DNA of 64,000 nucleotides, taken from assembly GCA_001606155.1 (NCBI GenBank), contig LODT01000047.1, positions 124,001-188,000 of the forward strand, in the 5' to 3' direction. The stretch comes from Tieghemostelium lacteum (taxonomy: Eukaryota > Evosea > Eumycetozoa > Dictyosteliales > Raperosteliaceae). Under the pieces are notes generated by a model that saw only the letters and a list, made by a program, of their open reading frames with translations, had not been told where the DNA came from and did not search any database. Shown in pieces: positions 1-64,000 of the stretch; within the stretch, counting starts at the first letter, position 1, and every line of letters starts with the position of its first letter. Both the position numbers and the translations under genes were made by a program.

Positions 1-1
1 T

Positions 2-841
2 GATGAATTTAAGTTTTCAGATAAGAATAAGGCGGTTGGTTTATGTCACTTTCCACTAATGATAGTTTCCAACCCCTATTTGGAAAAATTGGAAATTAAC
101 AATTTTACAAAACTGTATTCGAATTGGTCTGTAGTCTCCAATTTGAAACAAATTTCATTGAAACCCAGACAGGAGATTGATCCACAGTATCTCGTACAAA
201 TTCATCCACATTGTAAAACTATATCATGTCAAGATACCTCAAATATAGCAGAGATTATAAAACTTAATCATTCATCACTAGAGAGTATATCAATCAACAA
301 TCGTTGTGAAATTGTAACCTCTGATAACTTTCCAATAGTTTCAAGTTTACAAATGAATTGGCACATTCGTGAACTCTCCATATCGACATTTGTAGACATT
401 TCACTCATTGTAGATCTCATTCAACTGAATCATAAACCACTTGTAAAATTATCTTTTTGTGATGCACTGGGATGGAACATAACATCAGTATTCAGTGCAT
501 TGGCTGAGAATAAACATCTTGAGTATATCTCAATAATCAATGTAAATACAGATTCAGAATTACCCATAACCAAATGTACAGATAAATTTCCTAGAGAGAC
601 AATATCAGAGTTCTTATTGTCACTTTGTAATCTAGTGAATCGGAATCATCAATTAAATTATATTAGAATTCAAGTACCTCCTCATACTGGTGAAATACCA
701 ATGTCTGATATTGAAACTTTTAGAAAAACCATACAAAATAACAGTCAATTTCTCAATCACCTCCATCTCTACTCCCCCAACAAACATATAAATGAGATTT
801 TAAATAGATATTTAATTGATAATACACCGTATTATAATTAA
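2..841 (+). CDS. LRR-type dictyostelid protein, C-terminal part
   Basis: The frame is open from the left edge of the window, so the start lies outside; the ATG at 59 is only an internal methionine. About 279 residues are visible. They show irregular leucine-rich segments of the kind LEKLEI, LKQISL, LESISI, LNYIRI and LNHLHL, about 25-60 residues apart. This matches the C-terminal halves of the other large F-box/LRR-type proteins in this window (4602-6302, 9679-11139, 56686-58353), which end the same way, with a last helix followed by a short polar tail. Dictyostelids carry large families of such proteins. They are presumed protein-binding or ubiquitin-ligase adaptors, but no F-box is visible here because the N-terminus is missing. 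Family placement is by pattern only. Confidence 0.7.
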   Translation, partial: DEFKFSDKNKAVGLCHFPLMIVSNPYLEKLEINNFTKLYSNWSVVSNLKQISLKPRQEIDPQYLVQIHPHCKTISCQDTSNIAEIIKLNHSSLESISINNRCEIVTSDNFPIVSSLQMNWHIRELSISTFVDISLIVDLIQLNHKPLVKLSFCDALGWNITSVFSALAENKHLEYISIINVNTDSELPITKCTDKFPRETISEFLLSLCNLVNRNHQLNYIRIQVPPHTGEIPMSDIETFRKTIQNNSQFLNHLHLYSPNKHINEILNRYLIDNTPYYN

Positions 842-910
842 TAAATAAAAATGTTTAAAATAATATTTTTAGTGTTTTCAAAGTGTTTTTACATAGACCT
901 TTGTGTAAGA

Positions 911-2014
911 TTATAGATAACTTGATAAAAGTGATGATGCAATACCACCTGCAAAAAGAGAAGCAATAGTGATGAAGGAACCAATTTCCATTTTTGCCAT
1001 TCCTGTTATTCCACTACCTGATGGACATCCATTAGCCATTCTACTGGAGTATAATAGCATTGCACCACTTGCAATGTAAAAGAGTGGAGAATGATGAAAT
1101 TGTTGGTCAATTGCTAATGCAGGTGAAGTTAAAGATGAGTAATAAGATCCCAAAACAATACCTAAGTTTACCATTGGTGTAAAGACTTGTTTCAAACCAC
1201 TATTAAATTTCTTAAAGTAACTGACTGAACATGTAGTTGCTGGTGCTAATAGACTACAGATTTTAGATGACATGGTTACATAGGCTGATGAAGTACCTAT
1301 GCCATTGTTAGCTAGCAGATAGGAAGGTAATTGAAGACTACCTATAACAGCACCTGCAACATAGGGTGCCCAAACCTTCTGACTTATAGATCCTAGAACT
1401 GTAACAAAAGGTGCTACTCCACTATCCAAAGTCCATGGGAAGACTTGTTCAATAGCATACAAAACACCAGCAATCATCAGTGCAAATGGAATAGTTAGTT
1501 TATACAAAGGTACTTGTAAACGTTGATAGATTGCTGGTTTCTCTTTTGGATAAGTTGGAAGGTACTTTGATACCCATTCATTGGTAAACCCATACAAAGC
1601 ACTACCAACAAGTCCACCGAGGAATATAAAGTAAGCAGGTTTAATTCCACTACCAATCTGTGCAAGTACAGTACCTGGACAGGACCCTAGTATATAGATA
1701 CTAGCTCCCATTAATAAACCTCCAATGAGATTACGTCTCCACATTACAGGTAAGTGCTCAAGTTCAATTAGTTTACTTCCCTGTAACAATGTAATAGATA
1801 GCGAACTAGTAGCAGCAGCTGTCATAAACATCTTTAACATTGTGAAATTGGTAAAATTCATTTGTGCTTGAATAACAACTGGTAGATAGACATGTGATCT
1901 TTGTAATGCATATCCAAATACTCCACCTATTGCCAATCCACTCAATGATGATTTAACATATTGAAACCATGAATTAGTTTCATTCACAGTATTTTCATTC
2001 TTATCTTTTGACAT
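911..2014 (-). CDS. YeeE/YedE-family (sulfur transport) membrane protein
   Basis: A 367-residue, strongly hydrophobic protein with about nine or ten membrane segments. It is built from two related halves, each carrying the signature of the YeeE/YedE (DUF395) family: GSCPGTVLAQIGSG near residues 110-123 and NGCPSGSGITGMAK near residues 328-341. The N-terminal motif GGVFGYALQRSHVYLP also fits. Bacterial members such as TsuA move thiosulfate through the membrane using cysteines in these motifs, and both cysteines are present here. The eukaryotic role is inferred to be sulfur-compound transport; substrate and membrane are unknown. The ATG at 2014 is followed by a short polar cytosolic N-terminus. 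No intron is needed. The gene is divergent from the gene at 2629. Confidence 0.88.
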   Translation of the reverse strand: MSKDKNENTVNETNSWFQYVKSSLSGLAIGGVFGYALQRSHVYLPVVIQAQMNFTNFTMLKMFMTAAATSSLSITLLQGSKLIELEHLPVMWRRNLIGGLLMGASIYILGSCPGTVLAQIGSGIKPAYFIFLGGLVGSALYGFTNEWVSKYLPTYPKEKPAIYQRLQVPLYKLTIPFALMIAGVLYAIEQVFPWTLDSGVAPFVTVLGSISQKVWAPYVAGAVIGSLQLPSYLLANNGIGTSSAYVTMSSKICSLLAPATTCSVSYFKKFNSGLKQVFTPMVNLGIVLGSYYSSLTSPALAIDQQFHHSPLFYIASGAMLLYSSRMANGCPSGSGITGMAKMEIGSFITIASLFAGGIASSLLSSYL

Positions 2015-2372
2015 ATTTTGCTAATCTCTTAAAAATTTTATAAAATTTTTAAATTTAAATTTTCATGTTTTACAACAGCTATATTTTTCGTGTTTTTAAG
2101 TTTGTTTCCAATACAATCGAATAAATTCCATTTCTAAATAAAATCATAAGTTGACTTTTTTGTAAATAGAAAATAAAGCAAATATTATTTTATTTTCAAT
2201 TCTAATAATTTTGGATTTGGTAAATTTATAATTTTTTTAAAAATATAAACTAAAAGTAGATTTATAATACAATGAATTTAAATAATATTTAAATACAATT
2301 ATTTAATTATTATTTAATTAAATAACTTCTATTTTTCATTAATGAGCTTAGAAAAACAAAATAATCAAATAC

Positions 2373-2480
2373 ATGGATCCAAATAAAATGGAGATTGATA
2401 AATACGTAAAACAATTTAAAAATTTGGGTATAGATCAGTCTAGAGAAATATTATTAAATCTTAGTTTAGGAATGGATTAA
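2373..2480 (+). other. Tiny open frame (35 codons), possible gene remnant
   Basis: A short ATG-started frame between two genes encodes MDPNKMEIDKYVKQFKNLG followed by an amphipathic, leucine-rich end. Its composition is protein-like (D, K, Q and E rather than only N, K, I and F), unlike the surrounding AT-rich DNA. It could be a remnant of a larger gene, an upstream ORF of the gene starting at 2629, or chance. No splice continuation was found. Confidence 0.25.
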
Positions 2481-2628
2481 TTATACCTTTTAGTCATTCT
2501 AAAGTTGTGTTATCTGAAATGGTAAAATATATATAAATTTCAAATATTAAATATTTAATGATTTTTATAAATCTGGCTTTCAAATTAAACGAAAAGAGAT
2601 TTTTTTTTTGAATTTTATTTTAAATGTG

Positions 2629-4335
2629 ATGAAGATTGTAACTTTACTTGTATTTTATTTATCTATTCAACAGGTTTTATCAATTGATCATCCTAATAAT
2701 GTTTTTGGTTTAAATGCACCAATGTTTAGCGATATGAACCGTCAGTGGGGAATGATAACATTTGGCAAATTACCAACAGAGACTTTTACTTTGGGTGATA
2801 GTTGTACAATTAAACGTGAACCTAAAAACCCAACAAGTGGTAAAGAATCATTTGGATTCACTCATATGGTTGGTTTTGTAGATGACAATACATGCTATGC
2901 AGATGATAATCTATTTGATGGATTATTTGATCCTTGGAAAATATTTGTACGACCTGCTCCGATACCTATACCATTGTCAAAAGCTACATCACAACCTAAA
3001 GAACCTGTAAAATCTAAATCACCAACACCTGTAGAAGCTGCTCCATCAGCCCCTCTATTTAGAAGAGCAACTCCATCCTATATAAACGCTGAAACTTTAT
3101 CACTAGTTGATAGTTATATACTTTCACAAATTGATAGTGAACTTCCATCTCCCAACAACCGTGGTAAAAGAAGTGGAGGTCCATTAGATGAAGAGCTACC
3201 TCCAGCTAAATCCACCAAATCTAGAGACACCATTTTTGGAAAAGAATTGAAATTTTCAGTTCAATCCTATTATGGACATAAACAAGTTTATGCGAGAACA
3301 TTATATTTACATTCTGAAATTCAGCTAATTAATGCCATTGCACATTCAGATGGTGGTATTGCAAAACTTACAGATGTTTACCAACCATTGTATCTCTTTT
3401 CCTACCATTTCCCATGTTTTTATTGTACAGATACACTCACTCATTTGAATAGAGATATGAATTCATATATCTACTATACCTATCAGTGGGATAAAGATTA
3501 TGTACATTGGCAAAACCAAGAGAAATTCTTTAGAAAGAATTGGATAATGGTACCTACTCCACCTGACCCTATTCTCGCTGATAAAGATTACAAAGATCCA
3601 TTAATTCCTCATTTTGATACCAAAAGAACCAAATTTGGACATTATCCAATCTCTTTTAGCGACAATCTAAAAGACTTTCTATGCCACGAGGAGAGAGGGT
3701 TTTTGAAAAGAGATGGTTTTGTAAACTGTAATTATAATGTTGATTACTTTTTATCAAAAATAATACCAGTTGTAATGAGTAAGGCTATTGACGAAAGAAA
3801 ATTAATGGATAATCATTATGAATGGGATGTATATATGGAAAAAACTCTAAAAATTGACAAATACACTCGAACAATTATTAGAAGTGCTCTTGCTTATGTA
3901 CAACTAATGAATTGGTAATGTATATTATATTGTTACTTTTTTAATTTAAAATTTTTTACTAATATGATGGTGTTAATATATAGTGCAAGAGCAAAAACAC
4001 AACCACCACCAAAAGAACCTGAACAGGTTGATTATAAGATTTATCACTTAACAGCAACACCACTTGAATATTTACCACCAAACCACTACCAAGCACCACC
4101 ACAATGTCAACAAGGATACACTGGTAGTTTTTGTGAAAAACTTGCCGGTATAGATATTAATGTGCAACTAGATTATAAATTCCAATTCCAACAACCCTCT
4201 TGGAATAAGCATTGCCTAAAATCTAAATTTCCAGGAAATGAACATCTGAAACATCAGAGAGATTATTTTAAGACTTTAAGTGATCACCACAAAGGTCTAT
4301 TTGTAGATGATGAATCTTCTTCTGCTCCAAAATAA
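2629..4335 (+). CDS. Secreted protein with deaminase-like zinc motif (2 exons)
   Basis: Exons 2629-3914 and 3984-4335; the 69-bp GT-AG intron 3915-3983 joins two frames exactly and gives 545 residues. The ATG at 2629 opens a clear signal peptide (MKIVTLLVFYLSIQQVLS), so the protein is probably secreted or lysosomal. Zinc ligands of the cytidine-deaminase fold are visible: H228-S-E230 inside YLHSEIQLI, and P262-C-F-Y-C266 after the strand YLFSYHF. This is the HxE...PCxxC pattern of nucleotide and nucleic-acid deaminases. Before the domain lie a proline/serine-rich stretch and a dibasic RGKR site near residue 180 that resembles a proprotein cleavage site. Exon 2 adds a cysteine-poor tail with a half EGF-like motif, CQQGYTGSFCE. 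Fold and secretion are read from sequence; enzymatic activity and substrate are not known. It could also be a structural relative without activity. Confidence 0.72.
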
Positions 4336-4384
4336 AATTATCTAACTTGATAATTTTAATTGAATTCTATCATACTACTTCGGT

Positions 4385-4391
4385 TGACTCA
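4385..4391. promoter_or_regulatory. TGACTCA, bZIP-type site upstream of the 4602 gene
   Basis: A TGACTCA heptamer lies 211 bp before the ATG at 4602, and a second copy in the other orientation (TGAGTCA) lies at 4498-4504, 98 bp before that ATG. This is the consensus of Gcn4/AP-1-like bZIP factors. The role is inferred from the motif alone. Confidence 0.25.
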
Positions 4392-4601
4392 TAATCCATA
4401 TATTATGACTATTTCTAAAGTTAGATATCCATTCCAAATTCTTTGACTTAATTAATGACTTTTTGAAAATTTTTTAAAAGACAATTATGATTAGAATTGA
4501 GTCAACACTGTGGTTTTTTTGATTAAAGTTAGAAAAAAGTTAAGGGAAAATGAATTAGGTTACAAAAAAAAAAATTATGAAATCATTTCAAATATGTTAA
4601 A

Positions 4602-6302
4602 ATGTCATCAATTACATCAAAAGTTATATTTGTAGAGATACTTAATAGGTATCTATCAGTATTTAACAATAAGAATCAAAGATATACACCTAGTTTACTA
4701 TTTAGTTTATTGGAAAAAATGTCATTGGTATCAAAAGATTTTAATAGGATGATATCATCATTGAGATACCCTCTCATGGAGATAACAAGCAGAAAAGAAT
4801 ACTTTTTACTGAAAAGGATGTTTGACCATTTTAAAGGATTGTCATTTGACAATTTTGATGGATTCAATCTGTCAATGATTGACTATGAATTGGATTATCA
4901 ACAGTTGGAATCTATGGGTTTAGATAGAATTCATGGTCTGATTGATAAAAGTAGGTCACCAAACCTTTTGAGATATATCAATAGACTGTCAACACAGAAA
5001 CCTAGTGTAATGGAGGGTCTTAATAAGAGTCTAAAGACACTTACCTTGTATTATCCAACCCCTCCAGTACCTAGTGAAGCTATGAAAGCACTAACTCATA
5101 TTACATCAGTTCCAGAACTGAATATTCACTCTTCCACTGCATTTGCAGTGAAAAGTCAACAAATTTTTATTACACCTTCTTCAGTAACTGTACTTACCAT
5201 CACAAGGTTTTGGTTAGATGAAATTTGTCTAATGTCTATCTTTACCTTAAAATCATTACAATCATTATCAATATTATATTGTCAAGTAGATGAACTATCA
5301 CAACTAACAATGGCTGAATTGGCAACTAACACCACTTTAAAAAAACTTAGAATCAAGTCAAGTAATATTAGTATAAATCAACATCTTCTCATTCCAACAT
5401 TGGCATTCAATCAAACTCTTGAGGTCTTCGATAGTGATCATTCTAATAAATCCAAAAAGATATTATTTTCACATCATCTATTTCAGATTCATAGCAATGA
5501 TACAATTGTCAATAATACTCTAAAGACATTGTATATCACAAATGTAGATGTATATAATAGATTTACATTAAAATCTAATATTAGAAAACTCTATGTAATG
5601 AAAAATGACTTGAAACCAGTTATGAAATATCATTTTGGTCAATTGACTAAACTAAAGATTGAACCTGAAGATTCACCTTCCATTTCATTCATTAATGATA
5701 TCATTGTGATATTAACAACTACATCTACCTTAGTATCATTCTCATTGAGTTATTTCAATGATCTTATAAGTGTACTTAACAAAACCATCAGACCTAAAGT
5801 TGATGAATTTCAAAAGATCTTCCAAGCACTCAAAGAAAATAGAAGTCTTAGACATTTATATCTATTACACATTACTGTTGGATACCATGATCTTTTGGAT
5901 TTTATAGGATACTCCCATCCAACCATTCAAACATTTGAGTTTGTCAATGGTAGATTTGAAGATCACTACATACCATTAGATTCATTGGCAAATAAAATCA
6001 ACAGAAATCAGAATCTAGTAGCTCTGTCACTGGAGGGTTTAAAAGTACCTTCAATGAATGCACAATTCCAAGATGTTCTTTCTAGATTCATGGCCAATAT
6101 CATTGGTAACTGTAGTAATAATCTAAAACATCTCAATCTAAATGGTCTGATATCACATGAAAATCAAATACCAATTTTTAAACAAGCCATTAGAAATAAT
6201 CAAAATAATTTACTGTCACTTACACTTGACAAATCCATTCATTCTTACCTTATTGAATATTTAAATTCTAAAAATATTAAAACAATCTATACACCCAAAT
6301 AA
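4602..6302 (+). CDS. F-box-like/leucine-rich dictyostelid protein
   Basis: A single-exon protein of 566 residues. The first ~60 residues contain an F-box-like helix pair ending in SLVSKDFNRMISSLRYPLM, the usual start of these amoebal proteins. The rest is a run of irregular leucine-rich repeats (LKSLQSLSIL, LKKLRIKS, LRHLYLLHI, LVALSLEGLKV, LKHLNLNGLI, LLSLTLDKSI). F-box/LRR proteins usually recruit substrates to SCF ubiquitin ligases, but the F-box here is divergent, so this role is an inference. The upstream region contains two bZIP-type heptamers. It is a homologue in style, not a close copy, of the proteins ending at 841 and starting at 11139 and 56686. Confidence 0.75.
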   Translation: MSSITSKVIFVEILNRYLSVFNNKNQRYTPSLLFSLLEKMSLVSKDFNRMISSLRYPLMEITSRKEYFLLKRMFDHFKGLSFDNFDGFNLSMIDYELDYQQLESMGLDRIHGLIDKSRSPNLLRYINRLSTQKPSVMEGLNKSLKTLTLYYPTPPVPSEAMKALTHITSVPELNIHSSTAFAVKSQQIFITPSSVTVLTITRFWLDEICLMSIFTLKSLQSLSILYCQVDELSQLTMAELATNTTLKKLRIKSSNISINQHLLIPTLAFNQTLEVFDSDHSNKSKKILFSHHLFQIHSNDTIVNNTLKTLYITNVDVYNRFTLKSNIRKLYVMKNDLKPVMKYHFGQLTKLKIEPEDSPSISFINDIIVILTTTSTLVSFSLSYFNDLISVLNKTIRPKVDEFQKIFQALKENRSLRHLYLLHITVGYHDLLDFIGYSHPTIQTFEFVNGRFEDHYIPLDSLANKINRNQNLVALSLEGLKVPSMNAQFQDVLSRFMANIIGNCSNNLKHLNLNGLISHENQIPIFKQAIRNNQNNLLSLTLDKSIHSYLIEYLNSKNIKTIYTPK

Positions 6303-6348
6303 ATTAAATATTTTAAATTCAATAGATTTGTTTTTTGAGAAAATATCT

Positions 6349-6360
6349 CAAACCCCACAC
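6349..6360 (+). promoter_or_regulatory. CA-rich/G-box-like element before the mitochondrial carrier
   Basis: CAAACCCCACAC lies about 50 bp before the carrier ATG at 6411. Its complement GTGTGGGGTTTG resembles the G-boxes bound by dictyostelid G-box binding factor. It is short and based only on motif likeness. Confidence 0.2.
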
Positions 6361-6410
6361 TTCACTTCCTTTAATTTTTTTTTTTATTTTAGTTAATCAG
6401 CTTTATAAAC

Positions 6411-7367
6411 ATGTCTTCTGCTGCACAAACTAAAGAAACTATTAAACCACCTTTCTACTCCAACTTAATAGCTGGAGCTATTGCAGGTGTGATTGGTGCC
6501 ACTACTATATTTCCAATTGATATGATAAAGACAAGATTACAAAATCAAAAAACACTTCCAAACGGTACAAAAACATATAATGGTGCTTTAGACTGCTTCA
6601 AAAAGATTGTTGCAAATGAAGGTGGTTTTAAATCACTATATAGAGGTTTAAGGTATTTATAATCACTTCTCTCTCTATTAAGATCAGATATGCTAACATA
6701 TATATAAAGTTCAAATATTATAGGTATTATACCAGAAAAAGCTTTGAAATTAGCAGTAAATGATTTAGCAAGATCAGTACTACAAGGTAATGCCAAACAC
6801 ATTACATTGGCACAAGAAGTTATGGCAGGTGGTATTGCAGGATTCACACAATTTGTAGCAACAAATCCAATGGAGATTATGAAAATTAGATTACAATTAA
6901 GTGGTGAACAAGGAAAGAAAGCATCTTTAAAAGAGGTATTCTCTGAACTTGGTATTAGAGGTTTGTACAAGGGTAGTAGTGCAACCCTGTTAAGAGATAT
7001 CCCATTTTCAATGGTATATTTCTCAACTTATGCAAGACTGAAACAATACTTTACCAAAGAGAATGGTGAATTGGGATTAGGTAGAATATTATTGTCTGGT
7101 ATTTTAGCAGGTTCATTGGCAGCTTCAATTTCCACACCTGCTGATGTAGTAAAAACACGTATTCAAGTTAAACCTGGACCTAATGACCCACACTATAATG
7201 GTATAGTAGATTGTATTACAAAAACTTACAAAAATGAAGGTATCTCTGCTTTTGGTAAAGGTCTAATACCAAGAATTATGATTATATCTCCATTATTTGG
7301 TATAACCTTAGTTGTTTATGAAATTCAAAAAATATTCTATATTAGAATGCAAGAGAAAAAGAAATAA
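6411..7367 (+). CDS. Mitochondrial glutamate-type carrier (SLC25 family; 2 exons)
   Basis: Exons 6411-6652 and 6710-7367, giving 299 residues. The 57-bp intron 6653-6709 has a GTATTT donor, a TGCTAAC branch site at 6691-6697 and an AAG acceptor. This acceptor, not the TAG at 6721-6723, keeps the frame and restores the family sequence YRGLSSNIIGIIPEKALKLA. Three carrier repeats each show the signature: FPIDMIKTRLQ, NPMEIMKIRLQ and TPADVVKTRIQ. The second motif (NP-E-MKIRLQ) and the PEKALKL loop are typical of glutamate and aspartate/glutamate carriers (SLC25A18/22, aralar C-terminus). It would exchange or co-transport glutamate with protons across the inner mitochondrial membrane. No EF-hand extension is present, so it is of the simple glutamate-carrier kind. 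Substrate is inferred from family motifs. Confidence 0.9.
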
Positions 7368-7486
7368 ATCCACCCCCTAATAATAATAGTAATAGTAATA
7401 GTAAAAAGACAAATTTAGAATATAGAAATAACAGTTTTATATTATATTATATTTAACGTTATTATATTGATATATTGGGTAAAATA

Positions 7487-9107
7487 TTATGGTAAATGTT
7501 CAGCAATAAAGAGCATTACATCTTTAGATTCCCAATAAGATTTATGTGCTACAACAACTGAACTGTACTCTGAAATACCTAATATACCTTTAGGTTTCAG
7601 TTTAAAATCAAATCTGTGACCTCCAAAGAATGTTGATGGATCAACCTTCTTTTTAGGTGATCCATTGCTACTGTTGTTATTGTTGTTGTTGCTGTTGTTG
7701 TGTGTAGATGAAGAATAGGTATTTTCAGAATCCATTAAATATATATCATTTTCAATTTCGCTCTCTGATGCGTCTGTTGGAGAGGAAATAGTGGATCTGT
7801 TAGGAGTTGATGGATTACTATTCTTTCTTTTTGAAGGTGTATTTGCACCATCGAGTAATGACATTTCTTTCTCAACTACTGTAATCCCACTGTGAGAGGA
7901 CTGAATGAGAGGTGATGTGTTATTAGATACATTGGTTGAACTACTGGTAATTGTAGTTGTTGTAGTTGTAGCTGTTAATGTTGCTGTTGTATTATCTTTA
8001 TTCTTTCCAATACCCAATCTAATCTGAGGTAATTTATTGGAAATCATAGAAAATATTGAAGATGTGGTTGTAGTAGTTCCATTTTCTTTTTCTTTTTCTT
8101 TTGTCAATTGAATTACTTGCTTCTTTTTTACAGAGAATAAATTTACAGTGGATTCACCTAGTTCACAAAACCCCCCATCAATGAGTGGTTCAATGAGATA
8201 GGCAACAGGATCTGATGGGTCATGTATATTAAAGAGATTTACACAGTTTGGAATATCCAGTGATGTGTGACCTCTGATAGTGCTAAGCACTGCAATAGGT
8301 GACCCTATACAATAAAGATTATACACATCAAAATTCAATTTTGTAAAATCAATTTTTCCAAGAAACCTATCATCAATTATTAGATTGTCCATACTGGGAT
8401 TGTGATTGGATTGATTGAGATTCTGTTGTTGTTTTTCTAATTGAGATTTCCTCCAATGATATACATTACCACATAATGGTGATGTGTGTTGTCTTTCAGG
8501 AGGTTGATTACACAGTATGTCATAGCAAATCATTGAACCTAATGAATGTGCCAATATAGAAACTTTACCAATAAATGTTGGATTCTTTTTAATGAAATCA
8601 TCATAAATCTCATTTAGTTGTGTACCAACTTCAGTGTATATAGTTTGACTGTAGGTAGGAGATGTGAAGAACAGTAGATCTAATATAGTGTGATTTACCA
8701 TCGATCTAATTACAGGTATACCAGGTGATGTAATCTTTTCAATATATTTATCCGTCTTGCTATGTAATGCAGAATGCCATTCAACACCTACAAATTTAAC
8801 ATTTTGTTGTTGATTGGTTATCTTTGCTACTGATTGAAAAAGTATATTAATCTTTGATAATTTATTAACCCAATTCTCTTCATGTTTACCAATTCCATGT
8901 ACAACTAATACCAAATGATCTGTGTAATTAAGACACCAATTATTAATAATTTACTAAATAATGATAATATGGCAGTAGGGGGAGATATTTACCAATTGGT
9001 GAATGTGCTTGAAATTGTGTATTGTTATTATTGAATGTTGTTATTGTTGGATTATTTGTATTTGCAGATTCCGCTTGAATTGATACATTTTCTTCATTGA
9101 TACTCAT
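7487..9107 (-). CDS. DDHD-domain lipase, PA-preferring phospholipase A1 type (2 exons)
   Basis: Read on the minus strand, exon 1 is 9107-8993 and exon 2 is 8919-7487; the 73-bp intron 8920-8992 has GTAAAT and ACAG borders. The spliced protein has 515 residues and begins MSINEENVSIQ. The intron joins a short Asn/Thr-rich leader to the conserved DHLVLVVHGIGKH. The lipase nucleophile motif AHSLGS lies near residue 163. The DDHD domain starts with FNIHDPSDPVAYLIEPL, is interrupted by a long Thr/Ser/Asn-rich insert, and ends with FDFKLKPKG...HKSYWESKDVMLFI. Family members (DDHD1/2, Sec23IP) cut phospholipids, chiefly phosphatidic acid, at Golgi/ER membranes. The low-complexity insert between the conserved blocks is typical of dictyostelids. 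No SAM or WWE domain is visible, so this is a short member. Confidence 0.88.
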
Positions 9108-9678
9108 CTTTATTCTAGTCAAAAATTAAGTACAATGACATTAAAAAAAATATTTAAAAACTGTAAAACACATACCAGAGGTTATAAAATGTGAAAAAAT
9201 TTATCAGAAAAAACTAAGTTGGGAGAGTTTGATATGATGTCAGAAGGTGAGATATTTACATTTTTAATTTTTTTAATTATCATTTAATACTTCTGTAATG
9301 ATAGAACTAATTTTCCAGAGATATTGGTCGTTTATATAGATCTTTTAAATAGATAACTACAATACATTTTGTTGATTAATGATTTAAATCATTGAAATGT
9401 TAAAAATGTTAATGCTGCATAAAAACTATTTTTGTGCTATAATTATTCTTTAAATTCTTCGGATTGTTCTCCTTTAGTATCAATATTGTTACTGTTCAAA
9501 TTAATTAGTAAGACAGACATGTTAACATTAAACTAAAAACTTTTAAAAACATAAATTTTCATTTTATTTGAAATCATTTTAAGACTAATCCATTTATTTA
9601 ATCCACATATCTGAAATTAATTTAAATACACTACCACCATTAATGTTGTCTGATTATTTTAACACTACCACCATTTAA
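9108..9678. other. Intergenic AT-rich spacer, no feature seen
   Basis: This spacer of about 570 bp separates the start of the DDHD lipase gene from the 3' end of the F-box/LRR gene; both are read on the minus strand. It should contain the lipase promoter. Two near-identical snippets, CTACCACCATTAATG and CTACCACCATTTAATC, lie at about 9633 and 9665. Nothing codes convincingly. Confidence 0.5.
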
Positions 9679-11139
9679 TCATCTATGAAATGTAATTTTA
9701 ATATTATCATTGGTGGTTTTGATTAATTTTGGCTTAATGTTATAACATCGTCTTAAAAGAATAATTTCTTTTAGTCTTTGGTTATTGTCAAGTATATCGT
9801 TTAGATGTTTAGCACGTAAATAGTCCATAACAAGACCTAATGTTTTGATAGATGGACTGAGATTATTAATTAATACTTTAAAATCATGAATAAAACCTTT
9901 TGGAGGTTTTTTATTACATCTACCCCAACAACTGTTATCGTTATTACAAATTGATAAATTGGTGAGTGTTTTGTGATTCATCAGTAAATGTTGGCATTTA
10001 TCCCAAAGATCTTGAGAGAACTCTTCATTTGGTTTAATATACCCATCATCATAATAGAATGGACAAAATAGTGAATCAAATGTACCATCTAATTCTTCAT
10101 CCTCGTCTAATTCATCATAGTATTTTTCTGAGAATCTTCTGTATTCTATTCTCTCTAAATCAATATTTTCATTAGGATCTTCTTCAACTTCATCTTCAAT
10201 ATCAAAGTGGTGACTATTAGCATATGAATCATAACTCTTGTAGAATGAATAAATTTGGTGAAATTGTAAATCTACATGAAGAGTATGAATATTTGGTGAT
10301 TGAAGTAATCTGTAGAATGTAAATAATGATATTGGTGTATCAATAATTTTTACAGATTCATATCGTGAATTGTGTTTAGATATACTATGACACATTGTAA
10401 AATGAGGGTATTCTGATGCAGTGTGCGAGGCAGGCTGTAGAACCAAATCAATAGGATCCAATATGATTACAGCATTTCTAAAATCAGAAAAATCAATATG
10501 ATCTCCCAAATCAGTTTCAATTCGCATATCAAATTCAAGTACCAGAGATTTAGTTTCAAAGTTTTTATGTAACATTTCATTGTTATTTTGAACGTTCCAA
10601 AAAGCCTTTTCTTCGCAGCCAGTCGTAATATCAAAATGATATTGAACATTGGGAATTTGAATTTGGTTGAGTAAATTCAATGAATCCCATCGAATACATG
10701 AATTATCTTCGTATCCATCAAAGACTACTAATATACATTCAATTGATAGGATATTGCCTTTATCTTTGTATTCTGAAATTGCATCAACAAATGATTTAAT
10801 GTTTACAAGTTCAAATTTCAAGTGTTTAACATTTTCAAAATTGGAGTAAAATCTAAATCTGTTGTTACTATTGATTAGATTGAATTCACATGGGTTATGT
10901 GACTGTGCAAATTTAGATTTTTCCATATCAACAATCATTGTACAAGCCACCTGTTTTTTCAAAATTTCAAACCATTCCCAACAAACCAATGAATATTTCA
11001 TTGCCCATTTGACAATTGGAAGATGTGACTTTGAAGAATCAATTAAACCCAATTCTTTTGATAATATCATTAATATAGATTTCTCTAAAAATAATGATAA
11101 CTTTACAATCCTAGTCTCTTCTTTAACTTCGTTGTCCAT
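9679..11139 (-). CDS. F-box/leucine-rich dictyostelid protein with acidic insert
   Basis: A 486-residue single-exon protein. The N-terminus has a divergent F-box-like helical part (SILMILSKELGL...MKYSLVCWEWFEILKKQ). Leucine-rich segments follow (VKHLKFELVNI, IHTLHVDLQFH, LTNLSICNND, IKTLGLVMDYL, LKEIILLRRC). A very acidic insert lies around residues 295-345 (EDEVEEDPNE, DELDEDEEL). A role as a substrate adaptor is inferred from the fold only. Its ATG at 11139 lies just 29 bp from the target-site repeat of the piggyBac insertion, so the transposon sits directly in its promoter. Confidence 0.72.
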   Translation of the reverse strand: MDNEVKEETRIVKLSLFLEKSILMILSKELGLIDSSKSHLPIVKWAMKYSLVCWEWFEILKKQVACTMIVDMEKSKFAQSHNPCEFNLINSNNRFRFYSNFENVKHLKFELVNIKSFVDAISEYKDKGNILSIECILVVFDGYEDNSCIRWDSLNLLNQIQIPNVQYHFDITTGCEEKAFWNVQNNNEMLHKNFETKSLVLEFDMRIETDLGDHIDFSDFRNAVIILDPIDLVLQPASHTASEYPHFTMCHSISKHNSRYESVKIIDTPISLFTFYRLLQSPNIHTLHVDLQFHQIYSFYKSYDSYANSHHFDIEDEVEEDPNENIDLERIEYRRFSEKYYDELDEDEELDGTFDSLFCPFYYDDGYIKPNEEFSQDLWDKCQHLLMNHKTLTNLSICNNDNSCWGRCNKKPPKGFIHDFKVLINNLSPSIKTLGLVMDYLRAKHLNDILDNNQRLKEIILLRRCYNIKPKLIKTTNDNIKITFHR

Positions 11140-11168
11140 TTCTAGATTTCTTTTTTCAAAAAAGTCTT

Positions 11169-11172
11169 TTAA
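11169..11172. repeat. TTAA target-site duplication, left
   Basis: TTAA directly abuts the left transposon terminus CCCTTAAA. The matching copy lies at 13945-13948. TTAA duplication is the hallmark of piggyBac insertion. Confidence 0.85.
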
Positions 11173-11180
11173 CCCTTAAA
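11173..11180 (+). repeat. piggyBac left terminal inverted repeat
   Basis: CCCTTAAA directly follows the left TTAA. It is an exact inverse of TTTAAGGG at 13937-13944. A short CCC start next to TTAA is characteristic of the superfamily. Confidence 0.85.
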
Positions 11181-11426
11181 ATTTCAAATCGTGCAAAAAT
11201 TTTTGGTAGAAATTATTTCATCTTTTTCAAAACTGAAGAATTTCTTTTTCTTCTCATCTTTCTAATGTGGGAAATGTAAATGTATATCAAAACTCACCTA
11301 AAAAGAGAGGCCGTGAAGGTACTTATAATTATCTTTATTATTTTTATTGTAATATTCATAATAACATAAAATGTATGCGTTAAATTACCAAATAGCCAAA
11401 AGTTTTCTTTTAATGAAGACGATGAC

Positions 11427-13807
11427 ATGAGTGAAGAAACAGAGGAGGAGAAAGAAAATGAAGAGGAGGAGGACGATGTGGTAGATAGCGAGGAGCAGGG
11501 AGATGAAATGGAGGATGTTGAAGAGCAAAATATTGAAGAGGAAACTGATGAAGATGAAGAGCAAAGACCCAGAAAAAGATATAAAAAAAATAACAGTAAA
11601 ACAACTCCCAAGAAACCTGGTAGACCCTCTAAAACAAATAAAACATCAAAAACATCTAAATCACCATCTAAATCACCATCTAAATCACCCAACAGTTCTA
11701 AAACAAAAAGTGATAGTAATAATATTACAACTATTTTATATTATAATACCATAGATGATTCGATTGATATTTCATATCCTCCTACTGATGAGCACGATGT
11801 AGAATTAGAATTGTCCTTCACACTCCCACCAACATCGATATCCATTTTGATCAACTATCAAACCAAGAAACTAGAAGAGTTGAGGATGATGATGATGATA
11901 ATGATCATCATCTAAACAGAGATAAAGATGGAGAATCTTCATTACCTCATGTCTTCTCAAATGCAGAAGAGAAAGAGATCGAAAATGAGTATAATTACAC
12001 CAATATCAAAGAATTTATTAAACCAAGTTTTCACTCATTTATTTCAAAAGAAAATGAATGGAATCCACATCACCATCCTTATTCAATGAAAAATCCTAAT
12101 TCTGGGTTAAAAAACATTCCAGATGGAACCAACCTACCTATCCATTTCTTCAAGCTCATTTTTTCCGAACTAATTGAGGACCTACACCAAAGTACCAATA
12201 GATACGTTGAGAAAATGGGCCAAATGTATCAAAATCAATCATCTGTACCCTGGATACTCAGTAAAAAAGAAAATATAACCGTCAGTGATATAGAAAAATA
12301 TTTGGCTATATTTTTTGTATTTGGTTTGTATAGAGTACCGAATATTACTGACCATTGGAACCCAACCGATCATTTTTTAAAATCATTGCATCCAGTTTTC
12401 CCATATCACACATGGAAATATATTCATAGAGTGATACATACCAGAGGATTTTGTGGGGATACCCAACATCAATCCCAAGAGACGAGCAACCCCACTAGTG
12501 TTTCAACTCCCTGTAGTATCACTACTCTATTGAAACATTCAACCAACACTCAACAAAAAATTAATGACCTATCATGGTTAATTAATCATGCCAATACTAT
12601 CATTAAACAATATTATAATCCTATGCTGGTTTTTTCTTTAGATGATGATCTATATAAATGGACAGGAAGAGTTGGAGGAAAGAAATATTTACCTGCAAAG
12701 GCAGATAGCATTGGAAATATTTTGTGGAAACTTGCAGATGAAAACAAATATATATACATTTTGAAGTAGAGAATATTGTAAAGAGACAAATGAAAGAGGG
12801 GATATTAAACCAAGAAATATTAAAAAGGGTCGAGGCAGCTGTGCCAGAAGGACCATTTTGTTTCGTAATAGATGCAGGAATATTGGGATCATTCGAAAAT
12901 GCGAAGTATCTAGATTCCAAAGATCGATTTTATATCATATCTGTTTCCTCCACTAGAATTAAAAATACTCTTGACAAAGTCCTTGATAACCCATCAAGCA
13001 AAAAACCATCAGATAGAGTGGCCAATTTGTATACCTGTGGCACTCTTGTACTTGAATCAAATAACGACACTGATAATGAAATTACAACTACATCCACCAC
13101 TTCCATCACAACAACCAGTTCAAACAACGCAACAATAACTACGACTACAACTACAACAACTACTAATGCTAACAGAAAAAAGAAAATGGTAGCCATTGCA
13201 TGGAAAGCTAAAAAAGATAAGATTGTATATTTTTATACAAATATATCCCCTTGTAAACTCAGGAGTAAACAAATATTATCCAAGAATTGCAGGAGTGTAC
13301 ATCTATACCCAAAATTATGTTGATGTTTCCAAAATGATTGTTAACAGACACAGAAATATCCATCGAGCTAGACTCTTTTGGAGATCTATTTTTAATGATA
13401 TTTTGAATGTATTATTATTTGACTCCTTTATTTTATATTGTTTACAATGCCAAGTAGGGGGTGTCAAGAGTTTATCTTATCGAGATTACATAATTAGTAT
13501 TGTCACTGAGGTATTATCTCTGAAAAATCCCCACAGTGCATCCCAAATCGTAATTCCATGTTTAAGCAAAAAAGGAACTAGACAAATTTGCAAGTATCAA
13601 AATTGTGAAATTATAGGAAACTTTACTAAAAATGGAATAAATACTAAATGTGATTGTTGTGGTATAGCTTTACACCCAGTATGTTCTATTCCCTATCACG
13701 ACCCACAATTTTCTGTTAAATCAAGTTATATACCTCAAGAAAAGAAAAAGAATGAACCAAATCCTGATAATAACATTAACAATGATAATAATAGCCTAAA
13801 TAATTAA
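11427..13807 (+). pseudogene. piggyBac transposase, frame-broken
   Basis: The ATG at 11427 opens an acidic region (E/D-rich) followed by a basic, Lys/Pro/Ser-rich stretch. The frame then changes near 11.79-11.88 kb, near 12.75 kb and near 13.24 kb. An intron could explain the first change but not obviously the others. Recognisable parts in order are the piggyBac N-terminal helical region from about 12.1 kb, the first catalytic Asp block in VFSLDDDLYKWTGR (12.63 kb), the second in CFVIDAGILGSFENAKYL (12.86 kb), the third in AGVYIYTQNYVDVSKM (13.29 kb), and a C-terminal zinc-binding domain with CKYQNC and CDCCGIALHPVC (13.59-13.69 kb). All three aspartates appear to be kept. The Thr-rich insert near 13.1 kb is a low-complexity expansion. 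Confidence 0.85.
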
Positions 13808-13936
13808 ATTAAAATAAACTAGTTTTCTTAGGTTTTGGTTAAACATACATTTTATTGACCTTTTTTCATTATGAGACTACATTTTTGTAAAAAAATCATG
13901 CATTTTTGTGCGTTTCGACACTTAACCTCCCGACAC

Positions 13937-13948
13937 TTTAAGGGTTAA
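13937..13948 (-). repeat. piggyBac right terminal repeat plus TTAA duplication
   Basis: TTTAAGGG at 13937-13944 mirrors the left end and is followed by TTAA at 13945-13948, the second copy of the target duplication. Confidence 0.85.
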
Positions 13949-14095
13949 TCAACATTAATTTGAAACTTTTAGTTACTTTAAGCAATTTTTTGTTTTTGAA
14001 AGAAAAATTTGTATTTTTTTTTTATTTTTTTTTGTAGATCTCGACGATTTAATTGATAGTTCAAATCACTTTATTCAATTACAACAACATACTCT

Positions 14096-15010
14096 ATGTC
14101 ACATACATTACTTAGATCTCCTGAAATTGAAATATTAGAAATCAAAAATGACAGTATAACATTTATATTATCAAATACAGATATTAGTGTAGCAAATTCA
14201 TTACGTAGAGTAATGATAGCAGAGGTACCAACCATGTGTATTGATTTGGTTGAATTTGAGTCCAACAATTCAGTATTATGTGATGAATTTATAGCACATA
14301 GGTTAGGATTAATACCACTGACTAGTGACAAAGTAGACAGATTCAATTATACTAGAGACTGTGATTGTTCAGAACGTTGCGAACAATGTTCAGTTGAGTT
14401 TAGATTGAATGTAAAATGTACAGATGACAGACCACGTGATGTCACATCTCTAGATTTACAGTCACAAAATGATCTAGTCGTACCAGTAACTGGTAGTACT
14501 AGTTCATCATCAGCAGATAAGGAACAGGTTATACCTATTGTAAAATTAAGAAAAGGTCAAGAACTTAAATTGCGTGCCATCGCCAAAAAGGGTGTTGGTA
14601 AAGAACATGCAAAATGGTCACCATCATGTGTGGCAACTTATCAGTATCAACCAATAATCAATATCAATCAAAATAGAATGGACGAATTAAATGAGCAACA
14701 AAAGAGGGAATTTGTAGATTCGTGTCCTACTAAAGTATACTCTTTTCTACCTCATCAACCTCTGAGAAATCAGGTTTCTATTGAAGAAATAACAAGATGT
14801 ATGTTTTGTATGGAGTGTAAAAAGAAAGCTGATAGCATGGGTAAACCTGATTTGGTATCTATCGAACAGAAACTAGATAAATTTATATTCACTGTCGAAA
14901 CTTCTGGTTCTCTTAGACCAGAGGAAATTGTATTAAATGCCATTCAAATTATCAAAAGAAAATTAACTGATCTTCAAACTCATGTTCAAAATCTTAGTGG
15001 CAATATGTAA
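14096..15010 (+). CDS. rpb3: RNA polymerase II subunit RPB3
   Basis: A 304-residue single-exon protein that matches RPB3 along its length. It has the RpoA/RPB3-type dimerisation motif (ISVANSLRRVMIAEVPTMCID) in the first 50 residues, then DEFIAHRLGLIPL. A cysteine cluster follows (CDCSERCEQC, residues 84-93), matching the RPB3 zinc loop. RPB3 pairs with RPB11 to start assembly of Pol II in the way the alpha dimer does in bacteria. The C-terminal helix (EEIVLNAIQIIKRKLTDLQ) is the second half of the dimer interface. A second CxxC-like pair (CMFCMECKKK) near residue 240 is unusual and may be lineage specific. The promoter side has lost its original neighbour because of the transposon inserted 147 bp upstream. 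Confidence 0.96.
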   Translation: MSHTLLRSPEIEILEIKNDSITFILSNTDISVANSLRRVMIAEVPTMCIDLVEFESNNSVLCDEFIAHRLGLIPLTSDKVDRFNYTRDCDCSERCEQCSVEFRLNVKCTDDRPRDVTSLDLQSQNDLVVPVTGSTSSSSADKEQVIPIVKLRKGQELKLRAIAKKGVGKEHAKWSPSCVATYQYQPIININQNRMDELNEQQKREFVDSCPTKVYSFLPHQPLRNQVSIEEITRCMFCMECKKKADSMGKPDLVSIEQKLDKFIFTVETSGSLRPEEIVLNAIQIIKRKLTDLQTHVQNLSGNM

Positions 15011-15133
15011 AAAAAAAAAACAACAAACAAATAACCTAATATATCCACAATCCCCCAAACTCTCCCACTCCTTAATAACTCAATAAAAAACTTTACATAA
15101 AAAAAATTAAAAACTGACCATCAACCCCCTCTA

Positions 15134-15151
15134 ATCCACACTAATGTGGAT
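15134..15151. repeat. Short perfect hairpin downstream of RPB3
   Basis: ATCCACA-CTAA-TGTGGAT makes a 7-bp stem with a 4-base loop. It lies 123 bp after the RPB3 stop and about 170 bp before the amidotransferase start. It could be an RNA hairpin or a symmetrical protein site; its role is unknown. Confidence 0.4.
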
Positions 15152-15317
15152 GTAAAAAACAACAGATCGTTGATTAGTTTAATTTTTTTTTTTTTTTTCA
15201 TTTGTCATTCTAGAAACTTTATAAATCTAATCTATTATATATTATTTATTTATTCACTACGTTAGAGTTATTTATTTTATTTCTCTTCTCTCACATTCAC
15301 ATATTCTAGTTATCAAA

Positions 15318-16210
15318 ATGAAAATTGCAATAGGTAAATACAATTGTTTTAGGTATTTGGAGAATTGGAAATATTAACAATTGTATTTATATAACAAGTT
15401 GTAACTGATAATGGATTGGAAACTAAAGGACCATTCTTTGATTTATACAGTGATTTTGCAAAACAATATCAAAAAGATAGTAATGTTACTACACATAGAT
15501 TCGATGTCATTAAATTACAGTGGCCTAATGATCCAAGAGAATTTGATGGTTTTATAATTACAGGATCTGCATTTTCTGCCTATGAAAAATTAGATTGGAT
15601 TGATTTTCTTAAAGAGAAAATTAGAGAATTAGATCATCTTGAAATTAAGATGCTTGGTATATGTTTTGGTCACCAAATTATAGCTGAAGCTTTAAATACA
15701 GTTAAAGATACACATATAGTTCAAAAGAATCCAAAAGGTTGGGAATTAGGTCAGGTTTCATTTAATTTATCGGAGCATGCTACCAAAGCACTTCACCATA
15801 TACAAGGCAATAGAAATAATAATAGTAGTAGTAATACTGCAAATTCTGTGGAAAATGGTGCTTCTTCACCAGAAATTGTAACACACCAACAACCAAAGAA
15901 TATTTTATCAATCTACCAGATACATCAGGACATTGTTACTAGATTACCATCAAGTGATATATTGAATTTGGGTGGTAGTGATCAATGTTCAATTCAGGGA
16001 ATGTTAAAACCTTCCAAGAACAAAGTAGGTGGTTACCACATTCTCACTTTTCAAGGTCACCCAGAATTCACAAGAGAGTTTGTGAGCACACTTATCAGTC
16101 AGGTTGAAAGTATAGATGAACAATTAAGATCAAAATCTCTTTCATCACTCACTGATGTAACAGACCAACAATGGTGTTCTACATTGTCTTATAACTTTTT
16201 TAAAAACTAA
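15318..16210 (+). CDS. Class I glutamine amidotransferase-like protein (2 exons)
   Basis: Exon 1 (15318-15333) encodes only MKIAI plus one base. A 65-bp intron (15334-15398, GTAAAT...AAG) follows, then exon 2 to 16210, giving 275 residues. The join yields MKIAIVVTDNGLETKGPF, the expected first strand of the GATase1 fold. Catalytic cysteine is in MLGICFGHQIIAEAL (nucleophile elbow, near residue 100). The histidine/glutamate pair lies in TFQGHPEFTRE. The layout is that of stand-alone GMP-synthase-like amidotransferases (yeast YLR126C type; plant gamma-glutamyl peptidases are relatives). These enzymes cleave glutamine or gamma-glutamyl bonds. The actual substrate cannot be told. An Asn/Ser-rich insert splits the domain after residue 140. 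Confidence 0.88.
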
Positions 16211-16294
16211 ATGGAATTGACAATCTACTACTATATACGCAAATACACACTTATAATATACAATAATAGATTATATAAATCTAAATGTAAATAT

Positions 16295-16731
16295 TTATTT
16301 CACTTGTGGAATCACATTAAATTTTGAAATTTCTAGTAGTTTAATTAATAACTGGTGATGTAGAAATTGTGGTAAATCTTCTTTACAATATTCAATTGTA
16401 TTTTGATGTTGAAATATCCATTTTATATCTTGATTTGGTATTATTGTATCATCATCATTATTATCATAATTTTGATACTTTAATTTCTTTTCCTTTTTTC
16501 TCTTCTTTTCTTTTTTCTTTCTTTTTTTAGACTTATTATCATTATCTGAATCACTACTACTCTCGATTAAATCAAAAGTATTACTAGATATCTCTATTCT
16601 CTTGAATGTCAAATTTAATTCTTTAAATTCACACTCAATTTCAGGTAAACTGTATTCATTAATTTTGATTTTTAAATTAATATAATACTTGAATGTTTCA
16701 TATAATATAAATTTAATTAAAATATCTTTCC

Positions 16732-16762
<31 letters not shown>

Positions 16763-17815
16763 ATTATTATTATTATTATTATTAATTTCTTTTATATGTT
16801 GTTGTAATTGTTGGAAAGATAACTTATAATCTTTTAAATGTGAAATTAACTTTTCTTTAAATTGAATATCTATGGTCTCAGAGGACTTTAATATTGGGTT
16901 AACCAAAGAAATTAAGTGATTAGGTAATAGTGTATTGTATACTAATACATCATTTATATTAGTTAGATCTATATTGGATATAAATGTATTTTCAAGAGTA
17001 TTACTATCACCTACTTGATTCTTAAAAAAAGATAGTAACTCCTTGTCGGATGGGGTACCATAAAATCTCAATATGATACTTGTGATTTTGTCCCATTTAT
17101 TTGAATTATTTAATAATGATAGAGTTCTATAGAGTGATTCTTCAAAATCTTTATAGAGATCTTTTCTATTACTATCAAACAAAAGTGATAATAGTAAATC
17201 TTCAAATTGTTTACTATCCAATCTAAGGAAATGTGATGAATTGTTGGTTATACTTTCTAATAGATATGTAGAATTCCAAAAATCACTTTGATATCTTATA
17301 TAATTTTTAATAGTTTCTTCTATATTTAACTGTAAGAATAAATGTCGTTTTAGTACCACTACACTAGGTGGGTACTTGATTGCACTATTCCAAACTAAAT
17401 CATTCCAGACTCTACTACTATCCTCTTTGAATAGATACCTTTCTAGTGCCAATGATCCATACTGATTTATGCCATCATATTTAAACTGATCAAACCAACA
17501 TTTTACTAATGCAATCCTAATATCATTACCATTTGTAGAAAAAAAACTATTCCTTAGCCATTCCCCAAAATGACCTTCAAAACTATCTACAATGATACCA
17601 AGTATTACTTTAGATTCTTCTTTTGAGTCAATTAATATATTTACTAAATCTCTTTTCAGTGAATTTTCTTTATGATACCATAATATCTTGTTAAATTGTA
17701 TCATAAATAACTTTACATTTGCAATTCTATTGAATTTAAGTAAAGTAGATTCTAATCTAATCTTTAATTGGCTATCTAAATTATCAATCAGATATTTCTT
17801 AATTTCATTTTCCAT
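16295..17815 (-). CDS. Conserved-looking helical protein, function unknown
   Basis: A 506-residue single-exon protein, almost entirely predicted helix and rich in L, N, K and S. It has a poly-Asn tract around residues 345-362 and a strongly basic nuclear-localisation-like run (KSKKRKKKEKKRKKEK) near residue 430. I do not recognise the family with confidence. Some blocks (NQYGSLALERYLFKED, VVVLKRHLFLQL, RLDSKQFEDLLLSLLF) line up loosely by eye with the middle of the negative elongation factor subunit NELF-B, which would fit a nuclear protein. This is a weak guess that needs a profile search. The 3' end lies only 84 bp from the convergent amidotransferase gene. Confidence 0.6.
16732..16785. repeat. 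ATT trinucleotide repeat coding for poly-Asn
   Basis: A nearly pure run of (ATT)n, interrupted once by an A, encodes a poly-Asn tract on the minus strand inside the 16295-17815 gene. Such in-frame AAT/AAC expansions are a hallmark of dictyostelid genomes. Confidence 0.85.
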
Positions 17816-17892
17816 ATTGAAATCATTTCAAAAAATAGCATTAAAAAATTAAAAAAACTTGGATTTAATATATTAATTTTGGTTTATTAAGA

Positions 17893-19427
17893 TTAGTTTA
17901 GTGGATTTTTACCTTGAGTAGTTTCAATAATATCATATATGATCTGAATGAGAGAAACTACAATTACAGAGATTAAAATGATCCAAGTCAAAAGTCTGGA
18001 ATGTTTTTCTAATCTTTTTGGGTAGGGTTGAACAGTACTTGGTTGGCGTGGGTCATAGGCATTGGAAGGTGATTGGTTTGGATCTGTTGCCTTTAGATAT
18101 AGAACAAATGGAATTATAAAATTAACCAAAGAATTTAGAATTAGACTTGACCAATTTAGTAGATCAGCAAATACCTCTTTTTGACAAAAAACAAATGCCA
18201 CTAACCAAGGAGCAATTACACCCCAGAAATAAGATGCCTGCTTACCACATATATGTGTTAGATTATATCTAGTGGTAATCAAACAAATGGGTATACCAGG
18301 CATTATAACACCTAATGAGAATAGAAATGAAGCTACTCTTGTGACAGCGGGACTTGATAATTGACCCATTAGATTTAGTATATTGTCACTACCTAAACTT
18401 TGATAAGCCATAGCACCTAGTAATCCAATGACCAAATATCCAAACCATGAAAACAAACCACTGTACCATACAGCACGATTTACAGATACCTCATTCGTCT
18501 TCTCATTACACCAGCTAACAATAAACATTGGAAATGCCCAACTGAATACAAAAATACTAACTAGTTGATAATATGATTTACCAAATGCCGGTACTCTGTC
18601 AACTACTAATCCATTCATAAAGTATTGAACTATAAATTCTCCAATTAGAACAAACAAAAATATAAATGATATAGTCTGTACAATCTTTACATTGTCATTC
18701 AAGTTCATGATACTTGTTGGTATAGACATTGCACATATAATCAGATATCCTAATGATATACAAACTACACCAGTTGAATACAATTCATCGGCATCCAAAC
18801 ACTCGACAAATCTAAAACTTGGATGCATCTGTAATGCAAATGTTTTACCAAATATAAATATAAAAAATTGATCTAAAGACTATAATTTCAAAGGATATTA
18901 GTTAATATTGGAGTTTGGGGAGGTAGATGTAAAAAAACAAACCAACGTACTTGGGCGCATATAACAATCGAAGCTATATTATAAGCTTGTAGACACAAGT
19001 TATTTAGAATTTGAAATATGAAATAATATCGTTTACCAAAATAATAACGAACAGCACCACTGTATTCAATGTGTTTATCAAATTGTCTATTTCCAGGTAT
19101 TAAAGATACAGCTTCACATAGTAGAGTTGAAGCTAGACATGATACAATGAGAAATAAAGTTAATGATACCATAGTAAGTACCCAACCAGATTGTTGAAAT
19201 CCAATAGAAATGGATAATACTCCAGGTCCATAGATTTGATTGACTATAAATATAAATGATGCCCATTGTGATATAGTCTTCTCTCCTAATATACCACCTA
19301 GGTCTTTATTATTGGATATAGTTGATATCGAGGAATCTCCAGATTCTGCACTACTGTCATCCAACAATAATGGCATAATATCCTCTTCATCGTCGATCGA
19401 TGCATTAATTGATATAGGTGTATCCAT
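17893..19427 (-). CDS. Amino acid/auxin permease family transporter (2 exons)
   Basis: Minus-strand exon 1 is 19427-18951 and exon 2 is 18828-17893. The 122-bp intron 18829-18950 has a GTACGT donor and a TTACAG acceptor, both in phase 0, and the spliced protein has 470 residues. After an acidic cytosolic N-terminus the Aa_trans domain starts with WASFIFIVNQIYGPGVLSI, the usual first transmembrane helix with its Gly-Pro-Gly break. About eleven membrane segments follow. A short charged linker (DPNQSPSNAYDPRQPST) precedes the last one. Relatives (SLC36/SLC38, AVT) move neutral amino acids with protons or sodium, often at lysosome or vacuole membranes. Substrate is unknown. The gene is divergent from the gene at 20255. 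Confidence 0.88.
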
Positions 19428-20254
19428 TATATTTCGTACTTTAAAGTATTCAATTATTACTATTTACTTAAATTTTAATATTAAAAATCTGTTTTTATTG
19501 TATTATTATAAAATTATATGTTTCTCATTTATAACTAATAATAATAATAATAAAAGTCTGGTTTAATACTGATGATACTCTCTAAAATGAATGATGTACT
19601 TTTAAAATAGGTTGTTGGTGTTGATGTAAATTTTAGAAAAAATTTTAGAACCAATGGTTAAGTGGGTAGTGGAGGGTGTGGGGGTTGTGATCGAATAATT
19701 TTGGATATATTTAAAAGGTGTGAGGGAGATGTATTTCTATTCTTTAAAGTTCTAAGGAAAGTTATTATTTTTTTTTATCAACTAGCACAATAGCTACATT
19801 GACAAATAAATATATTTATAAATTAGTCAAATATCTAAATTTTCTATCTAATCTGAATTTATAATAATATGACTCTCTTATTATCTATTCTCTCTCTCTC
19901 TCTCTCTCTCTCTATAGAATTCCAAAACAAATAAATAATTTGATTTGAATAATTTCTGTTTTAGATAGTTTTTGTTGTTGTTTTATAACAAAAGGGTTAA
20001 CTGTGGGGTTGGTAATTTACAATTATAGTAAAAACTATCCACAGGTTTATATAATGAATATATATTGATATTTATAATAATTGTATTAGGTTTTTTCATA
20101 AAATAAACAAATCATATAATCAATTCACATTTAAAGATTATAACGAATTGAAACTTGTTGAACTCTCACTTCTGATATTTTTGAAAATTAAATAAAAAAA
20201 AATAAAATTTTAATTTACATTTTTTTTTTAAGTTTTCCATATCCAAACAGCTAA
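19428..20254. promoter_or_regulatory. Divergent promoter region with G-rich tract and TC repeat
   Basis: This stretch of about 830 bp lies between two divergent genes and has no coding signal. It holds a G/T-rich tract at 19670-19694 (GGTGTGGGGGTTGTG within it) that resembles G-boxes of dictyostelid developmental promoters, a (TC)n tract at 19889-19913, and long T and A runs next to the 20255 start. Roles are inferred. Confidence 0.35.
19889..19913. repeat. TC dinucleotide microsatellite
   Basis: A tract of about twelve uninterrupted TC units in the intergenic region upstream of both the transporter and the 20255 gene. Confidence 0.9.
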
Positions 20255-20846
20255 ATGTTAAAAAGAAAGAGAGATAATGTTGTAAATAGTGACTCTGTAT
20301 ATATAAACAATGTAAATAATAACAATAACAATAGTATGAATAATTCCGAATCAGAAGAAGAGTGTGATTCAGATGTTTTAAAAGCCCGAATAAAGAAATT
20401 AGAAATCAATAGGTAATTATAATGTGAAACTTTTCATTGCTACTCATTATAATACTCATACCTTTTTATTTTCATACAAATACAGCCCTACTACATCTTT
20501 TATTGATTTAAATCATTTTCACCAACAATTAATGTTTTCGAACCATAATACACAAGAACAATTGAACCAACAAATTCACAATACAAAAAACAATTATATT
20601 CAAACCACTAATGATATATATGGAATACATCATTCCCAACATCACCTTCAAAATAATAATAATAATAACAACAATAACAATATAGATACAGAATTTCAAC
20701 AACATCAACAAAAGTTTATAGGTATAGAAAATGAATCATATATGGACATTAACTATATTTTAAAAGTAGCACATTTAGAGAATCAAAAAAAAAGGTCAGA
20801 TATTGGATATCACGACAATAATATAAATATTAATAATAATAGTTAA
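20255..20846 (+). CDS. Small Asn/Gln-rich protein, likely nuclear (2 exons)
   Basis: Exons 20255-20412 and 20486-20846. The 73-bp intron 20413-20485 (GTAATT...ACAG) joins the frames at AG|C, giving 172 residues. The start MLKRKRDN carries a minimal basic nuclear-localisation motif. A serine/glutamate acidic patch (SESEEECDSD) and a basic helix (KARIKKLEIN) follow. The rest is Asn/Gln/His-rich with a poly-Asn tract. A short conserved-looking helix (MDINYILKVAHLENQKKRS) lies near the end. I do not recognise a domain. The composition resembles small transcriptional cofactors, but that is only an impression. Confidence 0.6.
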
Positions 20847-21182
20847 AAATGGATAATGTACAGAATAAACCATTCCTTTTTTATATTAAGTTAATCATTG
20901 AAATATTTACAGTTCTTGTGCATTGATTATTGGTAGAAATTTAGCTTAAATTTGGTGAACCTACAAAATCTCCCCTATTAATTTCTTTAATTTTTGCGTT
21001 TGAGTTAAAGTCACAATCTGATTCAAGGAAAATTTCAAGAAAATTTAGACATATAAACAAAAATTATTATTTTTTATTTTATTTTTTATTTATAAACAAT
21101 TAATGATAAGATACAATATAATTCAAACATAAACATAACAATAATTCCCTTTTTAAATAACAATAACAATAATAACAACATT

Positions 21183-22089
21183 ATGAATAAACATTTTACT
21201 ATCCATATCCACAGTTCCATTTCGAATATCTTACAACAACAGGCTATAGGCTCCTGTTTTAAACCTGTGAGTTGTAATGATCAATTCGAAAAATTGGAAT
21301 TTATGGGTGACTCCTATTTAAATAATGAAATCACTAAAAATATTTTTCAGGTATGATTCACTAAATGCTTAACCAAATTCTCATTAGCTCATACTAATTG
21401 TTATGTTCTTTCCTTCTTTGCTGAATTATATACAGACTAGGTCAATGTTTGACCCCCATTATATGACAGAGCTACGTAGTTTTTGTACCAAAAACGAAAC
21501 ATTAAGCTATTTGTATGATCTGTTAAATTTAGAAAAATTTGGAAACAAAAAAGAGAGACAACCCTACAACGATGATAAAACCTTTATCAAGAATAAGGCC
21601 GATATAGTTGAGGCTATGATTGGAGAATTGTGCTTATCCCAAAATGAGAGATGTAAAGAAACATTAAAGGATATAATCAGCCTACTCGACTACATCGGTA
21701 ATGAAAGGTTTGTTAAATCGAAGTACCATCAATCTGTTACAACCCAAGCTCTCCCATCAAAAGAAATAATTTCCTATAAATTAGATCCCACATCTAGTTC
21801 ACTTTTACCAAAAACTCTAACAATTACTCCTGTTACTCCTAATAAGAACAACCAAAAACAAATTAAAGCTACACCACAAAAACAACAACAATCTCCTACA
21901 CATAAATTAAAAGCTTTGGAAAATCTTAGTAAAATCATCGCTATTTCTCCAAAGAGTGAACAAACAAAAACAATCAGTGAAACTGTTTCACAGAAAAAAG
22001 TGACATTTACTACAAAAGTTCAATTGTTATTACCAAGTCAAATGGAAGAAATAACACTATTGTCACCTTTTTCAGTGGAGTATATGTAA
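21183..22089 (+). CDS. Stand-alone RNase III-domain protein (2 exons)
   Basis: Exons 21183-21350 and 21436-22089. The 85-bp intron 21351-21435 (CAG|GTATGA...ACAG|) is in phase 0, and the protein has 273 residues. Neither exon alone shows the domain fully. Exon 1 ends with the RNase III signature EKLEFMGDSYL (near residues 38-48). Exon 2 carries the second half, KNKADIVEAMIGELCL. The acidic residues of the active site (E, E and D in the first motif; D and E in ADIVEA) are all present, so catalysis is possible. Between them a spacer replaces the usual LTxxRs region with TELRSFCTKNETL. No dsRNA-binding domain, PAZ or helicase is visible; the C-terminal ~110 residues are basic and Thr/Ser/Gln-rich. 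It may cut structured RNA (mitochondrial, ribosomal or small RNA), but the substrate is unknown. Confidence 0.8.
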
Positions 22090-23774
22090 ATCACAAATTA
22101 TTGAAATATAGTAATAATATAATAATGTTGAACCATTTGGTTATGAATATATAACCTCAAGAATGAAGCGAAATCATCTAAATTGGCACATTTCAAATAT
22201 GTGCTGGTGCTAACTGAATTCAAAAAAAAAAGGATTTAATGTGCTTGGCAAACAAGTGTGTTGAATCAAAAAATTTAGATATCCCCAAAAAAGTAATTGT
22301 AAATCAATTATTTTTGGTTATACCTCAATCACCTTTTTACCAGTCTTGGAGTTATAACCATAACCAAATAGTCCAACAGGTTTAGAGTATTAATATCTTT
22401 CAATAGTAATCCCTATCTATACCTATCCATCAACTTCAATAGTAATAATATAAAAATACAAAATATCTATTTAGTTCTATACAAAGCAATAATAAATATC
22501 TATTTATCCATTTTATTTTAATGAAATTTATGAAAGAATATAAATTCTAGAAATTTTATAAAGTTTGATTTGGCAGACATTGATGCATCATTTGATTGGT
22601 TTGGTACATATAGAGATGTTGATTGGATATTTATTGTCGATTGCGATGATATAGTATTTATATTAGTTGTAAATGATAAATTAGAAAGATTTTCTATTGA
22701 TAAACATTTAGAATATTAATAATACATTTTGTTAAAAATATATATTGGAGATTAGATAGTTACCTATTAATGTCATTTTTAATAGATAAGAACACTTTAG
22801 TAAATAGGATTATTTTGATATTCAATTGAACTCTTGTTTTCAATTAATTCTAATATAAATAATTTTTATAATAAAATCAAACTTTTAAAAGGAAATTACA
22901 GATACAATAATAGTATTCCTTGGTATATTAAAATAATGTAACCTTTTGATATTGTTATAGTAATTTCAAACAACAATTAAAATTACTTTTTCTATTGTAT
23001 ATAGCTCCTTGTTGAAGTATTATTTTGAAGTTGAATTATTTACCCAATTACAATTGCATTTCTTTACATTATTTATTTGTTAATTTTGAGAGTGAGAGAG
23101 ATAGAGTGTACTAATTAATGATGGTATAATTTAGTTTATATTCACCAAGTTGTGATATTGTCAACAATGATGATATCACAATTAGAAAATTTTCCATTTC
23201 ACCATAGCAAGTTATTGAGATTACCCTATCGAAATCTTATTAAAGAATATCAAAAACAAGATCTTCACCCAATAATGTTTAATAAATTACTAAATACATT
23301 ATAGTTCACTCTTTATATCATGTTATTTTATTTCTTTAAATCTCACCAACAAAACCACTAGCATCTCAATTTTTAACGAATTTTTTATATATAACCCTCT
23401 AGATCCTATGTTATCAATGAAGTAAAAAGCAATTAAACAACTACCACCAAAAAAAGAAAAAAACAAATATATAAATTGTGTGAAAGGATAGTGGTTGTTG
23501 TGAGTGTGTGAGTGTTGTTCAAGTATTGGAATTATCACTATGAATAAAAGATAGAATAATATTCATAATTATTTTTAATAGGTTATATTACATGTTGATG
23601 ATAAAATTTTTATTTATAAATATTTAATTTTGTATATTTCGAGTTGCGTATATTTAATAAATATAGATTGTCTTTAGAGTTTTTTTTTGAGGGAGGGAGT
23701 GAGTGAGTGGGTGTGCTATATATAATTTATTATAATAGGACTAGAGGTAGTCCAAGGTTAAGAGTATTGGGATA
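22090..23774. other. Gene-poor 1.7-kb stretch with coding-like remnants
   Basis: No intact gene was found. Two related snippets lie in opposite orientation: 22131-22161 on the plus strand and about 22337-22366 on the minus strand, both containing TTTGGTTATG...ATAAC. An open stretch at about 22560-22720 (plus) reads like protein (FDLADIDASFDWFGTYRDVD) but has no good start. A short ATG frame at about 23168-23302 encodes 44 residues beginning MMISQLENFPFHHSKL. The 3' part is AT-rich with GA/GT-rich pieces (GAGGGAGGGAGTGAGTGAG near 23690). The remnants may come from decayed ankyrin or LRR-type genes; this is a guess. Confidence 0.35.
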
Positions 23775-26003
23775 TTAAGAAAAGAATCTTGATTTTCTTT
23801 TTTCTTTAACAGATAAACTACCAGACATGGATGGTGATCGATCACCACCATTTAAGTTATTAGAAGACAAAGAACCACCAAATTCTACACTAGAATTTGT
23901 ATTTGGGTCAAAACTATCTCTGAGACTTGATACACTATTAGATTTTGATGATATTGGTGATGGTTCTTTAGGTGTCTCTGGATTGCTATTACCAGTCTGA
24001 GGTGTAGTTTGAGATGAACTACCACTCTTACCACCACTACTACTATTCTTTTTATCCTTATTTTCTTTTTCCTTTTTCTTTAGATCCTTTTCAATCTTTT
24101 TCAAAATGATTTTCTTTTCCTTCTCTAATTTCTTTTCTCTTTCTTTCTTTTCTTTATCAGCTTTACTACTGGATTTCTTATCAGTACTTGGTGAATTGGT
24201 AGCAGCACCAACTAAATTTGTAGAACTAGTTGAATAACTTATATATTTATTATTAGCACCAATAGTTCCATTATTTGTATTGGTAGTATTATTACTGCTA
24301 TCCTCCTTGTTTAATGGATGATTCTCAATAGCACCAAATTTCACACCACCACCAAATTTCAATGAATTTTTAGATGAAAAACTGTTGGTTTCAAAAACGA
24401 CTTCTTTACCCCCAACATTGGTGGATATAGAGTTATTGTTGTTGTTATTATTGTTGTTATTGCTATCATTGGTATTTGTTTCTGGTGATGTTGGTTTCTC
24501 AGCCATTGGTTGGAACATCATAGACAGATCATTAGCAAGATTTGGTTTATTACTAATACCAGTAGTTGAAGTGATACCTGAATTCTTTTTCAAACGAATT
24601 GTTTTGTACATTTTAGCACCATATTTCATAGAGAGATAGGCATCAGTCATCATATTGGAAGCCTGTCCACTACTGCTTTGTGAGGATAAAGATTCAATAG
24701 AAGGATCCTGTTTAAGTTTACCTTCTTCAAAAGAAGCATTTGAAGTACTTCCATCTTGACCATCTGTAGCAGTGTTAGTTGTAACAATGATAGGAGTTGC
24801 ATTGTCACTATTGAGATTATTCAATGCACCAGCAGTCAAAGGTGCACTTCCAGTTGATTGTTGAGCTTGTTGACCTACTCCACCTATTGGGAACTTTGAA
24901 AATTGTTCTTTCATAGTTTGAATCTCTTGTGCCAGACCTTTAGTAGTCTCCCTTTCATCATCTAGTAATTGTAAAGTCTCATGATGAGAGCTAATAAGTT
25001 CCTTCATTCTAGCAACTAAATTATCAGCAGTCTTCTTATTCAATTCAGATTTCTTTTTCTCTTCCTCCAACATTAACTGAGTCTTATGATGAGCTTGTTT
25101 CTCATCACTTACATTTGACTTTAATTGTGTAATTTCAAACAATGAATTTTGATCCAATTGACCCCCATTGCTCTCTGCAACTCCCACAATTTTTCTTGCT
25201 TGAAAAAGTAAATTGTCAATATTCAACAATTTTTCTTTTTCTTTAGTCAAAAGTGCTTGTGCATCTAATAACTGCTTTTTCAATTGCATAACCATTTGAT
25301 CATTTGAACCAGAACCACCAGTTGAAGTACTATTACTAAATTGACTCAACTCTTTATTATATTGCTCGAGTTTCTGTACTAATTGACACTGATTTTGGTA
25401 ATTTAATAGAGTCTGTGCATGCAATTCTTTCTCCTTCTCCAACTCTTTCTCCAAATGAGAATTTGTCTCTTCAATAGTTGTAATCTCGTTCATCAAAGTC
25501 TGAAGATTATTAATATTCTCTTTAGAAATAGTTTGCTTCTCTTTATCCAATTGTTCACACTCTAGTATAACAATATCCAATTGTTTAGAGATATTATCTT
25601 TCTCTGATTCCATTTCTTTGTAAATTTCATAGAGTTCAAATTTTGTCTTTTTCTCTTGTTTTAGTTGTGTTTCCAATAAGAGTCTGTCTTCTTCTACTGA
25701 TACCTTATAAGCTGTAATCTGGTCAACCAGTGACCCTATAGTCTCTTTAGCATCTAATACCTTTGATTTCTCTTTCAACAATTTAATCTTTAGATGTTTA
25801 ACTTCAGCACTATCATCAGGTTGAATTTGAACATCGTCCAATTCAAATGAGGAATCTTCAGATTCACTACCCTCTGAATCACTGTCAGAGATATCATCTG
25901 ATTCCTCACTGTCATCCAAAGATCCCTCACTACTTATACTACTATTGCTAACTACTGTAACCTTCTTTGTAGGTTTTACTTCATTTTCATCTATTTCACT
26001 CAT
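23775..26003 (-). CDS. Large coiled-coil protein, function unknown
   Basis: The first ATG of the frame is at 26003 (MSEIDENE), giving 742 residues. The N-terminus is acidic and serine-rich (SDSDSEGSESEDSS) and could be phosphorylated. Residues of about 70-365 form heptad-rich coiled coil (EKDNISKQLDIVILECEQLD, EKELHAQTLLNYQNQCQLV). The C-terminal half is low complexity (Ser, Asn, Gly, Thr) and contains a second, very basic helix of alternating K and E (KEREKKLEKEKKIILKKIEK). No enzymatic domain is visible. Such proteins often scaffold cytoskeletal or membrane-traffic complexes, but nothing specific can be claimed. A GTG/TGG-rich stretch lies about 260-300 bp upstream of the start. Confidence 0.75.
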   Translation of the reverse strand: MSEIDENEVKPTKKVTVVSNSSISSEGSLDDSEESDDISDSDSEGSESEDSSFELDDVQIQPDDSAEVKHLKIKLLKEKSKVLDAKETIGSLVDQITAYKVSVEEDRLLLETQLKQEKKTKFELYEIYKEMESEKDNISKQLDIVILECEQLDKEKQTISKENINNLQTLMNEITTIEETNSHLEKELEKEKELHAQTLLNYQNQCQLVQKLEQYNKELSQFSNSTSTGGSGSNDQMVMQLKKQLLDAQALLTKEKEKLLNIDNLLFQARKIVGVAESNGGQLDQNSLFEITQLKSNVSDEKQAHHKTQLMLEEEKKKSELNKKTADNLVARMKELISSHHETLQLLDDERETTKGLAQEIQTMKEQFSKFPIGGVGQQAQQSTGSAPLTAGALNNLNSDNATPIIVTTNTATDGQDGSTSNASFEEGKLKQDPSIESLSSQSSSGQASNMMTDAYLSMKYGAKMYKTIRLKKNSGITSTTGISNKPNLANDLSMMFQPMAEKPTSPETNTNDSNNNNNNNNNNSISTNVGGKEVVFETNSFSSKNSLKFGGGVKFGAIENHPLNKEDSSNNTTNTNNGTIGANNKYISYSTSSTNLVGAATNSPSTDKKSSSKADKEKKEREKKLEKEKKIILKKIEKDLKKKEKENKDKKNSSSGGKSGSSSQTTPQTGNSNPETPKEPSPISSKSNSVSSLRDSFDPNTNSSVEFGGSLSSNNLNGGDRSPSMSGSLSVKEKRKSRFFS

Positions 26004-26946
26004 TCTATTCAATTTTCAAAACTATATAGTAAATATTATATAAATTAATATATATATATATAAATCAGTGAGATTGGAATTGATGGTTATTGCTATTAAT
26101 AACTTGTTTTTAATTTATAGTTAAATGTATTATTGTTATTGTTTTTTTATTTTACACACTCTCTATGTTATAGGTTTGCTGGGTGTGTCAATCTCTAATC
26201 TTGATTTTAAAAATTTGATATTGTGATATTATAAAAAAAAAAGATTATGACTATTGTTTAAATTATCTTTGAGAGTGGATGTGTGGGAGAGTGGTTGTGT
26301 GGTTGTGTTAAAAAATAACCAGTGAGGAAACAGTAATAAATAACAGCAAGTGTGCAATTACAATTAAGTTTTTGAAACTAATTATTATAAATGAAAATGG
26401 TGGTTACACTAACATTTTAATTTAAGCAATGATTACATCTTGATTATTATTATATTATTGGATATCTAGAATGAAATTATTTCTAGAAAAAAATGTTGAA
26501 TATACATCTACAGAGTATATATTGCTATATTTTAAAACAATAACTGTACACTTTTGTGTTTAAATTGTCAATTCCAACAAGACTTATTTCTTTTACAAAA
26601 GGATATTTCCAGATATATATAAAAATATTACTGTGCTATTATAATTTGTATACAAGTAGTCTCTTTTTCTTACCTTTGTTATTGTAGTTTTAATATAAGT
26701 TTTGATTACCTATGAAATATTTCAATTTGATAAAAGTTTTAAAGAAAATTCTAAATATACTAGAAAGTATAAATCGAAATCGATAAATAAATTGTGTGTG
26801 TTTTGAGATTTTATAACAGTTATTATAAAAATTTTTCAAAAAAATAGATTTTTATTTTCTGTGAAACGAATTACAATACAGTGAAATTTTATTTACATTG
26901 ATGAAAGATTTTCAGATTTTAATCATTCAGTTCTAGTATTTGATTT
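26004..26946. other. Intergenic region between two minus-strand genes
   Basis: About 940 bp of very AT-rich DNA between the CtIP-like gene's 3' end and the start of the coiled-coil gene. It contains the latter's promoter, with a G/T-rich tract at 26270-26310 (GAGAGTGGATGTGTGGGAGAG and following). No coding signal was seen on either strand. Confidence 0.4.
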
Positions 26947-27589
26947 TCAAAATCCATCATCATCAAAAGTTGTATTTGATACTTTAGTCGTTGGGTTTGT
27001 TGGTTTAGTCGTAGTTGAAGTCGATACCTTTTTAGGAGTATCAAAATTAAAGTCCCAAAACCCAGGAGGTGTTGAAGGTGGTGTATCTTCATGTCTATGT
27101 CTAGAACAAAGATTAATAAGATTCTTTTTAGTCTCTTCATTGTCACCTAGACAATCATAAAACTCTTTACAATGTTCACAATCGAAACCTTGAAGTTTTT
27201 CTCTTTCCTCTTGATTTCTCACCACATCCTTTGACTTAAACTTTTTCTTTTGTTGTTGTTGTTGTAGTTGTGGTTGTGCTATTGAAGATGCTATAGAACT
27301 ATTTTTTGGTGGTGATGGAAACAAAATATTACTATCAAAATCGTCATGTGATATAGTTATAATTTCTTCTTCAGGTAAATCTAATTCATCCATTCCTACA
27401 TTATCATCTCTAATCGGACTCTTTCTTTTTTTACCAGAACTATTTGGTGTTTTTTTCAAAGGCTTTGTGTCACTACTTTTATCGCCATTACTACTATTAT
27501 TATCAGGTGTTACTATAACTTTCTTTTGCCTTTTCTTTTTAGTATCTGTTGTTTGAGGTGTAACTGCACTACTAATATTATTTACATTA

Positions 27590-27623
<34 letters not shown>

Positions 27624-27897
27624 TTTTAGTCACTGTTGTCGTTGCTGTTGAATTCATAATTAAACTTTTCAAATTCTTATTCTTTTCTTTTAGTTTGTGT
27701 ACTAAATCAATTAGATATTTCCTTTCTTTATCCCACTCAAGCCTCTGTTTTTGAAATTCATATTCAATCTCTAGTAAATCTTTTGAATGTGCTGATATTA
27801 ACATTTTAATACCATTTTGAAAATTAACACCACATATCATATTTTGGTTATCAACATTATCTGTATTGTTGTTTCTACTTTCATCATTGTTGCTCAT
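26947..27897 (-). CDS. sae2: CtIP/Sae2/Ctp1-like DNA-end resection factor
   Basis: A 316-residue single-exon protein, close to fission-yeast Ctp1 in length and far shorter than human CtIP. Residues 30-80 form a coiled coil (EYEFQKQRLEWDKERKYLID), matching the N-terminal tetramerisation region. The C-terminal Sae2/CtIP domain is clear: NQEEREKLQGFDCEHCKEFY with its CxxC, then RHRHEDTPPSTPPGFWDFNF. The TPP before GFW corresponds to the conserved CDK-phosphorylated threonine that activates resection. CtIP works with MRE11-RAD50-NBS1 to start 5' end resection at double-strand breaks. The middle is low complexity with poly-Asn and a basic, nuclear-localisation-like KKKRQKK. It is divergent from the formyltransferase gene across a 217-bp promoter. 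Confidence 0.9.
27592..27622. repeat. ATT repeat coding for poly-Asn in the CtIP-like gene
   Basis: A run of about ten ATT units encodes Asn on the minus strand in the unconserved linker of the CtIP-like protein. Confidence 0.8.
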
Positions 27898-28114
27898 AAT
27901 AAATAAAATATAATAAAAAAAAATTTAAAATTTTCAAAGAAATTCAAAATATCAAACTTTACTTTTCAATTTCCTCTAATTAAAATTTAACTAATATTAT
28001 CAATGTGAAGTTAATTTATTATTTTATTTTATTTATTAATATCACTTAGTTTTCAGATAAAATAATGTAAATTCAACAATTGTTTTTTTTTATTTTTTGT
28101 GTAAACTGATCTAG

Positions 28115-29442
28115 ATGATTAACAGAAATCTGAGGATAATTAAAAATAGTATAGGATTTAGATATTATTGCCAGAGTAATGGTGTGAATAGTGGTACTAC
28201 AATAATAAAAAGACCTCCATATAAAATATTATTTTTTGGGACTGATCAAGTTTCAATAAATACTCTTAAAGCTTTACATAACAATCAAAAGCAAATCGAT
28301 AGTAAATACAGTAATCTAGTATCAGAATTACAAGTAGTATGTCCAAAAAGTGATAAAAAAGAATTAGTAGAAGAATATGCAAAAGATAATCAAATCAAAA
28401 TACATTACCCTGATGCTATAACTGGAATGAAGAACTTTACTGTTCCACCATCAACCAGTGATTCAGATTCCCAATTTGATTTAGCAGTTGTGGTATCATT
28501 TGGATACTTTATACCAAAGTAGGTGTTCTTTACTAGCTTTTAACCCCCTTTTTTGTGTAAACGCCCTAAAGGGTGGGAGATGGATGGTTTTCTAATTATG
28601 AAATCTATTATAAAAGAAAAGTGTTAAATGAGTTTAAATATGGTGGGATTAATATGCATCCATCACTGTTACCTAGACATAGAGGTGCTGCACCTATTTA
28701 TCATACTATATTGTCAGGAGATGAAGAAGCTGGTGTTTCGATTATTGGTTTACATGCTGAGAAGTTTGATGCTGGTAATATATTGATGCAAGTTAAACAT
28801 GAAATTCCAAAAGATATATTATATACACCATTGTTAAAAGAGTTGTCTTTGTTAGGATCAGATTGTGTAATGAAGACTTTAGAACAATTTCCTAGATTTT
28901 ATAGAGATTCTATTACTCAATCTGAGAATGGGAAAACACAAGCAAACAAGGTAGATAAGACTATGACAAAATTAGAATTTGCCAATAAGACAATGAATGA
29001 AATATGGACTTTGTACAGAGCATTTTCTGATAATATAGGAATCTATTCAATGTCATATAGTAAGAAATATAAAACTGAAAAGAGATTGTGGATTAAAGGT
29101 ATGGTTGTTCCCCCTACTTCCAATGCATTTGAGAGTTCCAAAAACTCACAAGAAATCTACAGTCAACTAGAGAAAGATGCATTGCCACTACTTGAAAAAA
29201 AACAAAAAATTCAGGATATTCCATATGGAGGTTATTTTATTGAAATTGACAACAAAGACAAGAATAGTTTGTGGAAAGGTATCATGTGGATACGTTGTAA
29301 AGATGGTTGGATTGGTGTGACTCATGTCTATGAAGAAGGAAAGAAAAACGATCGTGTTAAATCTTCTGAATTTTTATTTGGAAAAGGTATCGTTTCCCCA
29401 TTATCCGATGCTATAGTACCACCTAGTCAAGTTTTACTATAG
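28115..29442 (+). CDS. fmt: Methionyl-tRNA formyltransferase, mitochondrial (2 exons)
   Basis: Exons 28115-28518 and 28617-29442. The 98-bp intron 28519-28616 (GTAGGT...AAAAG) joins AA|A and restores FGYFIPKKVLNEFKYGGINM; the protein has 409 residues. The start MINRNLRIIKNSIGFRYYCQ looks like a mitochondrial targeting peptide. The formyl-transferase domain shows KILFFGTDQVSI at its start and the catalytic block INMHPSLLPRHRGAAPIYH, with the Asn-x-His pair. The expected Asp lies in EKFDAGNIL. The C-terminal domain that binds tRNA follows. The enzyme formylates Met-tRNA with 10-formyl-tetrahydrofolate to allow initiation in mitochondria. The second domain contains extra charged inserts. The gene ends 12 bp before the convergent gene at 29455. 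Confidence 0.93.
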
Positions 29443-29454
29443 ACAATTACATTC

Positions 29455-30088
29455 CTATTTCGCAATACTACCTGTTGATATGGTAGTTGTAGTTGACATT
29501 GAAATTCTGTTCATTGTAAAGGATTCCTCCTTTATCAATAACAATATCCAAGTTACCATTGGATGCATTGTAATAGTCTCCAATAAAACCAAGGACAGAG
29601 CTCTAATATATTTACTTTTGTACAGAGTTTTTTCAATCTCACAACTGTCTCTATTCTCCAAACACATTGAATTTTCAATTAGATTCAATTGGCCTGAATA
29701 CCAAAAAAATGAGAATGATGCTGACAATAACAAACAACATAATATTATTATATACTATATATATTTTAGTAAATTTTGTAAATTAAAAAATTTAATGTTA
29801 TTTACTTACTATAAATAATAACTTTAAATCTGAATATTTAAAAACTAAAAAACAAGCATATAGGGATAAAAGTGCGTGAACAGAATAATAATACCAAGAA
29901 TCGAATAGATGGTCTTTATTCGTACTAAAGATGGAGTATCCTAATAGAGTTAGAGTTAATAGTACATTTAAAATAACTAGTATCTTCCTATTAAGTGAAC
30001 TATTTAATAATCTATTTAAAATTTCATATATATATTTTAAATTTTTATACAATCTATATGAATAGTGATATATTCTATCAGTATACAT
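29455..30088 (-). CDS. Small multi-pass membrane protein (2 exons)
   Basis: Minus-strand exon 1 is 30088-29806 and exon 2 is 29720-29455, giving 182 residues; intron 29721-29805 has a GTAAAT donor and a GTCAG acceptor. An overlapping GTAAGT donor four bases upstream would put exon 2 in another frame and end the protein after about a dozen residues. The first exon holds two clear membrane spans (KILVILNVLLTLTLLGYSIF, SWYYYSVHALLSLYACFLVF) after an amphipathic, basic N-terminus. Exon 2 adds one more (ALSLVLLETITMHPMVTWIL). I do not recognise the family; a distant resemblance of the N-terminal helix to PEX11-like peroxisomal proteins is not strong enough to name it. Confidence 0.5.
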
Positions 30089-30509
30089 TTGTTAATTTAA
30101 AATGTTTTATGATTTTGATTTTAATTTAAAACGATGATCAAAAGTAAACTTCTTTTTATTAAAAAAAATTTTTTATTATAAAATGACCACTTTTAGTGTG
30201 GGAAATACCAATATTGGAGAAGTGGTAGGGGGATATTTAGATGGTATAAAACAGTAAATTTGATTTAATTATACATTTTTACAATATCTGCATTACCTTG
30301 AGGTAATTCTAGATTTTTTTTTTTTATTTTTTTTTAATTTTTTTTTTAAATCAAACTAACGGCTTTGATCACAAATCTAACAGTATTATTTAGGCATTAG
30401 ATTTGTGTATAGCTAGGACAGAGGAGTAAATCTATTTAAATTTACACCGCCCCCATATTTATTTTGTATTATTAGTAGTCTAAAAAAAATAGATAGTATT
30501 TTAAATAAA

Positions 30510-33050
30510 ATGAAAATTGGATCTGGTAGATTACGGTTATCTAAACTGCCAGAAGCCCCACCAAGTCCAGAATTAACTGGCAATAATAATACGAATACAC
30601 CAACAAACAGCTCTACTACAACTTCTAAATCATCACCACATTTGGTATATTCTGATACACACCCTATAACCTCTAGTAGCAGTACCAGCAGTGATAACCT
30701 AAAGAGCAACAACAATAACAATAATTCCAATGCACAAAACCAACAACAACAACAACAACAACCTACAAAAATAATGGCAAGTCAGAGTAAATCAAGTGGT
30801 GCATTGTTGACACCTAGTAAACATAAATGGGGTGCAGAATTCACTTCATCAGGAATTAATGGTAGTGGAGGTGCCAATGACATTTACAAACTATTGGCAG
30901 AACAAAAGTTGAGTGATGAGGATATATGGGAAGGTCATCCAAGTCTATTTCCAATATTACATCAATTTAAAGATGTGTTTCAACAAAAGGAAGGTGGTAA
31001 TGTACTTTCAGTGATCTTACCTGACCACAGCGACTTTATAGGTGTAAAGAAGAGAACCTATAAGATTGGTAAGAAACTAACTGTTGCACAAGCTGTAAAT
31101 CTAATTTGCAAGAAACAAAATGTCAGAGAACCTAGAAGATTCTGGTTATCAACCATAGTGGGATGTGTACTTAATGATGACCTTTTACTGACAAACTATG
31201 GTTTTGGTACATTTTTTGATAGTTGGGAACTTAAATTAATATTCAAATCAGTGTATTTGGATAAGATTATAACTGATCCTGTACTGGATCAACATCCAGG
31301 TGATTTTATAATAGATTTTCAGTTACCCCCTCTATCACAATTTAACGGTTTAAAAAAAAAGAGAATTAAAGTCGACTCTCTAATGCCAATCAATCAGATT
31401 ATAGAATCCATTTGGAAGAAATATAAAATTCAAGAACCGTCTGAGAAATTTAGTATTATAACAACAGAAGAGTTTCCATTGGTTTTGAATGCTATGGCAA
31501 CACTATCACATTATGGTCAGGCTAGTACATTCCAGTCACTGGAACTTTCTATTATCTACACTGAATTTATTCCACCTTATTCACTGAGATCAGAGTTTGT
31601 TCCAAGTTATGGAAGTTTTCAAGTTGGAAAAGTAGATGCGTCTCAATCAAAGGCTGTTGTAGTTGACCTTGAAAATAAGCTACATCAATCCATGCATTTG
31701 AATGATGAAATGGTTGCTAATATAAAGAAGCTGATACAGGATATCAAGGACAAGGAACAAGAGATAAAAGACAAGGAACAACAACACTTGCATGCCATGA
31801 ATCTCATTGAAGAACGAGTCACAATCCTCAAGAATGATGTACAATTAGAAAAGGAAAACTACCAGAACCAAATCAATCAGTTGACTATTGAAAAACAACA
31901 ACTACACAACCAAATAGAGTCGCTGAAATTGGAGTTGGAGGAACTTAATGATAGACTATATAAAGAGAAAACTGCTCACACCGAACAGGAAATGGAATTG
32001 AACTATAAGATTAGTCAACAAAAAGAGAATATTGAGAATTTGGAGGAAAAGTTAACAGAGTCTGTTTTATCTCAACAAGATACTCAAGAGAGACTTGACC
32101 AAATAACTGTACTGAAAGATGAAGAGGCCAGTAGATATATTGAACAAATTGGTAAACTCAAATTCCAGTATCATGACTTGGTAGAGAAACATAAGCAACA
32201 GGAACAAGAGCAGGAAGAGATCTCTAATAGAATGTTCTCTGAGGCTACTAGCACTACCAGTACTAATACTGAAATTGATTTATCATCCATCTCTGGTATT
32301 GAACAAGAACAGTTACTACTAAACTTTAAAAAACTAACTCAAGATCTAGCTGATAGAGATGTACTTATAAAGACTGTCTATCCAAAGAAAATTCAGTCAC
32401 TGGAGTCCTCCAACAAGAGACTTGATGGTAAAATTCAAGATTTAGAGAAAGAAAATCACCAATCCTCACAAACTATTGCTATACAGTCTTTGGAGATTAA
32501 AGAACTTCGTCGTCAGTTAGATCAACTAAAGAACACCAATAAAGAGCTATCAACAAACTTAGAGTCTACAACCACCAATCTCAAAGAAGAGGAAAAGAAA
32601 AATAGAAAACTAATGTACGAAATTGCAACACTCAATAACGAACTTGAACATGAACGTCTTCAAAGAGAAGATCTCAATAAGACCATTGTCGATTTGGAAG
32701 CCACTAAAATGGCAGTGGAAATCTCAGCTAAACAGAGAGAAACTATTCTCTTGGCTGAAATTGAGGAATTAAAGAAACCTAAACCACCACCAATGCCAAC
32801 TTATGAAATCAAGAATCTAAGATCACCAGACACCGATGCAGATGGTAAAGAATTCTCAGCTGATCTACTAGGTGCCAGAAGCTCACTCAAAAAACCACCA
32901 CCTCTAGTAAAATATGAACCTAAAGAGCATGCCATTCACACTGTTGCCGATATACTTTTTGTTTCCATGCAAAAACGTTTTAAATCCATCCAAGATGATG
33001 ATCAAATAGAGGATCTAGATGATGATTTTAATGATGAATTTGATGACTAA
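30510..33050 (+). CDS. Protein with two ubiquitin-like folds, long coiled coil and proline-rich end
   Basis: An 846-residue single-exon protein. A disordered Thr/Ser/Asn/Gln-rich leader of about 110 residues comes first. It is followed by two similar segments: residues ~165-255 (NVLSVILPDHSDFIGVKKRT...FDSWELKLIF) and ~260-360 (FIIDFQLPPLSQFNGLKKKR...FQSLELSIIY). Each starts with a beta strand, has the pattern of a ubiquitin-like or FERM F0/Ras-binding fold and ends in a W/F-x-x-LEL strand. Residues ~385-755 are coiled coil. The end has a proline stretch (KPKPPPMPTYEI), a short ADLLGARSSLKKPPP element reminiscent of WH2 actin-binding motifs, and an acidic tail (EDLDDDFNDEFDD). This suggests a cytoskeletal or small-GTPase scaffold; that is inference. 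Confidence 0.72.
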   Translation: MKIGSGRLRLSKLPEAPPSPELTGNNNTNTPTNSSTTTSKSSPHLVYSDTHPITSSSSTSSDNLKSNNNNNNSNAQNQQQQQQQPTKIMASQSKSSGALLTPSKHKWGAEFTSSGINGSGGANDIYKLLAEQKLSDEDIWEGHPSLFPILHQFKDVFQQKEGGNVLSVILPDHSDFIGVKKRTYKIGKKLTVAQAVNLICKKQNVREPRRFWLSTIVGCVLNDDLLLTNYGFGTFFDSWELKLIFKSVYLDKIITDPVLDQHPGDFIIDFQLPPLSQFNGLKKKRIKVDSLMPINQIIESIWKKYKIQEPSEKFSIITTEEFPLVLNAMATLSHYGQASTFQSLELSIIYTEFIPPYSLRSEFVPSYGSFQVGKVDASQSKAVVVDLENKLHQSMHLNDEMVANIKKLIQDIKDKEQEIKDKEQQHLHAMNLIEERVTILKNDVQLEKENYQNQINQLTIEKQQLHNQIESLKLELEELNDRLYKEKTAHTEQEMELNYKISQQKENIENLEEKLTESVLSQQDTQERLDQITVLKDEEASRYIEQIGKLKFQYHDLVEKHKQQEQEQEEISNRMFSEATSTTSTNTEIDLSSISGIEQEQLLLNFKKLTQDLADRDVLIKTVYPKKIQSLESSNKRLDGKIQDLEKENHQSSQTIAIQSLEIKELRRQLDQLKNTNKELSTNLESTTTNLKEEEKKNRKLMYEIATLNNELEHERLQREDLNKTIVDLEATKMAVEISAKQRETILLAEIEELKKPKPPPMPTYEIKNLRSPDTDADGKEFSADLLGARSSLKKPPPLVKYEPKEHAIHTVADILFVSMQKRFKSIQDDDQIEDLDDDFNDEFDD

Positions 33051-33193
33051 TTTTATAAAAATAAAACTTATTGTTGCAACAATAATCACAATAGTAATGT
33101 TATATATTTCATTTTTTTCTTTTTATTATTATTATTTTTAATTTAAATCTTGTCATTTTATCTGTATGAAAAATTTTTCCTAAACATATTTCA

Positions 33194-34533
33194 ATGAAAT
33201 CACTTAAATTTTTACATAATTTCTACAAAGTTAACAAAAATTCATATATTTTCACATCAAGATACTCCGCATCGAATGGAATAGTACCTCAAATAGATAA
33301 CAACCAACCATTCAATCAACAACATGAACAAAAACAAGAAAAGCAAGGACAACAAGAACAACACAATAAGAAATCAGATAGAAAATATTGGAGTAATATA
33401 ATCGGAATAATTGGCTTATCTGGAATACTATTTATATCCTCTCTTGGATATTCGTCTTACTTAGAGCATAATAGGAAGGAAAAGGTATTCCATGCCTTTA
33501 AATATGGTCGTATTGCACCTAATTTAGACATAAGTCACTTTGTAAAGAGACCAGACATAAATAAGCAACTAAATTATATCCTCACTCCTGAGGCAAATTC
33601 TAAATCTTACCATCTAATTGTAGGTGAAAATGGAACTGGTAAAACTACAGCACTCATTCAGGCTTGTAACGAAGTTAATGGTGCAGTCGGTGGGATAGTA
33701 TATGTCTCTGTACCTGAGACGGTTGACGAATTTGGAAAATTATTAGGAGATAGCTTCAATTTTGATTTTAATGAAGATGCAACTCCTAAAGGTTACGTCA
33801 ATAGATTCTTTGTTCCATCCCCACCTAGAAGCTATTCTTCACATGGGTGTTTTCGTAGAGTAAAACCATTCATTGAAGAGGCCGCCACTAGATATAAACA
33901 ACAATATAATAGACCACCTGTTCTTGTTATTGATAACATAAACTGGCTTGCTCTCAAAGATAGTGAAATGTTAGAAGTTCTTCAAGACTTTGCCAAGAAC
34001 CACGCTGATAAATCTGATTTGACAGTAGTTTTTGTATCTAGTGATGGTAATGGACCTAGATATCTTAGAGATCGATCTTCTTTCTCACGTTGCGAAAAAC
34101 CTATTATGGAAATTGGTGATATCTCTGAGAATGATGCCATAGCATTCCTAACTGATGATGGGGTTGATCCTGATATCGCTAGTATAATAGTTAAAGAAAT
34201 TACAGGTGGTAGATTCCAGCTATTAAATGAAGCAAAAAAAAACTTGAAAAAGGTCTATCACCATCTGAAATTAAAAAAAGTAATTTAAATGTTGTTGCAA
34301 CAGAATTTGAAAAAGCTGGAATAAACCCTAAAGACTACCAAGAACTTTTTAAGCAACTATTGAAAAATAAGGTAATATCTGGTAACAAGGTAACAGAGAT
34401 ATTTCAAGACAAGAAAACAAAAGAAACAGTTCTTGCCTCAAATATATTTTCTACTAAAGTTATAGGTGGTGATATTAGCTTTCAATCAAGATCTGTTGAA
34501 GAATACGTTAAAGAAGAATTAAATCTCAAATAA
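33194..34533 (+). CDS. Mitochondrial-type P-loop ATPase, frame broken at a poly-A run
   Basis: The uninterrupted frame from 33194 ends at 34288. From 34243 a second frame continues with good coding character (KGLSPSEIKKSNLNV...) to the stop at 34531-34533. The switch falls at the nine-A run 34234-34242 and is most simply a missing A, probably a sequencing error, so the true protein is likely about 446 residues. The N-terminus resembles a mitochondrial presequence followed by one membrane span (IIGIIGLSGILFISSLGY). Walker A is VGENGTGKTTA (near residue 145) and Walker B is PVLVIDNINWLA. The overall pattern matches the AAA/STAND-like ATPase families common in dictyostelids and fungi. An inner-membrane role is inferred. 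Confidence 0.8.
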
Positions 34534-35063
34534 TATTGAGTGGTAATTCCTATTAATTCTATTTTCACATATATTAATAAATATAATTAAATCTAAACTT
34601 TGCTTACCACATGATAAAATGAAGCCTTTTTTAATCTTTTATCATGACGATCAACAGAACCATGTATGATCTATAAGCCTCCAAATCCTTAGGAATTGTA
34701 AATTTTTGGAATCCTCTCCTTTGTTGGGATTGTAAGTAGTAAGGTATTCCTTCATTCAAGCCAAGATTGTATTATGACTAAATCAAAATTAAAAAACTAA
34801 AATTTTTCTGAATATACGGTAAAAAACTTTTAAAAAAAATAGACACTAAATGTATTTTAGTTGTTAAAAGATATAGATTTATATAACCTATTATTCTTTT
34901 AAATATATTTTTTATTATTTTCCATTTTCTTATTTTATAAATTGTTTATGTTGTTGATTATTATTATTTTATAAATTGTTGAATGGGCTTTTGTAAAAAA
35001 AAAAAAATTTGTTTTTTTTTTGTAATTTAGCTGATTGTTGGAGTTTGACTGTATTTGTGTTAT
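34534..35063. other. Intergenic spacer between convergent genes
   Basis: About 530 bp between the ends of two convergent genes. It contains a moderately GC-rich patch at 34660-34760 (AACCATGTATGATCTATAAG, CCTCTCCTTTGTTGGGATTG) that is not coding in any frame. It may be a UTR or a small RNA, but no known RNA signature was recognised. Confidence 0.3.
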
Positions 35064-35681
35064 TTATGATTGTTGTGAAATGGATTTAATCAAAACCTTT
35101 GAATTCAACCAAGGATTATTGGTTTGATTTTGAATGTTACTCTTTGGTTGGGAATTACACTTTTTCAATACAGGGAACTCCATATCAGAGAAGTTGTAGG
35201 GTTTGTTTAGATTGACTAAACAATGAGAGGATTCATCCATCAACTCCCAATTTTCGATATCTTCGTTCTCTTCCTTTGAAGAAGAGTCAGAGTGATCATC
35301 ATCTTCATCAGAGGAAATATCAAAAAATTCCTCTTCCAAGTCATCAGAAGCCATAATTAGCATCGATTGGTCATGAATACTTTTTTGGATTGCAATTTGC
35401 ATGTTATGGTCAGTACCAGTGGCTGGTGATAAAACTGGGGAATCCCCATTTTCCATGTCGATTGTTTGTTTGACCAAAGTGTCATAGTTGATTTGAGCTT
35501 TTAAATCACCCAAAACAACATTGGATTTCGAATTTCTATTGTGTTGTTGTTGTTGTTGTTTTTCTGATATTACATTCTTTTTTTTTGATTCTGTTGATTT
35601 TTTGGCATTTTTGATGTTATTTTGTACAGGTGATGGTTGTTTTTTCTTTGATTGATCATGTTTTCTGTTGTTTTGTGACAT
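35064..35681 (-). CDS. Disordered acidic/basic protein, function unknown
   Basis: A 205-residue single-exon protein. The first 60 residues are basic and Gln-rich with a (Q)5 run. The middle contains a strongly acidic serine cluster (FFDISSDEDDDHSDSSSKEE) that looks like a CK2 target. Near the C-terminus short motifs stand out from the low complexity (YNFSDMEFPVLKKC, NNPWLNSKVLIKS) and may be linear binding motifs. No globular domain is visible. A very AT-rich promoter region follows upstream. Confidence 0.6.
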   Translation of the reverse strand: MSQNNRKHDQSKKKQPSPVQNNIKNAKKSTESKKKNVISEKQQQQQHNRNSKSNVVLGDLKAQINYDTLVKQTIDMENGDSPVLSPATGTDHNMQIAIQKSIHDQSMLIMASDDLEEEFFDISSDEDDDHSDSSSKEENEDIENWELMDESSHCLVNLNKPYNFSDMEFPVLKKCNSQPKSNIQNQTNNPWLNSKVLIKSISQQS

Positions 35682-36275
35682 TTTTAAAACTTAAAAAATT
35701 AAATAATTAAACAAATGAATTGATTATATTATATATATATTATATTTAAATTATCAAAGTAATTAAAATTATAAAATTTAAAATATAAAAAAAGGAGGGA
35801 AAATAATTTATATACAGTAAAAAAAAGGAAAATTGGAAATATGTATATATATGGTAAAAATAAATTAAATTATATGATTTAAAATATTAAAAAAATATAT
35901 ATATTATGTAGTAAAAGAAAAATTATATACAAATAATAAAAAAACTTTTAAAAAAAGAGAGAAATTTAAAAAAAAAATTAAAAACAAGTATTAAGAATAT
36001 ATGTATATTAACAATAATTGGATAATAAATTAACAATGTGGATTGATCTATTGAATATAAAAACAAAAAAAAAAAAGTTGTTTAAAAATTTAAACACAAC
36101 ACTATATTTTTAAAAATATAAATTTAACTGTTGGTAATATTTAAATTTCTTGTGTGATGTAATGTATTTGAAAATTTGAAAAAATGTAATTTAATTTAAA
36201 AAAAAAAAAGTATCCTCTTTGACAATTTGGAAAATTAATTTTTTTTGAATTTTTTGGCTTTTCTTTTCTTTGTAG
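35682..36275. other. Very AT-rich intergenic region
   Basis: Nearly 600 bp of A- and T-runs with stops in all frames. It includes the promoter of the minus-strand gene starting at 35681. Nothing else is seen. Confidence 0.5.
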
Positions 36276-36463
36276 GATTGGAGAAAATTTTGTTAAACCT
36301 CTTTAGGTCACCCAAACAGCTTATTAAATTGCTTTGGTCTTTTTTGGGATATTTACACAAAGTTGTAAATCTAGTTTTCAAAGAGGATATGGGGAATGTC
36401 GATAGTGTAGTAAAAGAAGAATTCAAAAGAGTTAAAGATAAACAAAAAGATAGAAATTATTTA
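36276..36463 (+). other. Possible upstream exon of the EF-hand-like gene
   Basis: An open frame behind a good acceptor (TTTCTTTGTAG) encodes GLEKILLNLFRSPKQLIKLL and continues as a helical, protein-like segment to TTA before a GT at 36464. Its phase fits the exon starting at 36781. No ATG opens it, and the intron between (about 317 bp) would be long for this window. An antisense frame here starts only at TTG and is not preferred. Confidence 0.3.
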
Positions 36464-36559
36464 GTTTGTATAATTTTCCATAGAAAATAATTTAGATTTA
36501 TGATGTCAGTGTGTATATATATAAATATATATGTATATAAATAATATGTCTTTGTTGTG

Positions 36560-36600
36560 AGCTCCTGTGTGGGGGTAAGTGTGAGTGGGTGTGTTTTGTT
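36560..36600 (+). promoter_or_regulatory. G/T-rich tract, G-box-like
   Basis: GAGCTCCTGTGTGGGGGTAA and the following GTGTGAGTGGGTGTG resemble G-boxes bound by G-box binding factor in dictyostelid developmental promoters. The tract lies about 200 bp upstream of the exon at 36781. Based on motif likeness only. Confidence 0.25.
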
Positions 36601-36780
36601 ATTATCAATTTTATAAATGTTTTATAAACGTGTTAAAAACTTTTTAAATACTTATACATTTTATTTCTACACATTATTTGAATGATGATTTATTTGAATA
36701 AATATATTAATTTTTTTTTTTCCTTCTACATTGTTAACACAAACACAAAAAATTTTCATTGAAAATTTCACATTTACAAG

Positions 36781-37468
36781 TTATTGGATGAATTACTATT
36801 AATCCAACCACCTAGGGATTGCACGATAAACAGCAGTCATTTAGGTACACTCTTTGTCATAGATAAGAAATTAACAGGTAGATTCTATGAGGAGGATATA
36901 TTAGAATTTGCCAAAATCTATGCATCTCAAGAGTTACTCAATGGTAGAAAAGATGATTTCAAATCCAAATTTCAAGCTTATTGTACTTTAAAAATGTGGA
37001 ATGAAATTTCAAAATCTGATGGATTAGATTTATTTGTTGAATGGTTTTGTAAATTATTAACAGAGAATCCAAATAATATTCAAACATTTAAACAACACCC
37101 TGATACCATATTCCTAACTATTGACGCTATAAAGAAAATGTATCAAGTATGTGTATATATAGTCTCTAAATTATAGTATTCCATTTAAATATTCTAACTC
37201 ACAATATATATTAATTATCATATATTTTCCTTATATGGAAATACCTTAGATTTTATCAATTAAAAGTTATTATGGAGGTGATTTTAGAAGTTTTTTAGAT
37301 TTAATGCAGAGAACAGCTGAAGAACAGAATATTTTAAAATTGGATGAAGATGAATTGGATGATGTAGTACCTTTACAGGTCCTCAAAATGTTTTCAAAAG
37401 ATTTTATAAATGGTTTCATAAAGTTAATGTCTGAATTGGGTTTTCAACAAGATATGTTGTTGGAGTAA
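36781..37468 (+). CDS. EF-hand-like conserved protein, 5' end unresolved
   Basis: Exons 36781-37146 and 37250-37468; intron 37147-37249 (103 bp, GTATGT...TTAG) is in phase 0. The frame is open back to a stop at 36760 but has no ATG before residue ~70, so at least one upstream exon exists (see 36276-36463). The visible 194 residues contain HLGTLFVIDKKLTGRFYEED, a degenerate EF-hand loop (D, K, G, F, D positions). Conserved blocks follow: CTLKMWNEI, FVEWFCKLL, SYYGGDFRSFLDLMQ, DDVVPLQVL and FINGFIKLMSELGF. This block order also occurs in plant EF-hand-domain proteins of unknown role as I remember them. Calcium binding is doubtful because the loop lacks several ligands. Confidence 0.68.
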
Positions 37469-37973
37469 AATGACCAACAATACAGAAAGTAAACTGTATT
37501 TTGTTAAGTTCACTATTCTCACTCACTCACTCACTCGCTTTGTCAATGAAATGGAAAGGTGTTAGAGTGTTGTGAAAAATGGGGTGAAACACAAAAAAAA
37601 AAATTTTGAAATTTCATAGAGTGGGGATATATGAAGGTTATTGAAAATGTAATATTTTTATTATTCACTATAAACACCACAACACAACACAAATGCCATT
37701 TAATATCAAAAACGTGTTTGAATTTCATTTTTCAATTATTTATCCTTGATATACTTTTTCCACCTCTCAAGATAAATTCACCAATTGGACAATTCACCAT
37801 ATTTAGACATTTCGGTAAAAAGGTAAAAATCATATAAATAAAATAAAATTAAATCCTTCTACTTCATTTGTATATTAACTTTAATTAATTCATTAATTTA
37901 TAGTAAATAATCAAAACAAAAAATCACAAAAAAAATATATTTAATTAAATAGTAATAATAAGAATAGGAAAAA

Positions 37974-39368
37974 ATGTCAAATTGGTTTATGCACCCATTA
38001 GAAGAATTGTCTCATTTAAGACATACTTTGGATGAAACACTTAAAGGTTGGACAACACCTTTTGCAGCCAACCCATCATTGGATTGGGGATGGAAACCTA
38101 GAATGGATATCTGTGAGAACCGTAGCTACTTTAAGATTCTTTTGGAGTTACCTGGATTCTCCAAGGAGGATCTCGATGTCCAAGTTAATGGAAGATTCCT
38201 TTCAATCAAGGGTTCCAAACAAGAGTACAAAGACTCCGAATGGAAATTCCATCGTCGTGAGAGATACAGTGGTGGTGAATTCCATAGAGCTGTTGCCCTT
38301 CCAGAGGGTATCGATGGAAGTTCCATTCAAGCTAAATTCCAAGGAGGTGTCTTGAGCTTGACTATTCCAAAATCAGGTGGTAAGAATACCCAACATATCT
38401 CTCTCCTTGGCCTTGAAGAACACGGTTCAAGAAACTTTGTCATCCAACAAGAAGAGGAAGAAAGACGTAGAAGAATGGAAGAAAACGACCCACATCTATC
38501 CAGAACTGCTTGGGCTGCTGGTAGAATTGGAACTGTTATTGATGAAGAAAGAGAAAGACAAAGAAGAATCAAAGAAATTGATCACTTCTACAAGAAGGCC
38601 TCTATGGAGTCTTTGAGATTAACTCAAATGGCTGAGACTAAGGAAAGAGCCAGACGTATTAAGGATACCAAAGGTGAATCCGATAAAAAGAGAATCGCAC
38701 GTCGTGTCTCAACATTTATTAAACCATTAGGTGCCAATCCAAAATCACGTTTAACTAAAATCTCACCAATGTACAACCAAAAGAAGAGCTATTCCACTTT
38801 CAAAAACAATAGTTTCCAGACTTTCAACAAAGGATCAGTATTCCAAGGTTTCCAAGGTAAATTCCAAAATGGATCACCATATTCATATCCAGGATTCGGT
38901 AGATCTCGTGTCATCTCTCATCTTGAGGAAAAAGAAAGACAAAGAAGAATCTCAGATAAGAAAGTACAACAATTACAAAAAGTTCTTGCCAAGAGAGTCT
39001 CATCCATGATCTTGAATGCCAATGGTTTGAAATCACTCAAACACAATAGCCAATACAGCGATGTTGTCAAGATCAACAGTGGTAACAAAAACAACTTTTA
39101 CCAATACAATGACAATGTCTCTTTCAACTTCAAAGTTCGTTCCAACTCCAAGAATCTCGAGGAAAAAGAAAGACAAAGAAGAATCGCTGACAAGAAGAAA
39201 CAACAACAAGACTTGGCCCTCGCTAAAAAGGTTTCCAACATGATTAAAGGTAGCTCTGGTGTTTTGAATCTCAAACACACTTACAACAATAACAAAAACT
39301 CTTTCTTCAACATTGAAAAGGAAAGACAAAAGAGATTGATTGATATGATTGGTAATGCTACTTTTTAG
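37974..39368 (+). CDS. Small heat-shock protein (HSP20) with repeated basic tail
   Basis: A 464-residue single-exon protein. Residues 40-147 form an alpha-crystallin domain: PRMDICENRSYFKILLELPG, then GRFLSIKGSKQEYK, FHRAVALPEGID and the GVLSLTIPK strand. Small heat-shock proteins bind unfolding proteins as oligomers. The following ~315 residues are not part of any ordinary HSP20. They carry several versions of a charged motif: DEERERQRRIKE (~190), KERARRIKD (~222), EEKERQRRISDKK (~318), EEKERQRRIADKK (~396) and EKERQKRLIDM (~447), some followed by LAKRVSSMI or LAKKVSNMI. Codon use is rich in C- and G-ending codons (AAC, AAG, TCC, ATC) compared with its neighbours, a sign of high expression. 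Confidence 0.85.
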   Translation: MSNWFMHPLEELSHLRHTLDETLKGWTTPFAANPSLDWGWKPRMDICENRSYFKILLELPGFSKEDLDVQVNGRFLSIKGSKQEYKDSEWKFHRRERYSGGEFHRAVALPEGIDGSSIQAKFQGGVLSLTIPKSGGKNTQHISLLGLEEHGSRNFVIQQEEEERRRRMEENDPHLSRTAWAAGRIGTVIDEERERQRRIKEIDHFYKKASMESLRLTQMAETKERARRIKDTKGESDKKRIARRVSTFIKPLGANPKSRLTKISPMYNQKKSYSTFKNNSFQTFNKGSVFQGFQGKFQNGSPYSYPGFGRSRVISHLEEKERQRRISDKKVQQLQKVLAKRVSSMILNANGLKSLKHNSQYSDVVKINSGNKNNFYQYNDNVSFNFKVRSNSKNLEEKERQRRIADKKKQQQDLALAKKVSNMIKGSSGVLNLKHTYNNNKNSFFNIEKERQKRLIDMIGNATF

Positions 39369-39580
39369 CAACCTTACCCCATATTCACTAATTATTAATC
39401 AATAATTACAATTTCAACAACAACACCACCACTCACCACTATATATTTTATCTATTTATTTTTTATGCATAAATTAATTCATTTTTAAAATAAACATATT
39501 TGTTACTTTATATTTCTTTTAAAATAAGATTATTTTTAATAATTTTAAGTTGATAAAAGAGAGATTTAGAAATTGTTTAT

Positions 39581-42500
39581 TTAAAATAAATTATCAATGT
39601 TTTTTAAATCTTTTTCCCTTTTGATTTCCAATAACATTTTTTTAAGTTGATCTGAAATGATTTTATCTTTCTTTGGATAGGTTAGGAGATCAATAATCAT
39701 TTCATTGTTGTTACTTGATTGTAATAGTTGAACCAAATAATCAAATTTAATAGAATTATTGGATAGAAGTTTTTCAACAGTTAAAGTTTCATGTTGATTT
39801 GAGAGTATAAATGCAGATAGATGATGAATTGCAATCTGGTAGAGTTTAGATCCTCTATCTTTTGTAATCTTCTTTTGAATCAATGCATTTTTATAGAGTG
39901 ATAGAATTTCTAGATTCTCTTCCAATGGGTATAGGTAACCACTGACACCAAGTGGTAATGGAGCTTTTTCATTTACAGTTACCAAATAGTAGAGTGTTGG
40001 GAAGAGTTCATTCCAGAAATACAATCTGTATTGGTAGGAGTAACATTGTCTGAGGAATGGCCAAAGATATTGACTAAACACCTCAGATGAAAAGGAACTG
40101 AATACAAATTGATTTACAAAATCCATATAAAACTGATAGAATTTAGGACCAAAGTACTTTTCAAATTGAAATTCTTTTGGTTGCTTGTCATCTGTCATTT
40201 GGTCTTCATCATCGTCATCATCCTCATCGGTTTTTTGTAATTGTAATACAACTACATTAAATAGTTGGATGAGAAGTTTTTGAATTTCACTTGCTTTCCA
40301 ACATTCACTTTTCAATAAGAAAACTTTCATTAAATGTTGATAGATATTCTCTATTGGAATGGATGTGATATAAGTTGATTTTACTGAAAATAGGGATTTA
40401 ATGAACATTAGTGTATTCAATACCAATGGATCTGAATCAACATTATCATTCCAATCACCTTCTGTTTCGTCGTAGTAATTTTGGTTTTTGTACTGTCCTA
40501 TACTGGTCTGATAGAGGTACTCTATTGGTAGATTATACCAATCATATTTCAAAGGTAACAGAGAGTCCTTAGACTCAAATGATATAAACAAACTGGAAAC
40601 TGGTTTTTGGTTAAATGAACTTGTAAGATAGTATTGTGATATCTGAAGTGTCTCTTTTGGGAAGAATCTCTCTTGATAGAAAGCCAACAAACATACACTT
40701 ATTGGCATTGGTTTCTGGTTACCTATTATCTGTAAATAGTCATTTTGGAAGACAGTACTTGCCAACACATCCCAACACAAGTAATCATCATTAGGCAAGA
40801 AGTTTGCAACAAGTGACTGAGCAGCAGCATGATGATATTTCATTAGATCCTGATCAAACTCCTCTTGTTCCAGTCTAAGTAGATTCATAATCTTCAATAG
40901 ATAATAGTTGAAATAGACTTTTGATCTGTTGTTTGAAAGTAATAAATTACGATCTTGATGAACAAACAGTGATCTATAGTCTATAGTTGTCACTAAAATT
41001 CCATGTAATAGATAAAAGAAATCACCTTTATCCATATAGAATACCAACTTTGCCAATGCCTTATTGATTTGAATACAACTATATAGATATCTACAAATTG
41101 ATAACCAGAATTCGGATACCTCACCATTAAGGAAAAATACAAAATCAATTGGACTTGATGAACCTGAAAATACCAATGACTTTGCCTCTAGATACAATGT
41201 ACTACCAAATATCGATGAAAATATTATATTTGTATTATTTTCAATCAAATCCATGATATTATTAATAACTCTATTATTATTACTATTACTGCTGTTGGAG
41301 GTTGATTTGATTTGTAGTTTTTCAAGGTTTTGTTTAGAGATAGATGAGGTTTTTAATTTCTTATTAAATACCTGGAAAAAGGTAGTTATAAAGTGTAGAA
41401 TGGAGCTGAATAGACCAATAGTGTCCAAGAGTTGGTGGTGTTTTGGTGATGATTCTTTAAGTGAGTGATAGATTACTGATAAGGTTTGGAGGATAGTAAA
41501 ACCAGGTTCAATGAATGGTGAAATGAGGTCAATGTTTTCTTGTTGTTCAAGGTAGCAATCTAACCACACAAAAACTGATCTACAAGTACTCATAATATGG
41601 TTATTCAGTATACTAGTCTTGAAATCATTAGTGAATGATAGCTTTATAGATTGGTCACCTGTGCCACCACCATTTGACAAATGGTAAGCTTCAATGTTTA
41701 CAACTTGTGAGAATTCTTGAACAAATCTACTAAGATAGTTAGGTACTAATTCATTGTTGTAGAATGTGATGTCACCAACTCCGTATCCTAACCATACTCT
41801 ATGAAGTTTCAGTAGTTCTAGTAGAATTAGGTTATCGGAACTGTTCAAATAGTGTTTTAATAGTTTTGGGAAATCATATTTACTACTTGTCAATGTCATG
41901 GCAACTTGTTTAGACCCTTGACATATTCTTCTTATCAATCGAATTGATTTTGTCAATAGGTTTTGGTGTTTGGTTGGTTGATATTCCTTAATTTGGAATA
42001 CATGGTTTTTCAAAATCTCAAAGATCTTGTTGTATTTTAAGATCTCTGCGCAAGTGTTTTGGCAATGTCTAGACATTCTCTGAAGTATATCTAATATAAA
42101 TAACAAGATAATCTGATAATTGCCAGAATCCTGATAACCATCTAGAAGATAACTAAATCTATTCAAAATACCCATATGAATCAAACCACCAATTAAATCT
42201 TCTTTACAACGTTCATCATCATCTAATTCCTCAGGCTCTTCATTCTTATCCAATACCGCTGTAATTGGTTTTATAGCCAATATCTCCATAGATCTATGTG
42301 ATCTTGATTCAATAGATTCCAAACCATTCTCTTCCAACACAGGTACTACCAATGCATGCAAACATTGCAGAGCTGCAATAATAACCAATGGAACATGTGA
42401 GTCCAATGTCATTCTAATCAATCTTGGAATCTTTAACTTATAAATCTCTTCAAATAATATATTTTCTAAATAATAAAACAAATACATTAATAACATTATC

Positions 42501-43939
42501 CTTTAATCATTTTCAATTCATTAGATAATTACTGTTAAATGGTTTATAATGATCCGAGTGAATATTTGAGAATATCTGAGAGAGTATTTTTAATGCTAAA
42601 CATTTTTGAGATTGATTTGTTGATTTTACTAATATAATAATCTCATCTATGGTATAACCAGCTTCAGAAGCCTCTTTACCATGATGATGTAGTCCCAGAT
42701 AAACAGGTGTATCTGAACCTCTTTCAATATATTTTCCATTAAAATCAAATCTCCAATCGTTAAAATTAGCCTCGGTTTCTTTAAATTTTCCTCTTTGATC
42801 TTGGTTACCCAAATCTTTCATCCATTCTGTTTTTTCTTTATCGTCAATATCAATATCCATACTATTGTTATTATCAATATTATCAATATTATCATTATTT
42901 TTGTTACTAGTTGGTTTTGGTGTGGAAATATTATCCATATTAAAATCTACTTTTTTAATTGGTTTTTTAACTTGAGTTGATTCAATTGATTCTTTAGGAG
43001 TTTCATGTGGTTTCTGATTATCATTAACTTTAGATTGAGCTCTATTCTTTAATATTTTTATTAGTTCTGGATCTAAATTATTTAATAAATATTGTTGTTT
43101 TTCTATGATTTCTTCTTTTGACATTGATTGTATCTTTTCATTATTTTCTTTTTCTATATCCGATATATTATTCTTATTCACATTATTATTATTATTGTTA
43201 TTATTATTGTTTTTTGTTGATTCTTTTTTCTATAGAATAATAGTGTTAATAATAAACCGAGATATGATATAAATAAGATATACATTACAGAAAATGATAG
43301 TTCAGATCTATGTTTAACTTCAGGAAAACCTAATTTTCTCTTTTTTGGTGCTTCAAAAAGTGAGTTACTAACATCCTTTTCGTATATTTTACTAATTATA
43401 GTTGTAATGTGGTTATCTTCAAATGGTCTATCATTTCGGTCGTTCATTGATATATCACCATTATCAAATGGTTCCTGTTGTTCATAGTAGTCTTCAAATT
43501 CACCATCCTCATCTATATGGGTATCTCTATCGTCTTCATCAATCTCTTCAACTGTTGGTACCATTGGTGTTGAAGTTTTTACATTAGAGGTAGAAGATGT
43601 TGGTGGTTTAGATAAATGAAATCTAGATTGTGAAGTAACATGTGAAAATTGATTCTTTTTATCACTCTGACCAGATATAGCAGATAGATCATCGCCCAAA
43701 GATATAACATCCTTTTCAACTAAATCATCATTTATTATTGGTATCTTATTAGCATGAGTAGGTGTTGTACTACCAATACTTTTATTATAATTTTTAATAT
43801 TATTACTAAATGATGATAACTTTTTAACAGGTGGCGGCACAACTCCTCTAATTGAAGTTGCAGATGCCTGTGTTCCACTCTTTAAAAACTCTTCTTGTTG
43901 TTTAAGTAATTTTTTCTCATAGTCATCATTGGAACTCAT
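39581..43939 (-). CDS. rpap1: RNA polymerase II-associated protein 1, RPAP1 (3 exons)
   Basis: Minus-strand exons 43939-43289, 43229-42533 and 42465-39581 give 1,410 residues, like human RPAP1. The introns of 59 bp (43230-43288) and 67 bp (42466-42532) are GT-AG and restore the frame exactly. The true ATG is at 43939 (MSSNDDYEKKLLK). The N-terminal RPAP1_N motif is at residues 5-31 (YEKKLLKQQEEFLKSGTQAS). The central RPAP1_C motif near 370-440 reads WRFDFNGKYIERGSDTPVYL then HHHGKEASEAGYTIDEIIIL. The last ~970 residues are long helical repeats. RPAP1 helps assemble or import Pol II with RPAP2/RPAP3 and GPN GTPases and is linked to Mediator. An acidic insert (DEDDDDDEDQ) and poly-Asn tracts are lineage additions. 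Confidence 0.9.
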
Positions 43940-44130
43940 TTGTAAAATAAAATAAAAAAAAATCAAAAAAAATCAAATAAATATAAATTAAACTTAATTA
44001 ATCAAAGAAAACAAATAAATGTCTATGAAATTCATTAATTTTATAATATTCATTAATTTGAGAAATAAATTCGAGTTGAAAATATCTTTTTTTTTTCTTG
44101 ATTGCATAATTTTTATGATTGATTTCAGAA

Positions 44131-47100
44131 ATGTTGTCTAATATCAATAGATTAACATTTACTGGTGTTTTAAAATCAAATAAATCTAATATAGTATTAA
44201 TATCAAATAGTTCAAATTTAAAATTTAAAGGAATATCAAATATCCAAAATTATAAAATCAATCAAATTAACAATGTGATTAAATATGATATCAATTCTAG
44301 TAGATCTACTTTTAGAAAATGTTTTTATACTACATTAAATAATAATAGTAACTCTATAAACAGTAGCAGTAATAGTAGCAGTATACCAGAGATTTTTGGT
44401 GAAAATCAATTAAAATCTTATTTGGATACTGAAATACGTGATTTATTAAAACTGGGTTTACAACATGCAAAGTCAAGTAAATCCAATAGAATATCAGTTA
44501 ACGATAAACTATGGAGTTTGTTATCTCTTTTAAAATCAAAAAAGAGATATTTTTGGTACCAAAATTATTTTAATGCAATAACTAATTTGATAAGTTCCAT
44601 GAATTACGATTACACTCCTGAAGGCAAATTAGAGGCCGAAACGTTATTGGCTGAAGAAGATTTATCAAAAAACACTAGAGAATTACTATTAACTTGGCTT
44701 TTGCACTATTATAGTAATGTTGAGAAAGAAGATTTGAAAAAACATGATTATTTCTGGCAATTATTTAAATTAAATCCTGTGGTTGCTATTAGGTATCGTA
44801 ATGAGCTTATTGAAGCCTCACAATACTTCTATTCCAATCTGGATACTTTAGAAAGAACTAATGAAATTAAAGAATTTCTAGAAAAAGTTCTGGCTAAGGA
44901 TCCTGATAATATATTCATTCTATTTCAGTTGGCTTCTATCACTCACAATGAAGCGAGATTATTGCAGATTGTTTCAATCTACCAAAAGACTCCTGACCAT
45001 TTAAAAATTATTAAGTTTGGACAATATGGTTTCATATGGGGTATGGATGGTATACTGAATATGGCCACCTCTTCTTCTATAATTTTATACGGAGGTCTCC
45101 CTGATCCCAATACTGAACATATAACAGGTTTGATGAAATTTTATATTGACAATATAGATAATCACTCTTTGTTTAGTGACGATATCTTTACTGGACTACT
45201 ACGATTTCATTCATCTTCTAATAACCCAAAGGTATTTAAAATGATATCAGATCTGATGAATATGGTATTAAAAAAGTTTGAAAATGTAAAGACTCAGAAA
45301 ATGGATGATCTCAGAGTCATAGCAATCAAAATTGAAGGAAAATTAGCTCAAAGTTCACTTGATAGTTCAGTATCCACTGAAGGTTCTACAATGAATCAAG
45401 AAGAGGTGTTGGATTATGCAGAAAAAAACAAAGAAATAACTAAATTTTCAGTAACTGTTTGTGGACTATTACACTCTCTAATTCAAACTCAAAAAGAAAA
45501 TCCATTTGCACTGTGTATTTCTAGTATTACCTCACATGACAGTTTCTATGTGAGTGTTGAAAGTGCCTTAACACTTATGTCACACACCAAACAGGTATTG
45601 GAAAGTATCCCAACTTCAGAATTCATTCCAACTCAATTGCAGTATTATAATCTTTTAAAACGTGCTAATGAATTTTATATATCTATTCTTCAGTCTTTGC
45701 AGGGTATCTCTCCAAAGGAATTCAAAAAACACCCAATATATCAATCTATTAAATTATTAAATAGAATGAGTGTGTTGGGTGACGACATTTTGAAAGATTT
45801 GTTAGCAGAAGGGCAAACAAAGTTAATGAGTTTAGAATACCAAGCATGTATTGATACAGTGACAAAAATGGAAAAGATCTTAAGATATAGAAATAAGTTA
45901 TCTCTGGGGCCTGTGGCTATATGTAACTACTTTATGGGAGATGAAAAAGAGGGTATAAAGAATAACGAAGAGTTCTTTAAAACTATTCAAAGTTATTCAC
46001 CAAAGATTCAAGAGTATTATATAGGCACTATAACAAAATTCTCAGAAAGCTATGCCATAAGATTAAGTAATTCCAATCAACTTAAGAAATTGGAAAAACA
46101 TTTGGATTGGGTGTTTTCAATTGGAAAAGTTGATAAAAAAGATTATCCATTGTTTTTAGAGTACTATGCAATTGCATGTGGACTTACTGAAAAGGCAAGG
46201 GATTTGTGGTATTTGGTTATGGACAATAGATCAGAAACTCCTATAACCTCTGCATGGCACAATTTATCTGATATCTATTTTCAACATAAAAACATTCCTA
46301 AGGCTTTAGAATGTTTAGATAAAGCTGAGGAAGAGTGTGAAAAGCATTTCCCAGGTGATAAGCAATTCCCGAGAAATATTATCCTAGCTAAAATTAATAT
46401 CCTACACATTCAAGATGAAAAAGATAAAATTCTTGAACTATTACCAAAATTGGTAAAAACTGATCCAGAATGTGCAGATACCTATGCTATATTATCGGAT
46501 ATGGCTGATCAAGAGAATAAACCTGAGGAGGCTATGGAGCTTGCCAAAAAGGCTATAGAGTTATGTAAACAAGGTAAAGGGCTTGATCCAAAAGTTTATT
46601 TAGATGCATATCATAGTTATGCATCTGCTCTGTTTTCTATACCAAAGTACAAGGAATCCTTTCAAATCTTTTTAGAGGCTATTCAGATACTCTATAGAAC
46701 TTATCCCCCTGAAGAGGTTTGGCAGAGAATGGAACTATTCTACATGACATTTAATGCAGGTATCAATTACAGTATGGATATATTTGAACTTAATAATTTG
46801 GAATCATTGTCCGTCAATAATGTAGAAGAATATTTAAATTATCAATTACTTGATATTGTTATCACTTCTCCATCTGAAGCTACATTAGATGACTATTATA
46901 ACTGTTTCCAATCCTTATTACAACTTACTAATCAGACCAAAGAACATTGTGTCACTGAACTTTATCAAGAGATTATCAATACCAAGGCTGAATCCCTACA
47001 GAATTTACTCATCAGTATTAAAATTCTAAAAGAAATTAATCCTGAAGATATGAGTAGACATCTAGAAGATCTACAAGAATCTCTTCTAATTACTGTTAGT

Positions 47101-47136
47101 TTTATGTCAAAATTATATGGTCTACTAGATGAATAA
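44131..47136 (+). CDS. Large TPR-repeat protein, probably mitochondrial
   Basis: A frame of 1,001 residues from the first ATG at 44131; the preceding in-frame TTG is not a likely start, and GATTTCAG just upstream may be an acceptor of a 5'-UTR intron. The first ~80 residues are rich in S, N, K and R without acids (MLSNINRLTFTGVLKSNKSN...TFRKCFYTTL), like a mitochondrial presequence. The body is helical throughout. TPR-like pairs are clear near residues 710-830 (AWHNLSDIYFQHKNIPKALE, ADTYAILSDMADQENKPEEA). No catalytic motif is visible. TPR proteins mediate protein binding; the partner is unknown. It is divergent from RPAP1 across a 191-bp region. Confidence 0.75.
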   Translation: MLSNINRLTFTGVLKSNKSNIVLISNSSNLKFKGISNIQNYKINQINNVIKYDINSSRSTFRKCFYTTLNNNSNSINSSSNSSSIPEIFGENQLKSYLDTEIRDLLKLGLQHAKSSKSNRISVNDKLWSLLSLLKSKKRYFWYQNYFNAITNLISSMNYDYTPEGKLEAETLLAEEDLSKNTRELLLTWLLHYYSNVEKEDLKKHDYFWQLFKLNPVVAIRYRNELIEASQYFYSNLDTLERTNEIKEFLEKVLAKDPDNIFILFQLASITHNEARLLQIVSIYQKTPDHLKIIKFGQYGFIWGMDGILNMATSSSIILYGGLPDPNTEHITGLMKFYIDNIDNHSLFSDDIFTGLLRFHSSSNNPKVFKMISDLMNMVLKKFENVKTQKMDDLRVIAIKIEGKLAQSSLDSSVSTEGSTMNQEEVLDYAEKNKEITKFSVTVCGLLHSLIQTQKENPFALCISSITSHDSFYVSVESALTLMSHTKQVLESIPTSEFIPTQLQYYNLLKRANEFYISILQSLQGISPKEFKKHPIYQSIKLLNRMSVLGDDILKDLLAEGQTKLMSLEYQACIDTVTKMEKILRYRNKLSLGPVAICNYFMGDEKEGIKNNEEFFKTIQSYSPKIQEYYIGTITKFSESYAIRLSNSNQLKKLEKHLDWVFSIGKVDKKDYPLFLEYYAIACGLTEKARDLWYLVMDNRSETPITSAWHNLSDIYFQHKNIPKALECLDKAEEECEKHFPGDKQFPRNIILAKINILHIQDEKDKILELLPKLVKTDPECADTYAILSDMADQENKPEEAMELAKKAIELCKQGKGLDPKVYLDAYHSYASALFSIPKYKESFQIFLEAIQILYRTYPPEEVWQRMELFYMTFNAGINYSMDIFELNNLESLSVNNVEEYLNYQLLDIVITSPSEATLDDYYNCFQSLLQLTNQTKEHCVTELYQEIINTKAESLQNLLISIKILKEINPEDMSRHLEDLQESLLITVSFMSKLYGLLDE

Positions 47137-47218
47137 ATAAATGGCATTTTTAAATATAGTTATTAGTTAAATCATTGATTTTATTTTGGATGTGAATTTT
47201 ATTGTAATATTTAATAGA

Positions 47219-50200
47219 TTATTTAAAATCATTAATCATTGGTGAGTTGGAACTAAAATTTACAATATCAATTTCCTCTTCTTCATAGGATTTGGTTATT
47301 GGGAAATAAGTATTATTTGATGAAGAGGTTGTAGATGTAGTTGTAGTAGTGGAGGTTGAAGGAGTTGTTGGGTTGTTAATAATAGTATTAACAAGTTCAC
47401 TAGCAGGTATAGTGATATTTTGTAATTTTGGTGAAGCTAGTGATGTTGAAGATGATGATACAGATTTTAAATTTGAAGAAGAACTGTTACTTAGAGTATG
47501 TTGTTCAATTGATTTCTCAACATCTTCAATATTTGAAACACTTAACATTTGTTGAGTAGACTCCAACATTTTATCGGCAATTGGTAACAAATGTGGATTT
47601 CTAGTTTCATTATACTCATAACAATTCTTTACCATCAGTTTAATGGCATCAATAAACTGTGTCTTGGTCTTGTATTCCCATTGTCTATTACGATCTCTCA
47701 TGGTTGTAAGATCAATTGGATTCTTTATGATTCTAGTATAATTTGGAGCAATTTGTGGAGTAACCTTATATTTAAATGCACCAAATTCAGGCATAGCTCT
47801 GAGTTTTTCAATGATATCTTCAAATATATTTACAAGACCAACTTCAGCACCGCTACCATCTTTTCTAATTCTATTTCTTCGGTTTTGAGAGGATTTGGAT
47901 GGATCATCAACTTCCATGATTGGTTGTAAATCTTGAGGTAATTGAGCTGATTTTTTCTTTCTGGCAGTTGTTGGTGAGGGTTCCTCTTTTTTAATTTGTA
48001 TGGTGTTTCCACTGCTGGTAATAGATGCATTGGAGCTAGTTAATTTATTAGATGAATTTTCACTTTTAATTCCTGGAATTCTTAATAAAAGTGATGATCC
48101 AGATTGTGCCAATGTTGCTGGTGATTGTACTGGTTGCTGTTGCTCTGGTGTTGTATATTGGTCATAGTTATTACTTGATGTAGATAAAGAAGATGAGTGA
48201 TGTGAAGGTGATGTTGATCTTGAACCTGGTTTAGATTCACTGTTACTTTTATCACGATGATGTCTACCAGATGATGAGCTATGACCACTACTACCATCTC
48301 TATCACGATGATGTCTACCAGAAGATGAAGAACTATGACTACTACTACCATCTCTATCCCGATGATGTCTAGAGGATGAAGAAGAACTACCACTATGACC
48401 AGATCTATGAGTACCATCATTTTGACCATTACTACCACCAGTTGAAGATATTAAATTAGTACTTGAAGTATTTCCACTTATTCTAATCTTTGTAGATGAA
48501 CTATTTAAAGTTTCAGCAGTCTTTTGAATTGGTGGTGGATTGGGTTTAAGTGAAGAACCACTTGATGAAATACTAATAACAGTACCACCAGTATTTTGTG
48601 GTGCTTGTTGATTTTGTTGATTTTGTTGTTGTTGTTGTTGTTGTTGCTGTTGTTGATATTGTAATTGTTGTTGATTTTGTTTTCTATACAATTCTTGTAA
48701 ATCTTTAAGTTCTCTTTTCTTTTTTCTTTGTTCTTCCAATTCCTCACTATTACCACCTTGAAGTTTCTTTTCCAATAATGAAGGATTCTTTTTCTCATAT
48801 TCCTTAACCTGAGTGGGATCTCTGATAATTTCAATTCTTTTGAATAGTGTACCATCAGGTTTACGGAAATGTGTAACTCTTTTAACAAACAATCTATCAC
48901 CGGTAGTCAAATCCTCTTGTTCTTCAGTAACACTACTAGAAGTTGTAGTGGTTGTGGTTGTAGTATTAGCATTGCTAGAAGATATAGATAGATTAGGTGG
49001 GGGAGACAAAACATCACCAGCTCTAGGTTGACTAGGGGTGCCATTAAGTTCCATTAACTTATTATATTCTTTACGATCTTCTTCCTCTTGATCATCATCT
49101 TCGTCATCCTCATCAAATAGACCACGTTGTTTACGTTTAGATCCAAACAATGACTCTTCAAGATCCTTTTGAAGATCCTCCAAAAGATTCTGTTCTTGAT
49201 CTTCTCCATGACCTGCAAGTGCCTTAATCTGATTCTCAAAAATCATTTGGGCCTGTGCCTTATACTGAAGATTCTGATGATCGGTACTATATCTAGACCC
49301 TCTTGCAAACTTTGTCATTGCAGCATTATTGCTCATGTCGCTTGACAATGCAGCCTCTGATGACTTTCTTCTAACTAGATTAATTCTCTTCCATCTTGAA
49401 AGACTATCAATTAGTTTCTCAGCAACACCCAATTCCAACAATACACTTTTAGCATCGGCAAGTGAAAGCTTTCTAAGATCTGCATCAGTACCTGTGACCT
49501 GATTCTTTTGTAAAGCCTGTTTGAATTCCTTTTGTTTCTGATTTACAACCTTTTGAGGCATTTTAAGGAACGAGAATTCATCGTTTCTTCCAGACCCGTC
49601 CTCATTAATTAACTGCATTTTTGATTTACCTTGTTGTGCAGAAATGTAATTTGAAGTCAGATTCCAACTAGTTAGATTTAACTCATCTTCCAATGGACGA
49701 TATCTCTTTTTAGTTGGATCTGTATCCTCCAAATTCGAAGTTGGGATAGTACCAGCAGTTGTGAAATGTATAATACCAATCTCTTGTAATCTCTGTAATC
49801 CAAAGAGCATAGCTTCATAAGTACAAACAACCTCAGGTGCAATCAATTTCTGAAGTTCATCTTCGGATGGTAGTATAAAGTTTTCTTTGACAGTCCACCA
49901 ACCACTATCATCTCCACCTCTTTGAAAATCTGCACAATCCTTCAATCTCTTTCTAATAGATGTCTCAGATTGATTAGGAAATGCCGAACAGATATCAGAG
50001 ATTTTCACACGTTTCTGTACATTAGACTTCTTCAAAAAGACTCTATAGATATACGATTGAAGACGGAATTTCAAAATATTATTAGCATTTTTGGAATTTG
50101 GACCTGGTACCTCAATCTCTGGAAGATTCTGACCAATAGTATAAGTAGTAAACAAGTCACGAATGTACCATTTCTTTACATCTTTACTACGAACCAATAA

Positions 50201-52806
50201 GAAATCAGTCTGATTTGGATTGTGTGCATGAATAGGTGCTTTGAATAAGTTATTGTGTACACCTTGAACTGCAGTACCCGGTTGAATATCACCCATAAAT
50301 GGTGACATATCATTATGTTCCAAATGTACATCTTCACCATCTTCAAAATTTAGAATTGGTGTGTCATTTTGGTCTTTCTTTTTATAGTAATTTCTGATTC
50401 TACAACCCATACCAACATTGGAGAGTAAGAACGGATACTGATCAAAGAACTCCATTAAAACAACTCTACCTTCACGAGCAGATAAATCAGACTTATGTTT
50501 CATAGTCTCCACTTTTCCAAGTGATTTTCTACTACTGGTACTCTTGTGTTGATCCTCCATAGTATCTTGTTTATGATTGTACAATTGAATTCTAAATACC
50601 TGTGAAGAAGGGAACTTTAATTTAGGTCTATGGAAATTCAATAAATCATCATTAGATAAATGACTTTTTACAAGAGACAATTTCAAACCAGGAACTGAAT
50701 GTATAATCATTGTCTTTCCAGACTGTTGATTCTGAACTGTTGTTAATTTACCAGTTATATAATACTTGTCATTTGAGAGATTAAATGGATCCATTTTGTC
50801 ATCTTTGATATCCACCTTTGGTTCATCTTCATCTTCTTCTTTCTCTTCTGGAATTGGTTGATGTGCAGATGCAGCTGGTTTAGCATTAGTTGTAACCATG
50901 TTACCCATAGATGTCAATGCAGCTCTAGTTGCCAACAATGAAGCTTCCAATGCAATTCTCTTCTTGGAAAGTTTCTTTGTGGGTCTTTGTTGCTGTTGTT
51001 GTTGATCATTTGCATGTAATCTCTCCATATGTTCATCAAACAACATATCCTTATCATTCAAATCCAATATCAATATAGAAGCTTGAGCACTCTTTGGTAT
51101 ATTAGTCTCATCCCAAATAATATCATTTACCCAGCTTCCATTCTCCAATTCCTCATTTTGAATTGGGAATAATGACCATTTTTGTTTTTCTTTTTCTTTT
51201 TCTCTGTTTTCATTTATATTATTATTATTATTCACATTATTATTATTATTATTACTATCAGTAGAGGTAATCGGTAGAATTTGTTGAGGTACTGGAATAG
51301 TTTGATCTTTCATTACAATATCATCATCTTCTTTATCCAATTCCATATTTGAAAGTTTAGATTGATGACTATCTAGTAAGTTTTCTTTTGTTGTTACTTG
51401 TACTTCTAACATTCCCCATCTCTTTCTTTTACCTAGACTTTGATTGATATAAGATTCATCAATTTCTACTGAAATAGGGTCAAGATACAACAGTGCATTT
51501 AATGTCTTTTTCTGTTGATTGGTTTCCATTGGTTGTACCATTTGTAGTTGTTCTTGTTTGTTATTATTATTATTATTATTTCGAGTATAACCATCTAAAG
51601 TTTCACTATAATCCTCTGGATCAATTGAAGGTACATTCCAAATGATTTTATCTTCCCAATTGGTTTGTTGAAGTGCTGTGAAATTATAGGAATCTAAATT
51701 ATCAAAACTTTCAAGTAACTCTTGATCGGCATTGTCTTTAAAAGATTCTGGAACATATTCATCATCTTCCTCTTCAGCAGCAGCAATCATGGAAGATGTC
51801 GACGAAGTATCAACTTTAAGTTGCTGTGGTTGAACAGATTGCATTTTATCTACACCAGTTCTTTCCTTTTCTTCCAATGCTTGTTGTTGTTTCTTTTTTT
51901 GGTCCTCTATTGCCTTCTTTTGAGCTCTAGTCTGCCATTTTAGTGTCTTTGATTGATTAAACAATACAGTTTCATCATAGTCCAAGCTGTCCTCTGTGAA
52001 TACAGCTGTAGGGTGTGGTCTCTGTTTTCTACGTTTCCTCTTATCCGGTATACGAGGTGCAAAGAACTGACTGAACTTCAATATCACTGAACCATCTGCA
52101 TTCTTTGCGCTGGCAAAAGTCTTGAATTCCATATCCTCTAAATCATATTTATCCGGTTGCTCTAAAATAGCCTTAATAGTCTCATAGGCTACATTCTGTG
52201 TATTCAATTTATACAAATTCTTCTTTCTGTCTGCTTGAAATTGCAATAGTTCTCGTTCTTCTCTTTCTTCTTGAGTCTCTTCCTCATCAAAATTATCATA
52301 CATTTTAACATCTTGTTGCTGTTGAGACTGCACAAGTTGCTGCTGCTGTTGTTGCTGTTGTAACTGTCTTTGTAATTTCAACTGTTCAGCCAACTTTGCA
52401 ACATTCTCTTCAGCCTGTCTAGCCAATCTATCCGATTGCAATTTATTCTGTATAGATTCGCTAGTTTGAACTTCTTCAGCCAACTCATCTATATCCTGAA
52501 AATCCTTAGCATTATTATTCGGCACAAATGAGCTCGCAGTGGTTATAGAAGACCTATCACCTTTAGTCTCCGAATCATCTACACCCAATGTATTTAATGT
52601 ATCTGAAATTTTACTTCTCTTTGAAAATGTCTCTAAATCTTTTTTTAATTGCTATATTTTTCACAATAACTTGTATATTAGTATTCACAGTCTACAAAAA
52701 CCTATTCTATTCTACATACGCTATCAAAAAAGTCATCTTCATTCTCTAATTCACCAGATTGATTTACATTTCCAAATAAGAATCCACCAATATTATCTTT
52801 AACCAT
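47219..52806 (-). CDS. taf1: TFIID subunit TAF1 (2 exons)
   Basis: Minus-strand exon 1 is 52806-52720 and exon 2 is 52651-47219, giving 1,839 residues. The intron 52652-52719 (GTATGT...ATAG, 68 bp) is in phase 0. Exon 1 supplies IGGFLFGNVNQSGELENEDD, which matches the TAND region of animal TAF1 that binds TBP. Residues ~700-1130 are the conserved TAF1 core (DUF3591), with NVGMGCRIRNYYKKK, FLLVRSKDVKKWYIRDLF and KRVKISDICSAFPNQSETSI. One bromodomain lies at ~1637-1726 (EFGAFKYKVTPQIAPNYTRI, NCYEYNETRN with the acetyl-lysine-binding Asn); animals have two. Poly-Gln and Ser/His/Arg/Asp repeats (RHHRDRDGSS, repeated) fill the linkers. TAF1 is the scaffold of TFIID at Pol II promoters. Confidence 0.96.
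48240..48370. repeat. Imperfect tandem repeats coding RHHRDRDGSS units in TAF1
   Basis: Three copies of a unit of about 48-57 bp, each containing CGATGATGTCTACCAGA or CGATGATGTCTAGAGGA, encode repeated Ser-Arg-His-His-Arg-Asp segments in the TAF1 linker. It looks like a recent local expansion. Confidence 0.7.
48626..48652. repeat. Gln-codon repeat in TAF1
   Basis: A (TTG)n run on the plus strand encodes a poly-Gln stretch of about ten residues on the minus strand, in the unconserved linker of TAF1. A second CAA/CAG tract lies near 52330-52360. Confidence 0.75.
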
Positions 52807-53102
52807 TGTGTTTATGTAAATGTTAATTTACACTCTGTAAAGAGATTCTCTATTTTAAAATAGTGTAGTTATATATATATTTTTGTATCTATGCTTTTTG
52901 TGTTTTTCAAACTGAATTTTTACAGTTTTTGATAAAATTGAACTGGACAAGTTTTGAAACCCTAAACCTCAAAAATTTTTGATTTTTAGGAATTTTTCAC
53001 TTCTATTTATGCTTTTTTTTTTTAAAAAATCAATTAAAAATTTTTTTATTTTTTTCCAACTTGGACTCTTACAGTCTAATTTGTTCATATAGAATGGTAT
53101 GG

Positions 53103-56100
53103 TCAATACTTGTCTTTTCTATGGAATAATGTTAGGTTGTATGGATCTTGGTGTTGGGATGGTTCCATATCTAAAAGATTTACTTTTTTATAAAGTGAGT
53201 GATTTAGGAAAGATACGATTCTGTTTTCACTTGAACTACTATTTGTGTGCACAGTTTCTTGGTATAATGATAGAGTGTGACAACTCAATGCTTTCTTGTG
53301 AATAACAGAAAATATATTATTTACTAAAACTACATTAATCTCATCTGGAAGACCGCTGTTTGTTATTTTCTTTTTTACTGTAATATGTTGAATATTGTTA
53401 TCAGCAGGTAAAATATATGACAAAACTTGATCTACAATCAAAACTTTTGATTCTAGGATTGTATATGTGAATCTCTGAAGATTAGGTGAATTTAGAATGA
53501 GACTTTTTACCAATTCTTTCTCTACTTGATGATGAAGATGATTTTCAATAATCTCCAAACGTGTAAGGTTATTGTGTTGTGTAGATAAAAGATTATGTGG
53601 TATACCAAAATTGGATAATAGGATACTTAGGTGGTGATAGTTAATAGCCCATGGATTTATTTGTTTTCCCTTGACTAGTTTGGATATAACTTTAACATTT
53701 AAAGGTACTAGTTTAGTACCAGATCTTTTTGTTGATAGTATTGTTATATGATCTATGATATCCTCTAGTTGAGAAAGAGGTGGAACAAATTCAAGAAATT
53801 TAATTTTTACAGTTCGGAGTGTTGATTCATTATTTTGAATTAACTTTTCAAAGAAATTCAAAATATTTAATTGGGTATCTAGTTGTGTAGACTGACGTAC
53901 TACCCATTTCAATGTATTTAAATTACCAGTTTTTGCAAGGAACCTATACCATTTACAAGAGGATGCTGAGTTAATGTCACTTACTATCAGGGTCTTTAGA
54001 GACACTAGTTTTTGTACAGGTACAAATATCAATGTATTACTAGCACCAACCCAATTCAGTGACACTACATGTGACTGTATCTGTAATGGGTTCACTGAAT
54101 TTACCAACTGTCTATAATCCAATACTCTATTCATTACCAATTTAAATTCACTTGCATTATCTTGATCTTTGGTATACATTTGACTCATTCTATATCTATT
54201 CTCTAAACACCTAATTCTTGTATTATACACCAAATCCTTAGAAACCTTAAACACATCTTTACAAATTAACGTTAATTCTAATCTAAATTCTATTTTGTAC
54301 AATCTATACAATATCAATTTCCATATATAATGTGGTAATTTAACATTATAATTACTATCATTAGCGGTGATGGATTTTTGTGTAATAAATGAATTATATA
54401 ATGAAATGGAACTTTGGTACCATTGAATGGTATTAAAATGTTGGTTAATGATTACTTCTAGTGATTGTGAACTGATTTTGGGTTGATGTTGGTCGAGTTG
54501 AATGAGATATTGGAGGTGTGATTTCATTAGATGCGGATTATCAGTTTTTAAGAGCATTAGTACAAGTTGTGCAAATGAAAAGTAATGTTCTAGATTGTAA
54601 CTGTAGAGGAGTGATAAGATATCATTGATTGGTGGAGGTGATTGTACATCAAAATTATTTTCAACACAATTGAATAATAAATTTTGAATTAATGTATGAA
54701 TTTCATGACGAAATTCTTTGGAATTTGAAGAAATGTCAGTCTTGTCGAAAGCAATTTGATTAATTGTTTTGGCAAATTTGTTGTAAATGGATTGATTATT
54801 TTGTACATGTTGTTGTTGTAGTGGTTGTATATCACAGAGATATAAAAGGAATTTAATAATCTCAATTATATCACTATTTAGTTGAATAGATAGAATCTGT
54901 TGTGAAAGGGTAAAGAGTGCTGAGAAATCAATTAAATTCAAATATTTCTTTCCTGATAGATAGTTGATTGTGATTCTATAGAATTGGAATACATGTCTAT
55001 AGGATACTACATTAGGAGTGTGTAGTATATGTACGTAGGTAAGATAATGAAAGAGTTCTTTATCGTAGTCTTTAACTATAACATTTTGGTAGAATTCCAG
55101 TGCACTTGAGATGACATTTGCACTACCCCTGGATACACAACCCACAAGTAAATTCAATCCCAAGTTACATAACTTCTCATATCTAACCCCATATTTATTG
55201 TACAATTTAAATAGACCCTGTATAACAACCATTGCATATTCATCAATGTGATTGTAGGTTTTAAACTTGTCAATGTTTGCCAATAGATATTCCATCATTT
55301 CGGTTAATATTCTTTTATGAATTGCATTTGTAAATTTCTTATCACACTCTATCAAAATGTGAAGTTTGTCCATTTCCATACTATTGTGTAAATCAAGTTT
55401 CTGGAACTGGGATTGTAAATACTGTAGATACTCAGTTTCTATTTCCAATGACTTGAATGTTATAACATTTAGAAATATCCCTATGGATTTAGGTACCATC
55501 ACAGTAGTTGTTTTTACAAGTTGAAATATATTAGGGTGTAAATCGAGTGCACTAGGATACACTTGCCACAATAATTGATATAGTTTACCATTAGTGAACC
55601 TACGGAAAATGTGGTTGAGTATCTCCATTGGTGGATTTGAGTCCTCTTTTAAAATCAATGGTAAACAAAACTCTATAAAATGTAGATTTATAGGTAAAGA
55701 GTATTCCCAATTGGTATCAATTTGAGATGATATAACTAACTTTTGAATAATTTTAAGAACTCCGTTTTTTACAAGTACAAATTCTGCTAGATCTTGACGA
55801 CCTCTAAGCAGCGGTAACAGTAAAGGTATTGTAGTATCACCAGAATACTTATTGAATAGTAATACAAGATTAGCACCAACTATCTCCGAAGGATAGTATT
55901 CCAAAAGTTTCAAAATACCAGATACCAAATGTTTATACATAAATGTATTGAAACGACATATATTAACCAACACTGACAGAAACATCCAACAACTGTTATA
56001 AACTGCCTTTAGAGTACTTTCACAAGTCCCCAATTGGTGTGCTATAGGAAGAAGACGTGAAAACAGTAGATTCACACCATGACCTACAATCATCTCCTTA

Positions 56101-56603
56101 CTAAGTGGTATATCTAATGGCATTGCAAGTTGAAATATTGCAATCAAATTATCAATACCCAATGCCACCAATTCCTTATCACTCATAGACGAATACAGAC
56201 TAATCATTGGTTCTACAAATAAACTTTTCATATTGGATTCAAAATTCAATAAATTCTTTAGTTTTACTATAGTAGCTGGTTGAACATGTATCAGTGATTC
56301 CTGATTCTTTGGTGAATTAAAGAAATAGTTCTTTGCCAGTGTACTCATAGAAAATGTCAATGATTCTCTATTCACACTATCCGAATAGTGTTCTGTGAAA
56401 AAACTAACTAATCTAGAATATAAAAGACCAAATTCAGTTGGGTTGCTGAACCTGTATCTTAAAGTTGAAAACTCTTTTTCATCATTTGACTTTACTAAAT
56501 CACATAACTCTTCATCTTTACAATTTAAAATTTAATATTAATATTCCATCTTATTTTTTAATTTTTTAGTGTAGTCATCTTTACAATTTAAAAATTCATT
56601 CAT
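53103..56603 (-). CDS. ARM-like, F-box and leucine-rich protein (2 exons)
   Basis: Exon 1 (56603-56585) encodes MNEFLN plus one base. The 69-bp intron 56516-56584 has a GTAAAG donor and a GTAAAG-ending acceptor, and the main exon runs 56515-53103, giving 1,143 residues. This start is preferred because the main frame is open with coding character (DLVKSNDEKEFSTLRYRFSN) back to the acceptor but has no ATG there. The first ~700 residues are helical, of armadillo/HEAT type. An F-box-like stretch lies near residues 745-790 (LPHYIWKLILYRLYKIEFRL...LICKDVFKV). The C-terminal ~330 residues are leucine-rich (VQKLVSLKTLIVSDI, NNLTRLEIIENHLH). It is related in its second half to the other F-box/LRR genes here. 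A ubiquitin-ligase adaptor role is inferred. Confidence 0.7.
56512..56593. repeat. Short direct repeat spanning both ends of an intron
   Basis: TCATCTTTACAATTTAAAA occurs at 56512-56530 and again at 56575-56593, 63 bp apart in the same orientation. On the coding (minus) strand it supplies GTAAAG at both the donor and the acceptor of the small intron of the 53103-56603 gene. Confidence 0.8.
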
Positions 56604-56685
56604 CACTGAACAAAAGGAATGTTGAAATAGATGAGAACTAAATTAAAAAATAAAAATCTCCCTATACTTAAAAAATTTTTATATA

Positions 56686-58353
56686 ATGATAACAATGATG
56701 TATCCACTACCAAATATTATAACAAAAAAGATATTAAACTATTTGGTCAATTTTAACAGGTGGGATGGGATTGATAGTTTTTTACAGAAATTTACACTGA
56801 TTTGTAAAGAGTGGAATAAGATTATAGCATCACTAGAAATTTATAATAATCTATATTTTGATTATGAATATTTAGATGTACTTAATCTACTCAATCGTTA
56901 TAATATTAAATGTAGTCTTTTAACACACTCTGATCCTACACTAATAGGAGACAAGGAGAAATATGTATCTATAAGAGTAACTAAAGAAACCTATGTTTCA
57001 GATGGTAACAAACTAAATGAGTTTGTTAAGGAGTTTGTAAACTTAAAGGACTTGTACATGTATTGTAAGTTTTTGTCGACTACTCCTCCTATCCCAGACG
57101 AAAGCAGTTACCTAATGTCCATTGACTTTGAATCATGGTACAAGAACAGAAATATCAGTATCAGTGTCACATTTGATATCAGAAGTGGTTCATTGACCAT
57201 TCCAACGAATGAGTTTGTTCATTTGAATAAATATTGGTCAAAATTGAATATCATACATGGTACATTCTCAATAGATATGGTATCAAATACATTGTCCCAA
57301 CCCACTCCTCTTAGAGCACTTGTATTGACCAATGTGGAAATTAGTCTTAAATCAATGATTTTCCTATTACAGAACTCACCACAACTGGCCATCATCAAAT
57401 TCCAAAACATCAATGCAAAATCCAATGATTCATTTCATAATGATATATTAAACTATTTAGTAGACACAGATCTACCCAGTTTGGTTTCACTATCAATTAA
57501 AAGTTGGCAGAGGGAAGTTGATTTCCAAAATATGGTGAACTTCTACAATAGAACTAAAATAAGAATACTAAATATTCAATTTAAATCTTTTTTTTTAAAA
57601 GACGGTTTAAACCAAAATATTGGAGAATATGAAATATCTAATCCGCACATTCAATCCAATTATTTTGAAGCTATAATAGTTACAAGTAAAGGCAAAAACC
57701 AACCTTTTAATTTCCTATCAATTTGGAAAGATAAATCCAATTTAAAAGTCATTACTGTTGATAATATATATGGTAAAGTTGATGATATAAAATCTTTTAC
57801 CAATCTATCTAAACTTACCTATAGTTCAGATTACCATGATTTTCTAGAGGAAATTCTTGGACTTTCTCTCCCTAAATTCCGTAATCTAAATATTGAAAAC
57901 ACCCATTACCCAAATCTAACATTAAATTTAATAGAACCAATACACAATAACAAGATTCTTACGACACTCAATGTTATGGATATTTCTCAAAATGATTTAG
58001 AAAAACTATTGGCATTTAGTAAATCATTAGTTGAGATATCAGTTAATACTGTACATTTAAATAGTGATTCATCAATTACACTACTGATCCAACACATTAA
58101 AGATAATAGAATTCTACAAAAACTCTTTATAAAACACTCATACCCCATATCTATAGATAATATTTTACATTATGTTGATATATACAGAAATGGACACCAA
58201 ATAACACACCTAACTCTCCCAGAGTCACCTTCTCACTGCTCTTTAGAGGAACTTGAAAATATGATAACTAAAAATCCAAACATATTTTATTTGGGTACTG
58301 AAAACAAACAAATTCAAAAACTATTAAAAAAATACTTTATACAATGGGAATAA
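56686..58353 (+). CDS. F-box/leucine-rich dictyostelid protein
   Basis: A 555-residue single-exon protein. The N-terminus is a recognisable F-box: LPNIITKKILNYLVNFNRWD then LICKEWNKIIASLEIY, the best F-box of all related genes in this window. Leucine-rich segments follow, spaced 25-60 residues apart (LVSLSIKSW, IRILNIQFKS, FRNLNIENTHYPNLTL, LTTLNVMDIS, ITHLTLPES). F-box proteins link substrates to SCF ubiquitin ligases; the substrate is unknown. It is divergent from the 53103-56603 gene, and the 82-bp gap between them must serve both. Confidence 0.78.
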   Translation: MITMMYPLPNIITKKILNYLVNFNRWDGIDSFLQKFTLICKEWNKIIASLEIYNNLYFDYEYLDVLNLLNRYNIKCSLLTHSDPTLIGDKEKYVSIRVTKETYVSDGNKLNEFVKEFVNLKDLYMYCKFLSTTPPIPDESSYLMSIDFESWYKNRNISISVTFDIRSGSLTIPTNEFVHLNKYWSKLNIIHGTFSIDMVSNTLSQPTPLRALVLTNVEISLKSMIFLLQNSPQLAIIKFQNINAKSNDSFHNDILNYLVDTDLPSLVSLSIKSWQREVDFQNMVNFYNRTKIRILNIQFKSFFLKDGLNQNIGEYEISNPHIQSNYFEAIIVTSKGKNQPFNFLSIWKDKSNLKVITVDNIYGKVDDIKSFTNLSKLTYSSDYHDFLEEILGLSLPKFRNLNIENTHYPNLTLNLIEPIHNNKILTTLNVMDISQNDLEKLLAFSKSLVEISVNTVHLNSDSSITLLIQHIKDNRILQKLFIKHSYPISIDNILHYVDIYRNGHQITHLTLPESPSHCSLEELENMITKNPNIFYLGTENKQIQKLLKKYFIQWE

Positions 58354-58536
58354 ATGTAAATCTTAGAATTTCTAAATTTGTATTTGAAACTATAAATTTT
58401 TGATCGAATTATTTCATTGTAAGGCACGATGGGTTACAGATGTCAATAACAAACTTGGTTATAAAAATTAAAAAAAAAAAATTAATTTAGTATATACACC
58501 CCAAACCCACACTTATAAAGTAATAGTAATAATACA

Positions 58537-59003
58537 ATGATTGAAGAAAGTAATGTTATAACTGATAATAAATTTCAAGAAATTAAATCAATGAGTAGTA
58601 GAATTATACTATTTTATCAAGATGAAATAGTTTATAATCAAACTAATTTAAAAAAAGAAGAGTTACAAGCCATGAGTAAAATGTTTGATAATGATACTTC
58701 AACTACTCTTTCTAGTGGTATTACAATTGATGATCAACAATTTATAGTACAAAGACAGTTTACTGATATGATTACAGCACGTAGAGGTGATGAATCTTCT
58801 GGTGAAGGTTTAGCAATTATAAAGGTAAATATCTATTCAATAAGTACTTAAGTATACAAATATCAATGTATTTCTAATCTGATTGTAACCTATAGGTTCC
58901 AACAAAGAACAATAAAACTATATATATGATATGTACATTTAAAATGCCAATACTTTCAGCTAGAATTATACCAATAATGAAAGAATATTGTCAAGGATAT
59001 TGA
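58537..59003 (+). CDS. Divergent profilin-like protein (2 exons)
   Basis: Exons 58537-58824 and 58896-59003. The 71-bp intron 58825-58895 (AAG|GTAAAT...TATAG|GTT) is in phase 0, and the protein has 131 residues, the normal profilin size. The fold pattern fits. SRIILFYQDEIVY is the second strand region, and GITIDDQQFIVQRQFTDMIT matches the profilin 'G-x-x-Y/F-x-V' strand. SGEGLAIIKVPTKNNKTIYM matches the 'G-x-x-I-x-K-T' hairpin that contacts actin. RIIPIMKEYCQGY matches the last helix. The N-terminal tryptophan-containing helix of ordinary profilins (WQAYVD) is missing, so poly-proline binding is probably weakened. A C-rich motif (ACACCCCAAACCCACAC, 58496-58512) sits 25 bp before the ATG. Confidence 0.68.
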
Positions 59004-59163
59004 TAAAAATAAAATATATAGTTATACTCTGTAAATATCTTATAAAAATAAATATGAATAGATCATGGTTCTTTCTGAAAGAGAAGAACAAAATGAAATG
59101 GGATTTTTTTTTTTAATAATTTTTATTTTTTTGTGAAGTGACTTGACTCATTTATCTCATGAA

Positions 59164-62100
59164 ATGAGTGAAAATAATAATAATTCCTCATGGAAACAAG
59201 TAAAAGCTACAGGTTCAACATCACCTTCAAAAAGTTCAAATACCAATAACAATAATAATAATAACAAAAGAGCACCTAGTGCCACTAATAATGGGTGGAA
59301 AAGTGGACATCATCAAACTAGTGATCCTGAGATTATATCTATACTCTCTGCACCACCGCCTATAACAAAAAGAGTTTATGATCCAACTATATCTCAACAA
59401 CCTCAAAATGATTTATCTTCTGGTAAAAATGATGCTTTTGTAAAAAGTTAGTAAATAGAGATATATGTTTTATCTTATAGTATAATTTGATATTAATGTG
59501 TTATATAAAGAGAAACATATTGAAAATTATTTGGATGATAATTTTGATAGAATGCAGATTGAAAATATACCATCACATGATGCATTGGAATTAGAGAATG
59601 ATTTGTTAGGTGATGATATATTGGATGATTCAAACGTAGATAATGATATGGATGAGGTTGTTGATAAGGAATTGTTGAATAAGATATTAAATGAAAGAGA
59701 TGATGATGATTTGGTTGATGATAGTGTAAATGTTGAAGATATTCTAAAGGAGATTTCAGATGATGATGAAGATGATCAAGATTTAATACAACAGGTACTA
59801 CTATCACCAATGATGGCAGTAGAAGAAAGAGAGAAACAGATGGTACAACAGACCGAATGTAATCTCCCAATGCTATGGAGATCAAAGAACTCTAGAAAAA
59901 CTTCAAATGGTATTGTTGTAGAACCGCAATCCTATCAAAAGATATCAGAACAGTTAGTTAGCGATGAGATTAGGAAGGTTGTTGGATACCCTACATGTTT
60001 TTCAGTTGCAAAGTATATAGCAATTGGTACTAGTCATGGGTATCTAATGATATTCAACTACAATCAGGAGCTACTGTCTATTATGGGAGGCAGTATTGTA
60101 GCTGATTGTGGACCTGTGACTGCAACTGACTTCCCCTGTTGCAAAGTCAATGAAGACTGGTTGATAAGTGGTCACCAGTCAGGTCACTGTCTTCTCTGGG
60201 ATATACCCAGTGGAAAGCCTATTAAGGTTATTGACAAGATACACAAGGCCCCCATCAGCCACCTAAAGTTTTTTGCAGATGGTCAGAGATATATAAGTTC
60301 AGATCAAACTGGTATAACATTTGTAGTTTCTATAGTAAAAGGGTTCATGTCCATAGGTATAGATCAACAATTGCTGCTCAATGGCAACCTTGGACCTATT
60401 TTAAGCATACAACCCTTACTACCTGGAAACTATCACCATCCAACGGATAAATCGAATATAGTAGCTTTGGCAACTACTCGAAAGGTTTTGATTATATCTG
60501 CAACCTTAGAAGGTGTATATATACTAAACAACAAAATTGTCAAACCCAAGTATATTCAAAGTCAATCTGTGCTGCCTTATCTGTCATGGAGACGAGTTAC
60601 ATTTCAAAAGTCTATAGGACACACTAAACCTCTTGAGCCTATTCTGGCAATAGGTTGGGGTACCAATATTCAACTCCTTCAAATTGTCTGTCAACCTAAT
60701 GACACTAAACTAGTGTCTCCTGAGTTTATAGTAGTCGCTGAATATCAAACTGATTTTGATGTTTGTGGACTTGAGTGGCTTGAATCACAGATTATACTTT
60801 TCCTAAACAGTCGTGATGAATTGAGAGTCTTTGACCCATTTGCATTGGAAGAAGTCGAATCTATTAACATCAAATCCATGGGTTTAGTTCACCAAAGTTC
60901 CAAAAAGAAGGATACTCTAATATACTCATTTCACAACTCCATCAGAACCAACAAGAATCGTATCTATTTCCTCGGTATGAAAGGTGTCTTTTCAGCACAC
61001 ATCCTAACATGGTTAGAAAGACTCTCTATACTCATTAGTAACCGTCAGTACTTTGAATCCCTATGTCTGGCATTAGACTTCTACGAAGGTAAAGCCAAAG
61101 CCACCACAGGACTCAACATTAACACCATTGAACTCAAACTAATAACCGGTGAAAAAATTGTTGAAATTCTCTCACAATTTTGTTTTATAATATTCAATCA
61201 AAATAATCTCATAAACCAACAAAACAATAATAATAATAACAATCAGTCACTATCAACTATATCTATTCAGTCATCACTGATTCCAAAATCCATGTTAACC
61301 AGTATGGATGGACAGATTGAACACTATAATCAGTTCCAACAACTAGCATTGATTGCAATTGAATTTTGTATAACCATTAAGAGAACTGATCTATTGTTTG
61401 GTGAGATTTTCAACTACTATTTAGAGTCTGGTATCACTAGTGTATTTTTGGAATTTCTTGAACCTTACATTCTAAAGGATCGTCTAACTCATCTGAATCC
61501 AGAGGTCATGCAATACATGATGTCACATTACCAAGAAAAAGGTATTTTAATTAGAGCTGAACAATGTGTTTTACATCTTGACATTCCCTCTATTGATTTC
61601 CATCAAACTGTCTTACTATGTCGTAAACACGGTCTGTTTTCAGCACTCATATATCTGTACAATAAGGGTTTAAATGACTATATAACTCCAATGGAAGATA
61701 TGATGGAAGTCTTTAGTAATAACAAAAACAATGGAATATCAGAGGAATCTAAACAAGTTGCCTATAGATTACTATTGTATTTACAATATTGTCTTAGTGG
61801 TAAATCATTCCCAAGTGGTCAGATTCCTCAACAAAGGGTACCATCATTGAAAGCTGAGGTCTATGAATACTTGTATCTTCGTAATATTCATCCAGAGGAT
61901 CCAACACCATATCCTAGACTATATAATCTATTGAAATTGGATACTAGCGAACTTCTAAAGATACTGTCACCTGGTTTCTATGATCAGAATTTCTGGACTG
62001 CCGATTCACAAAAACTCCTACTCACCGTCCCCAATCTACCACTAAACTATCCAATCAATAGAAGTACTCAAAACTTGAATAATTTTAATATGATCTCTGT

Positions 62101-64000
62101 ACTATTGTTGATTATGATTGACAAGTCTCAACAAGCACTGGATTTAAAGGATAATCCTAAATGGGCATTTGATTTCCAACATCAAGGTCAACTACTATGT
62201 ACTCTAGGTAAATGTTTTGCAGATGGTTTGATTAATTTAGATCACAGTTTGTTGAGTAGAATTATTGGAATGTTGTCAATACCTCCAGTTACCAATACTC
62301 CACTGTTTACAAGTCAAGATAGACAAAGAGTGCTACTAGACATTATGCAAAAGAAGTCAACATCTGTAGCTCAAATTGATTTTGATAAATTAATTCTACA
62401 ATTTGAAGCCAATGAATTCTTCCAAGTTTGTAATTATCTCTACACACTAAAGAGAAATTTCAACAAGATGATATTATGTCAAATCAAAGATCCCGAATTG
62501 AAAATTCATTCATTTGACTATATTCGTCAGCTTTTACAAGATTCCACTCTTACTGATGACCAAAAAGTTTTAATTAGAAACACCTCCATCAGTAGTCTTG
62601 CCCAACTAATTCTCATTGATAGTACAAAGACTGCTCAATTGATTATGGACTGTTTCAGTAACGATCATGAAAAGATTCTTCGTGAACTATCATCTTTCCC
62701 AAAGCTACAATATACCTATTTACAAGGTCTAATCGGTACCAATAATAAGAATAATAGTAATAGTAGTAGTAATAATAATAATAGCCCAACAACAGCACAT
62801 AAAGTAATTCATATAGGACCTGAAACACATGAACTTTATATAAGATTAATGTGTCAATTTCAACCAGAACTTGTTTATAGGTATTTGGTATCTCATGATG
62901 ACTATCCTTTAGACTCATGTTTAAAGATTTGTCAACAATATAATAACTTTGAAGGTGCTACATTCTTATTGGAAAGAACTGGTGATGTATTCAAAGCTTT
63001 GGATATGTTTTTAAATATCCTCAGAAAGAAGATAGACGATCTCATCAAACATATTTCAACAGTGTTTGCTAATGTCAAACAACTTAAATCACAAAACATC
63101 ACTCAAATCTCACCACAAGAAAAAGAGGTTCGTGAAGACCTAAATTCAGCAATTGCACTCTGTCAAAGAAATTCACCAAGACTACAAGATCAAGAGAATG
63201 AATCACTTTGGTTTAAACTATTTGATAGTATTGTTATATTTATTAAAAAGATTAAAACAACTAGTCCGACATTAGTATCTGCCAACAATAACAATAACAA
63301 TAACAATAATAATAATAATAATAATAGTAAATCAGCAGTTTATACAAAGACTATATCATTCTTGACTAAATTGTCGCATATGATACTTAATAGTATGATG
63401 GGATATGTTGCATTACCAGTCATTTTATCAAAGATTGTAAATGAATATGGTATGAATGAATATGGTGATTTTAAATCTATTATCAGTGATATGTTGGATA
63501 CATGTTCATTTGAAACTAGTATTCTAGAGGCTGCCAATCAGTTAATCCAAATTGATATGTATAATGCAACTACTACCTTTGTAAATAGACTGAATAGAGC
63601 TTATCTACCTGTAAGTTCAAAATGCTGTTCATGTAATAGAGCTCTTTATGAATTCAGTCATATTCAACCATCACAATTATCTGCACAATCTAGTAGTAGT
63701 GGTGCAGATAGTGTACTGATATTCCAATGTGATCATGCCTATCATATGGAGTGTCTAGGAAAACATACTGTATGTCCAATATGTTCCAAAGAAGCCACTT
63801 CAAGTAAAGACAAAAAGAAAGATAAATCTGAAAAGAGTCAAGATGCCATCACCAATCCCAATTTAGATGCTAAAAAAGTTTTATTGGAAAAGGAACGTGA
63901 TAAAAGAGATACTCTTAAATATCTAGAGAGATTGAATAATTACTCTAAATTCAACAAGAGACAACCACGTTATAAACTAGATTCTTTTGAAAATCAAAAT
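59164..64000 (+). CDS. vps8: VPS8, CORVET tethering complex subunit (2 exons, 3' end outside)
   Basis: Exon 1 is 59164-59446 (ATG at MSENNNNSSW). The 64-bp intron 59447-59510 (GTTAGT...AAAG) joins AAA A|AG. Exon 2 is open from 59511 to the window edge, so about 1,590 residues are visible. An acidic stretch (DDEDDQDLIQQVL) precedes a WD40-like N-terminal part with HKAPISHLKF near 60.25 kb, typical of VPS8. A long alpha-solenoid with clathrin-repeat-like helices follows. A RING-H2 domain lies at about 63.62-63.80 kb (CCSCNRAL, CDHAYHMECL, CPICSKEA). VPS8 is the CORVET-specific subunit that binds Rab5 on early endosomes. Poly-Asn inserts lie near 62.75 and 63.30 kb. Confidence 0.94.
63284..63326. 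repeat. AAT/AAC repeat coding for poly-Asn in VPS8
   Basis: A tract of about fourteen AAC/AAT codons sits in a loop between helices of the VPS8 solenoid, upstream of the RING domain. Confidence 0.85.

Follow-up and report, generated by a model that had tools for sequence, protein, structure and literature searches.

A probable secreted AID/APOBEC-like deaminase of the DAAD family in the social amoeba Tieghemostelium lacteum

The window analysed here, a stretch of 64,000 nucleotides from the Tieghemostelium lacteum genome (23.3 Mb, AT-rich), carries near its start a two-exon gene on the plus strand (exons 2629–3914 and 3984–4335, the stop codon ending at 4335) that encodes a protein of 545 amino acids and is referred to below as the DAAD gene. 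The open frame at 2629–3918 spans 429 amino acids, and both this frame and the downstream exon lie where a preliminary description of the locus had put them. The genome holds five copies of this architecture with open frames: the window gene, one copy on contig C37 and three on contig C40. The features of the window gene are as follows, with conservation given across these five copies.

2629..2682, plus strand: predicted signal peptide, residues 1–18, a hydrophobic N-terminus following MK
2629..3914, plus strand: exon 1 of the DAAD gene, residues 1–428 and two bases of a split Cys codon, from the open reading frame
2704..2964, plus strand: N-terminal conserved domain, residues 26–112, inside PF18752, with two Cys kept in 5/5 copies
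2965..3228, plus strand: low-complexity linker of Pro, Ser and charged residues, residues 113–200, from the alignment
3160..3171, plus strand: RGKR, residues 178–181, not conserved
3229..3720, plus strand: deaminase domain, residues 201–364, from PF18752
3310..3426, plus strand: zinc/catalytic signature H228-x-E230 ... P262-C263-x-x-C266, from the motif positions
3915..3983, plus strand: GT-AG intron of 69 bases, at the corresponding place in 5/5 copies
3984..4335, plus strand: exon 2, the C-terminal tail and stop codon, from the spliced reading
4105..4134, plus strand: half-EGF motif C-QQ-GY-T-G-SF-C, in 5/5 copies

A further stretch of protein separates the end of the deaminase domain (residue 364) from the intron. 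Elsewhere in the window, an uninterrupted frame at 911–2014 on the minus strand encodes a Sulphur-transport family protein (PF04143, E 1.4e-53), and three long frames (59–841 and 4602–6302 on the plus strand, 9679–11139 on the minus strand) gave no Pfam match at E ≤ 0.01 and by eye resemble leucine-rich amoebal proteins.

The intron removed between the two exons reads GTAATGTA...ATATAG. Comparison among the five genomic copies supports it, as a GT-AG intron of 67–75 bases stands at the corresponding site in every one, in agreement with the earlier proposal that a half-EGF motif is reached after splicing out 3915–3983. In all five, the junction forms the sequence M-N-C-A-R, whose conserved Cys is made by splicing. 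The tandem copies on C40 offer an alternative GT three bases downstream that also keeps the frame open and lengthens the product by one residue; the donor was picked there to agree with the other two copies. When the exon 2 protein was searched against the genome, five places were found with E < 0.01, each adjoining one of the five DAAD genes, and the motif C-x2-[GK]-Y-x-G-x-F-C is present in all of them. A full EGF domain, in which six Cys follow the EGF order, was not found in the tail, which shows only C-x2-GY-x-G-x2-C, and the EGF_STAB1-2 profile reaches E 0.059 on the window protein, below its cut-off.

Residues 26–364 match the Pfam family DAAD ("Dictyosteliid AID/APOBEC-like Deaminase", PF18752) with E 5.9e-105 and 351.7 bits, against a curated cut-off of 25 bits, and the match covers positions 1–291 of the 291-position profile. 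Five further copies also exceed the cut-off on scanning, and membership of the window gene in the DAAD family is as good as certain. The preliminary description had read the protein as a secreted deaminase-type enzyme, which this match bears out, and had been unable to place it in a named family, whereas Pfam already names one. The match stops at residue 364, so the Pfam model leaves uncovered the final 181 residues, among them the EGF-like tail. The next families listed for the window protein, XOO_2897-deam and OTT_1508_deam, have E-values of 0.16–0.17 and fall below cut-off.

The placement of the gene within the AID/APOBEC group derives from Pfam's name for DAAD, because the other profiles of this group remain below threshold and appear in two of the six scanned copies. 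In those two copies, NAD1, APOBEC2, SNAD4 and APOBEC_N were matched with E 0.0014–0.039, all below the Pfam cut-offs (SNAD4 scores 14.4 and 17.4 bits against a cut-off of 27), and neither SNAD nor other AID/APOBEC profiles exceed their cut-offs in any scanned copy. Among the Pfam matches listed at E ≤ 10 for the window gene there is none to NAD1, APOBEC2, SNAD4 or APOBEC_N, nor to any SNAD profile. Of 14 control genomes, eight gave matches below cut-off to SNAD4 and one to APOBEC_N, while a search of the whole T. lacteum genome with SNAD4 and APOBEC_N gave no match; part of the signal is therefore superfamily-wide. DAAD itself was found in none of the 14 control genomes. Relatives were also sought in other organisms with tblastn, and no stretch encoded one among 22 pattern-matched bacterial and archaeal contig stretches or among 2 and 29 pattern-matched stretches of viral contigs, scans that rely on short peptide patterns and that distant relatives may escape. 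Sequence searches of the PDB gave no credible match (best E 0.22, and 1.1 in a second search), and a structure predicted from the single sequence of residues 200–429 of the window protein has a pLDDT of 36, a value too low to be meaningful. The product of the gene is probably a secreted protein of social amoebae related to the APOBEC enzymes, which act against viruses, and to AID, which diversifies antibodies.

The zinc signature of the window protein is complete and reads H228-S-E230 and P262-C263-F-Y-C266, with H228, E230, C263 and C266 at the numbering proposed earlier. Within the window, H-x-E...P-C-x(2-4)-C is confined to the frame of the DAAD gene, one of 59 that run from stop to stop over 100 amino acids or more. 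A protein search of the genome with exon 1 gave five places and a DAAD family search gave ten rows, which together with the follow-up searches resolve into the following loci beyond the window gene.

C37:199872-201134, reverse strand: nearest copy (L014), 82% identical to the window gene and about 71 kb away
C40:731031-736419: tandem trio, three DAAD copies 38–39% identical to the window gene
C24: divergent copy (two rows of the family search), with P-C-x3-C, a different exon structure and no tail motif seen
C31:1473044 onward (match C31:1473518; L024:1027-3053): second divergent DAAD-like relative, multi-exon, below the Pfam threshold
C40:730327 (L015:2328-2528), minus strand: DAAD remnant directly behind the trio, with two stops in the matched stretch
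C11:826234-826491: DAAD fragment found with the C24 query, 51% identical over 92 residues, with three stops for which introns are a possible cause
C19: one row of the family search, E 0.15

Besides C24, the locus on C31 appears to be a divergent relative. In this gene, exon 1 has a hydrophobic N-terminus and the motif H-S-E...P-C-K-D-C with a spacing of 43 residues, exon 2 matches DAAD at E 0.0026 and 18.1 bits, below cut-off, and the last exon contains C-N-H-G-Y-C-G-L-F-C, which by eye resembles the tail motif. Two results speak against this reading: as a genome query, C31 exon 1 matched only itself, and the last exon was not recovered by the genome search with window exon 2. Seven non-fragment copies remain once the remnant on C40, the fragment on C11 and the C19 match are set aside, namely the five of the same architecture together with C24 and C31. 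H-x-E and P-C-x(2,3)-C are present in all seven, one having three residues between the Cys, and the distance from the H to the last C is 39 residues in six of the seven and 43 in the seventh. The preliminary description had named homologues lacking these residues as grounds for abandoning the deaminase reading; in this genome every non-fragment copy keeps them.

The same seven copies bear on where the protein acts. The signal peptide suggested earlier holds up, in that hydropathy and inspection by eye, the heuristic used here in place of a trained predictor, find a hydrophobic N-terminus in the window protein and in 7/7 non-fragment copies (the seventh judged by eye). Beyond residue 40, the window protein has no 19-residue stretch with a mean hydropathy above 0.83. 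Across the five same-architecture copies, eight Cys columns are kept: two zinc ligands, two in the N-terminal domain and four in the tail, and the six that are not ligands suit the disulfides of a secreted protein. On these grounds it is very likely that the product enters the secretory pathway. The proposal that it is processed at the dibasic RGKR before the deaminase domain fared less well, because the nearest copy has RGKS at this site and the trio has K-K-R-[GV]-[HR]; conserved furin-like processing at RGKR was accordingly rejected.

Classical AID/APOBEC enzymes are intracellular (PMC11004436, in the part available), and the DAAD proteins could follow them if the hydrophobic N-terminus were unused for secretion, or if a fraction of the protein escaped, with action inside the cell against, for example, retroelements or viruses. 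The linker of the trio contains basic clusters (KKRGR...KKPK) that would then serve as a nuclear signal. The clusters of the window gene differ in form from these, however, and the hydrophobic N-termini of all seven copies and the six conserved non-ligand Cys of the five both argue against an intracellular site, which we consider unlikely.

A second alternative concerns the substrate. The zinc motif is common to mononucleotide deaminases, and a secreted enzyme of this kind might act on free nucleosides, nucleotides or small modified bases, in the salvage of food nucleic acid or in making ammonia, instead of editing polynucleotides. Dictyostelium is reported to have a secreted adenosine deaminase that produces ammonia (PMC12711200, in the part available). 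Two DAAD copies weakly touch PF00383 (E 0.29 and E 0.037), but the profile that matches strongly is DAAD, the Pfam listing of the window gene lacks PF00383, and none of the 13 places in the genome that match PF00383 at E ≤ 0.001 is a DAAD. Despite the two weak matches, the profiles thus make an ordinary cytidine deaminase unlikely. Nor would a housekeeping enzyme be expected to evolve with a dN/dS near 1, as recent DAAD copies do (below), and action on free nucleosides is in our view improbable.

The genome also encodes a second family of secreted deaminases, of six proteins (223–255 amino acids, four in tandem; L029 at C31:311500-318500, L030 and L031). All six have hydrophobic N-termini, H-G-E and C-P-M-C, and all are among the PF00383 places; the one scanned also matches MafB19-deam. 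At L003:991-1980, on the minus strand (around C30:1078464-1078742), a MafB19-like deaminase is joined to a carbohydrate-binding domain, CBM49 (E 4.9e-16), behind an N-terminus that is hydrophobic by eye, giving a deaminase with a sugar-binding anchor. Aligned with hhalign, DAAD and the MafB19-like family superpose H/E on H/E and C/C on C/C, but the probability of the alignment is 1.1%.

The window gene and its nearest copy arose by a recent duplication that extends little past the gene, as their DNA matches in a single block (window 2597–4375, 86.7%). Recent copies change quickly at the protein level. NG86 dN/dS is 1.16 for the window gene and its nearest copy and 1.18, 1.12 and 1.31 for the pairs of the trio; the bootstrap intervals of all four pairs span 1. 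The six older pairs (window gene or nearest copy against the trio) have values of 0.47–0.50. Neutral simulation under five settings gave mean NG86 dN/dS values of 0.80–1.02 with upper 97.5% limits of 1.11–1.29, so the observed 1.12–1.31 lie at or slightly above neutral. A codon model of the trio prefers a dN/dS near 1 and strongly rejects 0.2 (log-likelihood -3630.34 free, -3630.64 at 1 and -3715.6 at 0.2), and the excess over 1 is not significant; positive selection over the whole protein is not established by this comparison. The five copies taken together favour values below 1, and 1 itself is rejected (-6147.5 free against -6159.6 at 1). The translated alignments of the four recent pairs contain 10, 11, 12 and 8 gaps, which are whole codons by construction, and no frame is lost. 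The introns of the recent pairs differ by 2–4 bases.

Change is unevenly distributed along the protein. Between the window gene and its nearest copy, identity is highest in region 201–330 (90%) and lowest in exon 2 (69%), and the linker is the least identical part of exon 1 in this pair and in two of the three trio pairs. In the trio, exon 2 gives NG86 values of 1.87–2.35, and a codon model of the tail has its optimum between 2 and 3 (-723.79 free, -726.27 at 1, nominal p about 0.03), an excess that is only suggestive because five regions, the tail among them, were examined in addition to the whole. The N-terminal region of the trio prefers about 0.5 (-695.55 free, -697.07 at 1). In this genome's secreted MafB19-like family, dN/dS is 0.07–0.26 in 15/15 pairs, though at a higher dS (0.24–1.04), which means that the contrast with the DAAD pairs is not age-matched. 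Constraint that relaxed once the genes had duplicated is enough to account for the rate, since the excess is not significant and the five-copy data reject 1 downward. Either an arms race or relaxed constraint could underlie the fast change of recent copies.

A binding protein, too, might well carry an EGF-like tail and change fast, and no DAAD activity is reported among the literature matches listed. The DAAD proteins might on this account be zinc-stabilised recognition or adhesion proteins with little or no catalysis. A bare zinc site would need no Glu, however, and the would-be catalytic Glu is kept in 7/7 copies, including the divergent ones on C24 and C31, despite the quick change of much of the protein. 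We regard this alternative as quite improbable, and it is likely that the DAAD protein is an active zinc deaminase.

Taken together, the best explanation, to which we give a probability of about 0.62, is a zinc cytosine deaminase, secreted or phagosomal, whose substrate would be single-stranded nucleic acid and whose role would lie in defence or competition. The signal peptide would direct the protein into the secretory pathway, which would leave the phagosome or the extracellular space as its site of action. In AID/APOBEC enzymes and cytidine deaminases, it is established that a zinc is held by H, C and C and that a Glu shuttles the proton; by analogy, H228, C263 and C266 would hold one zinc here and E230 would be the proton shuttle. 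The predicted reaction is the conversion of cytosine to uracil in single-stranded DNA or RNA, a polynucleotide substrate being reasonably probable. For a role in defence or competition the odds are about even. Our guess at the target is the nucleic acid of ingested or competing microbes, or of viruses taken up with food, and the cysteine-containing tail may, again as a guess, steer or stabilise the enzyme. A bolder version casts the DAADs as weapons that social amoebae secrete to mutate their targets, rewriting cytosines in nucleic acid that belongs to rival cells or to microbes they have swallowed; the EGF-like tail would then evolve quickly because it meets the target. We hold this version to be speculative and rather unlikely; if true, it would mean that a microbe uses AID/APOBEC chemistry extracellularly, unlike its best-known, intracellular use in vertebrates. 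Social amoebae allow gene removal, so the purpose of an extracellular editing-type deaminase can be asked directly.

Compared with known systems, the window gene adds a new member to a family that already has a name. It resembles DAAD (PF18752) over the whole profile, N-terminal domain included, differing by the last 181 residues and the EGF-like tail beyond the model. The literature matches listed include no paper on DAAD function, nor any mention of the splice-made Cys, the EGF-like tail outside Pfam or the fast change. Krishnan et al. in 2018, cited below for the SNAD clades, reportedly named the DAAD family too. The MafB19-like deaminases (PF00383/PF14437) of the same genome share with DAAD a hydrophobic N-terminus, a zinc deaminase motif and tandem copies; they differ in belonging to another family, with H-G-E and C-P-M-C, and in being conserved (dN/dS 0.07–0.26). 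AID/APOBEC enzymes, together with the sea-urchin AIDL proteins (PF08210), share HxE-PCxxC with DAAD, and AIDL members were shown in bacterial assays to deaminate cytosine in ssDNA (PMC5956068, in the part available). The differences are that the words 'signal peptide' and 'secreted' occur nowhere in the text of PMC5956068 and that the amoebal match to PF08210 is sub-threshold. A parallel in layout is provided by the SNADs, whose clades PMC11004436 credits to Krishnan et al. 2018: these are likewise encoded by many genes and combine a signal peptide, called in the amoeba by hydropathy and by eye, with an AID/APOBEC-like zinc motif. They are described there from animals, however, 'dictyostel' is absent from the text of PMC11004436, and SNAD4 reaches two amoebal copies below cut-off. 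The available parts of the two SNAD papers describe the biochemical activity of SNADs as unknown (PMC11004436) and say that their biological functions 'remain unknown' (PMC13402138). The figure 2 legend of PMC11004436, a fish SNAD paper available in part, states that, among AID/APOBEC-like enzymes, SNADs alone have a predicted secretion sequence, a statement that a secreted amoebal AID/APOBEC-like protein, as predicted here, would contradict.
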